Assembly (NCBI GenBank): GCA_021825445.1
Contig: JAKAHA010000003.1
Location: 37,969-101,968, forward strand
Direction of reading: 5' to 3'
Length of the DNA: 64,000 bases
From: a bacterium
GTDB taxonomy: Bacteria > Patescibacteriota > Microgenomatia > UBA1406 > GWC2-37-13
Below the pieces are notes generated by a model that saw only the letters and a list, made by a program, of their open reading frames with translations, did no database searches and was not told the origin of the DNA. Shown here piece by piece: positions 1-64,000 of this stretch. Each line of letters starts with the position of its first letter. Position 1 is the first letter of the stretch. A program made the translations under genes and the position numbers.

Positions 1-93
1 GTTAAGTTGTTTATGTCATGTTAGGTAACATCATAAACAAATGTTTTTTATATTTCAAGAGCAAAGAATTAAGATAGGAAGTATAATATTGTT

Positions 94-399
94 ATGATTC
101 AATTGTTAATTGGTGCCAATGTCTTGATGATTGTTACTTTTCTATTAAAATATTCCAAAATACCTCCTCAGATTCCCCTATTTTATTCTCAACTTTGGGG
201 TGAAGGTCAATTGGCAGACTCTTGGATGATCTTTATCTTGCCAGCAGTTATGACCCTTCTGTATTTTGTGAATCAATATATTTTTAATAAATTTTATTAT
301 GAAAACATTTTTATAAAAAATATTTTTTACTATCTCAATCTTTTTCTTATAATAAGCTTTAGTTTAGTTTTTATTAAAATTATTTTTTTAGTTTCATGA
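94..399 (+). CDS. hypothetical membrane protein
   Basis: 101 aa ORF with hydrophobic segments; TATAAT 6 nt upstream of ATG. Confidence 0.6.
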   Translation: MIQLLIGANVLMIVTFLLKYSKIPPQIPLFYSQLWGEGQLADSWMIFILPAVMTLLYFVNQYIFNKFYYENIFIKNIFYYLNLFLIISFSLVFIKIIFLVS

Positions 400-1460
400 A
401 TTTTATTATTTTATTAGTTGCAACAATTTTTTCTTATCTCCTTACTATTCCAACAATAATACTTGCTAAAAAATTTCATTTAGTGACTGATTCTAAAACC
501 AGAAGTCACCCTGCCCATACTCACATTGGAATTATTCCTCGAGCCGGTGGTTTACCTATTTATCTATCAATTCTTTTTACATCACTCATATTTTTACCAG
601 TTAGTAAAATTATTTTTGGAATATTATTTGCTAGTTTTTTTTTAATCATTCTTGGTTTATTTGACGATGCATACGATCTTTCTCCATATTTAAGATTTAT
701 CGTAAATATTTTAATTTCCGCATTGGTAATTGCTTTTGGACTGGGAATTCCTTATATTTCAAATCCTTTTGGAGGGGTGATAAGGTTGGATTTTTGGCAA
801 ATTTCCATTAATTTTTTTGGGGCTCACTCTATTTGGATAATCGCCGATCTATTGGCAATAATCTGGCTCACATGGTCAACAAATATGATTAACTGGAGTA
901 AGGGAGTTGACGGTCAATTGCCAGGATTTGTTGCCATCACCGCAATATTTTTAGGATTAGTATCGCAGCGATTTACCAGTCATGATATTTCGGCACAATC
1001 GGTAACATTTTTAAGTTTTATTGTGGCAGGTGCCTATCTGGGTTTTCTGCCTCACAATTACTATCCTCAAAAAATTATGCCAGGATATGGTGGTGGAGCT
1101 CTTGCTGGTTTTCTACTTGGAATCCTTTCTATTCTTTCTTTTGGAAAAGTAGGAACGGCAGTTCTTATTTTGTCAATTCCACTAATTGACGCTACATACA
1201 CGATGATTAGACGATTAAAAAATAAAAAATCTCCATTTCGAGCCGATTGGGGACATTTTCATCATAGACTTATGGAGATAGGTTGGGGAAAAAGAAGAAT
1301 CGCCTGGTTTTATTGGATAATTTCACTGATTCTTGGAGTTGCAAGTTTGTTTTTGAAAGGAATTGAAAAATTAATCGCTTTTATCCTAGTTGGGGCTTTA
1401 CTTCTAACCTTCATGTATATAATTGAAGAAATGAAAAAGCAAAACAAAAAATTAATCTAA
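396..1460 (+). CDS. MraY/WecA-like glycosyl-1-phosphate transferase (glycosyltransferase family 4)
   Basis: Multi-TM protein with GLFDDAYDLSP and GHFHHRLMEIGW motifs typical of the WecA/TagO family. Confidence 0.85.
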   Translation: MNFIILLVATIFSYLLTIPTIILAKKFHLVTDSKTRSHPAHTHIGIIPRAGGLPIYLSILFTSLIFLPVSKIIFGILFASFFLIILGLFDDAYDLSPYLRFIVNILISALVIAFGLGIPYISNPFGGVIRLDFWQISINFFGAHSIWIIADLLAIIWLTWSTNMINWSKGVDGQLPGFVAITAIFLGLVSQRFTSHDISAQSVTFLSFIVAGAYLGFLPHNYYPQKIMPGYGGGALAGFLLGILSILSFGKVGTAVLILSIPLIDATYTMIRRLKNKKSPFRADWGHFHHRLMEIGWGKRRIAWFYWIISLILGVASLFLKGIEKLIAFILVGALLLTFMYIIEEMKKQNKKLI

Positions 1461-1611
1461 TTACCTAATTGATCTAATTTCTAATAAAATTCCAAGTATT
1501 CCAAACAACAATCAATTACCAATAAATCAATATTAAAATTTGTTTGTTTCTTAGTATTTGGTCATTGGTTATTACTTAGGTTAATTAGAATAATTAAAAA
1601 TTAGAAATTCT

Positions 1612-2730
1612 ATGAAGTATTTCATCAAAACATTTGGTTGTGTCCAAAATCATGCTGACTCCAAAAGAATCAGTTCTTATCTGGAGGCTCAAGGAATGAA
1701 GCCAGCCAAATCTTATGAAACTGCAGACTACATTGTCATCAATACCTGCATGATCCGAGAATCAGCCGAGAATCGTGTTTATGGTCTTATTAATAATCTT
1801 AAAAAAATGAAGAATGAAAAATCAAAAATGAAAATTATAGTTACCGGCTGTATGTCTGGGATGGCTGTCAAAGATAAAACCGGAAAATTTTTAAAATTAT
1901 TAAAAAGTCGAATGCCAGGAGCTGATGAATTTATACCAATTGATGAAATTGGTTTTGACACTACTCCACTTACTACTAACGAAAAGACTGCATTTGTCCC
2001 TATTTCAAATGGCTGTAATAATTTCTGCACTTATTGTGTCGTTCCCTATACTCGCGGTCGGGAAAAAAGTTTACCATACGAAGATATTATTGACGAATGT
2101 AAAAAACTAAAAAAATTAGGATACAATAATGTCACCCTTCTTGGTCAAAACGTCAATTCGTATGGAGCAGATTTAAAAATTAAAAATCTTAAACCCATTT
2201 ACGTCAAACATTTGGGTCGACATCGAATTCCAACATTATTTCCCTACCTACTTGAAGAAGTCGCCAAACTTGGTTTTGATAAAGTTGATTTTACTTCCAG
2301 CAATCCTTGGGATTTTTCCGATGAATTAATTGACGTCATTGCCAGAAATAAAAATATTACCCGAACAATTCATCTTCCCGTCCAGTCTGGAGACGATAAT
2401 GTTTTAAAAAGAATGAATCGTTGGTACACAGCGGACGAGTACCTCGCTCTAATATCAAAGATCAAAGCTCAAATATCAAATATAAAATTCACTACGGACA
2501 TCATCGTTGGGTTTTGTGGAGAGACAGATGGTGAGTTTAAAAATACAGTTAAACTTTGTAAAAAGGTTGGTTTTACTTGGGCTTTTGTTTCAGTTTATTC
2601 AAAGCGCCCAATGGCAGTTGCGTCAAATAAAATTTACGAGGACGACGTCCCTCACACCGTAAAAGACAAACGCTGGAAGATACTCGATGACCTAATCAAC
2701 AAACCGCATTTGAAGAAAAAAATCAAATAA
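1612..2730 (+). CDS. MiaB-like tRNA methylthiotransferase (radical SAM), no obvious TRAM domain
   Basis: KTFGCVQNHADS N-terminus, CNNFCTYCVVPYTRGRE radical SAM motif. Confidence 0.88.
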   Translation: MKYFIKTFGCVQNHADSKRISSYLEAQGMKPAKSYETADYIVINTCMIRESAENRVYGLINNLKKMKNEKSKMKIIVTGCMSGMAVKDKTGKFLKLLKSRMPGADEFIPIDEIGFDTTPLTTNEKTAFVPISNGCNNFCTYCVVPYTRGREKSLPYEDIIDECKKLKKLGYNNVTLLGQNVNSYGADLKIKNLKPIYVKHLGRHRIPTLFPYLLEEVAKLGFDKVDFTSSNPWDFSDELIDVIARNKNITRTIHLPVQSGDDNVLKRMNRWYTADEYLALISKIKAQISNIKFTTDIIVGFCGETDGEFKNTVKLCKKVGFTWAFVSVYSKRPMAVASNKIYEDDVPHTVKDKRWKILDDLINKPHLKKKIK

Positions 2731-2733
2731 AAC

Positions 2734-3708
2734 TTAAATTGCCTCCCATCTATTGAAAACTCCCTGTATGTTTCCGAATTTTTGATTTATCGCGTAATCA
2801 AAAAGTCCCGGATAGTTTTTAAAACTATCACCTGACGTGAAAGAAAAATAATCTTTTCCAAAGACCTCTGTCAATACCATAGGTGGTACAAAGAGAGCAT
2901 TTTGTTCAATTGTTTTAGCTGGAGAAATAAATCCTGCATTGGCAATTTCCCACCAAGTAGTTTGGTTGCCTTGCGTATATCGGATGGCACAAAGAGGACT
3001 GTCCATAGTTGGATTAGCATTTCTCCAATTTATTCCTCCAAGCCATTTATCGTCGGCGATTTCATCTAACGACATTATAGGTATGCTCCCTGCTGGCATT
3101 TTTTCAACAAATTTTGGTGACGTATAAGCTCCATTTATTGCCTGAGGTACAATCGTAAGAGAAGGAAATATACTTTCAATTGGTCTATTACCTATTAAAA
3201 CAGGGAAAAGACCATCGACAGAAGTTGATTGAATAAGTTTTTCTGTATCAATCTCTAAAACTACTGCAGGTTGAGGGATAACTTTACCAGATTCTCTATA
3301 CATATATTCAACATTTAATAATCTGTCTTCAACACGGTGGGTAATAAAAGGATGTGATCCCTTTTGATAGAAAGGTTCAAGACCATAAAGAATATTGCGA
3401 ATGTGATCTAACCATCCTTCACGAATATTTGGAATTAAATACATCTTTTCGACAAAACTATCAACAACTTTTTTTAATTTTTTATTATTAACAGGTACTT
3501 CTCCATTATCTAAAGCCCCTAATATTGAACTTAATTCATCAGAAAGAATATATCTACCATTTTTGAGTTGTAAAAAAATTTCAATTCCAATCTTGTTTAT
3601 ATCTAATCCCTCTGATCTGTTTTGGTGTACTATTTGCTCTGCATCAATCTGGGGACCGGAGAAAATAAACTGTTGTAAATTTCCTAATTTCATTCCAAGA
3701 GTCTGCAT
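2734..3708 (-). CDS. hypothetical protein; probable C-terminal part of a frameshifted gene with 3690..4097
   Basis: 324 aa ORF overlapping the upstream ORF in another frame. Confidence 0.5.
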   Translation of the reverse strand: MQTLGMKLGNLQQFIFSGPQIDAEQIVHQNRSEGLDINKIGIEIFLQLKNGRYILSDELSSILGALDNGEVPVNNKKLKKVVDSFVEKMYLIPNIREGWLDHIRNILYGLEPFYQKGSHPFITHRVEDRLLNVEYMYRESGKVIPQPAVVLEIDTEKLIQSTSVDGLFPVLIGNRPIESIFPSLTIVPQAINGAYTSPKFVEKMPAGSIPIMSLDEIADDKWLGGINWRNANPTMDSPLCAIRYTQGNQTTWWEIANAGFISPAKTIEQNALFVPPMVLTEVFGKDYFSFTSGDSFKNYPGLFDYAINQKFGNIQGVFNRWEAI

Positions 3709-4097
3709 AAAAGCGGAACTAAATGAACTAAAATACCTTTATCAGTTGAAACATTTCCCAAAAAATGAGCATCGGTTGGAATTAATTTTTCCCCTCTCTG
3801 AAGATTTTCAAGAGCCTTTCCACCACTTACGTGATATACAGTTTTTGGATATGGTAAAACGTCTGCTTTATCTGTCAGGAATACATTCGGACCATAATAA
3901 TAATCTTCCATTGAAACACCAATGCTATCATATAATAATGACTTGAGGGTTTTATGATTAGTTTGCTTTGCCATACGCCCTCCTGCATCTTCTAGGATCT
4001 TAACAAGTTTTCCATATTCGTTGATTCCAGGTGACACAAGTTGTTCATGTTTTTTTGTTATTATTGTTTGTGGATTTATTTCCGCTCTCATATTCAC
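3690..4097 (-). CDS. hypothetical protein; probable N-terminal part of the same gene as 2734..3708
   Basis: 135 aa ORF ending in a low-quality tail (VPLLCRLLE) where the downstream frame opens. Confidence 0.5.
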   Translation of the reverse strand: MNMRAEINPQTIITKKHEQLVSPGINEYGKLVKILEDAGGRMAKQTNHKTLKSLLYDSIGVSMEDYYYGPNVFLTDKADVLPYPKTVYHVSGGKALENLQRGEKLIPTDAHFLGNVSTDKGILVHLVPLLCRLLE

Positions 4098-4135
4098 GTA
4101 TTATAGGATATTTAACTAAAAATCTCAATATTTCC

Positions 4136-4483
4136 TTAAACTGTAGCTTTTTGAAGTAGTTTTTTTATGCTTTCTTTGAATGTTGGTAAATCTTCTTTGA
4201 TTGTATCCCAAACAATATTCAAATCGACTCCAAAATATTCATGAATAATAAAATTTCTCATTCCAATCACTTTTTCCCATTCGATATCAGGATTTGATTC
4301 AATAAAATTTTCATCTAAATTATTTGCAGCTTCTCCAATGACTTGAAAACTCCGCAGAACTGCGTCGTGAGTTTTTTTATCAGCAACAAAATCATCTGAC
4401 GAAGTAGTATTTTTTATGTAGTCTTCGATATTTTTAATTGCTTCTAAAATATGATTGAGAAATAACAAATTATTTTTTTTCAT
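4136..4483 (-). CDS. HepT-like HEPN-domain (DUF86) toxin
   Basis: RNFIIHEYFGVD matches the Rx4HxY HEPN RNase motif; paired with adjacent MNT. Confidence 0.85.
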   Translation of the reverse strand: MKKNNLLFLNHILEAIKNIEDYIKNTTSSDDFVADKKTHDAVLRSFQVIGEAANNLDENFIESNPDIEWEKVIGMRNFIIHEYFGVDLNIVWDTIKEDLPTFKESIKKLLQKATV

Positions 4484-4761
4484 ATTTGATAAATAACCCT
4501 TTCATCTTTTAAAATATTATTTTTTAACATCGGGTTGATACTTCCATAAGTTATTAAATCTACCGATTTTTTTAGAGTAGCCTTAAGATCTATCTGCATT
4601 CCTGCCATATCAAAAAGGGTTGTCCCTTTGGCTGGCTCAATAAGTATATCAACATCACTTTTTTCATTATCCTCCCCCCTTGCATAAGACCCAAAAAGAG
4701 CTATTTTTTTTACCCTATAGCCTTGAAGAATTTCAATAATATTATTTATATCTAGTTTCAT
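4480..4761 (-). CDS. MntA-like minimal nucleotidyltransferase antitoxin
   Basis: GSYARGEDNEKSDVDILIE = GSx10DxD motif; 4-nt overlap with HEPN gene. Confidence 0.87.
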   Translation of the reverse strand: MKLDINNIIEILQGYRVKKIALFGSYARGEDNEKSDVDILIEPAKGTTLFDMAGMQIDLKATLKKSVDLITYGSINPMLKNNILKDERVIYQI

Positions 4762-4791
4762 ACATAGTAAATTATATCATGTAACAAAAAA

Positions 4792-5889
4792 TTAAATAAT
4801 TTTTCTTTTTGTACTTCTCTCTAAGTGAACCAGGATTTCGTAAGGGATTGCACCGATAATTTTTGCAGAATTTTCAACGTTGTTTTCATTATTGCTATTT
4901 GAGAAAATTATTACTTCATCACCCACTTTTATATTTTTTATTCCTGATACATCAACTGTTGATATATTCATACTAACCCGACCAATAATTGGACATAATT
5001 GATTTTTTATCAAAACCATTCCTTTATCTGATAATCTTCTATCGACTCCGTCGTTATACCCAATTGGGAGTATCGCAATTTTTCCATTGTTTTTTGCCTC
5101 GAAAGTGAAATCATAACCAACTTTTTCTCCTTTAATTATTTTTTTAACCTGCACAACATGAGTCTTCAATTGAAGAACCGGCTTTAACCCTTTATTATTT
5201 ATAGAATTAATTCCATACAAAGCCAACCCAGCCCTTGAAACATTTGTTATATTTGAAAGTTGTATTTTGTGACTGTTTATAAGTCCAGAAGAATTACCAA
5301 AATGAATGAATTTAGGAATAATTGAGTGTTTTTTCAAAATACTAATCGCTTTTTTAAATTGATCAATCTGCTTTTTTGTATCAATATTTTTTGGATCTTC
5401 GGCTAGAGCTAGATGTGACACTAAACCATCAATATGATTCTTTTCTTTCGTTGACAAATTTCCTAAAAAATTTTCTAGCTCATCAACTCTTACTCCTTCT
5501 CTATGCATTCCTGTATCGACAAATAAATGTATCTTTGCTTGAGGTTGATACCTTAGTATTCCTCGAAGTTGTTCTAAATCAAAGACTGAATATGAAAATG
5601 GCAATTTTTTAATTGATAAATTTTCCGGATTAACATAACCCGTAATCAAAATTGGGGTTTTAATTTGCGCCCTTAATAACTGATAAGCTTCGTAAATACT
5701 ATCGACACAAAAAAATACTGGATTTAATTTTTCCAAAATTGATCCAACCTCAACAATTCCATGTCCATAAGCATTACTTTTTAAAACCGGAGCAATTCGG
5801 ACATCATGATTAATACTTGAAAGATGTTTATAATTATTGATTAATCTTAAACGACTAATTTCAACAACATTCAATGGTTGATATCTCAT
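4792..5889 (-). CDS. alr: alanine racemase
   Basis: APVLKSNAYGHG PLP-lysine motif, RAGLALYGI, LPIGYNDGVDRRLS; start trimmed to MRYQPLNVVEIS. Confidence 0.92.
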   Translation of the reverse strand: MRYQPLNVVEISRLRLINNYKHLSSINHDVRIAPVLKSNAYGHGIVEVGSILEKLNPVFFCVDSIYEAYQLLRAQIKTPILITGYVNPENLSIKKLPFSYSVFDLEQLRGILRYQPQAKIHLFVDTGMHREGVRVDELENFLGNLSTKEKNHIDGLVSHLALAEDPKNIDTKKQIDQFKKAISILKKHSIIPKFIHFGNSSGLINSHKIQLSNITNVSRAGLALYGINSINNKGLKPVLQLKTHVVQVKKIIKGEKVGYDFTFEAKNNGKIAILPIGYNDGVDRRLSDKGMVLIKNQLCPIIGRVSMNISTVDVSGIKNIKVGDEVIIFSNSNNENNVENSAKIIGAIPYEILVHLERSTKRKII

Positions 5890-5946
5890 GCTTAGAAAGT
5901 AGTATAGCAAAACTGTTTTAAAATTTTTTTTGATATAATTTTATTA

Positions 5947-6957
5947 ATGAAACTACTTGTCACAGGTGGAGCAGGATTTATCGGATCAAATTTTATTCTT
6001 TATTGGTTAAAAAAATATCCCCAAGACAAAATAATCAACTTAGATAAGCTCACCTATGCAGGTAATTTGGAAAATTTAAAGTCAATTGAAAAAAATCCCA
6101 ACTATGAATTCGTCCAAGGAGATATTTGTAACCCTCAACTAGTTAACCAGTTAACTGAAAAAACTGATATTATCGTCCACTTTGCAGCAGAGTCGCATGT
6201 TGACCGATCAATTCTTGACCCTGCTCCATTTATAAAAACCAATATTGAAGGTACTTATGTTTTGCTTGAATCAGCTTTAAAAAATAAAATTAAAAGGTTT
6301 CATCACGTCTCAACTGATGAAGTTTTTGGAGCCTTGGAGTTAAATTCCGAGGAAAAATTTAATGATGCAACTCCTTATAATCCTCATAGTCCCTACTCTG
6401 CATCAAAAGCATCATCCGATCATTTAGTCAGAGCATACTTTGATACTTATGAATTACCTATGACTATCTCCAATTGTTCCAATAATTTTGGTCCTCTACA
6501 ATTTCCGGAAAAATTAATTCCACTTGCCATAACAAATTTAATTGAGGGAAAAAAAGTTCCGGTTTACGGTGATGGGCTTTATGTCCGTGACTGGCTTTAT
6601 GTCGAAGATCACTGCAGGGCAATAGATTTGATCCTACAAAAAGGAAAAGTTGGAAAAACATATTTGGTTGGTGGATTGACAGAAGATATTGCCAACCTTG
6701 ATATTATTAAAAAGATTCTAAAAATTATGGGAAAAGATGAAATGCAAATTGAATACGTTAAAGACCGCCCAGGTCATGACCGCCGCTATGCGGTGGACTG
6801 GTCAAGAATAAATAAAGAATTAGGATGGAAACCCGAACATAATTTTGATGAATATTTAAGAATAACCGTTGATTGGTATAAAAATAATCAAGAGTGGTGG
6901 AAAAGAATTAAGACGGGAGAATATCAAAAGTATTATGAAAAACAATATTCAAAATAA
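5947..6957 (+). CDS. rfbB: dTDP-glucose 4,6-dehydratase
   Basis: GGAGFIGSNF, HFAAESHVDRSI, YSASKASSDHLVRAY. Confidence 0.93.
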   Translation: MKLLVTGGAGFIGSNFILYWLKKYPQDKIINLDKLTYAGNLENLKSIEKNPNYEFVQGDICNPQLVNQLTEKTDIIVHFAAESHVDRSILDPAPFIKTNIEGTYVLLESALKNKIKRFHHVSTDEVFGALELNSEEKFNDATPYNPHSPYSASKASSDHLVRAYFDTYELPMTISNCSNNFGPLQFPEKLIPLAITNLIEGKKVPVYGDGLYVRDWLYVEDHCRAIDLILQKGKVGKTYLVGGLTEDIANLDIIKKILKIMGKDEMQIEYVKDRPGHDRRYAVDWSRINKELGWKPEHNFDEYLRITVDWYKNNQEWWKRIKTGEYQKYYEKQYSK

Positions 6958-7417
6958 AAAGAACAAGAATAGCAAAAAAATATTTTTTTTCGTTTTTATA
7001 ACTTTTTTTCTTCTTGTACTTGTTTCTTTTATCATGAAGAATAATTTAGATAATTGTAGAAGTTACTTCCAATTTTGCAAAAATGGCTGGCACTATGAAA
7101 AAAACTTTTTAGGACAAAAAGTTAGCATCCATTATAAAATTGATTCAATTACAGGTAAAAGACTTACTATTGGAGGATTAGGATGCGTCTTTGAAGAAGA
7201 TTCTCCAGAAAATTGGGGTAAACTAGTCATGACTTTACAAAATGCTAAAAAAATCAGACAAGATAACACTACTGCTATTTATGAACTAAGTAACGGACAA
7301 ATAGGTAAAATAACTAATAAACAAAGACCGTACGCTGATGACATTATTTCATTTGCAGTTTCAAATTTAATTTTTAAAGGAACTAGTTGTGAAATTAAAG
7401 GATTAGATAATCCATAA
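6935..7417 (+). CDS. hypothetical membrane-anchored protein
   Basis: N-terminal TM; start trimmed to MKNNIQNKKNKN, overlapping the rfbB 3' end. Confidence 0.55.
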   Translation: MKNNIQNKKNKNSKKIFFFVFITFFLLVLVSFIMKNNLDNCRSYFQFCKNGWHYEKNFLGQKVSIHYKIDSITGKRLTIGGLGCVFEEDSPENWGKLVMTLQNAKKIRQDNTTAIYELSNGQIGKITNKQRPYADDIISFAVSNLIFKGTSCEIKGLDNP

Positions 7418-7466
7418 TAGTTTGTCATCCCTGACAAAATCACCAATTAAGTTTAATTGAAAAAAT

Positions 7467-8306
7467 ATGTTAAAAATAGCTTTAACTGGTGCGGATGGGT
7501 TGGTTGGATCACGAATAATCGAACTACTTAAAAATGATTTTGAGTTTATTTCTTTGCCTCAAAAATTGATGGATATTACGGATCGTGTGCAGGTTAATAG
7601 CGCCCTAAAAGATTTAGACTTTGACATCTTTTTTCATTTAGCAGCTTACACTAACGTTCCGGGAGCAGAAACAAATCGCGAACTTTGTTTTAAAATTAAC
7701 GTTGATGGAACAAAAAATGTTTTTGAGACCGTAAAAGAAAAAAATAAAAAATTTATTTATGTTTCAACCGACTTTGTCTTTGATGGTGCAAATCCTCCAT
7801 ATATTGAAGATTCTATTCCAAATCCTGTAGGAGTTTATGCCCAGTCAAAATTTGAAGGGGAAAAAATCATAGGTAGTGAGGCAATGATTGTCAGGATTGC
7901 CTACCCTTACAGGGCGGCATTTGAACTGAAAAAAGATTTTTTCCGAACTTTCAAATATTATTTAGAAAATAAAAAACCATTATCAATGATTACAGATTCA
8001 TTGATGACACCAACTTTTATCGACGATATTGGGAGTGGACTTAAATATTTATTTAATAATTACTCTCCAGAAATTTATCATCTGGTTGGCAGTGAATCAA
8101 TTTCTCCGTATGAGGCAGCCATCAAAGTGGCTGAAATTTTTGAATTTGATAAATCACTAATCGAAAAAACAACTTATGAAGAATATATAAAAGGAAGGGC
8201 TAAACTTCCACAATTTGCAACCATTAAAAGTAAGAAAAATAATTTTTGGAAGATGAAAGGTTTCGAACAGGGTCTAATAGAGATTAAAAGACAATTAACC
8301 AAATAA
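7467..8306 (+). CDS. rfbD: dTDP-4-dehydrorhamnose reductase (RmlD-like)
   Basis: TGADGLVGSRI, YVSTDFVFDG, YAQSKFEGE. Confidence 0.88.
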   Translation: MLKIALTGADGLVGSRIIELLKNDFEFISLPQKLMDITDRVQVNSALKDLDFDIFFHLAAYTNVPGAETNRELCFKINVDGTKNVFETVKEKNKKFIYVSTDFVFDGANPPYIEDSIPNPVGVYAQSKFEGEKIIGSEAMIVRIAYPYRAAFELKKDFFRTFKYYLENKKPLSMITDSLMTPTFIDDIGSGLKYLFNNYSPEIYHLVGSESISPYEAAIKVAEIFEFDKSLIEKTTYEEYIKGRAKLPQFATIKSKKNNFWKMKGFEQGLIEIKRQLTK

Positions 8307-8439
8307 GTTTTTTTCTTAATACTAGAATTTTGTTAGATTGTTCTATTGTTACATTGTTCTATTGCTAAAACAACAATATAACAATGAAGCAATGAAACAA
8401 TGTTGTCTTTGTTAAGAGTTTTTTGTATTATTTGTTTTT

Positions 8440-9729
8440 ATGACTATCTCAATCGTTGGACATGGATACGTGGGTTTAGTTACCGCCTGTGTGCTAGCCG
8501 ATTTTGGAAATCAGGTTCATGTTATTGGTCATACTCAAGAAAAAATCAGCAGATTAATGTCGGGAGATCCAATTATTTATGAACCAGGACTTAAAGAAAT
8601 CTTACAAAAAAATTTATCCGCAAAAAGAATTAATTTTACCTTGGATTATAAAAAACCAATTTCGGAATCTGATATAGTCTTTATTACTGTAGGAACCCCG
8701 CCAAAAGAAAATGGCGAAGCTGATCTTTCCGCTGTCATAACAGTCGCTAAAAAAATTGCTCAAAATTTAAAAAAAGAATTTACTGTTGTATCATGCAAAA
8801 GTACTGTACCCTTGGGTACCAATCTCGAAATAGAAAAAATAATTAATAAAAATAAATTAGCAGGTATCGAATTTGCTGTTGCCTCTTGCCCAGAATTTTT
8901 AAGAGAAGGAACTGCATTAAAAGATACTCTTTTACCCGATCGAATAATTATTGGATCGGAATCTGAAAAAGCTAAAGAAGCATTAATTAATCTTCATAAA
9001 CCAATTGGAGGAAAAAGAGTTATTACAAATTTAGCCTCAGCTGAACTTATAAAATATGCATCAAATTCTATTCTTGCTACTAAAATTTCATTTGCTAATT
9101 TAATTTCTTTTTATTGCGAAAAAACTGGAGGCGATGTTGAGACGGTACTAGACGGCGTCGGACTGGATCATAGAACAGGTCGTAACTTTTTGTTCCCTGG
9201 ACTTGGATACGGAGGATCATGTTTTCCAAAAGACGTCAAAGCATTACTTGCAATAGGCAATAATTTAGGCGTTGATACTTCATTACTTAAAGCTGTTGAG
9301 GACATTAATAAAACAGCCAAAGAAAATATGATAGAAAAGATAGTCAAATATTCACCTGGTAAAAGTATTGCGATCTGGGGACTAAGTTTTAAACCTGATA
9401 CAGACGATATCCGCGAAGCACCTGCTCTTTATATCATAAGCGCTTTGATTGAAAAAGGTTTTAGTATCAAAGCATTTGATCCAGTCGCAATGGAAAATGT
9501 TAAAAAAAGTTTTAAAGGAAAGATTAATTTTGTTGACGATCAATATGAAGCGGTCAAAGATTCCGACGCCCTTTTCGTTGCTACCGAATGGAATGAATTT
9601 AAACAAATAGATTTGAATCGAGTGAAATCTTTACTCAAAACTCCGGTGATTTTTGATGGAAGAAATATTTATGACACAGAAACTATGAAAAAATTAGGTT
9701 TTAAATATTATTCAGTAGGTAGAGTTTGA
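8440..9729 (+). CDS. ugd: UDP-glucose 6-dehydrogenase
   Basis: GHGYVGLVTACVLADFG, FPGLGYGGSCFPKDVKAL. Confidence 0.94.
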   Translation: MTISIVGHGYVGLVTACVLADFGNQVHVIGHTQEKISRLMSGDPIIYEPGLKEILQKNLSAKRINFTLDYKKPISESDIVFITVGTPPKENGEADLSAVITVAKKIAQNLKKEFTVVSCKSTVPLGTNLEIEKIINKNKLAGIEFAVASCPEFLREGTALKDTLLPDRIIIGSESEKAKEALINLHKPIGGKRVITNLASAELIKYASNSILATKISFANLISFYCEKTGGDVETVLDGVGLDHRTGRNFLFPGLGYGGSCFPKDVKALLAIGNNLGVDTSLLKAVEDINKTAKENMIEKIVKYSPGKSIAIWGLSFKPDTDDIREAPALYIISALIEKGFSIKAFDPVAMENVKKSFKGKINFVDDQYEAVKDSDALFVATEWNEFKQIDLNRVKSLLKTPVIFDGRNIYDTETMKKLGFKYYSVGRV

Positions 9730-9848
9730 AAATTGTTATTTGAAAATCGAAATTAGTAATGGAAATTAGAAATTCGTAAAATTGTTTTCCAATTTCTATT
9801 CGCTATTTTCTATTACTAGTCACTAATTTCTAACAACAAATTTCTAAT

Positions 9849-10787
9849 ATGAATATTCTAATCACCGGCGGCTCCGGCTTCATCGGAAGTCATCTAACAA
9901 AATTTCACCTTTCAAAAAATGATGAAGTAACAGTCGTCGATAACTATGTTACTGGAAGTAAAAAAAATCTGGCGTCAGAAATAAATAATAAAAATTTAAA
10001 AATTATTGAAGCTGATATTACTAATTTTGATTTTTCCTCACTGACAACTTTTGATATTATTTACGATCTCGCCTCTCCTGCCTCCCCTCAAGATTTTAAA
10101 AATCTATCGATTGAAATTTTAAAAACAAATAGCGTTGGACTAATCGATGTCTTGGATTTTTTCATAAAAAGTAACAGCAAAACATTTGTTTTTTCTTCAA
10201 CTTCCGAAGTTTATGGCGACCCCTTGGAACATCCGCAAAAAGAAAGTTATTTTGGTAATGTCAATCCTGTTGGTCTTCGTTCCTGCTATGATGAAGGTAA
10301 GAGATTTGCGGAAGCATTGATGATGTCATATTTTAGAAGATATGATTGCGATATTCGAATTGCCCGAATTTTTAATACTTACGGACCATTTATGAAACGT
10401 GACGACGGACGAGTGGTTTCAAACTTCGTTAATCAAGCCATTAATAATCAACCCCTAACAGCCTATGGTAACGGAACTCAAACTCGCTCTCTTTGCTATG
10501 TTTCAGATATGATCGAAGGTTTATATTCCCTAGCCACAACAAAAAATATTTCTGGAGAAATTATCAATATTGGAAATCCTGTTGAAAAGACTATTATTGA
10601 AATTGCTGATATAATAAAAAAGTTGACGAATTCGAAATCGGAAATATCATTCAAGGCAATTGGAGCTGATGATCCAAAAAAACGTTGTCCAGATATAACA
10701 AAAGCTAAAAAATTGTTAAGTTGGGAACCGAAAGTTGATCTGGAAACGGGCTTAAAAAAAACCATTGAATATTTTAAAAATATATAG
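9849..10787 (+). CDS. NAD-dependent epimerase, UDP-glucuronate decarboxylase (UXS)-like
   Basis: GGSGFIGSHL, DGRVVSNFVNQAINNQPLTAYGNGTQTRSLCYVSDMIEGL resembles UXS. Confidence 0.82.
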   Translation: MNILITGGSGFIGSHLTKFHLSKNDEVTVVDNYVTGSKKNLASEINNKNLKIIEADITNFDFSSLTTFDIIYDLASPASPQDFKNLSIEILKTNSVGLIDVLDFFIKSNSKTFVFSSTSEVYGDPLEHPQKESYFGNVNPVGLRSCYDEGKRFAEALMMSYFRRYDCDIRIARIFNTYGPFMKRDDGRVVSNFVNQAINNQPLTAYGNGTQTRSLCYVSDMIEGLYSLATTKNISGEIINIGNPVEKTIIEIADIIKKLTNSKSEISFKAIGADDPKKRCPDITKAKKLLSWEPKVDLETGLKKTIEYFKNI

Positions 10788-10789
10788 GT

Positions 10790-11902
10790 ATGAAAAGAGT
10801 TGTTGTTATCGCTCCAACATTTAATGAAAAAGGTGAAATTGAAAATTTGGTTAATAAAGTTTTTGATCAATCAAAAAAAATACCAAATTGGGAACTTTAT
10901 TTATTGATAGTGGATAGTCGGTCGAAAGATGGAACAATTGAAATGGTAAAAAAGTTACAAAAAAAATTTTCTAATCTTCATTTACTTGAGACGGAGAAGG
11001 AAGGGTTGGGAAAAGCTTATTTAAATGGTTTTAAATATTGCGAAGAAAAAATTAATCCTTATTTAGTAATACAAATCGATGCTGACGGTCAACACGACCC
11101 TAATAAAATACCCGAATTTGTTAAAAAAATAGAACAAGGATCTGATTTTGTTGTTGGTACCAGATATTCTCAAGGAGGTTCAATTCCAAAAAACTGGGGA
11201 GTGCATAGAAAAATATTATCAATAGGTGCTAATTCTGTTATTAAATTTGGATTTATGAAATTAAAAGTAACTGAATGGACAAACGGTTATCGAGCAATTA
11301 AATTTTGGCTTGTAAGAAATGCTTACAACTATTTAAAAAATTATTCTGGATATGTTTTTCAAGTAGCTTTTTTGGATTTTGCTATAAAAAATAATGCCGT
11401 GATTGGTGAAATTCCAATTCACTTTAAAGAAAGAACGACTGGAATTTCTAAAATAAACGCTTTTCAATATAGTTCTCAAACATTTTTGTACGTCTTCAAG
11501 AATTCGTCTTTTATTAAATTCGTCATTGTTGGTTTAATTGGTTTTGCGGTGGATTTTTCTTTTGCTTATTTATTTATAAATAAATTGCATGTAGCTAAAA
11601 CACCTGCCAATATGTATAGTGCTGAGATAGCCATATTTTTCAATTTTATGTTAAATAATTTCTGGAGTTTTAAACATAAAAAAATCGACGGAGGATTTCT
11701 TGCCTACTTATGGAAGTTTATTACTTTTAATTTTGTATCTTCTGGCTCAATCATCATTCAAGGAGTTGGACTTAGCTTGGCCTTAAAATTTTTTGGAGAT
11801 GCACCAAACTCATGGATTATTTATAAAATATTAATCATCGCTTTCGTAATTATCCCCTATTCATACATTCTTTACAACAAGTTCATTTGGAAAAAACGAT
11901 AA
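10790..11902 (+). CDS. glycosyltransferase family 2 (DPM synthase-like) fused to GtrA-like membrane domain
   Basis: APTFNEKGEIENLV, QIDADGQHDP; C-terminal 4-TM GtrA-like region. Confidence 0.88.
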   Translation: MKRVVVIAPTFNEKGEIENLVNKVFDQSKKIPNWELYLLIVDSRSKDGTIEMVKKLQKKFSNLHLLETEKEGLGKAYLNGFKYCEEKINPYLVIQIDADGQHDPNKIPEFVKKIEQGSDFVVGTRYSQGGSIPKNWGVHRKILSIGANSVIKFGFMKLKVTEWTNGYRAIKFWLVRNAYNYLKNYSGYVFQVAFLDFAIKNNAVIGEIPIHFKERTTGISKINAFQYSSQTFLYVFKNSSFIKFVIVGLIGFAVDFSFAYLFINKLHVAKTPANMYSAEIAIFFNFMLNNFWSFKHKKIDGGFLAYLWKFITFNFVSSGSIIIQGVGLSLALKFFGDAPNSWIIYKILIIAFVIIPYSYILYNKFIWKKR

Positions 11903-11983
11903 GATACAAATTCTACGAATTTATTCTAATCAATGAATGACTATATATTTGTAGATTAGTATTCATTTGTAGATTAGGATCAT

Positions 11984-12877
11984 TCATTCTTTAGAGGAAT
12001 ATTCAGAAGATACCCAGCCTTCATCAAAGCTTCCTTCAACCAGTCCAATTTGACTACCGTTAAATTTAATTTTATACCAACCCGTTTTTTCTTCCATAAG
12101 TTCATATCTTTCTCCGGGCTTCACCTTTGCAGATTCAGAGGCTCCAATTGAACCATCTACCCTGACCCGCAGCCACCCCTGGTCATTAGTCTTTATCTTG
12201 ATATAAGTCTTGTTTGTCACTGATCCACTGACACTTGCGGTCTTTGTTTTATCATCAGGTTCTTTGGCAAATGATGAGCTTTGATCTATCGCCAACTTAA
12301 AAATTGCACTAACACGATAACCTGGATCTACATTAATTTTTTGTGTTCTCCTAAAAAAACCCGGCATAAATACAGACACTTCGTGATCACCTCTTAAAAC
12401 ATTTTCCATTAAAGCCGGGGCGACTCCTTTTTCATCGCTATCCAAAGTAATTATTGCTCCTTGTGGTTCTGTTTCGACATAAATTTCACCCGTATCTGAA
12501 TTGGATGGTTTTTTAGCCATCTTGGTTGTTGTAAAAATTTCACCGGCTGAGGCAATATCCGATGAACCTAATTCCCGATTCACATAGGTTAGGGAATTTT
12601 TATAAACACTTACTTTACCGTTCCAAGAAGCTGTATCCGTTGCAGTTGTTTCAGGAATTAATTTTAATAGATAATCCCCTACTTTATATTTATCCTCAAA
12701 AGGTGTTTTTCCGATAAATGTACTATTGATAAAAACACTTGCTGTTGGTGAAGAAATTATTTTTATTTTTCCGTATTCATTTTGTTTGTCTAAAATAAAA
12801 AATCGTACTGCAACAAAACCGATAAACAATAATACCAATATCAACAGCAATGATAATTTACCCCTCATATTCGTCAT
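11984..12877 (-). CDS. PEGA-domain protein with C-terminal SH3-like domain
   Basis: SSPTASVFINSTFIGKTPFEDK and VETEPQGAIITLDSDEKGVAPALMENV PEGA repeats; GWYKIKF...GWVSSEY. Confidence 0.78.
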   Translation of the reverse strand: MTNMRGKLSLLLILVLLFIGFVAVRFFILDKQNEYGKIKIISSPTASVFINSTFIGKTPFEDKYKVGDYLLKLIPETTATDTASWNGKVSVYKNSLTYVNRELGSSDIASAGEIFTTTKMAKKPSNSDTGEIYVETEPQGAIITLDSDEKGVAPALMENVLRGDHEVSVFMPGFFRRTQKINVDPGYRVSAIFKLAIDQSSSFAKEPDDKTKTASVSGSVTNKTYIKIKTNDQGWLRVRVDGSIGASESAKVKPGERYELMEEKTGWYKIKFNGSQIGLVEGSFDEGWVSSEYSSKE

Positions 12878-12915
12878 GCATTCATTTTAGGCGAGTTTGT
12901 AAAATAATTCAATAC

Positions 12916-13788
12916 TTAAGCGAGCTTGATCAGAAAGACTCCGATGAGCATTATCAAACTGCCGATCCAAACTTCGCGTTTTGGTTTGTCACCAAATAAT
13001 AACCAACTTAATAATAGTACAAACAAAATTTCTAATTTTTTTACGCCAGAAACTAGTGCTAATGCACCAGTTGTAATTCCATAAAGCCAAAATAAAGATA
13101 AAATAACATAAATAAAACCATTTAAAAATAGTGAACATAAGTTAATTTTTAGATCAATTATCCATTTTCTATCATGTCGACTCATATATCCGGCAAGTAA
13201 AATTGCCGTCAAAATATTTTCCCAAAATAATAAGAATGACTGATTAATAGGTTTAAAGTTCATTAATCCAATTTTGTCAAAAACTGAAGTAACCGGCATT
13301 ATTAGCATTGCCATCAGATAATGAAAAGTATCTTTGTTAATAAAGATTATTTTAAATGGACTTAATAAGCCTTCTTTTGCTTCTTTTATTTTTAAAAAAT
13401 AACCTCCAAATATGATTAACACCAATCCCAAAAAAGGCATTATTCTTATTTTTTCATTTAAAAATATGAGTCCAAGCACATATTGAACAAAAACACTAAA
13501 AAATGCCAAAGGAACAATCTCTGATATTAATTTACTATTTTTGAGTGAACGAAGACTCAAAGTTTTTACATAAGCAAATACAACTACCGATATAAATGTT
13601 GCCACAAAAAAGGACGTGTTTAATTTTGGCCAACCATCCTTAAGAGCTGGATAAATTAAAAACGGAATCGAGAAGGCGAAAAGGGACCATGATACAAGAG
13701 AAGCGTTTATACTTTTTAATGCTTTTTTATTTAAAATCACCGATACAGCCGAAGTTAGAGCACATCCTAATGAAAACCAAAACCACAT
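12916..13788 (-). CDS. EamA/DMT family transporter
   Basis: ~10 TM, terminal SLIMLIGVFLIKLA. Confidence 0.78.
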   Translation of the reverse strand: MWFWFSLGCALTSAVSVILNKKALKSINASLVSWSLFAFSIPFLIYPALKDGWPKLNTSFFVATFISVVVFAYVKTLSLRSLKNSKLISEIVPLAFFSVFVQYVLGLIFLNEKIRIMPFLGLVLIIFGGYFLKIKEAKEGLLSPFKIIFINKDTFHYLMAMLIMPVTSVFDKIGLMNFKPINQSFLLFWENILTAILLAGYMSRHDRKWIIDLKINLCSLFLNGFIYVILSLFWLYGITTGALALVSGVKKLEILFVLLLSWLLFGDKPKREVWIGSLIMLIGVFLIKLA

Positions 13789-13815
13789 ATTTTGTATGTA
13801 CAGTAAATTAATTAA

Positions 13816-14496
13816 CTAGTCATTTAATATTTTAATGTTAAATTCATCAAAAGATTTTATTTGATAATTAGGGTTAATATTTTTTGGAAGTACAGAATGT
13901 TTTGAAGGAACCAAAAGTATTTTCAAACCAGCTTTACTAGCGGCTTTTACCCCATTCTCTGTATCTTCTATCACCAAACACTCATTCTTACTGTGTTTCC
14001 CAAAATTATCATTCAAATATTTAAATGCCATTTCATAACACTCTGGGTTTGGTTTGCCATGTTTTACTTCGTCCCCTGAAATCACAAAATCAACAAATTT
14101 TTTTAATTTAAATTTATTTAATATAACATCTATATATTTTTTTGAGCCAGAGGAAACAATTGCAATAATTTTATTTAGTTCTTTTAGTTTATTGAGTAAA
14201 TTAATTGCTCCAGGTAACAATATTGTTTCCTTTGTCACTAACTTTAGAAACAACTCCTCCCTAACTTTAATTAAGTTTTTTAAAGGCAATTCTATCTCCG
14301 AAATATTAGTTGAATCTCTTTTGATTCGTAAAATGTCTGAAACTCTCCTTCCCATAAAATCTACGTTTTTAGCTTTTTCTTGAATTAAATTATAGTCAAA
14401 ACCAAATTTCTCAAATGCTAGTTGATTCGCCTTTAAATGAAGTGATAGTGAATCAACAAGGGTATCGTCTAAATCAAAAAATACTGCCTTGATCAT
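13816..14496 (-). CDS. HAD-superfamily hydrolase (beta-phosphoglucomutase-like)
   Basis: AVFFDLDDTLVDS, KPNPECYEMAF, VIEDTENGVKAA; start trimmed to MIKAVFF. Confidence 0.85.
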   Translation of the reverse strand: MIKAVFFDLDDTLVDSLSLHLKANQLAFEKFGFDYNLIQEKAKNVDFMGRRVSDILRIKRDSTNISEIELPLKNLIKVREELFLKLVTKETILLPGAINLLNKLKELNKIIAIVSSGSKKYIDVILNKFKLKKFVDFVISGDEVKHGKPNPECYEMAFKYLNDNFGKHSKNECLVIEDTENGVKAASKAGLKILLVPSKHSVLPKNINPNYQIKSFDEFNIKILND

Positions 14497-14515
14497 GCTT
14501 AATATTTTATCATTT

Positions 14516-14543
14516 TTGACTTTCAAAAAAAGCATGTTATAAT
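14516..14543 (+). promoter_or_regulatory. sigma70-type promoter with extended -10 for the arg leader transcript
   Basis: TTGACT (14516-14521), 16-nt spacer, TG-T-TATAAT (-10 at 14538-14543). Confidence 0.8.
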
Positions 14544-14549
14544 TTCTTT

Positions 14550-14624
14550 ATGTTAAAAGTACTATTCGGAACCAATTCGTCTAGCAGGCGACTTTACGGG
14601 GAGGGTAGTATTTTTATGGTCTAA
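14550..14624 (+). CDS. candidate leader peptide MLKVLFGTNSSSRRLYGEGSIFMV (tandem Arg codons)
   Basis: ATG at predicted +1; AGG CGA at 14586-14591; UAA at 14622-14624; upstream of argH terminator. Confidence 0.65.
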   Translation: MLKVLFGTNSSSRRLYGEGSIFMV

Positions 14625-14651
14625 AGAGTAAAAACTAATTACCAATCCCCG
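14597..14651 (+). promoter_or_regulatory. candidate antiterminator hairpin of the arg attenuator
   Basis: CGGGGA(14597-14602)/TCCCCG(14646-14651) plus GGTAGT(14604-14609)/ATTACC(14638-14643); overlaps terminator 5' arm. Confidence 0.65.
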
Positions 14652-14674
14652 CCCAAGCAAAGGCGGGTTTTTTT
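14648..14674 (+). terminator. intrinsic terminator immediately before argH (attenuator)
   Basis: CCCGCC-caagcaaa-GGCGGG-TTTTTTT. Confidence 0.8.
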
Positions 14675-14704
14675 ATGGCCCAAATTATAAATTTAAAAAA
14701 TAAT

Positions 14705-15976
14705 ATGAAAAAACTTTGGACAAAAGACGGAAATAAAACAGACAAACTTGTTGACAAATATTGTTTTAATGAAGGAGCTTTATTTGATAACGACTTGATC
14801 GTCTATGATCTCTATGGATCAATCGCTCATGCAAAGATGCTAAAAAAAATCGGAATACTTAACAAAAATGAATTTAATAAATTAAAAAAAATATTGATTG
14901 AAATCATTAGTTTGTACAAAAATGGGAATTTTGCAATTACGCAAGAAGATGAAGACGTTCATACTAAAATTGAAAATTATTTGACTGAAAAACTTGGTGG
15001 CTTAGGTCAAAAAATACATACTGGACGAAGTCGAAATGACCAAATTTTAGTTGACTTACGTCTTTATAGTAAAGAACAATTATCAAACACAAACGTATTA
15101 ATTAATCAATTAATCGATACATTTTTGGAATTTGCAAAAAAATATGAATTCGTGCCGATGCCAGGGTACACCCATATGCAAAAAGCAATGCCATCATCAG
15201 TCGGTATGTGGGCTGGTAGTTTTGCCGAACAATTAATTGACCAACTAGAAATTCTAAAATCAGTTTATAAACTTAATGACCAATCCCCTCTTGGAAGTGG
15301 TGCAGCTTATGGAGTTTCTCTTCCAATCGATCGAGAATTAACAGCAAAACTTTTAGATTTTTCCAAAGTTCAAAATAACTCTCTGTACTGCCAAATTTCC
15401 CGACCAACCATTCAATTGTCAATTGTCCAAGTATTAACACAAATAATGTTATGTGCTTCCCGATTTGCCCAAGATTTATTACTTTTCACAACAAGTGAAT
15501 TTAATTTTTTTGAAGTTGACGAATCCATTTGTACTGGATCAAGCATTATGCCTCAGAAAAAAAATCTTGATCTCATGGAATATGTCCGGGCAAAAACTCA
15601 CACTGTTATAGCTAATCAGCAACAAATATCAACAATTACAGCCGGCTTGCCATCTGGATATAATGCTGACTTTGGTCAAACAAAAAAACCTTTAATAGAA
15701 TCATTTAAAATAACTTCTCAAACAATTGAAGTATTAATACTTACAATTAATTCAATTAAACCAAAAGTTGAAGACTTAATCAAAAGCTGTTCACCTGAAA
15801 TTTACGCAACTCATTTTGCCTATGAGTTGGTTAAAAATGGTATGCCATTTCGAAAAGCTTATTTGGAAATTAAAAAAAACTTAAAAAAAATTAAGTCCCC
15901 CAATCCGATTGCTTTTTTGAAGCAGTCTAATCACTCCGGTGGAACCAATAATTTAAAACTCAGGCGAGCCAAGTAA
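14705..15976 (+). CDS. argH: argininosuccinate lyase
   Basis: HTGRSRNDQ, GSSIMPQKKN; MKKLWTKDGN is the likely N-terminus (track ORF starts 14675 on the terminator edge). Confidence 0.92.
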   Translation: MKKLWTKDGNKTDKLVDKYCFNEGALFDNDLIVYDLYGSIAHAKMLKKIGILNKNEFNKLKKILIEIISLYKNGNFAITQEDEDVHTKIENYLTEKLGGLGQKIHTGRSRNDQILVDLRLYSKEQLSNTNVLINQLIDTFLEFAKKYEFVPMPGYTHMQKAMPSSVGMWAGSFAEQLIDQLEILKSVYKLNDQSPLGSGAAYGVSLPIDRELTAKLLDFSKVQNNSLYCQISRPTIQLSIVQVLTQIMLCASRFAQDLLLFTTSEFNFFEVDESICTGSSIMPQKKNLDLMEYVRAKTHTVIANQQQISTITAGLPSGYNADFGQTKKPLIESFKITSQTIEVLILTINSIKPKVEDLIKSCSPEIYATHFAYELVKNGMPFRKAYLEIKKNLKKIKSPNPIAFLKQSNHSGGTNNLKLRRAK

Positions 15977-16013
15977 TTTCGCAAACCTTAATTATTATTT
16001 ATATTTTTTTATT

Positions 16014-17258
16014 ATGAAAAACAAAACAAAGTATATTAAAGTTGCTTCTTACGAGGCGCAAACGGGAAAGGCAAAAAAAGTTTTATTACTTTATTCAGGA
16101 GGTCTTGATACCTCCGTCATGCTCAAATGGATTCAAGATCAGTATAAGAGCGAGGTTATCACGCTGACTCTTGATATTGGTCAGCAAAAAGATGATTTGG
16201 AGGCAGTTAAAAAAAAGGCTTTAAAATTTGGAGCTGTCAAAGCTATTGTCCTTGATGCAAAAGCCGAATTTGCAGAACAATTCCTGGTAAAAGGAATTAA
16301 GGCTAATGCTTCCTATCAGGGCGACTATCATTTGTCTACCCCGATGGGCCGGGCAGTGCTTGCCAAAAAAGCAGTTGAGATTGCAAAACTTGAAAATGCT
16401 GACGCAATCGCTCATGGTTGTACTGGAAAAGGTAATGACCAGGTCCGCATTGACGGATATATTTTAACTTTTGATCCATCAATAAAAATCATTGCCCCTG
16501 TCCGTGAATGGGCGATGGACCGAAATGAGGAAATAAAATATGCACAAGCTTATGGAATTCCAATTCCTGCCAGTATCGATTTTCCATACAGCGTTGATGA
16601 CAATATGTGGGGAATGACCTGGGAAGGTGGAGAAATAGAAGAGCCAAATCTAGTTGCTCCAATCGAAAATTTCTTAACAACATACACTTTGGCAAAAAAC
16701 GCACCAGATAAAGAAGAATTTATCAAAATATTTTTTGATAAAGGAATTCCAACAGCAATTAATGGTGAAAAAATGCCACTTTCCAATTTAATTGAAAAAT
16801 TAAATAAAATTGCAGGAAATCATGGAGTTGGTGTCGTACACATGTTTGAAGACCGCTTGGTTGGACTCAAAAATGGTGGAATCTATGAAATGCCTGCTGC
16901 CCATGTCTTAATCAAAGCCCACAAGCATTTGGAAAAATATGTTTCAACCAGAATGTTAAATGAGCTAAAAGAAACAATGGATACAAAGTGGGCGTATCTT
17001 TGCTACGCGGCTATGTGGTATGACCCTGTGATGAAAGCAATTAACGCTTTCAACGATAAAGTTAATGAAAAAGTGACCGGTGAAGTGACGGTAAAACTTT
17101 ATAAAGGGAGCGCTAAACCTGTTGCAATGAAGTCAAAATATGGACTAGACCACACTTCGTTTAATAACAACGAGGGTTATGGTTTTAACGTCAATGCCAG
17201 TGCCGGGTTTACCGAAATTTATACATTACAAATGAAGTTAGCAAATCAAAAAAAATGA
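16014..17258 (+). CDS. argG: argininosuccinate synthase
   Basis: LLLYSGGLDTSVMLKW, AHGCTGKGNDQVR. Confidence 0.95.
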   Translation: MKNKTKYIKVASYEAQTGKAKKVLLLYSGGLDTSVMLKWIQDQYKSEVITLTLDIGQQKDDLEAVKKKALKFGAVKAIVLDAKAEFAEQFLVKGIKANASYQGDYHLSTPMGRAVLAKKAVEIAKLENADAIAHGCTGKGNDQVRIDGYILTFDPSIKIIAPVREWAMDRNEEIKYAQAYGIPIPASIDFPYSVDDNMWGMTWEGGEIEEPNLVAPIENFLTTYTLAKNAPDKEEFIKIFFDKGIPTAINGEKMPLSNLIEKLNKIAGNHGVGVVHMFEDRLVGLKNGGIYEMPAAHVLIKAHKHLEKYVSTRMLNELKETMDTKWAYLCYAAMWYDPVMKAINAFNDKVNEKVTGEVTVKLYKGSAKPVAMKSKYGLDHTSFNNNEGYGFNVNASAGFTEIYTLQMKLANQKK

Positions 17259-18196
17259 AAAAAGATTTTCTTTCCATTACCGATCTTTCAAAAAAAGAAA
17301 TCATTTATTTGGTTGATCTTGCTATAAATTTAAAAGAAGAACTTATAAGTAATGGTGAAAATATTCCGTATTTAAAAAACAAAACCTTGACGATGATTTT
17401 TGAAAAACCATCACTTCGAACTCGCGTCTCTTTTGAAGTTGCCATGACTCAGCTGGGCGGACACGCTATAAACCTCAGCCCAGCTGATATTGGTATTGGA
17501 AAGCGAGAATCGATAGCAGATGTTTCTAAAGTTATATCGTCCATGACTGATATTATTATGGCGCGTGTTTTTAAGCACTCTTTAATTGAGGAATTAGCAA
17601 TACACTCATCTGTCCCTGTGATAAACGGTCTTTCAGATTTAGAACATCCTTGTCAGATTTTGGCAGATTTATTGACTATTTATGAAATTAAGAAAAATTT
17701 TGATGGATTAAAAATTGCCTACCTAGGTGATAGCGAAAATAATGTAACCCATTCGCTGGCTTTAGCATCAGCTATTTTGGGAATAAATTTTATAACCGCC
17801 TCACCTAGTGGGTATTGGACGAAAAAAAATATTTCTCAAACAGCAAAAAAATTTGCCAAAAAAAATAATTGTCAAATTATTGAAACCGATGACCCAATAA
17901 AAGCCGTCAAAAATGCCGATATTATTTATACAGATACTTGGATAAGTATGGGGGATGAAAGCGAAAAAGAAAAACGACTAAAAATTTTTCCAAAATACCA
18001 AGTAACAAGTAAGATTATGAGCTTTGCTAAAAAAGACGCTATTTTTATGCATGATATGCCAGCCTACAGAGGTCAAGAAGTGACCGCAGAAGTCATTGAT
18101 GGAAAACAATCGGTTATTTTTCAACAAGCCGAAAACCGACTCCACGCCCAAAAAGCATTATTGGTTTACCTGTTAAATAATTCCAAACTGAGCTAA
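17255..18196 (+). CDS. argF: ornithine carbamoyltransferase family protein
   Basis: FEKPSLRTRVSFE, DLEHPCQILAD, DTWISMGDE; HCLP motif replaced by HDMP. Confidence 0.88.
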   Translation: MKKDFLSITDLSKKEIIYLVDLAINLKEELISNGENIPYLKNKTLTMIFEKPSLRTRVSFEVAMTQLGGHAINLSPADIGIGKRESIADVSKVISSMTDIIMARVFKHSLIEELAIHSSVPVINGLSDLEHPCQILADLLTIYEIKKNFDGLKIAYLGDSENNVTHSLALASAILGINFITASPSGYWTKKNISQTAKKFAKKNNCQIIETDDPIKAVKNADIIYTDTWISMGDESEKEKRLKIFPKYQVTSKIMSFAKKDAIFMHDMPAYRGQEVTAEVIDGKQSVIFQQAENRLHAQKALLVYLLNNSKLS

Positions 18197-18217
18197 ATTC
18201 TGTTATCATATAAAACA

Positions 18218-19930
18218 ATGATTAAAGAAGAAATATTGAAAAATTTGAAGATAGTTTTGAAAAAAATTGGTGCTACTGACGTGGAACCAACTTTGGAAAA
18301 ACCAGCTAATTCTGATTTTGGCGACTATTCGACCTCACTACCTCTCAAACTTACAAAACAATTAAAGAAAAACCCAATGACTATTGCCGAGGAAATTGTA
18401 AAAAATTTTCCAAAAAATGATCTGATTGAAAAAATAGACGTGATTAAACCAGGCTTTATCAACTTTTGGATCTCGAATGTACAGTTAATTAATCAACTGT
18501 ACATTACTGTTAAGAATGACCTTAATTATCCTGAATATCATCTTGGAAAAAATAAAAAATTGATGGTTGAGTTTGCCCACCCAAATACTCATAAACTTTT
18601 TCATATTGGTCATCTCCGAAATATTTCAACAGGTGAAGCTCTCGTTCGAATATTTGAGGCGGTTGGAAATAAAGTTATCAGAGGAAACTACGAGGGTGAC
18701 GTTGGATTACATATTGCCAAATGTCTATACGGAATTCAGAATTCAAAATTCATAATTCAAAATTTAAAAACATTACAAGAACGAATTGAGTTTATCGGAA
18801 AAATGTACAGTGCCGGAACAAAAGCATATGAAGACGACCCAAAAGCGAAAGAAGAAATCTTAAGAATTAATAAGATGATTTACGATCGGGATCCTGAAAT
18901 TATGGATTTATGGACAGAAACCAGAAAGTGGAGTCTTGATTATTTTGATCTTAATTACAAAAGATTTTATAGTTATTTTGATAGGCTTTATTTTGAAAGT
19001 GAAATACATAAACGAGGACTGGAAATATCAAAAGAAATCTTAAAAAAAGGAATTCTTGAAGAAAGCCAAGGTGCCGTAGTCTTTAACGGTAAAAAATATG
19101 GATTGGACACCCGAGTATTTATTAATTCTTTAGGATACCCAACGTATGAAGGAAAAGAGTTAGCTCTCGCCGAAAAAGAATTCTCTGATTTTGGAGAATT
19201 GGATAAAATTATTCATACCGTAACTCCTGAGCAAACAAGTTTTTTTAAAGTCACTTTTAAAGTTGAAGAACTGATTGACGAAAAAAAATATAAGGGCAAA
19301 CAACTTCATCTTGCCTACGAATGGGTGAAATTAAAAGCCGGCAAAATGTCTTCCCGTGAAGGGAATATAATTGAGGCAAATTGGCTGATTGATGAAGTTA
19401 AGAAAAAAATTGCTGAAAAATTTAAATGTAATGAAGAAACAACAGAAATTCTTGCCGTTGCCTCAGTCAAATATTCTTTCTTAAAAAATGGCACTCAAAC
19501 AATTATTCATTTTGATATTGATGAATCAATAGCAGTTGATGGAAACTCTGCGCCATATTTAATTTACACTTATGTACGTTGCCAATCAGTTCTTAATAAA
19601 AGTGATTTTAACAATGAAACCCGACTTCGCCTTTCAGGATTCGACGGACAAGCAATTAAACAATTGAATAATGACGAATCAAACGTCTTACGTCTCATCA
19701 ATCAATTCCCCGAGATAGTTCAGCAATCAGCCATCCAACTGTCCCCTAATTTAATCGCAAATTACCTTTATGATCTTGCCCAAAAATATAATTATTTTTA
19801 TCAAAAAAATAAAATACTGGAATCGGATGAAAAGATAAAACAGTTTAGATTGATGTTGACAGCTGCGACTGGAAAAGTGATTAAAGAAGGATTATATTTA
19901 CTAGGAATAAAAACCGTAGACAAAATGTAA
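18218..19930 (+). CDS. argS: arginyl-tRNA synthetase
   Basis: FAHPNTHKLFHIGHLRN, KMSSREGN. Confidence 0.94.
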   Translation: MIKEEILKNLKIVLKKIGATDVEPTLEKPANSDFGDYSTSLPLKLTKQLKKNPMTIAEEIVKNFPKNDLIEKIDVIKPGFINFWISNVQLINQLYITVKNDLNYPEYHLGKNKKLMVEFAHPNTHKLFHIGHLRNISTGEALVRIFEAVGNKVIRGNYEGDVGLHIAKCLYGIQNSKFIIQNLKTLQERIEFIGKMYSAGTKAYEDDPKAKEEILRINKMIYDRDPEIMDLWTETRKWSLDYFDLNYKRFYSYFDRLYFESEIHKRGLEISKEILKKGILEESQGAVVFNGKKYGLDTRVFINSLGYPTYEGKELALAEKEFSDFGELDKIIHTVTPEQTSFFKVTFKVEELIDEKKYKGKQLHLAYEWVKLKAGKMSSREGNIIEANWLIDEVKKKIAEKFKCNEETTEILAVASVKYSFLKNGTQTIIHFDIDESIAVDGNSAPYLIYTYVRCQSVLNKSDFNNETRLRLSGFDGQAIKQLNNDESNVLRLINQFPEIVQQSAIQLSPNLIANYLYDLAQKYNYFYQKNKILESDEKIKQFRLMLTAATGKVIKEGLYLLGIKTVDKM

Positions 19931-20049
19931 ATTGATCTAATTAACCTAATTGATCTAATTATTCTAAATAGATCCCAATTTTAATTTTTGAAATTTAGTC
20001 ATTGGAGTTTATTTAGAAATTAGGTAATTAGAAATTAGAAATTAACGCC

Positions 20050-21336
20050 ATGTTTTACATCTGTTCAAATTGTGGCTTTGGCTCTGGTTCTTGGATTGGT
20101 AAATGCCCGGACTGCGGTCGTTGGAATACCCTTAAAGAAAAACCCGAATTCGCTAAGTCTTCGTCGGGCAAGAAAGGCGAAGCTGTAAAAAAAATTACAA
20201 TCACTTCACTATCAAAAGTTAAATCATCAACAAAGTCACGCCTTTCGACAGGTATCTTTGAATTTGATCGAGTTTTGGGTGGTGGAGTCGTCCCCGGTGA
20301 AGTGATATTACTGACCGGACAACCGGGAATTGGCAAATCAACTCTGGTTCTTCAGGCTTTTCAAAAACTCAAAGTTTTGTATATTTCCGGCGAGGAGTCA
20401 GCCGAACAAGTAAAAAATCGCGCTGAACGTCTTTTGGTAAACCTTGATAATCTTTCCTTTTCCTCCGACTTGCAAATTGAAAGCATTACTCAAAGTTTAG
20501 ACGAATTAAAAGATCAGATTGAAATTGTGATTATTGATTCTGTCCAGACAATCTATTCAAAGGATGTCGAGGGACCAGTTGCCGGAGTTGCTCAACTTAA
20601 AGAAGTGACTAAAAAAATTGTTAACTTTGCTAAACAATCAAATCTGCCTATTTTACTCATTGGTCATATTAATAAAGAAGGCGACGTTGCTGGTCCCAAA
20701 ACTCTTGAACATTTTGTTGACTGCGTCCTGGAAATTGAGGGAGAAAAAGTTTCAAACTTTAGACTTCTTAGGGCTTCAAAAAACCGTTTTGGATCAACTG
20801 ACGAGATCGGTATTTTTGAGATGAAACAAAAAGGAATGAGCGAAGTCAAAAATCCTTTGGTGTTTTTAGAAACTGATAAAAAACTTGAACCGGGAAAAGC
20901 AATTGTTGGAGTGTCGGAAGGAAACCGACCTTTCTTTTTTGAAATCCAAACATTGGTAGTACCTTCCAATTTTATGAATCCCCGTCGAGTCGTCAAGGGT
21001 TTGGATTTTAATAAAGTGCAGTTATTACTGGCAGTTGTGAAAAAAAATATTAATTTGCCTCTTGATCGCTATGATGTTTTTGTCAATGTCGTTGGCGGTG
21101 TTTCGATCAAATCAACCGCCGCCGACCTAGGACTCATCGCCTCTCTTATCTCTTCATTCAAAAATATTGCTCTCCCAGCCAATTCTTTATTTGTTGGAGA
21201 AGTTGGACTACTTGGAGAAATTAGAACATCGTATATGGAGGATAAAATTATTGAGGAATCAAAAAGACTAGGTTTCAAAAAAATATATTCTTCAAAATTA
21301 ATCAAAAACGTCAAAGAATTTGCAAAAAAATTGTAA
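20050..21336 (+). CDS. radA: DNA repair protein RadA/Sms
   Basis: CSNCGFGSGSWIGKCPDCGRWNT zinc finger, GQPGIGKST Walker A, KNRFG motif. Confidence 0.95.
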   Translation: MFYICSNCGFGSGSWIGKCPDCGRWNTLKEKPEFAKSSSGKKGEAVKKITITSLSKVKSSTKSRLSTGIFEFDRVLGGGVVPGEVILLTGQPGIGKSTLVLQAFQKLKVLYISGEESAEQVKNRAERLLVNLDNLSFSSDLQIESITQSLDELKDQIEIVIIDSVQTIYSKDVEGPVAGVAQLKEVTKKIVNFAKQSNLPILLIGHINKEGDVAGPKTLEHFVDCVLEIEGEKVSNFRLLRASKNRFGSTDEIGIFEMKQKGMSEVKNPLVFLETDKKLEPGKAIVGVSEGNRPFFFEIQTLVVPSNFMNPRRVVKGLDFNKVQLLLAVVKKNINLPLDRYDVFVNVVGGVSIKSTAADLGLIASLISSFKNIALPANSLFVGEVGLLGEIRTSYMEDKIIEESKRLGFKKIYSSKLIKNVKEFAKKL

Positions 21337-21378
21337 GATGACACTGTAGTGGTGCGATTCATCGCACGATAATAATCA

Positions 21379-22005
21379 TTACGGCGTCTTTTTAAAAAAT
21401 GTTTTTTCAATACTTATCTTTTTTCCATTTGCTCCCAATAAATTGATTATTATTTTATTTTCTCCTTCTTTCAACGAAAGCTCATATTCAAAGACGCCTT
21501 CTTTGTTTTGGTAAATACGCTCTCCTGCAATTGTAATACTGGTATCTTTGTCTGTTTTTCCAGTAATTTTGATATTCTTTTCGATAGAAAAATTTGTTTT
21601 TGCGGGAGAAATTAAAGTAAAAGCAGGAGGAGAAAAATATGTCTTTAATTGAAAGACAAAATAAAAAACAAAAAATAAACTTAAAATTATTAATCCGATT
21701 TTTAAATATTTCTTTGTTTCAGAAGTTAAGTAATTACTCGATACTTTTCTTTTAAATTTCACTTCCTCTTTTCTTTCATAATCTCGTCTAAAAAACGCTA
21801 AAATTTTTTTATTATCAAGATTTAATATACGAGAATAGTTTTTAAGAATTCCTGTGATATAAATTTTTGAAGAAAAAAAGTTCCAATCCTCCTCCTCAAT
21901 CGCTTTTAAATATTTTTCCCTTATTTTTATTTGTTTTTCAATATCACTTAGAAGTAAGCCTTTTTTTTCTCGTTCGTTTTTAAGAATTGATCCAACGGAT
22001 AACAT
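21379..22005 (-). CDS. RodZ-like HTH membrane protein
   Basis: N-terminal HTH (LKNEREKKGLLLSDIEKQIKIREKYLKAIEEEDW), central TM, extracellular domain. Confidence 0.75.
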   Translation of the reverse strand: MLSVGSILKNEREKKGLLLSDIEKQIKIREKYLKAIEEEDWNFFSSKIYITGILKNYSRILNLDNKKILAFFRRDYERKEEVKFKRKVSSNYLTSETKKYLKIGLIILSLFFVFYFVFQLKTYFSPPAFTLISPAKTNFSIEKNIKITGKTDKDTSITIAGERIYQNKEGVFEYELSLKEGENKIIINLLGANGKKISIEKTFFKKTP

Positions 22006-22122
22006 ATAAAATTGACCTAATTGATCTAATTTTTAATTGACCTAAATAATAACCAATCGCCAATTTATAAATTTAGGTATTGATAATTTTTTAGAAATTA
22101 GGGTAATTAGAAATTAGAAATT

Positions 22123-22683
22123 TTATACACGTCCGGTATATTCCCCTGTCTCTGGATTGATACTGATAGTTTCTCCGACTTTGACAAAAATTGGAACCAT
22201 GACAGTTGCACCAGTTTCAACCGTCACTGGTTTTTTTGCACCCGATACGGTATCGCCTTTAGCGGCATCATCTGCTTGAGTTATTTTAAGACGCACACTC
22301 ATAGGAGGTCGAATTGTAAGTGGCTTATCATCAAACATATAGACAAACATCTTTTCTCCCTCTTTAAAAAATCTAGAGATGTCTCCAACTACCGAAATTG
22401 GGAGGGAAGTTTGTTCAAAAGTCCTCTCATCCATAAAATATAAATTTTCATTATCTTTGTAAATATATTGCATTTCAACCGAAACAACGTCTAAAACTTC
22501 AACTTGTTCATTTGATTTATAAGCATATTCAACATTTTTGGCAGTAATTAAATTTTTTAGTCTTGATTTCATGAGGGCAGATCCCTTTCCAGGGCTATAA
22601 AAATCTGCTTTTTGAACCTGACAAATACCATCCTGAAAATTGACAAAGTCCCCTTTTTTTAAATTTCCTGCACTTATTCTCAT
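22123..22683 (-). CDS. efp: elongation factor P
   Basis: KOW/OB architecture, SPGKGSALMKSRLKNL loop with modifiable Lys, C-terminal GEYTGRV. Confidence 0.93.
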   Translation of the reverse strand: MRISAGNLKKGDFVNFQDGICQVQKADFYSPGKGSALMKSRLKNLITAKNVEYAYKSNEQVEVLDVVSVEMQYIYKDNENLYFMDERTFEQTSLPISVVGDISRFFKEGEKMFVYMFDDKPLTIRPPMSVRLKITQADDAAKGDTVSGAKKPVTVETGATVMVPIFVKVGETISINPETGEYTGRV

Positions 22684-22689
22684 AGTTAT

Positions 22690-23688
22690 TTAAGAAATGT
22701 TAATTAACTTTAACTTATCAATTGATTTCACATTTGCCATAATCATGACCAATCTTTCAAACCCAATTCCGGCTCCCGTACAATTTGGCAAACCATATTT
22801 TAACGCTTCAATGAAGCCTTTGTCAATCGAATGATTAATCATTTTATTTTTTTTACGTTTTTTTATCTCGCTCTCAAATCTTTCTTCCTGTTGTTTGTAA
22901 TCGTTTAACTCGGTACAAAAACCACCTACTTCAAGCCCGTTTATATAAAATTCGCATCTTTGAGCCGTTAGACTGTCGTTATTTAATTTAGCTAAAGATG
23001 CCATTTGTTTTGGATAATCATAAAGTAAGGTTGGATAACCATTAACACCAAGCTTAGGTTCAATTTCCGTAGCCAATATCTGTGAAAAAATATCTTCGTA
23101 GGTTGTCTTATTAATGTTGTAACCTTTTTCCTCCGCTTTTTTAAAAAATAGTTTCTCACTAAACAACTCTGTTTTTGTTATTCCTGCAAATTTTTCAAAA
23201 GCTTGGGCAACCGAGTATTTTTCCCACTTCTGGAATAATATTTCTGATTTTTGCTTTGCAGTTTTGATCTTTGATATTTGATCTTTGATATATTGTAATA
23301 AATTTAATACTTCATCAGCCAGTTCTAAATAATTGACGCCAACTTTATAAAACTCCAGCATTGTAAACTCCGGATTATGCCAATCGGAGTTTGGTTCGCT
23401 ATTTCGATAAGCACGCCCCAAATAATAACAATTCCCAATTCCGGCGACCAACAACCTTTTTAAAAAGATTTCTGGAGATGGAGTTAAATATAGTTTTTCC
23501 TTTTTATCTAAAAATTTAAAATCGGTTTCAAATATTTCTAAGTACGACTCAGGAATTAGTGCGGGTGATAAAACAGGAATATCGATCTTTAGATAATTAT
23601 TCTTCTCCATAAATTCATGGATAGCTTTTTCAACTTGAAGATAGATTTTGTAGTTATCTAAGTTTTTGACGGTTGTATTGATTTTCAT
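22690..23688 (-). CDS. epmA: EF-P--(R)-beta-lysine ligase-like (EpmA/GenX), class II LysRS paralog
   Basis: No anticodon-binding domain; RAYRNSEPNSDWHNPEFTMLEFY, GLPNCTGAGIGFERLVM; adjacent to efp; start at MKINTTVK with TATAAT 6 nt upstream. Confidence 0.85.
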   Translation of the reverse strand: MKINTTVKNLDNYKIYLQVEKAIHEFMEKNNYLKIDIPVLSPALIPESYLEIFETDFKFLDKKEKLYLTPSPEIFLKRLLVAGIGNCYYLGRAYRNSEPNSDWHNPEFTMLEFYKVGVNYLELADEVLNLLQYIKDQISKIKTAKQKSEILFQKWEKYSVAQAFEKFAGITKTELFSEKLFFKKAEEKGYNINKTTYEDIFSQILATEIEPKLGVNGYPTLLYDYPKQMASLAKLNNDSLTAQRCEFYINGLEVGGFCTELNDYKQQEERFESEIKKRKKNKMINHSIDKGFIEALKYGLPNCTGAGIGFERLVMIMANVKSIDKLKLINIS

Positions 23689-23711
23689 GGTCAAATTATA
23701 CATTATATTTC

Positions 23712-23739
23712 GTAGAGACAAGGCATGCCTTGTCTCTAC
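23712..23739. repeat. 28-nt perfect palindrome GTAGAGACAAGGCATGCCTTGTCTCTAC
   Basis: Read directly; identical copies at 46764 and 55894. Confidence 0.95.
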
Positions 23740-23771
23740 ATCAGACCATCACAACACCAAAATCGTTTGAC

Positions 23772-23792
23772 AAGAAGAAGAAGAAGAAGAAG
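23772..23792. repeat. (AAG)7 trinucleotide repeat
   Basis: aagaagaagaagaagaagaag directly read. Confidence 0.85.
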
Positions 23793-23804
23793 TAAAATCC
23801 AATC

Positions 23805-24029
23805 ATGTCAAATCAAGAAGCAATAAATAATATAAAGTATGCAAGTTCACTTTTTTCAGCTATACGAAAAGCTGGTAAATTAACTGAACATATGGAAAAT
23901 AGTTTAGCCTCTGATGTAATTAATGATGAAGGAAGCTTAAAAATAAAACATCATTTTGCTACTAGAATTCTCCATGGGCTTGTGTTAATGCTTTTTTCAA
24001 AGCAAAATCCTAAACGTCCGGTTCAATAA
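23805..24029 (+). CDS. hypothetical protein
   Basis: 74 aa ORF filling the gap between convergent/divergent genes. Confidence 0.4.
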   Translation: MSNQEAINNIKYASSLFSAIRKAGKLTEHMENSLASDVINDEGSLKIKHHFATRILHGLVLMLFSKQNPKRPVQ

Positions 24030-24031
24030 AA

Positions 24032-24895
24032 TTAAATCTCTCCTTCCAACTCTTTAAGTAGCTCTTTTGCTCTCCCAGAAACTCGTGATGGAGTATTAAT
24101 TTTGTAAACTACGTATTCGTCACCTTTGCGATTTGATTGAGGATAAGGAATTCCTTGATCATGAAGTTTTACCATTGTCCCCGATTGTGTCCCGGGTCTG
24201 ATTTTGAGTCTAATAGTTCCATTTATCGTTTGTACGTCAACTGTCCCACCAAGGACAGCGAGAGGATACGATATATCTTTTTCAAAATAAATATCCTGAC
24301 CTTTACGAGTAAAATATGGATGAGGCTTAACTTTAACCTGAAGATCAAAATCAGAAAATCTGATCGTCATACCATCATCAATTCCTGCTGGAATTTGAAA
24401 AGATTTTTCTTCACCTTTGACGATCATCGTTTTTTTAACACCATTAACTGCCTCTTCAAATGTTAAAGTCGTCTCGTAAACGTCTCGACGATGTTGGCGT
24501 CTGCCACCACGACCACCAAATGGAGACTGAAATCCAAAAAATTGTTCAAAAATATCAAAAGGGTCGGAAAATCCACCAAAATCAACATTTTCAAAACCTT
24601 GTGAAGAAAATCCTCCAAATCCTTCAAAAGGATTTGACTCCCCAGAGTATCCCGATCCAGGATTACCAGCACCTCCACGATTAAAGGCACTTTCGCCGTA
24701 TTGATCGTACATCTCTCGTTTTTTTGAATCAGATAATACTTCGTAAGCTTTCGTCACTTCTTTAAACTTACCCGCCGCCTCAGCTGTTTTATTACGATCC
24801 GGATGCCACTTCAGTGCCGCCCGGCGGTAAGCCGTTTTAATTTCTTGTTCAGATGCACCTTTTGAGACACCGAGCGTTTCGTAATAATCAGACAT
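24032..24895 (-). CDS. dnaJ: DnaJ-family co-chaperone lacking the Cys-rich zinc finger (CbpA-type)
   Basis: J domain [34 protein letters not shown] region, DnaJ C domains; no CxxCxGxG repeats. Confidence 0.93.
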
Positions 24896-25012
24896 AAAAA
24901 TTAGTTCAAATATTAAAAATCAAAGATCAAAAACAAACGCAAAGTCTAAAAACATCAGATTTAAGATTTTAACTTAGATTTGATATTTGATCTTTGCGCT
25001 TTGATTTATTTC

Positions 25013-26917
25013 TTAGTTAACAACCTCTCCTTCCTCCACCTTGTCTTTCTTTTTATCATCAGCTTTAGCTTCTTCTTTCGGTTGTTCACCTTGAGGTCCA
25101 GCTTGTGTTCCCGGTTTTGCCTCCTGCTTAGCATAAGCAGCAGCCCCAATCTTTGAAAGTTCGTCGGAAAGTTCTTTTGTTTTTGACTCTATTTCGTCGC
25201 GCGTTCCCTTTTCAATCTTTTCCTTGAGCTCTTTAATCTTTTTCTCGACGTTTTCTTTGACGGTCTTATCGACTTTCTCTCCAGCATCCCGCAAAGATTT
25301 CTCCGAGATATAGATTATGTTATCAGCTTTATTTCTCACTTCAATCTTATCTTTTTCTTCTTTATCTTTTTCTGCATTTTTTTCTGCTTCTTCCCTCATC
25401 TTTTCAATCTCGTCTTTGGTAAGACCTGTAGACCCTGTAATCTTGATAGCTTGCGTTTTACCTGTTGCCTTATCTTTGGCAGTAACAGTTAGTATTCCGT
25501 TGGCATCAAGCTCAAAAGTCACCTCAATTTGAGGTACTCCTCGTGGAGCTGGTGGAATTCCGTCCAAGGTAAATCGACCAAGTGACTTATTATCACGGGC
25601 AAGTGGTCTTTCACCTTGCAAAACATGAATCTCCACTTGGGTTTGATTATCTCCGGCAGTTGAGAATACCTCAGCTTTTGAATTTGGAACCGTCGTATTT
25701 TTCTGGATGAGTGGCGTCATCACGCCTCCTAAAGTTTCCAAGCCAAGAGTTAAAGGAGTGACGTCAAGTAACACAACATCCTTGGTTTCTCCGGTCAACA
25801 CTCCTCCCTGAATTGCCGCGCCAAGTGCCACGACTTCATCAGGATTGACTCCTCGATTTGGTTCTTTACCAAAAAATTCTTTTACTTTTTCAATAACTTT
25901 TGGCATTCTAGTCATTCCTCCAACAAGTACGACTTCGTCAATCTTCCCAACCTCAACTTTAGCGTCTTTAAGAACTGCTTTAACAGGTCCAAAAGTTTTT
26001 TCAATAAGATCTCCAACTAACGACTCAAGCTTGTCTCGTCCAATCTTCATCACCAAGTGTGATGGTTGTCCATCTTTTACTGTAATAAATGGAAGATTGA
26101 CTTCGGTTTCTTTTGAAGTTGAAAGTTCAATCTTGGCTTTTTCAGCTGCATCTCGAAGTCTTTGTAAAGCTTGAGGATCTTTTCGTAAATCTACTCCATT
26201 ATCTTTTTTAAACTCATCAGCAATATAGTCAAGAATTACTTTATCAAAGTCATCTCCTCCCAAATGAGTATCACCGTTGGTTGCTTTCACTTCAAAGACT
26301 CCCTCTCCCAACTCTAGAACAGTTACATCAAATGTTCCTCCACCTAAATCGTAGACTGCAATTGTGTGACTATGTTTTTTATCCAATCCATATGCAAGGG
26401 CTGCTGCGGTTGGCTCATTGATGATTCTGACTACTTCAAGTCCTGCGATTTCACCGGCTTGCTTTGTTGCCTGACGTTGTGCATCATCAAAATATGCAGG
26501 AACGGTGATAACGGCGCGATCGACTTTTTCACCCAAGTGAGCTTCTGCATCTGTCTTAATCTTTTGCAAAATCATTGCAGAAATTTCCTGAGGCGTATAA
26601 GTTTTTCCTCCTATTTCCACATCTGCCATTTGATCTCTACCTTCCACAATTTTATACGGCAACCATTTGGAATCAAATTTGACTGACTCATCAGTAAATC
26701 TGCGTCCAACCAGTCTTTTAATTGAGAAAATGGTATTTTTTGGATTAACAACCATCTGACGCTTTGCAACATCTCCAACTATTCTTTTAACTGGATCAAC
26801 GACCGATGGAATTGTATTTCTTCCTTCTTGAGAAAAAATAACTTTTGGTTTTCCTCCCTCCATCACCGCAACGCACGAATTAGTCGTACCTAGATCAATC
26901 CCTATTATTTTAGCCAT
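25013..26917 (-). CDS. dnaK: chaperone DnaK (Hsp70)
   Basis: [18 protein letters not shown], full-length 634 aa. Confidence 0.98.
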
Positions 26918-27032
26918 ATTGATTAAAAATTAATTTTTAATAAAATTTAAATTCTAAATACCAAGTTCCAAATAAATTTAGAATTTTTAATTTATAACGT
27001 TTAAAACTTATTTGTTATTTGTGATTTAAAAT

Positions 27033-27527
27033 TTATAATTTTTTACTCACTTTAACTTGTGCAACTCTAATAATTTTATCTTCAAACATATAACCTTTTC
27101 TCAAAACCTCAACAACCTTACCTTCTTCTTTCCCGGGAACCAACTGAACTGCTTCAGCCGTAACAGGATCATAATCTTTATTTAGAACTTCAATTTCGAC
27201 CAACCCTGCCTCTTTTAAAATCTGCATAAAATGATCCTTGGAAATTTTTAGACCTGGATCTTTGATAAATAATTCTGCTTTTTCTAAATTATCTAAAAAT
27301 GGCAGAATTTTTATCAACATGGCTTTATTGGCAATTTTCATCAACTCAAATCTTTCGTCGCCTACTCGCTTCTCTAAATTCTGATAATCGGCTATAGCCC
27401 GCAAATATTTATTTTTAAACTCATCAACTTGTTTTTTCAATTCAACAATCTCAAGATTTAATTTTTCAAACTCAAGCTTTTCAGTATCTGTTTTTTTCGT
27501 TTCTGTTTTAGTTTGTTTTTTGTCCAT
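27033..27527 (-). CDS. grpE: nucleotide exchange factor GrpE
   Basis: Coiled coil plus LPFLDNLEKA...VLRKGYMFEDKIIRVAQVKVSK; operon context. Confidence 0.93.
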   Translation of the reverse strand: MDKKQTKTETKKTDTEKLEFEKLNLEIVELKKQVDEFKNKYLRAIADYQNLEKRVGDERFELMKIANKAMLIKILPFLDNLEKAELFIKDPGLKISKDHFMQILKEAGLVEIEVLNKDYDPVTAEAVQLVPGKEEGKVVEVLRKGYMFEDKIIRVAQVKVSKKL

Positions 27528-27566
27528 AATATCTAAGTAACTAAGTAACTCATAACCAACTAACTG

Positions 27567-28370
27567 TTATAGTGACTGTTCCTTAACTATCTCGCTTAAC
27601 AATCCTGAAAAATATCTCACCTGAGGGATCACGTCGTCATAAGACATTCTTTTAGGTCCAATCACCCCAATTATTCCTTTAAGCTTTGTGCCTTCAAACT
27701 CCCCGAAAACTGAGGCACAACTATCGAAAGCACTATCGTGAAAATCTTCTTCTCCCAACATATAGTATATTTCATCTTCAAGGGAAAACATATCATTTAA
27801 TATTTTTTCCCAAAAAGCCACTTCATCAAGCCTTCCAAATAAAGATCGTGACAAATTTAAGTCTAAAAATTCCGGTTCATTGAGTAAATTTGCCATACCC
27901 GAATAATAAACGTCACCAAAATTAGTTGTAACTAACGATAACAAACCAGTTTTTTGTGAAAGTACTTTTGTCGCCTGAGAAAGAAGTCGATGTGCTTCTT
28001 TTCGTTCATCCCAAACACTGTTTTTGTATGATACTTCATCGACCGTCGACATTTCCTTCTGCTTCATTAAGTGTTTTATATAAAACCTAAATCCTTTAGC
28101 AGATGGCACACGACCCGAAGAAAAATGATTTTTTTTCAAATAACCTTTTTTTGCCAGCTCGACCATTTCATTGCGGATGGTTGCCGGTGAAACACCAAGC
28201 TTGTATTTTTTTTCCAAGATTTCACTACCTACCGCAATACCTGTTTCGGTATATTCGTGAATGATCACTTTCAAAATGTCAATCTGTCTTTGTGTTAAGT
28301 CTTCCACTTTGTCCCGCGAAGCTCTATGTAACTTATTAATTTTTATAGAGCGAAGTGGGATATTTAGCAA
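27567..28370 (-). CDS. hrcA: heat-inducible transcription repressor HrcA
   Basis: LTQRQIDILKVIIHEYTETGIAVGSEIL wHTH, GVSPATIRNEMVELAKKGYLKKNHFSSGRVPSAKGFRFYI; annotated TTG start may be too far upstream. Confidence 0.93.
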   Translation of the reverse strand: MLNIPLRSIKINKLHRASRDKVEDLTQRQIDILKVIIHEYTETGIAVGSEILEKKYKLGVSPATIRNEMVELAKKGYLKKNHFSSGRVPSAKGFRFYIKHLMKQKEMSTVDEVSYKNSVWDERKEAHRLLSQATKVLSQKTGLLSLVTTNFGDVYYSGMANLLNEPEFLDLNLSRSLFGRLDEVAFWEKILNDMFSLEDEIYYMLGEEDFHDSAFDSCASVFGEFEGTKLKGIIGVIGPKRMSYDDVIPQVRYFSGLLSEIVKEQSL

Positions 28371-28390
28371 ATATACATAACGTCTGCTAA
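28364..28390. promoter_or_regulatory. degenerate CIRCE-like HrcA operator
   Basis: TTAGCAAAT-N9-GTCTGCTAA: 9-N9-9 layout of CIRCE (TTAGCACTC-N9-GAGTGCTAA), outer 6 bp conserved. Confidence 0.7.
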
Positions 28391-28425
28391 AAAGTCAATA
28401 GGTATTTTTGTTATAATTTTTTTAT

Positions 28426-29259
28426 ATGAAACTCGGTGCGCATCAATCAATTTCCGGCGGATATTCGGAAGCTTTAAAGAGAATTGCCAATATTGGAGGC
28501 AACTGTCTGCAAATTTTCTCCTCTTCTCCCCGCGGTTGGTCTTCTTTTCAGATCAACAATGAAGCAATTGAACAATGGAACAATAAAAGAAATGAATTAA
28601 ATATCGATCCAATTTATTTTCACGCAACTTATTTAATAAATCTTGCCGATGACAGCCGGATCGGACACGCCTCAAAACAATCTCTAATTTCCGAAATGAA
28701 TCTGGCCCCAAAGCTCGGAATCAAAGGTTCAATCATTCATCTCGGATCTTACAAAGGAGAACCTTCTTCCATAAAATACTCAACCCTCATAACCAACATA
28801 AAAGAAATTCTTAACAAAACTTCCCCAAAATCTTTATTTATCATTGAAAATGCCGGAAATAGAAAGATCGGACAGACGTTGGAAGAAATTTCACAAATTG
28901 TTAAAGATGTTAATAATCCCCGAGTCAAAATTTGTTTTGACACCTGTCATTTATTTTCAAATGGTTATAAGTTTGAAAATAACAATCAACTTGATAAATT
29001 CCTCAATCAACTATCTTCACTACAATTAATTAATCAATTGGAGTGCTGGCATTTGAACGATAGTCGAGACGAATTTGACAGCGGTCATGATCGTCATGAT
29101 AATATCGGACAAGGGAAAATGAATATTGACGAATTTAAGGTTTTGCTAAATCACCCAAAAACGAAAGACTATCCTTTCATCATCGAAACGCCTGGATTTG
29201 ATAAAAAAGGTCCCGACCAAAAAAATCTCGATATTTTAAAATCCTTAATCAAATTATAA
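28426..29259 (+). CDS. nfo: endonuclease IV (AP endonuclease)
   Basis: LGAHQSISGGYSEAL, CFDTCHLFSNGY, HLNDSRDEFDSGHDRHDNIGQG. Confidence 0.95.
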   Translation: MKLGAHQSISGGYSEALKRIANIGGNCLQIFSSSPRGWSSFQINNEAIEQWNNKRNELNIDPIYFHATYLINLADDSRIGHASKQSLISEMNLAPKLGIKGSIIHLGSYKGEPSSIKYSTLITNIKEILNKTSPKSLFIIENAGNRKIGQTLEEISQIVKDVNNPRVKICFDTCHLFSNGYKFENNNQLDKFLNQLSSLQLINQLECWHLNDSRDEFDSGHDRHDNIGQGKMNIDEFKVLLNHPKTKDYPFIIETPGFDKKGPDQKNLDILKSLIKL

Positions 29260-29273
29260 CTTTAACCCTATTC

Positions 29274-29317
29274 TTGCCACCCTTGTACTAACCTCCGAGG
29301 TTAGTACAGCGTGGCAA
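29274..29317. repeat. nested palindrome TTGCCAC..GTACTAACCTccgAGGTTAGTAC..GTGGCAA
   Basis: Inner 10-bp and outer 7-bp arms read directly. Confidence 0.85.
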
Positions 29318-29360
29318 AATGGAACTTTCAAGAATCGGTACTAAACGCTATAATAACTAC

Positions 29361-30719
29361 ATGATCAAACTACCAAAAGAAGTAATTGTGCTAATAAAAA
29401 AATTCAAAGACAGTAAATTCCAAATTTATGTGGTTGGTGGTGCTGTTCGTGATGCACTTTTAAACAAACCTGTTGACAACTGGGATTTTACGACCAATGC
29501 AACTCCCGAACAAATCCAAAAATTATTTCCCGATTCGTTTTACAATAATATTTATGGGACTGTTTCGATTCCGATGGTTAAGGCGAGTCACGCCTCGCCC
29601 CTACAGAAATCGATTGTATTTGAAATAACACCATTTCGGACGGAATCCAATTATTCCGATTCCCGTCATCCGGAAAAAATCGAATGGGCTAAAACTGTTG
29701 AAGAAGATCTGTCACGTCGTGATTTTACAATTAATGCGATTGCCTATGATGGATCAAAAATATTTGATCCCTACGGAGGACAAATTGATTTAAATAATAA
29801 ATTAATTAAGGCTGTTGGTGAACCGGATAAACGTTTTAATGAGGATGCCCTTCGACTTCTTCGAGCTATTCGTTTTACCTCAAGACTCGGTTTTTTGATC
29901 GAAGAAAATACATTAAAATCTATTCAAAAAAACGCTGAGTTGATAACAAAAATTTCTGGTGAAAGAATACGCGACGAATTTTTAAAAATACTAACAAGCG
30001 ACTTTCCTTCTGAAGGAATTCTTTTTCTGAAAACAACTGGATTGTTAAAATATATTTTACCTGAAGTAGATGCTTGTTTTTCTATTCAACAAAAAAGCCC
30101 AATGCGTCATCATATCTATGATGTTGGCACTCACCTAGTTATGGCTTTAAAAAATTGTCCATCAAGTGATCCAATCACCAGGTTTGCAACTTTAATCCAT
30201 GATATTGGAAAAGCAAAGACTTTTCATAAAGACGAAAAAACAGAGTTAATAACTTTTCATAATCATGAAGTAGTAGGAAAAAGACAAGCGGAAATAATCG
30301 CTGATCGATTTAAACTTTCAAATAAACAGAAGGACAAACTAGTTACTTTGGTCGCTGAACATCAGTTTACAGTTTCAGAAACTCAAACAGATAAAGCCGT
30401 CCGCCGATTTATTCGCAGTGTTACAAAAGAATATTTGTATGATATGCTTGACCTTCGAACGGCTGATCGAATCGGATCAGGAGCAACCCCAACTTCATGG
30501 CGAACTGAACTCTTTAAAAAACGACTTGAAGAAGTGCAGAAACAGCCATTTTCTATCAAAGATTTGAAGATTGATGGGAACGATGTGATGAAGATTTTAA
30601 AAATCAAGCCCGGTCGTCAAGTTGGAGAAATTTTGCAAAAACTTTTTGATCAGGTAGTTGAAGGAAAAATAAAAAATGAAAAGGATTCCCTCATCAAACA
30701 AGTCACTTCAATCGATTAA
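29361..30719 (+). CDS. cca: CCA tRNA nucleotidyltransferase with HD domain
   Basis: YVVGGAVRDALLNKPVDNWDFTT, RRDFTINAIAYD, LIHDIGKAKTF; start reassigned to MIKLPKE with TATAAT 6 nt upstream. Confidence 0.92.
   Translation: MIKLPKEVIVLIKKFKDSKFQIYVVGGAVRDALLNKPVDNWDFTTNATPEQIQKLFPDSFYNNIYGTVSIPMVKASHASPLQKSIVFEITPFRTESNYSDSRHPEKIEWAKTVEEDLSRRDFTINAIAYDGSKIFDPYGGQIDLNNKLIKAVGEPDKRFNEDALRLLRAIRFTSRLGFLIEENTLKSIQKNAELITKISGERIRDEFLKILTSDFPSEGILFLKTTGLLKYILPEVDACFSIQQKSPMRHHIYDVGTHLVMALKNCPSSDPITRFATLIHDIGKAKTFHKDEKTELITFHNHEVVGKRQAEIIADRFKLSNKQKDKLVTLVAEHQFTVSETQTDKAVRRFIRSVTKEYLYDMLDLRTADRIGSGATPTSWRTELFKKRLEEVQKQPFSIKDLKIDGNDVMKILKIKPGRQVGEILQKLFDQVVEGKIKNEKDSLIKQVTSID
29577..29604. repeat. 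degenerate 28-nt GTAG-family palindrome inside cca
   Basis: GTTAAGGCGAGTCACGCCTCGCCCCTAC encodes KASHASPLQ. Confidence 0.65.
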
Positions 30720-31353
30720 ATGATTGAAGTGTTTCATTTTCTTCCTCAAGCATTGTCTCCTCTCCATGTCCAGGATAAACAACTGTTTCCTTCGGTAATT
30801 CAAATATTTTTTCCAAAGACTTTTTTAGATCTTCTTTGCTACTATACGATAGATCAGTTCTCCCGATCCCCTCTTTAAATAAAGTGTCACCGGTAAACAA
30901 GGCGTTTTCTTCCTTAAAGTAAAAAGAGGAGCTACCCGGCGTGTGTCCGGGAGTGTGGATAATTTTTAATTTGCTTGCCCATCGAAGCCTTGGCGAAGGT
31001 GGGAGATTTTTAACATTGTTAATCGGTAAAATTATTGGTGAATAGCCTAAGAAATGTTCTGCTGTTTGTTCTAATCTGTCAATTAAAAACTTATCCTTTT
31101 TATGAATATGTAAGGGTAAATTAATAGACTGCTGAATTTCGCCAACAGCCATGACATGATCAAAGTGTCCATGAGTCGCCAACATTCCTACCAAATTAAG
31201 TTGTTGACGTTGTAGCTCTTCGAGAATAAAAGAGGCGTCATCAGCCGGATCAATGATCAAACAATTGTTGTCCTCAATTAAAAAATAACAATTCGTCTGT
31301 AGTTCCCCCAGTAAATATTTAACGATTCTCATTTTTTTTACGACTTCATCCAC
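30703..31353 (-). CDS. MBL-fold metallohydrolase (GloB-like)
   Basis: THGHFDHVM, HTPGHTPGSSSFY, YPGHGEET. Confidence 0.9.
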   Translation of the reverse strand: MDEVVKKMRIVKYLLGELQTNCYFLIEDNNCLIIDPADDASFILEELQRQQLNLVGMLATHGHFDHVMAVGEIQQSINLPLHIHKKDKFLIDRLEQTAEHFLGYSPIILPINNVKNLPPSPRLRWASKLKIIHTPGHTPGSSSFYFKEENALFTGDTLFKEGIGRTDLSYSSKEDLKKSLEKIFELPKETVVYPGHGEETMLEEENETLQSFNRLK

Positions 31354-31832
31354 TCAACATAGTCACACCCGCCTGGGGTTTTTGTTGCCGGATCCCAAGT
31401 GGCAGTTGAACATTTCTTTAATTTTTTTCCTGAGGCTGTTGTAAATAGAACTAATTTTGCTTGGCATTTTGGACAATCCTCTTCAAGAGGTACGGTTGTT
31501 CCTTTAATCCATTCAATATAATCACATCCACCGGCAGTTTTGGTTGCTGGATCCCAAGTGGCAGTTGAACACTTCTTCATCTTCTTGCCCATTCGAGTAA
31601 CCGCAGAAATTAATGGCGCGCCACATTTTGGACATTTTTCATCGAGCGTCACAGGTTCAACTTCAAGCCATTTTACGTATGTACACCCATCAATCGTGCG
31701 AGTTTCAGGATTCCAAGACCCTTTTGAACAACGACGTAATTTTTTGCCAGACTTTGTCTCAAATACTTCTCCTAACTGTGCCCCACACTTTGGACAAACC
31801 TCTTCAATCTTTTCTGATTTTTTATCAGCCAT
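31338..31832 (-). CDS. protein of three tandem topoisomerase-type zinc ribbons
   Basis: Three CPKC..KKLKKCSTATWDPATKTPGGCDYVEW-like repeats; start trimmed to MADKKSEK. Confidence 0.8.
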   Translation of the reverse strand: MADKKSEKIEEVCPKCGAQLGEVFETKSGKKLRRCSKGSWNPETRTIDGCTYVKWLEVEPVTLDEKCPKCGAPLISAVTRMGKKMKKCSTATWDPATKTAGGCDYIEWIKGTTVPLEEDCPKCQAKLVLFTTASGKKLKKCSTATWDPATKTPGGCDYVEWMKS

Positions 31833-31857
31833 ATAATTTAAAATAAAATAATAATTT

Positions 31858-31885
31858 GTAAGGAACAAAAATTTTTGTTCCCTAC
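31858..31885. repeat. 28-nt GTAG-family palindrome GTAAGGAACAAAAATTTTTGTTCCCTAC
   Basis: Read directly, intergenic before secF stop. Confidence 0.85.
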
Positions 31886-31886
31886 T

Positions 31887-32753
31887 TTACGGACTTTTTC
31901 TCTTCTCCAACCAAACTAAAATTGGCGTGGCAATAAATGGCGAAGAATAAGTACCTGTAATCGTTCCAATCAAGAGCGTCATAATAAAAAACCTAATCGT
32001 TGACCCTCCCATTAAAGTTAAAGCTAATAACATAAAAATAATTGTCATCGAATTATTAATTGACCTAACCATTGTCTCAGTCAATGCTTTATTGGCAGCC
32101 TCTTCAACATTGTTTGATTCTCCAAGTTGGTCATCTTCCCGTATCTTGTCAAATATAACGATAGTATCATGAACTGAAAAAGACATAGTGGTCAGTACTG
32201 CGGTCACAAACATCATATCAACTTCTGCTCCAAAAAAATGACAGAGTAAAGAATAAGTCCCAACAACAACTAAAAGATCATGTAACATCGCCAAAACTGC
32301 AGATATTGCAAAATTAAAACCTTTAAATGCAAAGCTCATATAAATTAAAATTCCGATTATTGCCAAGATGGATGCAACTATAGTCTTATTAATTGCTTCC
32401 CGACCAAGTAGTGGCCCGACAGTTTCTGATCGCAATGTAGTGATTTTTGCATTTAAATAATGCCCAAACGCTGCTTTTAACTGCATCATTTTTTCATCAG
32501 TGAGAGGTTTTGTTTTTAAAACCAAATTATTTTCGTCTAATTTTAAATCAGTTATCTCAACTTTATTATCTAAAGAAATTGTTCTGATATCTTTTTCTTT
32601 AATATTTTTGTCAAACCGGTATTCTAAATTTGTTCCACCTGTAAAATCTATTGAATACCTAAAACCCCAATTAACGATAGAAAACATTCCCGCTCCAATA
32701 ACAATTGCAGAAATTAAAAAATAAAGCCAGCGATATTTTAAGAAATTAATCAT
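31887..32753 (-). CDS. secF: protein translocase subunit SecF
   Basis: SIDFTGGTNLEYRF, TVLTTMSFSVHDTIVIFDKIRED. Confidence 0.95.
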   Translation of the reverse strand: MINFLKYRWLYFLISAIVIGAGMFSIVNWGFRYSIDFTGGTNLEYRFDKNIKEKDIRTISLDNKVEITDLKLDENNLVLKTKPLTDEKMMQLKAAFGHYLNAKITTLRSETVGPLLGREAINKTIVASILAIIGILIYMSFAFKGFNFAISAVLAMLHDLLVVVGTYSLLCHFFGAEVDMMFVTAVLTTMSFSVHDTIVIFDKIREDDQLGESNNVEEAANKALTETMVRSINNSMTIIFMLLALTLMGGSTIRFFIMTLLIGTITGTYSSPFIATPILVWLEKRKSP

Positions 32754-32755
32754 AA

Positions 32756-34069
32756 TTATTTAACCTTATAAAACATATTTATTAATCTTTTTGTAATGAC
32801 CACTCCCGTAAATAAACTCGTACCAACTCCAATTGCAAGTGTCAGGGCAAATCCTCTCACCATTCCAAACTGTGGTAAGAACTCCCAGTTTAAAGGATTA
32901 AATAAAATAAAAGCTACTGTCATCGTCGTTACATTTGCATCTTTAATCGCATCAATTGCCCGACCAAAACCAAGTCGTACTGCAATATCAAAAGACCTGC
33001 CTTTTCTCTGCTCTTCCTTAATCCTTTCAAAAATCAAAATATTTGAGTCGACCGCCATTCCGATTGATAAAATAAATCCGGCAACTCCAGGTAATGTCAA
33101 AACTAATGGAATTGCTTTAAATATAAAGAAGGAAATTAATCCATAAATCAACAAACCAAGCGATGCGATTAGTCCCAATCGACCATAATAAATAATCATA
33201 AAAAGTAATACCATTGAAAGTCCAATTGCTCCAGCATAAATACTTTTTTTTACTTCAATTTCACCAAGTGTCGGACCAATATTTTTTTGCTCGACCAATT
33301 TTATGGGAAGTGGCAATGCTCCAGAATTAATGGCAATAGTTAATTTCTTTGCCTCTTCAGTTGTAAAGTTGCCAGTGATCACCGCACTACCATCCAGTAT
33401 TTCTGTCTGAACATTGGGTGTCGTCAGTGGCATATTGTCTAAAAATATTCCAACCGGTTTTCCTATATTTCTTTTTGTAATTGAAGCAAATAATTCTGTC
33501 CCTTTTTTATTGAATTTTAATCCAACCTGGGGTTGACCATTCTGATTATCAAATTCAACAGTAGATTTAAGAATATGAAGCCCCGATAATCCAGTATCCT
33601 TTGTTAATTGTAAAAATATTGGAGTTGTTGTAGCAATTTTTTCACCTGGCAATTCTTTAAAAGTTAACTGGGCAGTTTGACCAATAAGTCTTATTGCTTC
33701 GTGAGAATTTTCAATTCCTGGAAGATCGACACTTAACCTATATTTATTTCCAGTCTTGACTGTCTGTATCTGAGGTTCCGTTACCCCAAAAAAATTAATT
33801 CTTCGCTCAATCACATCACGAGCAGAATTTAAGGCATCATTCAAGTCTTCGCGTTTTACTTTTGAAGTATCCGCTTCAAAAATCAAACTACTTCCCCCCT
33901 TTAAGTCTAACCCTAATTTTGTCGTAAAATCTTTTTTAATATTTATCCCGAAAACGCTAACGTCAATTTTGCCTGGAATATTATATTTTGTTTTAATACT
34001 TTCTGGTAGATCAACCCAAATCAAACCCAAAAAAATCAATGCGATAAATAATGTTTTAAACATTTTCAT
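32756..34069 (-). CDS. secD: protein translocase subunit SecD
   Basis: LGLDLKGGSSLIFEAD, GMAVDSNILIFERIKEE. Confidence 0.95.
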   Translation of the reverse strand: MKMFKTLFIALIFLGLIWVDLPESIKTKYNIPGKIDVSVFGINIKKDFTTKLGLDLKGGSSLIFEADTSKVKREDLNDALNSARDVIERRINFFGVTEPQIQTVKTGNKYRLSVDLPGIENSHEAIRLIGQTAQLTFKELPGEKIATTTPIFLQLTKDTGLSGLHILKSTVEFDNQNGQPQVGLKFNKKGTELFASITKRNIGKPVGIFLDNMPLTTPNVQTEILDGSAVITGNFTTEEAKKLTIAINSGALPLPIKLVEQKNIGPTLGEIEVKKSIYAGAIGLSMVLLFMIIYYGRLGLIASLGLLIYGLISFFIFKAIPLVLTLPGVAGFILSIGMAVDSNILIFERIKEEQRKGRSFDIAVRLGFGRAIDAIKDANVTTMTVAFILFNPLNWEFLPQFGMVRGFALTLAIGVGTSLFTGVVITKRLINMFYKVK

Positions 34070-34081
34070 AGTTCGATATTT

Positions 34082-34657
34082 TCACTTTATTAATTCCTCT
34101 TCAACTCCAACCAACATAATTTTTGGCTGTTTTAGAAATCTCCAAGTAAATGGATCATTGTTTTTTTTCCTAAAAACAAATTCGCTTTCCGTCATTGTTG
34201 AATAATTGATAGGACGTCCATATTCTTTTTCCACTTCTTTTATTATCGATTCAATTTCAACAACCACTATTACTCCAACTAGTAAAAGATAAATTTCATC
34301 ATCTTTGATGATTAGATTCTTTGGAAATTTTGTTGAGACGGCAATAAATTTAATTTTTCCAATTTTTGATAAATTACTATGAATTAATGTTGCCAATTTA
34401 TTAGTTTTCGTAAAAATCCTCAAAAACTCATCATAAAGCAGATAACTTTTGTTTAGAGAAAAATAAACTTTGTTTAGGCGACGTTCTCGAAGTAATAATT
34501 TTTCTTCAGTCAAAATATCAAGCTCTCTCTTAACAGCATTAACTTCCTCGTTAATTTCACGAACTACCCGACGTAGATAAAAATTTTCACCGGGATGATG
34601 AAAAAACAATTCTAAAATCTTCCGTCTCGCCTTTGATGGAATTATGTGTCGCAACAT
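34082..34657 (-). CDS. wHTH transcriptional regulator with divergent C-terminal domain
   Basis: N-terminal winged helix (KARRKILELFFHHPGENFYLRRVVREINEEVNAVKRELDILTEEKLLLRERR). Confidence 0.6.
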   Translation of the reverse strand: MLRHIIPSKARRKILELFFHHPGENFYLRRVVREINEEVNAVKRELDILTEEKLLLRERRLNKVYFSLNKSYLLYDEFLRIFTKTNKLATLIHSNLSKIGKIKFIAVSTKFPKNLIIKDDEIYLLLVGVIVVVEIESIIKEVEKEYGRPINYSTMTESEFVFRKKNNDPFTWRFLKQPKIMLVGVEEELIK

Positions 34658-34707
34658 ATTAATAATTAATCCTTCAACTCACTAAGTTTGCTCAGGATGA
34701 CTTACTT

Positions 34708-35874
34708 TCAGTAAGTCACTTTATTTCCAATTGGCAACATTTCAACAAATACTTGTCCGCGAACAATAGATATTTCACTACCTGAGCTATTAAAAAATTT
34801 AACACTATCTTCTTCTGTCTCTTTATTCCAAGTTCCTTTTATAACTTGACCGTTTTTAAAAAATAACGTTTCTCCCGAACCTACATTCTTATAAAGCAAA
34901 TGTCCACCTTCATAACCGTCGTTAGCCGGTGATTCTTTTGCAAACATTATTACGATGTTTTTTGCTTCCAATTGTTTCTTCGTGTTTTTGTCAATATGAG
35001 GTTTTCCTCCATTGGTTCTTTTATAACTATTGGTTTTTACATCATAGCTCCAAACAACACTAAAGTCGCTCGCTAGATTATCCCAAAAACCAAAATCTAT
35101 TTTTGCCACTTTACCCCTATCGGAAAGTTTCGCATCATCCTCAAATTTCCAAGGGGAGAAACCCTTATCCCATCTCACACCTTTTTCATCAACATTTGTT
35201 AAGTCTCTTTTATCTTTTGCATATTGCCAAAGTTTTTTTGTTGAAGAATACACAGTGTGCTCTGGGGCTACATCTTTTAACCTTTCATAATCTCGCCAAA
35301 AATATGGATAAGGAACTGAAAATTGATTTAAATCGTTATAAGATGACCAGCCAAGTTCGTTTATATAACCCAGTGCGTCTGCAGGTCCATCGGTATTTGC
35401 TCCTCCAACATGGGCATAAAGCGGATATTGACCATAACCTTCAAGAAACTTTAAAAAATACATGCGTGCTGAGCGAACTGGTCCTATGTACGAAGCATTT
35501 TGACAATAAAATATTGCCAAAAACCTGGTAATTCCACCTTCTGCAACCGCCTCATAAATAATATCAGCTGATGATAAACCTGATTGTGGTCTTGCCTCTT
35601 TATGATTTTCAATCATGACACCAAGAGGTCTTTGACTTTCCCAAATTTTTCTTTCAGTTTTTGATAGCATCTGACCATTTAAAGGACATTCTTCAGTCTT
35701 TGGTTCTGAGTTTATGACTGTTTCTGTTGTTCCATTCTCAGAGACTGGTGCTTTATAAGTAACCGGTGATAAAAATGATTGACCTTTTTCTGCTGTAAAA
35801 AAAGAAAAAGTAGTGACACCCGAAAGAATGAAAATTATAAATACTACAACAAAAGCTATTTTTTTATTGATCAT
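34708..35874 (-). CDS. DUF3048 (YerB-like) lipoprotein/secreted protein
   Basis: RPLGVMIENHKEARPQSGLSSADIIYEAVAEGGITRFLAIF. Confidence 0.88.
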   Translation of the reverse strand: MINKKIAFVVVFIIFILSGVTTFSFFTAEKGQSFLSPVTYKAPVSENGTTETVINSEPKTEECPLNGQMLSKTERKIWESQRPLGVMIENHKEARPQSGLSSADIIYEAVAEGGITRFLAIFYCQNASYIGPVRSARMYFLKFLEGYGQYPLYAHVGGANTDGPADALGYINELGWSSYNDLNQFSVPYPYFWRDYERLKDVAPEHTVYSSTKKLWQYAKDKRDLTNVDEKGVRWDKGFSPWKFEDDAKLSDRGKVAKIDFGFWDNLASDFSVVWSYDVKTNSYKRTNGGKPHIDKNTKKQLEAKNIVIMFAKESPANDGYEGGHLLYKNVGSGETLFFKNGQVIKGTWNKETEEDSVKFFNSSGSEISIVRGQVFVEMLPIGNKVTY

Positions 35875-35890
35875 AAAAATTTTTGAAATT

Positions 35891-36373
35891 TTAATGGCTG
35901 TTCACAATTGCTTTCTTTTCTTCTTCAGATAATTCAAATTCTTCCCCTTTACCACGAACGACTTTTTTACTGTAAACTCTTAAACCGTCGTGGGTATGTA
36001 TGAAATTAATAACTATACCACTATTTTCATTATTTAGAAAAGTAACAACAAAACTTTTATCCCCTCCAGTTTTTTCAAAAGGGCTAAACCTAATCAAACC
36101 AACTTTTTGGATATGCAAAGTTGAAATCTTTATCTCTCTCAGTAATTCTTTTTTAACTACATCCAACTCCTCTTTTGTCTTCTTGTCGATCACTAATAAT
36201 TCATCTAAAATTTCATCGATATTGTGTTTTTTCGTTCTTGAGATTAGATTGTTATAATGAGCTTTTGTCTTCAAAACCAACCTCGTCAAAATACCAAGCC
36301 AAACAAAAACAACAAACATTCCTACATAAATTATCATCAAATACATTCTATATATTTGTTCAAAAACTGTCAA
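35891..36373 (-). CDS. DUF4446 family protein
   Basis: TM plus IQKVGLIRFSPFEKTGGDKSFVVTFLN...EELSEEEKKA-like pattern. Confidence 0.8.
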   Translation of the reverse strand: MTVFEQIYRMYLMIIYVGMFVVFVWLGILTRLVLKTKAHYNNLISRTKKHNIDEILDELLVIDKKTKEELDVVKKELLREIKISTLHIQKVGLIRFSPFEKTGGDKSFVVTFLNNENSGIVINFIHTHDGLRVYSKKVVRGKGEEFELSEEEKKAIVNSH

Positions 36374-36441
36374 CGATATTTTGCCCTGAACGAAGTCGAA
36401 CGGGTTGACATTTGAGATTTGAGTCTCTATATTATTACCGT

Positions 36442-36678
36442 ATGCCGAAAAAGACTAAGAAAGAAAAGATTCTAGCCATGTATCATAAAAAACTTCGCAT
36501 GCTTGAAAATAGACAAGTAGTTGCTTCTCCGATTCAAACAAAAACTCCTGTTGTTGTAACCAAGACTATTGAACCAGTTAATCAATATTTTTTTTCTGAT
36601 CTAAGAAAAAGTCTGTTATTAATATTTTTGATATTGGTTGTTGAGGTTGGATTGTATTTTGTTAATTTGATTAAATAA
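36442..36678 (+). CDS. small membrane protein
   Basis: MPKKTKKEKILAMYHKKLR, C-terminal TM. Confidence 0.5.
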   Translation: MPKKTKKEKILAMYHKKLRMLENRQVVASPIQTKTPVVVTKTIEPVNQYFFSDLRKSLLLIFLILVVEVGLYFVNLIK

Positions 36679-36718
36679 AATTAATAATTTTATTTAATAA
36701 AAGGAGGTGATATATATT

Positions 36719-36862
36719 ATGGCATCAATGTACTGTGTAAAATGTAGAGCAAAAAAAGAAGTTGCAAATCCTGAAAAAGTTACCATGAAAAATGGTAAAC
36801 CAGCTATGAAAGGAAAGTGCCCAGATTGTGGAACAGGAATGTATAGAATCGGCACTGCATAA
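36719..36862 (+). CDS. DUF5679-like small zinc-ribbon protein (47 aa), below the ORF-track cutoff
   Basis: MASMYCVKCRAKKEVANPEKVTMKNGKPAMKGKCPDCGTGMYRIGTA; strong SD aaaggaggtgat; followed by terminator. Confidence 0.85.
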   Translation: MASMYCVKCRAKKEVANPEKVTMKNGKPAMKGKCPDCGTGMYRIGTA

Positions 36863-36890
36863 TATTTTATTTAAATAGGATATCTAAAGC

Positions 36891-36917
36891 CCCGCCCGCA
36901 AGGCGGGGTTTCGGTTT
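36891..36917 (+). terminator. intrinsic terminator after the DUF5679 gene
   Basis: CCCCGCC-cgcaa-GGCGGGG-TTTcggTTTT. Confidence 0.8.
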
Positions 36918-37420
36918 TATAGCAGTTTAAACACCCTTACTCTCTTCTCCCCTTCAAATAAACTCAATTTATTTACTTTGAAATTAATATCAACATCCAA
37001 ATTTGAGATTCGTTTTTTGATAACGAAGTATTGTTGTTTTGAAGGAATTTTATATTTGGCAAGAGTTAGTCGCGGAACAAATTTTTCAGAGCTTTCAAGT
37101 CTTGAAGAAATCATCTTGATACTTTCACTAATTCTCTCTATCTCTTTTTCTCGTTTAAAATCAAGATATAAAACGATATTATTGCCAATCGTTAAAGCAA
37201 CTTCAAAAGAATACAGGTAAAATAAATTTTTATCAAACAAAGCTGTCTCAATTTTCTCAATCGTTGATTTTTTATCGGCAAACTCTCCGAAAGAATGAAC
37301 TAAAATATTGTAGTTTTCTGTTTTTTCCCACTGGAATTGCGGATACTGTTTTCTAAAATCAGCCAGTTGAGCAGTAATTTGACTCCGTGTTTCATCGGAT
37401 AATTCGATTATTAGTTTCAT
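36917..37420 (-). CDS. 2H phosphoesterase-like (LigT/2'-5' RNA ligase fold), degenerate active site
   Basis: YNILVHSFGEF and FVPRLTLAKYK align with the two HxT motifs but lack both His. Confidence 0.55.
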   Translation of the reverse strand: MKLIIELSDETRSQITAQLADFRKQYPQFQWEKTENYNILVHSFGEFADKKSTIEKIETALFDKNLFYLYSFEVALTIGNNIVLYLDFKREKEIERISESIKMISSRLESSEKFVPRLTLAKYKIPSKQQYFVIKKRISNLDVDINFKVNKLSLFEGEKRVRVFKLL

Positions 37421-37535
37421 GTTCATATTTTTTATTTTGAATTTTTTATTTATCATTGAATTTTCATTGATTTATTTATCATTTATTAAATGAGAAATGT
37501 AAATTGATTGAAAAATGAAAACTGAAAATTGAAAA

Positions 37536-38015
37536 TTACAAATTAAATACCTTCGCAATATTTCTGGTTGAGAAATTTTTTAAATTTGTGACGACTTCTT
37601 TGACCTCGGCGTTGATTAACTTTGCCTGCTTTTTTTTATTTTCAAGTTGCCTATCTCCTTCTGTCACTGCGATTATACTAGGACGTACCCTTTTTACCAA
37701 CTCAAAATATTCTTCATTTGTTTTAAAAAGTGGCAATAGGATAACTAAATCAACCATATTCAAGTTTGCCAGTATCTCTGCCCTTTCGTGTTGATGATGA
37801 ACTTGAAGTTTTCTTTTATGTTTTTTAATAAACTCATCTGACTCTAAAGCAACAATCAAAAAATCACCCTGTGCTTTAGCCGCTTCCAGAAACTTCAGAT
37901 GACCAAAGTGGATCAAATCAAAACAACCCCCGACCAAAACTGTTTTTTTATTTTTAAAAATTTGTTTTTGGTCAATCAAATCTTCATATCTAATAATTAA
38001 TGCTTTGTTTTTCAT
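37536..38015 (-). CDS. cytidylyltransferase-family nucleotidyltransferase (RfaE/TagD-like)
   Basis: VLVGGCFDLIHFGHLKFL with HxGH; start at MKNKALII with TATAAT 6 nt upstream. Confidence 0.82.
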   Translation of the reverse strand: MKNKALIIRYEDLIDQKQIFKNKKTVLVGGCFDLIHFGHLKFLEAAKAQGDFLIVALESDEFIKKHKRKLQVHHQHERAEILANLNMVDLVILLPLFKTNEEYFELVKRVRPSIIAVTEGDRQLENKKKQAKLINAEVKEVVTNLKNFSTRNIAKVFNL

Positions 38016-38032
38016 TCTTACATTATACATAA

Positions 38033-38105
38033 GTAGTGGTGTGATTTATCACACCAAGATAATCAAATTAATGAATAATTTTGGAACGATGAATCGTTCC
38101 ACTAC
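38033..38105. repeat. BIME-like pair: two inverted GTAG palindromes
   Basis: GTAGTGGTGTGATTTATCACACC ... GGAACGATGAATCGTTCCACTAC. Confidence 0.9.
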
Positions 38106-38119
38106 TATATAATCAATAT

Positions 38120-40363
38120 ATGGATCTAACTACCGAAATAGTTGAAGAAAAACAAAATGCCCTGATTGTTTCAAAAAAAGAATATTCGTTTATCTCTCTT
38201 TTGAATAATGAATTAAAGAGAGTCTCCATCAATCATTTTAATTCACCCTATACTTCAAAAAATATTATGATGTTTCGCTATATTTTCATAATTAATAAAA
38301 CGGTATCAACCGATCTAGCTACAAAAAACAAGTCTAGTATTTTTATTTATATATTTTTTGGAAAAAAACACTACATAACAAATTCAAAAAAACTACCGTC
38401 CAATATTAAGATAATAACCGTCAGTGGTCATCATCTTGGAAAAGAAGAAATCGATAAAATACTTTGGTTTGCAATATCAAGTAGTGAAGAAAAAATACTC
38501 AACTTAAATCTATCTCAATTAGTAAAGAAAAAAATTAATTTTATTCCTGATCTTTCTTTAAGTTATAAAAAATTTGTAACTAAAAAAAACTTAGTATCTT
38601 TTGCAATTTTTTTAATCATCGCTACCCACCTAGCATTCTTACCTTTTCTTTTTCTATCGTATTTTTTAAATTACAAAAGTTATCTTGCTCTTAAAAATAA
38701 CTCTCTGAAAAATATCAACAATTCGTCTCCAATAAACGAAATTCCACGAAAATTATATTCAATTGTTCGACCTACTTACTTACTTTTTGGCATTACAATT
38801 TTGCCTGATAATTTACTTGACATAAATGAAAAAAGTTATTTGTTGATTAAACAATCACAATCACTTCTTGACAATTTTAAAGGTTTAGAAGAAATTTTAT
38901 TTCAACCACAAAAAACAATAGAACAAAAAAATATTTTGACCTTACGAATCGAAAAAATGAAAAATAGCCTTAATAGTATTCAAGAAGAGCTTAATATTAT
39001 TGCCCAAAAAATCCCAATAAAAAATAATTTTTTTGATCAAATAAAAAAACAGCTGATTGAAGGAGCTGACAACATTCAAAAAGCTCAAAAAGGAATAAAT
39101 TATTTTCAAAAAATTATTATGCAGGAGAAAATAAGCAAATATGTTATTTTTTTTGCTAATAATTCTGAGCTTCGACCAGGTGGTGGCTTTTTGGGTTCAT
39201 TTGGAATAATTGAGATTGGAAATTACAGTGTTGGTGATATAAAGGTATACGATATCTACGATGCCGATGGTCAATTGACAGTCCACCTTGATCCTCCAAA
39301 ACCAATATCTCAATATCTAAACGTGCCTCATTGGTTCTTTAGAGACTCTAACTTTTCTCCAGATTTTCTAACTAACTATCAGAAAGCATTATTCTTTTTG
39401 GAAAAAGAAATGAATATGACTGGCTTTGATGGTGGTATTTTACTTACGACTACTGCGGTCGAAAACATTCTTTATGCTTTTAATGATTTGTATTTGCCTG
39501 ATTTTAAAGAATATATAAATGCTAAGAATTTCTATCTAAAAACCCAACTTTATGTAGAAAAAAAGTTTTTCCCGGGATCAATCCAGAAAAAAACATTTTT
39601 ATCCTCAATTGTCAGACAAATAAAAAATAATTTTGAGAATGTTGATATAAAAAATTTATTATTTCAAATTAAAAAATCTCTCGATGAAAAACAGATTGCG
39701 GTTTATTTTGAAGATCAAAATTTTCAATCACTTTTTGATACCAACTTTTGGTCTGGTCGTATAATTGATCCAAAGTGCACTCTTTCCAAAGATTGTATAG
39801 CCGATTACGTCTTTCCATATGACGCTAATGTGGGGGCTAATAAAGCTAATTTCTTTATCAATCGTTTTGCTAATTTGAAAATCAAGATTAATGCTGAAGG
39901 AAAAATTGGACACATCCTTTCTCTTCAATATAAAAATGATTCTCCAGCAGAAATTTTTCCTACAGGTTATTATCGTAATTATTTTCAAATTCTATTACCA
40001 AAAAATTCTACTTTAAATCAAATTACTAAAGATGGGGTTCAAATTGAGGAGTTTGATCAAATTGACGATACTCGATATAAACTGATAGGATTTTTTTTCG
40101 AATTGGCACCCGGAAAAATAGCAGACATTAAAATTAATTATCAATTAAACGAATTATTAAAAAAAGGAAGTAATATTTACCAGTTAGTAATTCAAAAACA
40201 AACTGGTGCTAAAAATTCCGATTTGATATTGGAATTTGATTTGAATAAAAATATTTCTATCGTCAATCAAAATTTTTCTCCTATTGTTAAAGATAACCAA
40301 ATCATCTATAATACATTCCTATTGACTGACAAAATATTTTTCATTGAGTTAACAAAGAATTAA
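38120..40363 (+). CDS. DUF4012 domain protein
   Basis: NNSELRPGGGFLGSFGIIEI, PDFLTNYQKALFFLEKE. Confidence 0.87.
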   Translation: MDLTTEIVEEKQNALIVSKKEYSFISLLNNELKRVSINHFNSPYTSKNIMMFRYIFIINKTVSTDLATKNKSSIFIYIFFGKKHYITNSKKLPSNIKIITVSGHHLGKEEIDKILWFAISSSEEKILNLNLSQLVKKKINFIPDLSLSYKKFVTKKNLVSFAIFLIIATHLAFLPFLFLSYFLNYKSYLALKNNSLKNINNSSPINEIPRKLYSIVRPTYLLFGITILPDNLLDINEKSYLLIKQSQSLLDNFKGLEEILFQPQKTIEQKNILTLRIEKMKNSLNSIQEELNIIAQKIPIKNNFFDQIKKQLIEGADNIQKAQKGINYFQKIIMQEKISKYVIFFANNSELRPGGGFLGSFGIIEIGNYSVGDIKVYDIYDADGQLTVHLDPPKPISQYLNVPHWFFRDSNFSPDFLTNYQKALFFLEKEMNMTGFDGGILLTTTAVENILYAFNDLYLPDFKEYINAKNFYLKTQLYVEKKFFPGSIQKKTFLSSIVRQIKNNFENVDIKNLLFQIKKSLDEKQIAVYFEDQNFQSLFDTNFWSGRIIDPKCTLSKDCIADYVFPYDANVGANKANFFINRFANLKIKINAEGKIGHILSLQYKNDSPAEIFPTGYYRNYFQILLPKNSTLNQITKDGVQIEEFDQIDDTRYKLIGFFFELAPGKIADIKINYQLNELLKKGSNIYQLVIQKQTGAKNSDLILEFDLNKNISIVNQNFSPIVKDNQIIYNTFLLTDKIFFIELTKN

Positions 40364-40408
40364 TATTGTCAGTTTCCGTTAGTTATTAATAAATTTACTT
40401 ATTTAGGT

Positions 40409-41149
40409 ATGAAAAAATCACATAGTTCGACAGGTAAAGTCTCATTAAAAGCTGAATCTCGCAATATTTTCGGTAAAAAATTAAATAAAGTTCGAAAGCA
40501 GGGTTTAATTCCTGCAAATATTTTTGGACCTGACTTTAAATCAAAGTCAATTACCGTTGTTTATAAAGAACTCGTTAAGGTTTATAAAGTAGTAGGTGAA
40601 ACTGGTATTATTTATATATCTTTAGATAAAGAAAACATTCCTGTTTTGATCAAAACTATTCAAAGACATCCATTAACTAGTAATTTACTTCATATTGATT
40701 TTAGAAAAGTTGACCTTTCGAAAAAAATCGAAGCCAATGTTCCAGTCAAAGCCATCGGTGTTTCTGAAGCTGTTACTCAAAAAGCTGGAATTTTATTATT
40801 TCAATCTGAAACTTTGTTGGTCGAGGCATTGCCTGCAGATATTCCATCAGTCATTGAGATTGATGTTTCAGTGATTAAAGAAATCGGACAAGAAGTTAAA
40901 GTCTCAGATCTTAAAAAATCTGGTAAATATGAAGTCAAGACACCTGCTGAAAAAGTTATCGTTGCAGTCGTCGCTCATAAAGAAGAAAGTGTCGTGCCTG
41001 AAACAGCCGTAGCTGCTCCAGAAATAATTACTGAAGCCGTAAAGCCAGGTGAAGAAGCACCTGCTGAAGGTGGTGAAAAGAGTGAAAAGAAGGAAAAGGT
41101 TGCTGAAGCACCAGCTAAAAAAGAAGCTCATGCTGACAGTAAAAAATAA
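40409..41149 (+). CDS. rplY: 50S ribosomal protein L25/general stress protein Ctc
   Basis: RNIFGKKLNKVRKQGLIPANIFGPD, PLTSNLLHIDFRKVD; acidic C-terminal extension. Confidence 0.92.
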   Translation: MKKSHSSTGKVSLKAESRNIFGKKLNKVRKQGLIPANIFGPDFKSKSITVVYKELVKVYKVVGETGIIYISLDKENIPVLIKTIQRHPLTSNLLHIDFRKVDLSKKIEANVPVKAIGVSEAVTQKAGILLFQSETLLVEALPADIPSVIEIDVSVIKEIGQEVKVSDLKKSGKYEVKTPAEKVIVAVVAHKEESVVPETAVAAPEIITEAVKPGEEAPAEGGEKSEKKEKVAEAPAKKEAHADSKK

Positions 41150-41165
41150 AAATTAATATCAAAAT

Positions 41166-42185
41166 ATGACAGTTATAAAAAGTGAATTTTCTTTAGCATT
41201 AAATCAAGTAGCAGTAGAAAGAGGCATTTCAGCCGATGATGTCATCTCTTCTATTGAGCAATCAATTGTAGCTGCTTACAAAAAGGAATATTCAAAAGAT
41301 GAAGAAGAAGAGGTAAAAGTAACTGTCAATAAAGATACTGGTGAAGCAAAGATATTTAAAGATGATAAAGATATTACCCCTCCAGGTTTTGGAAGAATTG
41401 CAGCTCAAACCGCCAAACAAGTTATTTTGCAAAAAATCAGAGAGGCAGAAAAAAAGACTGTTGCTTCTCATTATATGTCACAGATTGGAACTTTAGTTAA
41501 AGGCAGAATTATCAGATATGACGGCTATAATGCATCAGTTGATATCGGTAAAGCTGAAGCGGTACTTCCTAAAGAGGAAATGATGAGTAATTACAAATAT
41601 CAGGTTAACGATAATTTAATTGTTTATTTAAAAGAAATTGTTAATGATAAATTTGATAATCCAAAAATTGTCGTATCCCATTCCCATCCAAAACTGATTG
41701 AGGAATTATTTAAAAGAGAGGTTCCAGAGATCGTCAGCGGAGCAATTGAAATTAAAAAAATTGTTCGTGAACCAGGTGAAAGAGCTAAGATTGCGGTCAC
41801 CTCAACTCAATCAGGAGTAGATCCAGTTGGAGCTTGTGTTGGGCAGAAAGGAGTCCGAGTTCAGACTGTAATTGATGAGCTAGGTGGAGCAGAAAAAATC
41901 GATATTATTCAATGGAATAAGGATAATAAATTATTTTTAATTGCTGCTTTATCCCCTGCTAAAATTACATCAGTTGAAATTGATGAGGCGGGAAAAAGAG
42001 CCAAAGTAACAGTTGAAGAAAAAGAGGCGCCTCTTGCAATTGGTCGAGGAGGAATCAACGTCAACTTAGCCTCAAGATTAACAGGTTTTGAAATTGACAT
42101 TGTCCAGATAAAATCGGAAGAAGCCACAATCACTCCTGAAGCTACTCCAGAAAAAAAAGTTGAAGAAGAAAAACCAAAAGCATAA
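41166..42185 (+). CDS. nusA: transcription termination/antitermination protein NusA
   Basis: S1 domain, [42 protein letters not shown]-type KH. Confidence 0.95.
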   Translation: [339 protein letters not shown]

Positions 42186-42216
42186 TTAGTAATTAGAAAT
42201 TAGTAATTAAAAATTT

Positions 42217-43671
42217 ATGTCTTCCCGTCCTCCTATCGTCGCTATTCTCGGTCACGTTGACCACGGTAAAACTACCCTCTTGGATTATATTCGCAAAAGC
42301 AATATCACAGATCGTGAGTATGGCGGAATCACCCAAAAAATTGGAGCTTATGAGATTACCACTAATTTTAAAGACTACAAAACTAATAAGATAACGTTTA
42401 TAGATACTCCAGGGCACGAAGCCTTTACAAAACTTAGAGCCCGAGGAGCAAATGTCGCCGATATTGCCCTACTTTTGATTGATGGAAAGGATTCTGTCAT
42501 GCCACAAACTGAAGAATCAATCTCACATATCAAAGCCGCAGGAATTCCATTTATTGTTGTCATCAATAAAATTGATCTTCCAGAAACTAATCCAGATAAA
42601 GTAAAAAATGATCTTTTAAAATACGAAGTAATGACCGAAGGTAAAGGTGGAGATGTTCCAGTTGCCCTGGTTTCCGCAAAAACTGGCAAGGGAATTAACG
42701 AACTATTGGAAACAATCTTATTTATTGCTTCAGATTTAAAACTTACGTATGATGAAAAAAACCCTGCAACTGCCTATATCATTGAAACAAAAAAAGATCG
42801 TCGGGGAATTGTTGCCAGTGCAATAATTAAAGATGGATCAATAAAAATAGCTGATGTCGTCTATACAAATGATCAAAAAATAAAAGTAAAATCACTGATT
42901 AACGACCTTGGAAAAAATGTTACTCAAGTTATTCCCGCAAATCCCTTTGAAATTACCGGATTTAACGAAATGCCCGAAGTTGGAAGTATGATTAAACAAC
43001 AATTGACCGAAAAGATAGCTACGCCCGACGCCCTACCCTCTACTCCCTCAATAGCTTTAACTCTTGAGGATGTCCTCAAGGTTGAGGTCGTTGAGAAGAG
43101 GCTACCTGCAATAATTAAAGCTGATTCTCAAGGTAGTGTTGAGGCAATAAAAAATTCTTTGAAAAATAATACTAACTTAAATATTGTTCTCATCGCAGTT
43201 GGTGAAATTAATAAATCGGATATTTTTCTGGCAAAAGCGACCAAATCAATCATTATTGGATTTACTGTCAAAACGAGTCATGAGGCTGAAAGTCTAGCTA
43301 AACAAGAAAAAGTGATTATCAAAAGCTATCAAATTATCTATGAGTTGCTTGATGAACTTAATGAGGTTGCCAATTTAATAAAAGAAAAAGAGGAAAAAGA
43401 AAAAAATCTAAAAGGTGAGGCTCAAATACTTGCTAATTTTGTAATTGAAGGGGAAAAAATCTTTGGAGTCAATGTAACTAAGGGAAAAATCAACCTCGGT
43501 GATGAAATAGAAGTTTTTAGAAAAAATAAACCTATAGGAAAGACTAAATTGGTATCTCTCAAGGTTCGAGCTAAAACTGTAAATGAAGTAAAAAAAGGTC
43601 AGGAAGCGGGAATGATATTTGGTCCTCCACTTGACTTTGTTGTGGGCGATGTGATAAAATCTATCCTATAA
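42217..43671 (+). CDS. infB: translation initiation factor IF-2 (short N-terminus)
   Basis: VAILGHVDHGKTTLLDYIRKSN, GITQKIGAYE, FIDTPGHEAFTKLRARGA. Confidence 0.95.
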   Translation: MSSRPPIVAILGHVDHGKTTLLDYIRKSNITDREYGGITQKIGAYEITTNFKDYKTNKITFIDTPGHEAFTKLRARGANVADIALLLIDGKDSVMPQTEESISHIKAAGIPFIVVINKIDLPETNPDKVKNDLLKYEVMTEGKGGDVPVALVSAKTGKGINELLETILFIASDLKLTYDEKNPATAYIIETKKDRRGIVASAIIKDGSIKIADVVYTNDQKIKVKSLINDLGKNVTQVIPANPFEITGFNEMPEVGSMIKQQLTEKIATPDALPSTPSIALTLEDVLKVEVVEKRLPAIIKADSQGSVEAIKNSLKNNTNLNIVLIAVGEINKSDIFLAKATKSIIIGFTVKTSHEAESLAKQEKVIIKSYQIIYELLDELNEVANLIKEKEEKEKNLKGEAQILANFVIEGEKIFGVNVTKGKINLGDEIEVFRKNKPIGKTKLVSLKVRAKTVNEVKKGQEAGMIFGPPLDFVVGDVIKSIL

Positions 43672-43676
43672 GAAAT

Positions 43677-44600
43677 ATGGATAATAATCAAAATACACTT
43701 GCCCGCATTCAAGAAATTACGACTAAATGTCGTTCAGCTGTTATTGTTATACCTCCAAATCCATCTGTTGATGCAATTGCAGCCTCAACTTCTTTGTATT
43801 TAGCTTTAAATAAAATGGGAAAGACTATTTCTATCGCCTGTAGTCAAAAAGTTCAGTCAGATTTAGCTGCCTCAGATAAAATCCAAAATATTATCGGAGC
43901 CGGTGGCGACAGCCTAATGGTTTCATTTCCATATTCTGACGGTGCAATTGATAAGGTTGACTATAATATTCAGGGAAATTCTTTTAATTTAGTGGTTACT
44001 CCACGACCGGGACACCAGAAACTAAACCCCAATCAAGTTAATTTTTCCTACACTGGTGGTCTAGTTGACGTCATTTTTGTAATCGATGCTCCAACTTTAA
44101 ATAGCTTGGGAACAATTTATACCGAAAATCAAAATCAATTTAATGGAAAAGATATTATAAATATCGATCGCCATTTGACTAATGCTTATTACGGCACAGT
44201 TAACTACGTTAATAAAACCATATCTTCGATCTCTGAACTTGTTTTGTCAATTATTCAAACATTAGGAAGTGAAATAGATCGAGATATTGCCACTAATTTA
44301 TATGCAGGTTCCGCCGCCTCAACTAATAATTTTACTTCTTATTCAACAAACGCCGATACTTTTGAACATATTGCAGTTTTACTTAGAGCAGGAGCAATCA
44401 AAAAAACTTTCAAGAAACCTGATCAACCTCAAATAATGAGACCACAACCTCAAGTAATTAACTCTATGCCAAGTCATTCTCCCGAAGTACCAAAGTCAGG
44501 ACCGATTGAATCAGTCGAAAAAGAGGCAGTAATTGATAAACCCCAAACCAGCCAAGAATGGCTAAAGCCAAAAATATTCAAAGGTGGGGGTTTGATATAA
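43677..44600 (+). CDS. DHH-family (NrnA-like) protein with degenerate catalytic motifs
   Basis: PPNPSVDAIAASTSLYLAL and NIDRHLTNAYYG replace canonical NPDxDAxGS and IDHHxxN; located after infB. Confidence 0.62.
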   Translation: MDNNQNTLARIQEITTKCRSAVIVIPPNPSVDAIAASTSLYLALNKMGKTISIACSQKVQSDLAASDKIQNIIGAGGDSLMVSFPYSDGAIDKVDYNIQGNSFNLVVTPRPGHQKLNPNQVNFSYTGGLVDVIFVIDAPTLNSLGTIYTENQNQFNGKDIINIDRHLTNAYYGTVNYVNKTISSISELVLSIIQTLGSEIDRDIATNLYAGSAASTNNFTSYSTNADTFEHIAVLLRAGAIKKTFKKPDQPQIMRPQPQVINSMPSHSPEVPKSGPIESVEKEAVIDKPQTSQEWLKPKIFKGGGLI

Positions 44601-44621
44601 AAATATAGTTTCAATTTCTTC

Positions 44622-44693
44622 GTAGTGGAACGATTCATCGTTCCATAATAATACATTTAATGAATATTTTGGTGTGATAAATCACACCACTAC
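44622..44693. repeat. BIME-like pair, reverse orientation relative to 38033..38105
   Basis: GTAGTGGAACGATTCATCGTTCC ... GGTGTGATAAATCACACCACTAC. Confidence 0.9.
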
Positions 44694-44714
44694 ATATTAT
44701 GTTAGAATTAATTC

Positions 44715-45650
44715 ATGAATTTTGTTTATATTTTTATTGTTTTTGGTGCTTCTGTTTTAATAATCCTTTACTTCATTAAAACTTGGTTAAACAAACTTGA
44801 AGAAAAGACTACCCTTTCTTCAGATATCGTTGAATGGCTAAAAACTTCCAATCAATCAGTTGATCAGAAATTAAGTCGCAACATGGAGATTTTTGCTTCA
44901 GTCCAAAAATCAATCGGTGAATTTTCAGAAATTGGAAGGTCGATGAAAGAGCTACAAGAATATTTAACTTCACCGAAACTTCGTGGAAATATCGGCGAAC
45001 ATGTTCTTAAAGAACTTCTTGCACAAAACTTTCCAAAGTCATCATATAAATTACAATATCATTTTAAAACTGGTTCAATTGTTGACGCCGTCTTAATAAC
45101 CTCTCAAGGAATAATTCCAATTGATTCAAAATTTCCGATCGATACTTTTAAAAAAATTTCCCGAACAACTAACAAAGAAGAAATTACATCAATAAAAAAA
45201 GATTTTGAACGAGACGTTAAAAAACACGTTGATGATATTGCAAGAAAATATATACTCACACAAGAAAAAACCGTTGATTACGCATTAATGTATGTGCCAT
45301 CGGAAAGTATTTATTATGAATTGATAAATAACGATGCATTATTTGATTACGCCGGTCAAAATAGAGTCTTACCTGTTTCACCTATGAGTTTTTATGCTTA
45401 TATTAAAGCCATTCTTATTTCATTTGAAGGAGAAAAAATTGAAACCAAAGCCAAAGAAATTTTAAAAATTCTGCAAGCAATAAAAAAAGACTATCAAAAA
45501 ACCGATGAAGCTTTTTCTGTCTTAAACAGGCATGTAACTAACGCCTATAACCAAAGCTCACAAGTGGCAAAAACTTTTTCATCTTTAGGACAAAAGTTGG
45601 AGTCGACAAATTTATTGACTATTGAAAAACAGGAAAAATTGATTGAGTGA
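44715..45650 (+). CDS. rmuC: DNA recombination protein RmuC
   Basis: GNIGEHVLKELLAQNFPKSSYKLQYHF, IPIDSKFPID, YALMYVPSESIYYE. Confidence 0.92.
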   Translation: MNFVYIFIVFGASVLIILYFIKTWLNKLEEKTTLSSDIVEWLKTSNQSVDQKLSRNMEIFASVQKSIGEFSEIGRSMKELQEYLTSPKLRGNIGEHVLKELLAQNFPKSSYKLQYHFKTGSIVDAVLITSQGIIPIDSKFPIDTFKKISRTTNKEEITSIKKDFERDVKKHVDDIARKYILTQEKTVDYALMYVPSESIYYELINNDALFDYAGQNRVLPVSPMSFYAYIKAILISFEGEKIETKAKEILKILQAIKKDYQKTDEAFSVLNRHVTNAYNQSSQVAKTFSSLGQKLESTNLLTIEKQEKLIE

Positions 45651-45654
45651 TTCA

Positions 45655-45747
45655 GTCATCCACGTGAAAACGGGGATCCAGACTAAAATCACTTTATTTA
45701 TTTTATAATGTAATTATCGACTGGATCTCCTTCTTCAAGGGGATGAC
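45655..45747. repeat. intergenic inverted repeat of the GTCATCCCC..GGGGATCCAG type
   Basis: GTCATCCacgtgaaaaCGGGGATCCAG...CTGGATCtcctTCTTCAAGGGGATGAC. Confidence 0.8.
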
Positions 45748-45758
45748 AATTCATCAGT

Positions 45759-47480
45759 ATGCAAATCAACTTCAAACACGAACTTAAGCTCAATGATAAA
45801 TTAACCAACGAGCAAATCGTCAATCTCATCCTCAAATCTCGAAACATTAAGAATCTTGATCAATTTCTCAACCCCCCATCTCCACTAACCTTAACCCTGA
45901 ATGACTTCGGCTCTTATAATCAATCTTTTGCAAGAGTATTTAAAATACTAAAAGAAATTAAAGAAAAAAATCAAATGATCGTTGTTTATACCGACTATGA
46001 TGCTGATGGAATCACAGGTGGTGCAATCCTTTGGGAAACTTTGTACCTGCTTGGTTTTAATGTTATGCCTTACGTCCCTCACCGAAAGTTGGAAGGCTAC
46101 GGTTTTTCTAAAATCGGGATTGATAATGTAAAAAAACAATATGATCCAGCTCTTATCATTAGTGTTGATCATGGAATCACAAAAGTAGAAGAAGTTGAAT
46201 ATGCAAAAAAATTAGGAATAAAAATTATCGTCACTGATCATCATTTGAAAGGAGAAAAAATTCCAAAAGCTGAAAGCATCTTTCATATACCCGCTCTTTC
46301 AGGGAGTGGTGTCGCCTATTTTTTCGCAAAAGAGGTATTTAATTCATTCCAAAATGTAGAGACAATTCATGAATTGTCCCTACAAAAAAATTTCGAAACC
46401 GATTATCTCGCTCTCGCCGCAATCGGTACCATTGCCGACCTCGTTCCTCTAACTGGTCCTTCACGATCAGTCGTTAAATATGGACTTGAGGCGTTCCCAA
46501 AAGTTAAACGTTTCGGGATAAAACACATTCTTAAACAGGCAGGAATTGAGGATAAAAAAATCACTCCTTACGAAGTTGGATACATGATTGCGCCTCGCAT
46601 AAATGCGATTGGAAGATTGGAACACGCAATTGATGCACTTCGCCTACTTTGTACCAACGATGAAAAAAAAGCACGCGACCTCGCTCGTAAAATTGGGAAC
46701 GTAAATATTGAAAGGCAGGAATTAGTTGAGAAATGTGTAACTGAGGCACGAAAAATGTTAGATGTAGAGACAAGGCATGCCTTGTCTCTACAAAAACAAA
46801 AAATTATAATCCTGGTATCTAATAAATGGCACGAGGGCATCATCGGTTTGATTGCCTCCAAAATCGCTGAAGAATTTTACCGTCCAACATTGGTTCTAAC
46901 AAAAACAGATGCTGGATATAAAGGCTCAGCCCGATCTATCCCCTCTTTTCATATTACGGAATTCTTACAATCTTTAAAAAAATATTTAGTCGGCGTCGGT
47001 GGTCATAAACAAGCCGCAGGGTTTACTTTGACATATAAACAGCTTGACCCATTTGTGACGGCCGTCAGAGATAGGTCAGAAAAATTAATTACAGATAAAG
47101 ATTTGGAAAGAAAGATTGAGGCAGATTTAAAAATCCCAATTTCAATGATTGATTTAGATTTAGTCAAATCATTAGAGTCACTAGAACCTTTTGGTATGGG
47201 TAATCCCCGTCCAATTTTTTATAGTGAAGGAACTCTCACTGGTGTCCAACTCCTCGGCAAAATCCAAAAACATCTTAAAATTTGGGTGTCAGATTCTAAT
47301 GATGAATCTAGTTCTGTCATCCCCGCGAAGGCGGGGATCCAGTCTTTAGAATTAATATCTTTTAATAATGCAGACAAATTTAGAGAACTTTCTAGGGGTC
47401 AAAAAATCCAAATTGTTTATAATCTTGATATAAATGAATGGAATAATAAGAAAACCGTACAAGGAAAAATTACTCATTAA
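45759..47480 (+). CDS. recJ: single-stranded-DNA exonuclease RecJ carrying three repeat-derived insertions
   Basis: VYTDYDADGITGGAIL, SVDHGI, VTDHHLKGEK, GVGGHKQAAGFT. Confidence 0.93.
   Translation: MQINFKHELKLNDKLTNEQIVNLILKSRNIKNLDQFLNPPSPLTLTLNDFGSYNQSFARVFKILKEIKEKNQMIVVYTDYDADGITGGAILWETLYLLGFNVMPYVPHRKLEGYGFSKIGIDNVKKQYDPALIISVDHGITKVEEVEYAKKLGIKIIVTDHHLKGEKIPKAESIFHIPALSGSGVAYFFAKEVFNSFQNVETIHELSLQKNFETDYLALAAIGTIADLVPLTGPSRSVVKYGLEAFPKVKRFGIKHILKQAGIEDKKITPYEVGYMIAPRINAIGRLEHAIDALRLLCTNDEKKARDLARKIGNVNIERQELVEKCVTEARKMLDVETRHALSLQKQKIIILVSNKWHEGIIGLIASKIAEEFYRPTLVLTKTDAGYKGSARSIPSFHITEFLQSLKKYLVGVGGHKQAAGFTLTYKQLDPFVTAVRDRSEKLITDKDLERKIEADLKIPISMIDLDLVKSLESLEPFGMGNPRPIFYSEGTLTGVQLLGKIQKHLKIWVSDSNDESSSVIPAKAGIQSLELISFNNADKFRELSRGQKIQIVYNLDINEWNNKKTVQGKITH
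46356..46383. repeat. 28-nt GTAG palindrome variant inside recJ
   Basis: GTAGAGACAATTCATGAATTGTCCCTAC, encodes VETIHELSLQ. Confidence 0.9.
46764..46791. repeat. 28-nt perfect palindrome inside recJ
   Basis: GTAGAGACAAGGCATGCCTTGTCTCTAC, encodes VETRHALSLQ. Confidence 0.95.
47316..47342. repeat. GTCATCCCCGCGAAGGCGGGGATCCAG repeat inside recJ
   Basis: Encodes SVIPAKAGIQS; same family as 45655 and 50662. Confidence 0.9.
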
Positions 47481-47944
47481 CCTACGACTAGTTTTTTTCC
47501 TCCCAGTAAACCAGCTACACCTAATATTGAGGTTATAACTATTGCTAACACAGGATTACCCCCATTTGAATTTAGTTCAGGTAATGATATACTTTGCCCT
47601 AATCTTCTTCTAACAGTTACACCATCCATATTGCCAACACCCTGTCTTATCACCTCAAAATTTTCTGTACAATTTTTTTCCATATATCTTGTAACAAATG
47701 TCCAATGAGTTTCCTTTTTATTAAACATCACATCTGGATGAGTACTGATTGACCCAAGTGAAGGCGGTATTTCCACGCGAGTATCACTAACATTTCCATG
47801 ACCTGAAAATGCTATTTGAAGATTTTGAAAGGCTGTTTCACAAGGATCAACTGTCGGAAAACTTCCACACGCTAAAATTCCCATTAAGACTGCAGAAACT
47901 CCTAATGCTGCTCTTATGCGGACACTATGGCATTCATTTTTCAT
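47477..47944 (-). CDS. secreted/lipoprotein-like protein with C-terminal TM anchor
   Basis: GILACGS lipobox-like N-terminus; LPELNSNGGNPVLAIVITSILGVAGLLGGKKL sortase-signal-like tail; start trimmed to MKNECHS. Confidence 0.55.
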   Translation of the reverse strand: MKNECHSVRIRAALGVSAVLMGILACGSFPTVDPCETAFQNLQIAFSGHGNVSDTRVEIPPSLGSISTHPDVMFNKKETHWTFVTRYMEKNCTENFEVIRQGVGNMDGVTVRRRLGQSISLPELNSNGGNPVLAIVITSILGVAGLLGGKKLVVG

Positions 47945-47950
47945 ATTATT

Positions 47951-47973
47951 AAAAAACCCGCATTGCTGCGGGT
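47951..47973 (-). terminator. intrinsic terminator just upstream of the 47477..47944 gene
   Basis: Minus strand CCCGCA-GCAA-TGCGGG-TTTTTT (coordinates approx. +/-1). Confidence 0.75.
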
Positions 47974-47996
47974 GGGTAATTTGCAATTAATGCTTA

Positions 47997-48069
47997 TCAC
48001 TCACACCGCACACAGACCTCAATAAAGAGGTTGTACTTGGTAATGAGTTGATAAGATGCGTTTTTCATG
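47997..48069 (-). promoter_or_regulatory. structured leader with short ORF MKNASYQLITKYNLFIEVCVRCE
   Basis: TTGACA-N16-TATACT about 10-40 nt upstream; CTTATC-ACTCA..TGAGT-GATAAG long hairpin; terminator downstream. Confidence 0.5.
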
Positions 48070-48139
48070 ATTATAGGATAATAAGTATAACGAAATATTT
48101 GAGGTTGTCAAGAGAAATAAAAAAGAATAAAATGTACTG

Positions 48140-48733
48140 ATGAAAAAAACCTACTTTTTTATTGACGGAACGAATTTATACGCTGGACAATATGAACTTT
48201 TTGGACCAAAAGCATACTTAAATTTTTCTAAATTAATCCAGGAGACAGAAAAAGAACTGAAGACAACTTTTGAAAAGATATATTTTTATGCTTCTTATTC
48301 ACCAAAATCTGAAAAACCAAGTAAGAAAGAAATACTTTACTTAAAGAACGAAGCGCTTTTTTACAAGAATGTAAAACAAATAAAAAATGTCGTTTTTTTC
48401 ACAGGATATCGATCAAAGACCAGCGGTAAAGAGAAAGAAGTTGATGTAAAACTGGCAACCGATTTGGTGGCTTTTTCTTTTTTAAAAAAATATAATCAGG
48501 TTTTTTTAATGACGGGTGATGCAGATTTTCTACAAGCACTCTTTACAATCAATCAATATCACTCCAAAATAAAAATTAATTTAATTTGTTTGGAAAATAA
48601 AATAATGTATCGCGGAATGTTTCGTTTTCAAACATATATCATTCATCTAACAGGTAAAAATATTAAATATAATGAAAGTCGATCTTTAGAAAAAATATAT
48701 TTTAATAAAGAGGCATTTGTTGATGTTATATAA
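48140..48733 (+). CDS. NYN-domain (LabA/DUF88-like) putative RNase
   Basis: YFFIDGTNLYAG, KEVDVKLATDLVAF, LMTGDADFLQAL. Confidence 0.82.
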   Translation: MKKTYFFIDGTNLYAGQYELFGPKAYLNFSKLIQETEKELKTTFEKIYFYASYSPKSEKPSKKEILYLKNEALFYKNVKQIKNVVFFTGYRSKTSGKEKEVDVKLATDLVAFSFLKKYNQVFLMTGDADFLQALFTINQYHSKIKINLICLENKIMYRGMFRFQTYIIHLTGKNIKYNESRSLEKIYFNKEAFVDVI

Positions 48734-48738
48734 AAAGC

Positions 48739-48760
48739 CCCTGCATGCATGCATGCAGGG
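48739..48760. repeat. 22-nt perfect palindrome CCCTGCATGCATGCATGCAGGG
   Basis: Directly read; possible bidirectional/minus-strand terminator. Confidence 0.85.
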
Positions 48761-48801
48761 TAGATTAACCAAATTATAAGCTATAATAAATAATTGTCAA
48801 T

Positions 48802-50655
48802 ATGAAAAAAATTAATGTTCAGGATACAGTAAATAAAGTCGGACAGATCGTAGAGCTTTATGGATGGGTTGATACTAAGCGTGATCATAAAAAAATAGTA
48901 TTCATTGATTTGAGGGACAGGACAGGAGCAGTCCAGGTCGTTGGTGGCGAAGAATTTAAAGCGCTTTCCGAGGAGGATGTTGTTTATATTAAAGGCTTGG
49001 TCAAAAAAAGGCCGGATAAAATGGTCAACCAAAAAACAAAAACCGGAAATATCGAAATTGAAGCCAAAGAAGTCAGGGTTCTTAACAAGACCAAACCGCT
49101 TCCTCTTCCCGTCAATACTGATGGACATGATATTGATGAAGAAGTCAGACTTAAATACCGTTACCTTGACATCCGTCGTCCCCGAATGTATAAAAATTTG
49201 GCTCTTCGATCAAAATTTATTGACTTAATTCGTCAACATCTGTTTAAACAGGATTTTTTGGAAATTGAAACACCGATACTATCTGAAACTACTCCAGAGG
49301 GTGCTCGCGATTTTATAGTTCCTTCTCGACTACAACCTGGAAAATTTTACGCCCTACCCCAATCGCCTCAACAATATAAACAACTACTTATGGTTGGAGG
49401 AGTGGAGAAATATTTCCAGATAGCCCGCTGTTTTCGAGACGAAGATCCAAGAGCTGACCGGGCTTACGGAGAATTTACACAACTTGATATTGAGATGAGT
49501 TTCGTTGAACGAATTGATGTTATGAATTTAGTCGAAGGTATGATGATTGATATTTATGAAAAATTAAATATTCCAATTAAACAAAAACCTTTCCCTGTTT
49601 TTACTTACGACGAAGCAATAAAAAAATACGGAGCGGATAAATTTGATTTGAGAACTGAAGAAGACAAAAAAAATAATGTTCAAGCTTTTGCCTGGGTCGT
49701 CGACTTTCCATTTTTTGAAAAAACACCCGAAGGCGGTTGGACTTTTACTCACAATCCCTTCTCTGCTCCAAAACCGGAATTTATGAAAGACTTACTGGAG
49801 AAAAAAAATATTGGAAAAATTTTGACAACTCAGTATGATTTGGTCTGCAATGGTTATGAAGTCGGTGGAGGAAGTATCAGGAATCATACTCCTGAGGGAC
49901 TTAAGGCTGTTTTTGAAATAATGGGTCTAAGTGAGGATGAAATCAATCTTAAATTCGGGCATATGATTGAGGCATTAAGCTATGGTGCACCTCCTCACGG
50001 AGGAATTGCACCAGGTATTGATCGACTACTTACCTGCATCACTGGCGAGACTTCAATCCGTGAAGTGATCGCTATGCCGATGTCATCAGGAGGTCGCACT
50101 TCAATTATGAAAGCACCATCGGTCGTCAAGGAAGAAAAATTAAAAGAGTTAGGAATTAGTTTGCGTCAGACAATGAAACAGTCTGAAACACAGAAAAGCG
50201 TTTTTGAAAACATCAAAAATTTACTTGATGTAAATAAAATTTCTTATAAATTAATTGAGCATAAACCAGTCTTTACTTCGGAGGATGCTGCAAAAATTAG
50301 AGGTTCGTCGCTTTCACTTGGAGCCAAAGCATTGATAATGAAGGCAGACAAGAAACCTATTATGATTGTTGTTCCGGGAGATAAAAAAGTGGATACTTCA
50401 ACATTTAAAAAACTTTATCAAATTAAAGATTTGGAAATGGCGACCCGTGAAGAAGTAAAAACCATTTCAGGTGTTGAGGTAGGTGCCGTTCCACCATTTG
50501 GAAATTTGTTTAAAATTCCTCTATATTTTGATCAAACTATAGCTGATAATAAAACTGTTTTTTTTAACGCCGGAAGTCATAGCAAATCAATTTCAATGAA
50601 AGGATCGGATCTTGAAAAAGTAACTAAGCCAATTGTTGGAAAATTTTCTAAGTAG
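48802..50655 (+). CDS. aspS: aspartyl-tRNA synthetase fused to C-terminal YbaK/aminoacyl-tRNA deacylase-like domain
   Basis: LPVNTDGHDIDEEVRLKYRYLDIRRP, FRDEDPRADRAYGEFTQLDIEMSF; C-term VFTSEDAAKIRGSSLSLGAKALIM...VEVGAVPPFGN...FFNAGSHSKSISM. Confidence 0.9.
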   Translation: MKKINVQDTVNKVGQIVELYGWVDTKRDHKKIVFIDLRDRTGAVQVVGGEEFKALSEEDVVYIKGLVKKRPDKMVNQKTKTGNIEIEAKEVRVLNKTKPLPLPVNTDGHDIDEEVRLKYRYLDIRRPRMYKNLALRSKFIDLIRQHLFKQDFLEIETPILSETTPEGARDFIVPSRLQPGKFYALPQSPQQYKQLLMVGGVEKYFQIARCFRDEDPRADRAYGEFTQLDIEMSFVERIDVMNLVEGMMIDIYEKLNIPIKQKPFPVFTYDEAIKKYGADKFDLRTEEDKKNNVQAFAWVVDFPFFEKTPEGGWTFTHNPFSAPKPEFMKDLLEKKNIGKILTTQYDLVCNGYEVGGGSIRNHTPEGLKAVFEIMGLSEDEINLKFGHMIEALSYGAPPHGGIAPGIDRLLTCITGETSIREVIAMPMSSGGRTSIMKAPSVVKEEKLKELGISLRQTMKQSETQKSVFENIKNLLDVNKISYKLIEHKPVFTSEDAAKIRGSSLSLGAKALIMKADKKPIMIVVPGDKKVDTSTFKKLYQIKDLEMATREEVKTISGVEVGAVPPFGNLFKIPLYFDQTIADNKTVFFNAGSHSKSISMKGSDLEKVTKPIVGKFSK

Positions 50656-50661
50656 AACAGT

Positions 50662-50721
50662 GTCATTCCCGCGCAGGCGGGAATCCATGTTTTCCTGGAT
50701 CCCCGTTTTCACGGGGATGAC
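50662..50721. repeat. intergenic inverted repeat GTCATTCCCGCGCAGGCGGGAATCCA..TGGATCCCCGTTTTCACGGGGATGAC
   Basis: Directly read. Confidence 0.9.
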
Positions 50722-50750
50722 AAATGTATTCACATACAATACCATAACTT

Positions 50751-51659
50751 ATGAAACCAAAGTACATCTTTCTCTTTACCTTTTTTACTCTCCTCTTTCT
50801 TTTTTATCCCGGTGATTCATATTATTTTCATATCTTTGCTTATAACCGAGATTTAATAAATAAGACAGCTACGGAAACAAAAATTGACATAAATCCCATT
50901 CCTTATTTAAAACTTCCATATTATCCTGAAATCACAGCTGAGAGTATTTATTTAGTAGATTTACCATCTTTTACTCCGATCTTTAACAGAAATGAAAATT
51001 TAAAAATGTTTCCCGCCTCAACAACGAAGGTCTTGACGTCTTTAGTTGCCTATGACTTGTATAAGCCTGACCAAGCTGTTACCGTCAAAAAAACTATTGA
51101 TGAAGGACAGGTAATGGGACTCGTAATCGGTGAAAAAATCACTGTTGAAAATCTTCTTTACGGAATGCTTGTTTATTCAGGAAATGATGCCGCTTACGTC
51201 TTAGCTGATAACTACGGATATGATAAATTTATTAGCTTGATGAACCAAAAAGCCAAAATACTTGGGATGAAAAATAGCCACTTCGTTAACCCTAATGGTT
51301 TGGATTCTGGAGAACAATATACAACCGCATTTGATCTGAGCTTGGCGGCTCGTGAGCTACTCAAAAATCCATATTTAGCAAAGATCGTCTCGACTAAAGA
51401 AATCACCATCTCTGACGTCGATTTTAAATATTTTCATCGCCTTGAGAGCGTCAATAAACTTCTTGGTGAGATTCAAGGACTTGGAGGACTCAAAACTGGC
51501 TATACGGAAAATGCAGGAGAAAACCTAGTATCTTTTTATAAAAAAAACGGTCATCAATTTGTTATCGTCATCTTAAAAAGCTTAGATCGTTTTAATGATA
51601 CGAGAAATATCATAAACTGGATAGAGACGAATGTGGGATATTTAGATGTAAAAATTTAA
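50751..51659 (+). CDS. D-alanyl-D-alanine carboxypeptidase (serine peptidase S11)
   Basis: FPASTTKVLTSLVAYD (SxxK), YSGNDAAYVLAD (SxN), GLKTGYTENAG (KTG). Confidence 0.93.
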   Translation: MKPKYIFLFTFFTLLFLFYPGDSYYFHIFAYNRDLINKTATETKIDINPIPYLKLPYYPEITAESIYLVDLPSFTPIFNRNENLKMFPASTTKVLTSLVAYDLYKPDQAVTVKKTIDEGQVMGLVIGEKITVENLLYGMLVYSGNDAAYVLADNYGYDKFISLMNQKAKILGMKNSHFVNPNGLDSGEQYTTAFDLSLAARELLKNPYLAKIVSTKEITISDVDFKYFHRLESVNKLLGEIQGLGGLKTGYTENAGENLVSFYKKNGHQFVIVILKSLDRFNDTRNIINWIETNVGYLDVKI

Positions 51660-52708
51660 TTTTTAACCGCTGGTACATATCCCACGAAGTTTCCCTCTCC
51701 TAGAAATACGTAAACAGGTTGAAGATAATTCTGATAGGTATCAGGGTCAAAATAACTAAGCTTCATACTTTTGATAACTATATCTTTTTGCCCTTGAGTT
51801 CCCGCAACTATAAGTCCCATGCCACTATTTAACTCCGACCAAGCCTCCTCTCCAGTTTTGACAAAATATGTCCCAACTTGTTCATTTGATTTTTCAAAAA
51901 AAGAAATTTGACTTTTTATTATTTGATATTCATTACCTTGAAAAAGCATAACCACATAATTTTGACTAGTAAAAAACTTTGACGTCACTATCGGATATTC
52001 GTCAATATTTGGTCTATAAAAATCTACTTCAACTAATTGAGCTTTTGAACTTTTTTCTACGTTGACAAAATTTTTATTTATCGGATTAAATTTTAAATAA
52101 ATTACGTTGGTCGCACCCTTGCTTAATTCTTCTGGATAACGTCCAATTTTCTTTAAAAAGTCTATCGCTTTATTTTCAATCACGGTCTTCATTGGAATGC
52201 TTATTTGAGGTGAAGTAAATAATGAATTATCGACTTTTCTATCAAATTTATAATTAAAGTTAGAAATATCGATAGATAAAGTCTTATCGGAATCCGAAAA
52301 AGTTGCAATTTTTCCAACTAATTGGTGCTTTACCACCTCTGTATTAAAACCAAAACTTTTTGCTATTAAATATATCTTTTCGCTATATCCGAAACGAGCA
52401 TTATTTTCTGGTAAAAAATAGACATTAGCTGTCGACGTAGCTGTAACTGGTTGACCTTCAATCGTATCTAAGGTGAATTTAAAACCTGCACTTGATGAGG
52501 CATGAGCTATGACGGGTAAACTAACTTTTCCAAAAATTGGATTAGTAAAAGTTGTGACGGTCTTATTAGATTCTAAATAGATTAGTGTCAATTTGATTGA
52601 ATAAAAAAATATTAAAAAAACTAGACAAAATAAAACAAAATATGGTAAAAATTTTCGAAAGTAATAAGATATTTCGGTTAACGACATATTAGTCTTGGCA
52701 ACAAACAA
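51656..52708 (-). CDS. hypothetical membrane-anchored protein
   Basis: N-terminal TM plus large extracytoplasmic region. Confidence 0.55.
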   Translation of the reverse strand: MFVAKTNMSLTEISYYFRKFLPYFVLFCLVFLIFFYSIKLTLIYLESNKTVTTFTNPIFGKVSLPVIAHASSSAGFKFTLDTIEGQPVTATSTANVYFLPENNARFGYSEKIYLIAKSFGFNTEVVKHQLVGKIATFSDSDKTLSIDISNFNYKFDRKVDNSLFTSPQISIPMKTVIENKAIDFLKKIGRYPEELSKGATNVIYLKFNPINKNFVNVEKSSKAQLVEVDFYRPNIDEYPIVTSKFFTSQNYVVMLFQGNEYQIIKSQISFFEKSNEQVGTYFVKTGEEAWSELNSGMGLIVAGTQGQKDIVIKSMKLSYFDPDTYQNYLQPVYVFLGEGNFVGYVPAVKN

Positions 52709-52770
52709 ACATTTTTTTGATAATTAGAGCTATCATTTTGATGAATCTATGGGTAATATCCATATGTTAT

Positions 52771-53025
52771 TTATAGCAGAAATTTAGCAACGAATATAGC
52801 GATAAATAAAAGAATAGCTGAAACAACAATCCTTTGGTAAGGAAAAAAAACTTTCCCATGATTAAATTTTCTTAAAAATATATCTGATACTATTGAAAGA
52901 AAAATCGTGACCAAACTAATTATTAAAATATTATTTATATCTAACCCTCTAGATAATAATAACCCTCCCCCAATTGTTAAAAAACATGCCGGACACATAA
53001 GTATTATGATAAAATTTATCAGCAT
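52771..53025 (-). CDS. small membrane protein
   Basis: 84 aa, MCPACFLTIGGG start region, 2-3 TM. Confidence 0.45.
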   Translation of the reverse strand: MLINFIIILMCPACFLTIGGGLLLSRGLDINNILIISLVTIFLSIVSDIFLRKFNHGKVFFPYQRIVVSAILLFIAIFVAKFLL

Positions 53026-53063
53026 TAATTACAATCAATAAAAAGACTTTAAATTGATTATTT

Positions 53064-53086
53064 TGATGTGATAAATCACACCACTA
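53064..53086. repeat. single GTAG-type palindrome unit
   Basis: gatGTGATAAATCACaccaCTAC, half of the BIME at 44622/38033. Confidence 0.8.
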
Positions 53087-53140
53087 CTCAAATATAAATA
53101 CATTTTTTGGTTGTTTTAGTGATATAATTTCTTTGGTTTT

Positions 53141-53223
53141 GTCGGGGTGGCGAAATGGTATACGCGTCAGCTTGAGGGGCTGATGACCGCAAGGTTGTGG
53201 AGGTTCAAGTCCTCTCCCCGACA
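53141..53223 (+). tRNA. tRNA-Leu (anticodon GAG)
   Basis: GTCGGGG/CCCCGAC acceptor stem, long variable arm, GGTTCAAGTCC T-loop, loop TTGAGGG; no encoded CCA; TGaTATAAT upstream. Confidence 0.95.
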
Positions 53224-54579
53224 CTATTTTCTCTCAATCGTATAAACATACGGATAATATAAAAACAGTGCGGGGGGATCGTCCTGAATCGCTTTTTGAA
53301 ATTCCAAATAGAATTTAATTCGATCTTCAATATTGATCGTTGATCTTCCATCTTCAAGTAGTTTATCGATTTTGACGTTTGAATAATTACCAATATTACC
53401 CTCTTTTTGAGTCGAATGCCAAAAATAATACTGATCTGGATCCTGAGGAACTTTCCAATAAACTAACAGCAAATCAAAATTATCAGGTTTGTCGTATGTA
53501 ATCATATTAATATCTACTTTTAATCCAGTTTTTTCAATCTCACTGGCAATACTATCGGCAGAATCATAATAATTATATGATGTTAGAAGATTTAATCGGG
53601 CTGACTCAGTAGCTTCAATTTCTTTTTTAACAATTTTTGTAGCCGTATCTATGTCATAAGAATTAGTTTTTAAATTTGAATTATATGCCCAAGACATTGG
53701 AGATATTGGACCTCGAGCAATTTCGCCTGACTCTGAAAGTTTTTCATAATTAATCATCATTGCAAATGCATCTTTAATATCTTTATTTGCAAACGTCTTA
53801 TCTTTACTATTAAAAAATAATGTCAAAAGCCTTGAATAATCAACCGATTTTGTAATCCTGGTATTTTTCCAATTTATAAAAGTATCTGCAACTGATTTTT
53901 TAGTTAATGTCATTTTATTAATCTCCCCTTTTTTATAAGCTACTACTAAATCTGATTCATTGTTATAAAACTTATATTTAATCGTCATTAAATCCTTGGT
54001 GTTGGGAATCAACGTCAATTCAAGCAATGAACCATTGGTAATTTTATACTTCCCTAATTTATAAAAACCAGCTATACCAATAAGTGGCGGACGAATTAAC
54101 GGCTTATTTAGGTAGGTTGGAAAAATTCCAAACGATTTGCTAAGAGAAAAATCTATTACATTTTTATCAATAACTTTTATCTTAACGTCTGAAAATTTAT
54201 AGTCAATATCTGATGCTGTAAATTTTTTATCATCATTCCAAAGCAAATTGTTTTTTAAATAAAATCGATACCGTTTTCCTTGATCTTTAATTTCCCAAGA
54301 ATTTGCCAAGACAGGAATGATTTCACCTTTTTCATTGATCGTCACCAAACCGTTTGAAACTTTTACCATTATCTCATCGGGCAAATTAGTAAAATCATAT
54401 TTACCTGTTAAACCAATTACCTCTTGTTTATTAAATATCAATTTTAAATACGGAGAAACTGATAAGAAGCCAATTAAACTGATAAACCCAATAAAAAAAC
54501 TCATCATGATTAACCTTGAGTATTTCTTAGCAAATTCGAGGAATAACCAATAATAATATCTGAAAGTTTTCTTGTTCAT
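53224..54579 (-). CDS. ABC transporter peptide-type substrate-binding protein (SBP_bac_5)
   Basis: ANSWEIKDQGKRYRFYLKNNLLWNDDKKFTASDIDY, YFWHSTQKEGNIGNYSNVKIDKLLEDGR. Confidence 0.82.
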   Translation of the reverse strand: MNKKTFRYYYWLFLEFAKKYSRLIMMSFFIGFISLIGFLSVSPYLKLIFNKQEVIGLTGKYDFTNLPDEIMVKVSNGLVTINEKGEIIPVLANSWEIKDQGKRYRFYLKNNLLWNDDKKFTASDIDYKFSDVKIKVIDKNVIDFSLSKSFGIFPTYLNKPLIRPPLIGIAGFYKLGKYKITNGSLLELTLIPNTKDLMTIKYKFYNNESDLVVAYKKGEINKMTLTKKSVADTFINWKNTRITKSVDYSRLLTLFFNSKDKTFANKDIKDAFAMMINYEKLSESGEIARGPISPMSWAYNSNLKTNSYDIDTATKIVKKEIEATESARLNLLTSYNYYDSADSIASEIEKTGLKVDINMITYDKPDNFDLLLVYWKVPQDPDQYYFWHSTQKEGNIGNYSNVKIDKLLEDGRSTINIEDRIKFYLEFQKAIQDDPPALFLYYPYVYTIERK

Positions 54580-54794
54580 TTAACAAAAAGATTGATCAAA
54601 GAAACCACTAAAAAAATAACAATAAAAATTGTTGTCAGCCAAAGAATTACTTTTTCCATTCCTCGTCTTGTCTGAAACATTTCTCCTCCACCGCCCCAGG
54701 CACTTCCCAAGCCTGCACCTCTCCCTTGAATTAAAATAAAAACCACTATCAATACACTGAAAATGATATTAAGAATCAAAAGAATATTTTTCAT
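54576..54794 (-). CDS. secG: preprotein translocase subunit SecG
   Basis: LIQGRGAGLGSAWGGGGEMFQTRRGMEKVILWLTTIFI. Confidence 0.9.
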   Translation of the reverse strand: MKNILLILNIIFSVLIVVFILIQGRGAGLGSAWGGGGEMFQTRRGMEKVILWLTTIFIVIFLVVSLINLFVK

Positions 54795-55159
54795 ATCGCT
54801 GTTTCTAATAAATTAATAATTGTTGAAATCGAAAACGAAGAAATAAATACATTTACAAAACTAGAGATCTTAATCCCATAAAAAACCCATTCATTGATAC
54901 CTATCAACTTTAGGCTACTTAAAATATAATAAATGATGACTGCATAAAAAATTGTAGAAAATAAACCTAAAGTTATTATATTTAAGGGTAATAAAATTAT
55001 TTTGCTTGCTGGAATAATTAAATAATAAACTAAGGCAATAATCAATGATGTCTTCAGATATATCATCGGGTCAAGATTAACAGTAAAACCCTTGTTCCAT
55101 AAAGAAGTAATAAATATTGCTACACCTGAAAAAACTATCATTCTCAGTATTTTTTTCAT
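54791..55159 (-). CDS. phage-holin-4-family-like (YvlD-like) membrane protein
   Basis: 4 TM; LPLNIITLGLFSTI motif. Confidence 0.7.
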   Translation of the reverse strand: MKKILRMIVFSGVAIFITSLWNKGFTVNLDPMIYLKTSLIIALVYYLIIPASKIILLPLNIITLGLFSTIFYAVIIYYILSSLKLIGINEWVFYGIKISSFVNVFISSFSISTIINLLETAI

Positions 55160-55169
55160 ATATTGTTCA

Positions 55170-56447
55170 TTATATCAAAAAGTCCTTACTTCTTAAAAAG
55201 AGATGATATTTGTTGGCAAATCGATGTGATTCGTCGCGAAGTAATCTGATTACATTTAAAACTTTACTGTCGTTTTTCAAAAATATATTTGGATATCCTT
55301 CTATTCCCATAATCACCCTATCAGGATTTTTTGCAATCCCAATTAAAGGAATATTTACCTGATTGTTATTAAATATTTGCAGTATCGCTTTTAATTGTGG
55401 GCGACCACCATCGATTATAATTAAATCTGGAGTCGGCCAATCTTGCTTTAACCTTCTCACCATCACTTCTTTTAATCTATCAAAATCTGATTTTAGTCCA
55501 GCAGTTTTAATTTTAAATTTGCGATATTCTTTTTTATCTATTTGACTGTTTTTCATGACAATCATCGACCCAACTGCTTGCTTTAATCCAAGATTACTAA
55601 TATCATAAGTCTCAATTCGATCAAGTTTTTGCAGTTTAGGAAAATATTTTTTAAGTTCAAGTAACATTTCTTCCAAACTATCCCCAAAATTGTTGATGTT
55701 GAACGAAGAGTCATCCTTTAAATGTAATAATCGATCAAATCTAAAAATTTTATTTCTTGTTATAATTGCCTTTTCATAATCTTCATTTTTTATCAAAATT
55801 TTTAATTGACGATTTAATGAACCAATGATTGTTTTTACATTACCGTTTAAGATTGAAATAACCTGTCTAATATTTTTTTTGTATTGTTTTTTGGTAGAGA
55901 CAAGGCATGCCTTGTCTCTACAGTTGGTAATAACATTTGGACAAGGATTACATAAACCAATTTTTGAATAAAAACAGGCTTTTTTAGTGAGATTTTTTTG
56001 AGTACAAAAAGGAATGATTTTTCGAATATCATTAATGATTTTTTCTACCATTCTGACGGATGAAAAGGGACCAAAATAAAGATTTTGACTGTCCGAAGGC
56101 TTGCGTGTTATAAAAATTTTTGGAAACTCATCTTTTATTGTGATTTTTATATAGAGAGGACTTTTATCATCTTTCCAAATCGAATTATATTTTGGCTGAA
56201 GTTCTCTTATTAATTTTGCCTCAAGTAATAATGATTTAAATTCTGATTCTAATATGATCGTTTCTATCTTATCTGAATTTTCAACAATCAATCTTTCTTT
56301 ATTATCAATTTTTGCATTTTCTAAATGCGATATTACTCGAGCTTTTATGTTAATTGATTTACCAATATAATTGATTTCTTGTCCTTTTTTAAAGAAATAA
56401 AGACCTATTGTACTTGGCAAAAAGTTGACTTGATTTTTGGTAATCAT
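55170..56447 (-). CDS. uvrC: excinuclease ABC subunit C, lacking C-terminal (HhH)2 domain
   Basis: GLYFFKKGQEINYIGKSINIKARVISHL GIY-YIG, UVR motif, DLIIIDGGRPQL, RDESHRFA; ends at RSKDFLI. Confidence 0.9.
   Translation of the reverse strand: MITKNQVNFLPSTIGLYFFKKGQEINYIGKSINIKARVISHLENAKIDNKERLIVENSDKIETIILESEFKSLLLEAKLIRELQPKYNSIWKDDKSPLYIKITIKDEFPKIFITRKPSDSQNLYFGPFSSVRMVEKIINDIRKIIPFCTQKNLTKKACFYSKIGLCNPCPNVITNCRDKACLVSTKKQYKKNIRQVISILNGNVKTIIGSLNRQLKILIKNEDYEKAIITRNKIFRFDRLLHLKDDSSFNINNFGDSLEEMLLELKKYFPKLQKLDRIETYDISNLGLKQAVGSMIVMKNSQIDKKEYRKFKIKTAGLKSDFDRLKEVMVRRLKQDWPTPDLIIIDGGRPQLKAILQIFNNNQVNIPLIGIAKNPDRVIMGIEGYPNIFLKNDSKVLNVIRLLRDESHRFANKYHLFLRSKDFLI
55894..55921. repeat. 28-nt perfect palindrome inside uvrC
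   Basis: GTAGAGACAAGGCATGCCTTGTCTCTAC; encodes CRDKACLVST on minus strand. Confidence 0.95.
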
Positions 56448-58276
56448 TATTTTTTTATCTTAATCGTAAATGCCCGGTAAAGTAAAAATAGAAAAGATAA
56501 ACCAAAAATAACTGCAAAAATGTCAATAATTAACGTATAAAAAGCAGGAATAACTTTAATATTTTGCTTCAATAATTCTTTATTTAAAACATCGATTACC
56601 AATTCTCCATCAACACTTCTATTTTTTACTTTGGATGAAAAATTAAATGATATTGTTCTTTTTTCAAATGGTGCCAATACTGGAATAATAAGCTTATCTT
56701 TCTCAAGAATAATATTTTTTGCTTTTAAAAATATGGGTACAGACCACAAATAACTACTTCCGTTATTTTTTATAATAAATTTACCCTTATACAACTCATT
56801 ATCAGCAATAGTTGTTGCAAAATCTATCCCCTCAATAACTATTTCTTTTCTTTCCAGTGGCTGGCTGATAACTGGTTTAATTAAAATATCACGTGAATTT
56901 TCAATCTTATACATCCCGGCTGCAAGTGGCGAGTCTGGATTTTTTCCATGAATTACAAATGCAATATGATTTAAATCGAATGAATTAAAATAGTTGATAC
57001 CTGAGGTATTTTCCCAAGTAGGGTCGACCGAAATCCAATTTTCTGTTTTTAAATCAAAATATTCTGGCCATGAATGCAGGACATCGGAAGATAAAGAGAT
57101 TGGTTGCAATCTTGGATCAAGCGAAAATCCATAACCTTCCACCTCTCGGCTATAGATTCCTTTTTCGCGAGCGATTCCCACAAAAAGATCTGTAAATTCA
57201 AGGCAAACTGCTTGATCAGGATGCATTAGGACAATATCTGCTCCCAGCCTTTTATTATTATTGGAGCTAACTTTGTTGTAATCATATTTAAGTTTACCTA
57301 CAACAAAATCATAAATTAATTTTGGATCTGTTAAATTTTTGATCAAATCAACATTATTGATTTGCCAATATTTTTTTGCCGTAAGAAGATAATTTTTTTG
57401 TTTATTAATTTCTGTTCGAAAATACGGAGTAGAATCTTCTCTAGTTTTTGCATAAACCTCAATAAAACTTTTGTAATTAATTATCTTTGTTTCAAGTGGT
57501 TTGAGTAAATATTTACCTAAATAATTACCATCCTCGTCCAGTCTAGTTGATTCTGGAGCAGGGTCAATAGATTGTATAAATATTTTTTGATTCGATGTCT
57601 CAGGAGGGAAAGCGATTTCTGTAAAGACCGAATATATTTGATTATTTTTTAAATGATATGTTAATTCTGCTTGATAATTTTGAGCTTCTCCAAACACAGC
57701 ATAAATTGTTTTAGTCTTTGGATTATTCCAAATTATTTTATTACCTGTAACTACATCTGGATTAGGTTTTGCAATTGAAATTTTTTTATTTGTGGTTTCT
57801 GGTAGATTAACCGTAATTGAATAAGACTCATTTTGCGTATTTTCAATTACCGGTAAAACAACTTCCCAAACTTTTCCATTGACTTTAAATAAATTTGCTT
57901 GATCAAAACTTAAAAAAAAAGTATTAACGGAATCTTTGCCGATATTTGGATTTTTAAATTCCAGTTCAATTTTTGTTTTTTCCGATTCGTTAATAATTTT
58001 TGGTGTAATATACCCGTTGTCGTCTGATGTTTTCAGATTATTAATCGCAAAAGTATTAGGAAAACTTATAGAAAATTTACTAACATAAACCTCCGTCTTT
58101 AGATTGGTAATTTTTATCTTAAAATCTACTTGCGAATTTAAATTATTTTGAGACTGAGAAAGATTGTATTCCACCTGATAATCGGTCTTGAAGTCAGAAG
58201 CATAAACAGGAATAGATGATAGATGAAAGATGATAGATGATAGAAACAAAACAAAAAAATATTTAAAAAATTTCAT
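56447..58276 (-). CDS. transglutaminase-like domain membrane protein
   Basis: AVCLEFTDLFVGIAREKGI / VLHSWPEYFD / SVDPTWENT Cys-His-Asp triad. Confidence 0.8.
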   Translation of the reverse strand: MKFFKYFFVLFLSSIIFHLSSIPVYASDFKTDYQVEYNLSQSQNNLNSQVDFKIKITNLKTEVYVSKFSISFPNTFAINNLKTSDDNGYITPKIINESEKTKIELEFKNPNIGKDSVNTFFLSFDQANLFKVNGKVWEVVLPVIENTQNESYSITVNLPETTNKKISIAKPNPDVVTGNKIIWNNPKTKTIYAVFGEAQNYQAELTYHLKNNQIYSVFTEIAFPPETSNQKIFIQSIDPAPESTRLDEDGNYLGKYLLKPLETKIINYKSFIEVYAKTREDSTPYFRTEINKQKNYLLTAKKYWQINNVDLIKNLTDPKLIYDFVVGKLKYDYNKVSSNNNKRLGADIVLMHPDQAVCLEFTDLFVGIAREKGIYSREVEGYGFSLDPRLQPISLSSDVLHSWPEYFDLKTENWISVDPTWENTSGINYFNSFDLNHIAFVIHGKNPDSPLAAGMYKIENSRDILIKPVISQPLERKEIVIEGIDFATTIADNELYKGKFIIKNNGSSYLWSVPIFLKAKNIILEKDKLIIPVLAPFEKRTISFNFSSKVKNRSVDGELVIDVLNKELLKQNIKVIPAFYTLIIDIFAVIFGLSFLFLLYRAFTIKIKK

Positions 58277-58283
58277 AGTGAGA

Positions 58284-61175
58284 TTATTTCATTTTACTTA
58301 AATATTGTCCCGTATAGGAAGATTTTACCTTAAATATTCCATCAAGTGGACCCTGATATATAACTTCTCCACCTTTATCTCCTCCATCAGGTCCTAGATC
58401 AATTATATATTGACAACTTTTAATAACATCAAGATTATGTTCTATCACTATGACTGTATTGCCACGATCGACCAATTCTGTAATTGAATGAAGTAATTTT
58501 TCAATATCATAAAAATGAAGACCTGTTGTTGGCTCATCAAGTATGTAGATAGTTCGTCCCGTATCGCGACGTGAAAGCTCATTAGCAAGCTTTAATCTTT
58601 GAGCTTCTCCTCCAGACAAAGTAGGAGCTGGTTGACCTAATTCCAAGTACCCTAATCCGGTTTTTTGCAAGAAACTTAATTTTGAGTAAACTTTAAAATA
58701 ACTATTAAAAAATATTAAAGCTTCGTCAACTGTCATCTTTAAAATTTCATAAATATTTTTACCTTTATATTTAACTTCCAGTGTCTCTTTGTTATAGCGA
58801 TTACCTTGGCAGACATCACAAATTACATAAACATCAGCCAAAAATTGCATTTCAATTTTCAAAACTCCTGCTCCTTGACATTTTTCACATCGACCACCTT
58901 TAATATTAAAGGAAAACCTTCCTTTCTCAAATCCTCGCTCTCGAGCATCAACGGTTGATGCAAAAATCTCTCTGATTTCATCAAAAAAGCCTATATAAGT
59001 TGCTGGGTTTGACCGAGGCGTTCTACCTATTGGTGATTGATCAACCATATGGACTCGATCAAGATATTGATAACCTTCAATTTTTTTAAACTCACCAATT
59101 TTATCGTGAAAATACCCATCTAAATAATATTTAAGAGCAGGATAGATAGTCTCGGTAACTAAAGAAGATTTACCAGTTCCCGAAACTCCCGTCACTCCAA
59201 TTAAATTTCCAAGAGGAATTTTTACGTTGATATTTTTTAAATTGTTATGAGTGATTCCAGAAATTATCAATTCTCCATGATTTTTTTGTAGGGAACAAAT
59301 ATTTTTGTTCCCTACGTTAATCGTTTTTTCCCCTGTTAAATATTGCCCCGTCAATGATGTTTTTGATTTTTTCATTTCTGAAAGTTGACCGCTGAAAGTT
59401 ATTTTACCTCCATTTTTACCTGCCTTTTCTCCAAGCTCAACTAAATAATCGGCTGTTTCCATCGTTTCCCTATCATGTTCAACTACAATTAAACTATTTC
59501 CTAAATCACGAAGATTTTTCAAAGTTGTAATTAATGAGGCGACGTCTTTTGGATGGAGTCCGATTGATGGTTCGTCCAATACATAAAGAACCCCAGTCAA
59601 ACCACTTCCAATTTGGGAAGCAAGCCGAATCCTTTGAAGTTCACCACCAGATAATGTTCCAGCTTTTCTACTTATTGTCAAATACGATAAACCGACGCTG
59701 TTTAAAAAATTTAGTCTGCTTAGAATTTCTTTAATTATCGGTTGGGCAATTTGCTTTTCGTAAATTGATAAGCTCAATTCAAGTTTTTCTTTAAAATAAA
59801 TCGTTAGATGATCTATGGAAAAATCCGAAACTTGAGTAATATTATTTTTATCAATAGTGATTGCTAAAATCTCAGGTTTGAGTCTTAAACCTTTACACTT
59901 TGGACAAGTTTCCTCACGCATATATTTTTGTATTTCCATCGCTGAATAATCACCTTGAGTTTCACTATGTCTTCTTTCCAATTCCGTAACGATTCCTGTA
60001 AATTTTTCTTTGATTGTGGTTGGCTTACCAAAACGATTTACTCCTTCAACTAGATATTCTTTATTTGTCCCCTTAAGAAGTATATTTATTTCTTTACTAG
60101 TTAATTTACCCATTGGTAAATTAGTATTTATTTTTTCAGTTTTACATACTTGTTTTATCAACTTTACATACCACGTTTCATGAAAAAATAACTTGTTAAA
60201 AGGAAGAATTCCACCTTCCAGGACCGAAAGATTTTTATTTAAAATCAATTCGGGTTCTACCGCAAATATTGTTCCTATTCCGCGACAATTTTCACAGGCT
60301 CCAAGTGGCGAATTAAATGAAAACATCCTTGGCTCAATTTCAAATAAAGAAATATTACAAACTGGACAAGAAAATTTTTCCGAATATAAATGCTCCAATT
60401 CCCCAGTTTTGATAATCACCAGCCCGTCTGAAAGTTTTAATGATTGTTCAACAGCTGTGACCAATCTCGATCTTAAATTTTCTACAAAAACCTTATTTTT
60501 CATTTCTTTATATCCAAATGAAATCGCATCGATGATTGTTTCAATTTTATGTTTATTAGTTTTAATTAAATTTATTTCCGAATCTAAACTAAAAGTCTTT
60601 CCGTCGACAATTATTTGACTTAAACCTTTTGACCTGAGATTGTCAAAAAGATCTTTGAATTCGCCTTTTTTATTTCTAACAATTGGAGATATTATTAAAA
60701 ATTTATGTGGTTTAATTTTATCTATTAAAGTTTTATTTTCTATTTCTTTCATTATTCTTTCAACAATTTCATCAATCGACATTTTAACTATCTCCCTTTT
60801 GCATGTTGGACAATGTGGATGACCGACTTTAGCAAAAAGAAGTCGAAGATAATCGTAAATTTCGGTAATTGTTCCAACCGTTGATCGAGGATTATGAGAA
60901 GTTGTCTTTTGATCAATTGATATTGCAGGAGATAATCCTTCAATCAAGTCAACATCAGGTTTATCCATTATTCCTAAAAACTGGCGAGCATACGCAGATA
61001 GCGACTCAACATAACGCCGTTGTCCTTCGGCATAGATCGTGTCAAAAGCCAAAGAAGATTTGCCACTTCCTGAGATTCCAGTGATAACAACAAATTTGTT
61101 TTTTGGAATATCAACGCCGATATTTTTTAAGTTATGTTGGCGAGCACCGCGTATTTTTATGTAATCCATATGCAA
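58284..61175 (-). CDS. uvrA: excinuclease ABC subunit A
   Basis: [60 protein letters not shown]. Confidence 0.97.
59288..59315. repeat. 28-nt GTAG-family palindrome inside uvrA
   Basis: GTAGGGAACAAATATTTTTGTTCCCTAC; encodes part of [12 protein letters not shown]. Confidence 0.9.
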
Positions 61176-61282
61176 AATTTCTAATTACTAATTACCTAAT
61201 TAACCTAAATAATGACCAATATTCCAATTGGTTATTGGAGTTTGGTTATTTTTTAGAAATTAGGTCAATTTGATTAATTATG

Positions 61283-63319
61283 TCAATTTTTAATCTCCTT
61301 AACTTTCTCTCTTATCTTAATCGCCAGTTCAAAGTTCAAATTTTCTGCCTGGTTTTTCATTTCTTTTTCCATTTTTTTAATTAGCTTTTTTTTATCAAAC
61401 GGCGTCAAACTATCAATATTCATTTCATCTAGATATCTTGAATCAAAGTCAAGGGTCAAAAACAAACTTTTTTCATCCTGATTCACAATTTTCTCTCTGA
61501 TTGGTTTATAAATTGTTTTTGGAGTAATGTTGTGTTTTGTATTGTATTCAACTTGATATTTTCTTCTTCGGTTGATTTCCTCAACTGCCTCCGTAATTGA
61601 TTTGGTCATTATATCAGCATAAAGAATAACTTGACCGGTAATATTGCGGGCAGCGCGCCCCATGGTTTGGACAAGTGAAGTCCGCGACCTTAAAAATCCC
61701 TCGCGATCGGCGTCTAAAATTGCGACCAACGTTACCTCAGGTAAATCTAATCCTTCCCGAAGCAAATTAACTCCAATTAAAACGTCAAAATTTCCCTTTC
61801 TTAAATTTTCCAAAATATTTGATCTTTCCAAAGTTTTTACATCACTATGGAGATATGCGGCATTAATTTTTTTCTCTTTTAAGTAAGTCGACAAATCCTC
61901 AGCCATTTTTTTTGTTAAAGTTGTGACAAGAACTTTTTCTTTCTTAGAAACTCGCTTTTCAATTTCTAAAATTAAATCCTGGACTTCATTAGTCGCTGGT
62001 TTAATAATGATTTCCGGATCAACTATCCCAGTTGGTCTGATTAGTTGCTCAACAATACCGCTAGACTTTGAACTTTGATCTTTGATTTTTGACCTTTCTA
62101 TCTCCCATTCATTCGGTGTTGCTGAAACATAAATTATTTTTTTTACCATCGGATAAAACTCTTCAAATTTTAGAGGTCGATTATCAAGAGCCGACCTTAA
62201 GCGAAATCCATAATCAATCAAAGTATTCTTTCGTGAGTAATCTCCATTAAACATTCCGCGAATTTGGGGAACCGTCATATGAGATTCATCGATAAAAAGT
62301 AACCAATCATCTCCATATTGTTGATTAAAATAATTGATCAAAGAATAGGGAGCATCGCCAGGTTTCCTCCCGTCAAAATATCGAGAATAATTTTCAATTC
62401 CATTTACATAACCGACCTCTTTTATCATTTCCAAATCATAATTAACTTTGCGGACTAATCTTTGCATTTCAACTATCTTATTTTTCTTTTTTAAGGCATC
62501 CGCTTCTTTTTTTAAATCGTCCCTGATTTGTTGTTCGGCACTTTTAAAAATAGCTGGATCCATTAGGTAATGTTTGGCGGGATAGATTATTAAACTCGTG
62601 ACTAGTGACTGGTGATTAGTGATTAGTTTGCCGGAAATGGGCTCAAACTGCTCAATTTTTTTAACAATATTATTTTCCAAAGTTACTCTATAACCAATAT
62701 CTTCGTAGGCAGGATAAATGTCGATTCTGTCTCCTCGAATTCTAAAAGTTCCTCTTTTAAAATCAAATTCACTTCGAGAATATTGGAGTTCTATCAAACG
62801 TCTGGCAATTTGTTTAATCTCAATTTTTTGTCCAATTTCTAATTCTAAAATAAAACGACCATATTCAACTGGTGAGCCGATGTTATAAATACAAGAAACA
62901 GAGGCAACGACTACTACGTCCTTACGGGTCAAAATATTAGTTGTGGCTTTTAATCGAAGCTTATCAATCAATTCATTGATCTGAGCTTCTTTTTCGATGT
63001 AAGTATCAGACGATGGCATATAAGCTTCCGGTTGATAATAATCGTAGTAAGAGACAAAATATGAAACGGCGTTTTCAGGAAAGAAATCACGAAACTCTTG
63101 ATAAAGTTGACCTGCTAAAGTTTTATTGTGAGAAATAATTAAAGTCGGCATTTGTAATTTTTGGATGACATTGGCGAGAGTAAAAGTCTTCCCTGACCCT
63201 GTCACTCCTAGAAGCACTTGATCTTTTTTACCCAACTTAACGCCTGCGACTAGTTTTTCAATCGCCTGCGGCTGATCTCCTGTTGGGGAAAATGAGGATT
63301 TTAGTTTAAACATAAGCAA
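61283..63319 (-). CDS. uvrB: excinuclease ABC subunit B
   Basis: SPTGDQPQAIEKLVAGV, LLGVTGSGKTFT, YFVSYYDYYQPEAYMPSSDTYIEKEAQIN. Confidence 0.97.
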   Translation of the reverse strand: MLMFKLKSSFSPTGDQPQAIEKLVAGVKLGKKDQVLLGVTGSGKTFTLANVIQKLQMPTLIISHNKTLAGQLYQEFRDFFPENAVSYFVSYYDYYQPEAYMPSSDTYIEKEAQINELIDKLRLKATTNILTRKDVVVVASVSCIYNIGSPVEYGRFILELEIGQKIEIKQIARRLIELQYSRSEFDFKRGTFRIRGDRIDIYPAYEDIGYRVTLENNIVKKIEQFEPISGKLITNHQSLVTSLIIYPAKHYLMDPAIFKSAEQQIRDDLKKEADALKKKNKIVEMQRLVRKVNYDLEMIKEVGYVNGIENYSRYFDGRKPGDAPYSLINYFNQQYGDDWLLFIDESHMTVPQIRGMFNGDYSRKNTLIDYGFRLRSALDNRPLKFEEFYPMVKKIIYVSATPNEWEIERSKIKDQSSKSSGIVEQLIRPTGIVDPEIIIKPATNEVQDLILEIEKRVSKKEKVLVTTLTKKMAEDLSTYLKEKKINAAYLHSDVKTLERSNILENLRKGNFDVLIGVNLLREGLDLPEVTLVAILDADREGFLRSRTSLVQTMGRAARNITGQVILYADIMTKSITEAVEEINRRRKYQVEYNTKHNITPKTIYKPIREKIVNQDEKSLFLTLDFDSRYLDEMNIDSLTPFDKKKLIKKMEKEMKNQAENLNFELAIKIREKVKEIKN

Positions 63320-63368
63320 CCAATAATTTTACACCACTTTTTATCAATTTAGTAGATATAATTGTTAA

Positions 63369-64000
63369 ATGGATGTAATTAAATTTCTGATTGACTTTAT
63401 AATACATATCGACGTACATTTGGGATCAATCATCTCCACTTATGGACTTGTAACTTACATTATTTTATTTCTTATTATTTTCATGGAAACTGGACTCGTA
63501 TTTACACCTTTTTTACCAGGAGACTCTCTTCTTTTTGCCGCTGGTGCTTTTGCGGCCATTGGCTCTTTAAATATTTGGCTACTGTTTTTACTTATGGCAA
63601 TAGCTGCAGTACTTGGTGATACAGCTAACTACTGGATCGGTTATTTATTCGGCAAAAAAATTGTTGCTCATCCGAAGATTCCAATTGACGAAAGCCATAT
63701 CGAAGAAACCCAAAAATTTTTTCATAAACATGGTGGTAAGACAATTATCATGGCGCGATTCATGCCTTTTGTGAGAACCTTTGCTCCATTTGTAGCCGGA
63801 ATTGGAAGGATGGATTACAAGCAATTTATTTCTTTTAATTTAATTGGTGGAATTTTATGGGTAGCTGTTGCAACTTTTTCCGGATATTTTTTTGGCAACA
63901 TTGAGTTTGTCAAAAAAAATTTTTCTTTGGTAATATTTGGAGTTATTATTATATCACTACTGCCAATTATATTTGAATTTTTCAGAAATAAAATTCAAAA
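63369..64000 (+). CDS. DedA-family membrane protein (partial, runs off window)
   Basis: MDVIKFLIDFIIHIDVHLGS..., FLPGDSLLFAAGAFAAIG, RFMPFVRTFAPFVAGIGRMDY; TATAAT 6 nt upstream. Confidence 0.88.
   Translation, partial: MDVIKFLIDFIIHIDVHLGSIISTYGLVTYIILFLIIFMETGLVFTPFLPGDSLLFAAGAFAAIGSLNIWLLFLLMAIAAVLGDTANYWIGYLFGKKIVAHPKIPIDESHIEETQKFFHKHGGKTIIMARFMPFVRTFAPFVAGIGRMDYKQFISFNLIGGILWVAVATFSGYFFGNIEFVKKNFSLVIFGVIIISLLPIIFEFFRNKIQ

Follow-up and report, generated by a model that had tools for sequence, protein, structure and literature searches.

The window analysed here, a stretch of 64,000 nucleotides from an uncultured ultrasmall bacterium of the candidate phyla radiation (CPR), contains an arginine operon read on the forward strand. 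Its four genes encode argininosuccinate lyase (argH, 14705-15976; PF00206, and TIGR00838 above cut-off), argininosuccinate synthase (argG, 16014-17258; PF00764, PF20979), ornithine carbamoyltransferase (argF, 17255-18196; PF00185, PF02729) and arginyl-tRNA synthetase (argS, 18218-19930; PF00750, PF03485, PF05746). Pfam confirms all four assignments of a preliminary description of this locus, in which the region upstream of argH was proposed to be an attenuator. For argH, the putative first regulated gene, the more probable start codon is that at 14705 (MKKLW..., as in relatives) rather than the in-frame ATG at 14675, a correction to the preliminary description.

The leader of the operon is compact. 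Its sigma-70-type promoter with an extended -10 element, TTGACT-N16-(TG)TATAAT (14516-14543, forward strand), matches 11 of 12 consensus positions and is the top-scoring site of a 3-kb scan; TTGACT occupies 14516-14521, the 16-nt spacer carries the extended TG, and TATAAT occupies 14538-14543. A near-perfect TATAAT also precedes the ATG in most relatives. Six nucleotides past the -10 box (14543), at or within a few nucleotides of the predicted +1, an ATG at 14550 opens a leader ORF of 24 codons (MLKVLFGTNSSSRRLYGEGSIFMV; 14550-14624, forward strand, stop codon at 14622), which has no Shine-Dalgarno motif and whose frame is kept in relatives. It contains tandem Arg codons, AGG-CGA (14586-14591), the proposed stall site. 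Further downstream lies an intrinsic terminator, CCCGCC-N8-GGCGGG-T7 (14648-14674), with six G-C pairs in a stem at 14648-14667 and a T7 tract reaching 14674; it is the sole terminator-like site in the 3 kb scanned, and a terminator also follows in relatives. The observed architecture is not due to chance: a promoter, an ATG placed 3-10 nt behind the -10 box, a short ORF and a terminator coincide at a single place in the window, whereas 40 Markov-shuffled windows contain no such combination. An Rfam scan of the window returned only a tRNA, with no T-box at the gathering score, and a GGTGG-type T-box motif is absent from 14550-14674.

Three mutually exclusive pairings can be drawn in this leader. 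Region 1 (14554-14567), at the 5' end of the ORF, is predicted to pair with 14603-14616 in an anti-antiterminator hairpin (1:2). Region 2 (14597-14617), the switching strand, follows the Arg codons and has as partner either region 1 or region 3 (GTAAAAACTAATTACCAATCCCCG, 14628-14651). Two of the three switch strands therefore lie within the leader ORF, flanking the stall codons. The antiterminator (2:3) joins CGGGGA (14597-14602) to TCCCCG (14646-14651) and GGTAGT (14604-14609) to ATTACC (14638-14643), and it shares 14648-14651, an overlap of 4 nt, with the 5' arm of the terminator (3:4). The minimum free energy state of the full leader consists of a 14-bp 1:2 hairpin (14554-14567 with 14603-14616) followed by the terminator (-34.5 kcal/mol, z -2.0). 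When the 3' arm of the terminator is withheld, RNAfold pairs region 2 with 14628-14651, which is precisely the antiterminator hairpin that the preliminary description had proposed to overlap the terminator 5' arm. Its coordinates for promoter, ATG, ORF, Arg codons, terminator and antiterminator are all correct, but it had missed region 1, as well as the tandem-terminator versions, the T-box alternatives and the non-arginine leaders described below.

A DNA search of the genus recovered close relatives, ten of which were used to build a covariance model. The nearest named relatives, by ArgH similarity, are Candidatus Roizmanbacteria. The model detected elements in 27 of the family's 73 genomes (one match, L058, being rejected) and few elsewhere in the class. 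We tabulated 34 elements, homologous or analogous, mostly from one Microgenomatia family and including divergent relatives located before argH in other Microgenomatia. In every one of the 34 the leader ORF carries two adjacent Arg codons, and these codons vary synonymously (the first is AGG in 28, AGA in three and CGA in three; the second is AGA in 14, CGA in 12, AGG in four and CGT in four). Leaders range from 21 to 42 codons, differing by whole codons, and the distance from the Arg pair (RR) to the stop is 9-12 codons in all elements except one. The terminator was located automatically in 33 of the 34 and by eye in the last (L042). We looked among the relatives for loci with the terminator kept and the ORF, the Arg codons or the antiterminator pairing lost; the outcome did not speak against attenuation. 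Leaving aside chance hits such as L058, the elements keep ORF, RR, both hairpins and terminator, the exception being a degraded case (L073, in genome G042) in which an Arg-Lys leader precedes an argH interrupted by an internal stop, and argG is shortened. Several weak matches were discarded, either because they have no leader ORF of the Arg-attenuator kind (L058, L063, L145, L166 and G007:C21) or because they lack a matching leader ORF with terminator (L261, L264, L278).

The leader ORF had been described as having no 5' UTR. This would hold approximately: the gap between -10 box and ATG, 6 nt in the window, has a median of 8 nt and is 6-11 nt in 29 of the 34 elements, but it is 14 nt in one and 23-26 nt in four, and the positions of the starts are deduced from promoters. 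None of the 34 leaders has a Shine-Dalgarno motif. We also considered that RR might be kept solely through the pairing of its codons with upstream Ser codons (UCGUCU with AGGCGA in the window), and rejected this as the whole explanation: in L044, L048 and L049, RR persists (as AGG-AGG) beside a shorter Ser stretch that, judged by eye, lacks this pairing.

Comparative analysis of a 30-sequence alignment lends support, through covariation, to both the 1:2 and the 2:3 pairing. In the 1:2 hairpin both sides have changed in 12 of 18 pairs, against a shuffled mean of 6.2 (0/500 shuffles as high), and its covariation score is 0.285 against 0.215 in shuffles (0/500), falling to 0.163 or 0.143 after a one-column shift of the partner; in the 2:3 pairing 87% of the cells are paired and the score is 0.192 against 0.142 (0/500), falling to 0.083-0.104 when slid by one, these figures being optimistic, with overstated significance, since the shuffles preserve column composition and not phylogeny. 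In both helices the pairing energy is better with the own partner than with swapped partners (p = 0.0002), the 2:3 test having been done without the C-run. A dinucleotide shuffle test of 2:3 was weak because the shuffles retain that run.

Most elements precede arginine genes. Among the 33 elements with readable downstream sequence, the first gene is argH, argG or argS in 26: 15 precede argH, ten precede argG (one after a small ORF) and one precedes argS, 455 nt away. The remaining ones precede genes that Pfam does not assign, or else genes for GNAT proteins or M20 peptidases; these last two kinds turn up repeatedly after Arg attenuators (L048, L050, L059) and may serve arginine synthesis or salvage. 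At L268 (G035:C55), an RR leader and terminator are followed by an ORF in frame with a GNAT gene and starting MFFTQHHQVRRRRRLRPM, perhaps a second arginine leader. Across the 73 family genomes, element and argH tend to occur together (p = 1e-5): both are present in 19 and both absent in 38, while eight have the element only and another eight argH only. The latter eight, in which the covariance model detected no element, include two with T-boxes (G037, G043), three with divergent RR leaders (G062, G065, G066) and G042 with its degraded leader; in G041 and G056 argH is present and no leader was found in the upstream sequence available.

Our results make it highly likely, as judged from sequence, that the element is a ribosome-mediated transcription attenuator reporting the charging of arginine tRNA. 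The preliminary description had read it as attenuation of the trp/his type, and the leader ORF, tandem Arg codons, terminator and exclusive pairings found in relatives support that reading. As predicted from the promoter, transcription would start at or within a few nucleotides of the leader ATG. If no ribosome initiated, region 1 (14554-14567) would pair with region 2 (14603-14616) and the terminator would form, leaving the operon off. A ribosome translating to the stop codon (14622) would cover region 2, with the same outcome. Scarcity of charged tRNA-Arg would stall the ribosome at AGG-CGA (14586-14591), in the loop of the 1:2 hairpin, holding its arms apart; region 2, once freed, would pair with region 3 (14628-14651) and take the base of the terminator 5' arm. 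The antiterminated RNA polymerase would then continue into argH-argG-argF-argS. Readthrough would be expected to rise when charged tRNA-Arg is scarce.

The weakest step of this model is the freeing of enough antiterminator strand by the stalled ribosome. The geometry is tight, as CGGGGA starts 11 nt past the first base of the first Arg codon. In fold predictions with the RNA free from 14598 or earlier, the antiterminator abolishes the full terminator stem; with the RNA free only from 14602 on, antiterminator and terminator coexist. Frameshift-stimulating hairpins lie 5-9 nt behind the A-site codon, and a similar spacing would allow full antiterminator pairing in the window leader. Three elements (L059, L066, L070) carry RRR and have more room between the stall codons and the antiterminator strand. 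Speaking against an attenuator, some elements precede genes without a clear arginine role (L034, L040, L042), and L073 has Arg-Lys.

In eight elements (L036, L040, L041, L042, L051, L055, L061, L062) a second terminator follows the first. In all eight, region 2 has a further pairing partner just before this second terminator (energies from -17 to -27 kcal/mol, p 0.003-0.007), whereas such pairing with a second partner is merely sporadic among single-terminator elements. Since region 2 can pair before both terminators, one switching strand appears to serve two terminators in series. The second partner often has the form GGCC-AAAAATAC-..-CCCC. Just past the terminator, many single-terminator elements keep the sequence ATGGCC(C)AAA (14675-14680 in the window), which resembles the tail of the leader ORF and may be what remains of a second antiterminator partner that has been lost.

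The arginine specificity of the leader was singled out as unusual in the preliminary description. It stands for the elements tabulated here, all of which have RR, but the class also has aromatic and Ser leaders. Broader covariance models found new sites, none of them in the training set of the model that found it. Two out-of-sample RR leaders, L265 and L269 (in G074 and G065), precede operons containing argS. Other sites have leader ORFs built in the same way but with different codons: L266 (G077:C34:9000-15600) is a tyrosine leader followed by a second leader with four Tyr codons, L267 (G203:C10) has a YYWHY leader before an aminotransferase, L279 (G172:C20) a YYFYF leader before a DAHP synthase, and L281 (G023:C48:12407-12523) a Ser-rich leader before a serB-serA fusion, whose serA half was assigned by Pfam and serB half by reading the sequence. 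A sample of 24 DAHP-synthase loci of the class gave 19 with any leader-like ORF and terminator; 18 of these 19 have an aromatic run and two have RR. Among argH loci with a leader-like ORF and terminator, RR was found in 10 of 14 and an aromatic run in none (aromatic-run contrast, p = 2e-8). The sites upstream of DAHP synthase (L283-L305) have aromatic runs such as WFYFYF or FFYFYF, with terminators, at 18 of the 24 loci. Pairing between the downstream strand and the terminator region exceeds that of shuffled sequences (p < 0.05) in 16 of the 18 aromatic leaders. Few aromatic leaders match the covariance models, and the aromatic leaders may be convergent rather than homologous to the arginine elements. 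We think it likely, though less so than the reading of the window element itself, that Microgenomatia use ribosome-mediated attenuators as a general class, compact and near-leaderless, in which the control codons follow the pathway (Arg before argGH and argS; Phe, Tyr or Trp before DAHP synthase and an aminotransferase; Ser before serB-serA), and that in some members one strand serves two terminators.

Control by tRNA charging predicts that the control codons change from pathway to pathway; neither a fixed arrest peptide nor an arginine-binding RNA does so. We consider it improbable that the element is an arrest-peptide sensor, in which the nascent leader peptide together with free arginine or ornithine would stall the ribosome, as in SpeFL or the fungal arginine attenuator peptide, with RR as a peptide signal. 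The peptide is well conserved beyond RR in the home family (MKIL..NSSSRRLFGEGSIFMA), and Salmonella speF orf34 has tandem AGG-CGG at codons 12-13, a position strikingly like that of the Arg codons in the window (PMC6386406). Yet the conserved residues besides RR fall on paired RNA, the divergent relatives retain only RR (L070, MFILLSPFCCSIRRREKRESSMAKI; L126, MSNLMKLNSRRDTGFLGGVLFSV), and the same layout occurs with aromatic or Ser codons before other pathways. Set beside sensors of the SpeFL type, the divergent members do not conserve the peptide beyond RR, and the terminator is intrinsic rather than Rho-dependent. Even less probable is a riboswitch, in which the structured RNA of the ORF would bind arginine directly and the ORF would be incidental. 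RNA structure and sequence conservation are indeed strong, but ORF and RR are preserved through whole-codon indels and synonymous changes, including AGR to CGN, the window has no Rfam match besides a tRNA, and the codon class tracks the pathway, which speaks for stalled ribosomes rather than for an RNA that binds arginine. It is equally hard to credit that the element is an unregulated structure, whether a constitutive terminator or a hairpin close to the promoter, or that it is a mobile repeat which has spread to sites before genes: GC hairpins of a similar kind followed by runs of T do occur here and there in the genomes (as weak matches) and a few elements sit before unrelated-looking genes, but the home genome has a single element, the element is associated with argH genomes (p = 1e-5), and both alternative pairings covary.

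In other Microgenomatia, clear T-boxes occupy the place of the attenuator. We found GGTGGYACC motifs and T-box matches upstream of argH, with E down to 1e-12 and all below the Rfam gathering score, so that they probably escape standard annotation. The motifs occur at L072, L077, L078, L080, L081, L082 and L086, and further ones at L087, L096, L098, L100, L104 and L122. We assume these T-boxes to be specific for arginine; arginine T-boxes are already known (PMC1262725). The presence of a T-box or a leader peptide before one gene in one class offers a natural experiment on sensor replacement, comparable to the switch between the two that is documented for hisS (PMC2965389).

To our knowledge, almost nothing is known of gene regulation in CPR bacteria. 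The literature we searched contained no ribosome-mediated attenuator of arginine synthesis and no report on the candidate phyla radiation with T-boxes or attenuating leader peptides, although absence there is no proof. The element would represent a testable, protein-free circuit through which tRNA charging is tied to the arginine supply and ArgS of CPR bacteria. It would also imply that in these bacteria transcription is coupled to translation on messages that are near-leaderless.

The window element shares with the classical trp, his, leu, thr, ilv and pheA leaders the tandem cognate codons, the 1:2, 2:3 and 3:4 hairpins, the intrinsic terminator and the biosynthetic operon. It differs from them in its arginine specificity for arginine synthesis and its CPR host, in having regions 1 and 2 both within the leader ORF, and in that this ORF is predicted to open at or close to the 5' end and has no Shine-Dalgarno motif; some relatives differ further by two terminators obeying one switching strand. 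Among arginine systems, Salmonella speF orf34 (SpeFL) comes closest; its Arg codons sense arginine, and pausing alters RNA folding (PMC6386406). It shares with the window element the tandem Arg codons and, as proposed for the latter, the refolding of RNA upon ribosome pausing but, unlike it, involves Rho, RNase G and start-site sequestration, a Shine-Dalgarno sequence, a 516-nt leader, and ornithine decarboxylase rather than arginine synthesis as target (PMC6386406). The nearest leaderless case, as far as it is outlined in PMC9031893, is that of the mycobacterial polycysteine ORFs (Canestrari et al. 2020), leaderless short ORFs with a run of Cys codons that regulate the operon behind them; they resemble the window element in their run of codons for one amino acid and, as predicted for that element, in being leaderless, whereas by the same outline they respond to cysteine and control downstream translation, and the window element has an intrinsic terminator and antiterminator. 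T-boxes (RF00230) likewise sense tRNA charging and choose between antiterminator and terminator, and occur at the same place before argH elsewhere in Microgenomatia, but they bind tRNA directly, without a leader ORF. Attenuation itself is known, and what is new is its specificity for arginine synthesis, the CPR host, the near-leaderless ORF and the tandem terminators sharing one strand.
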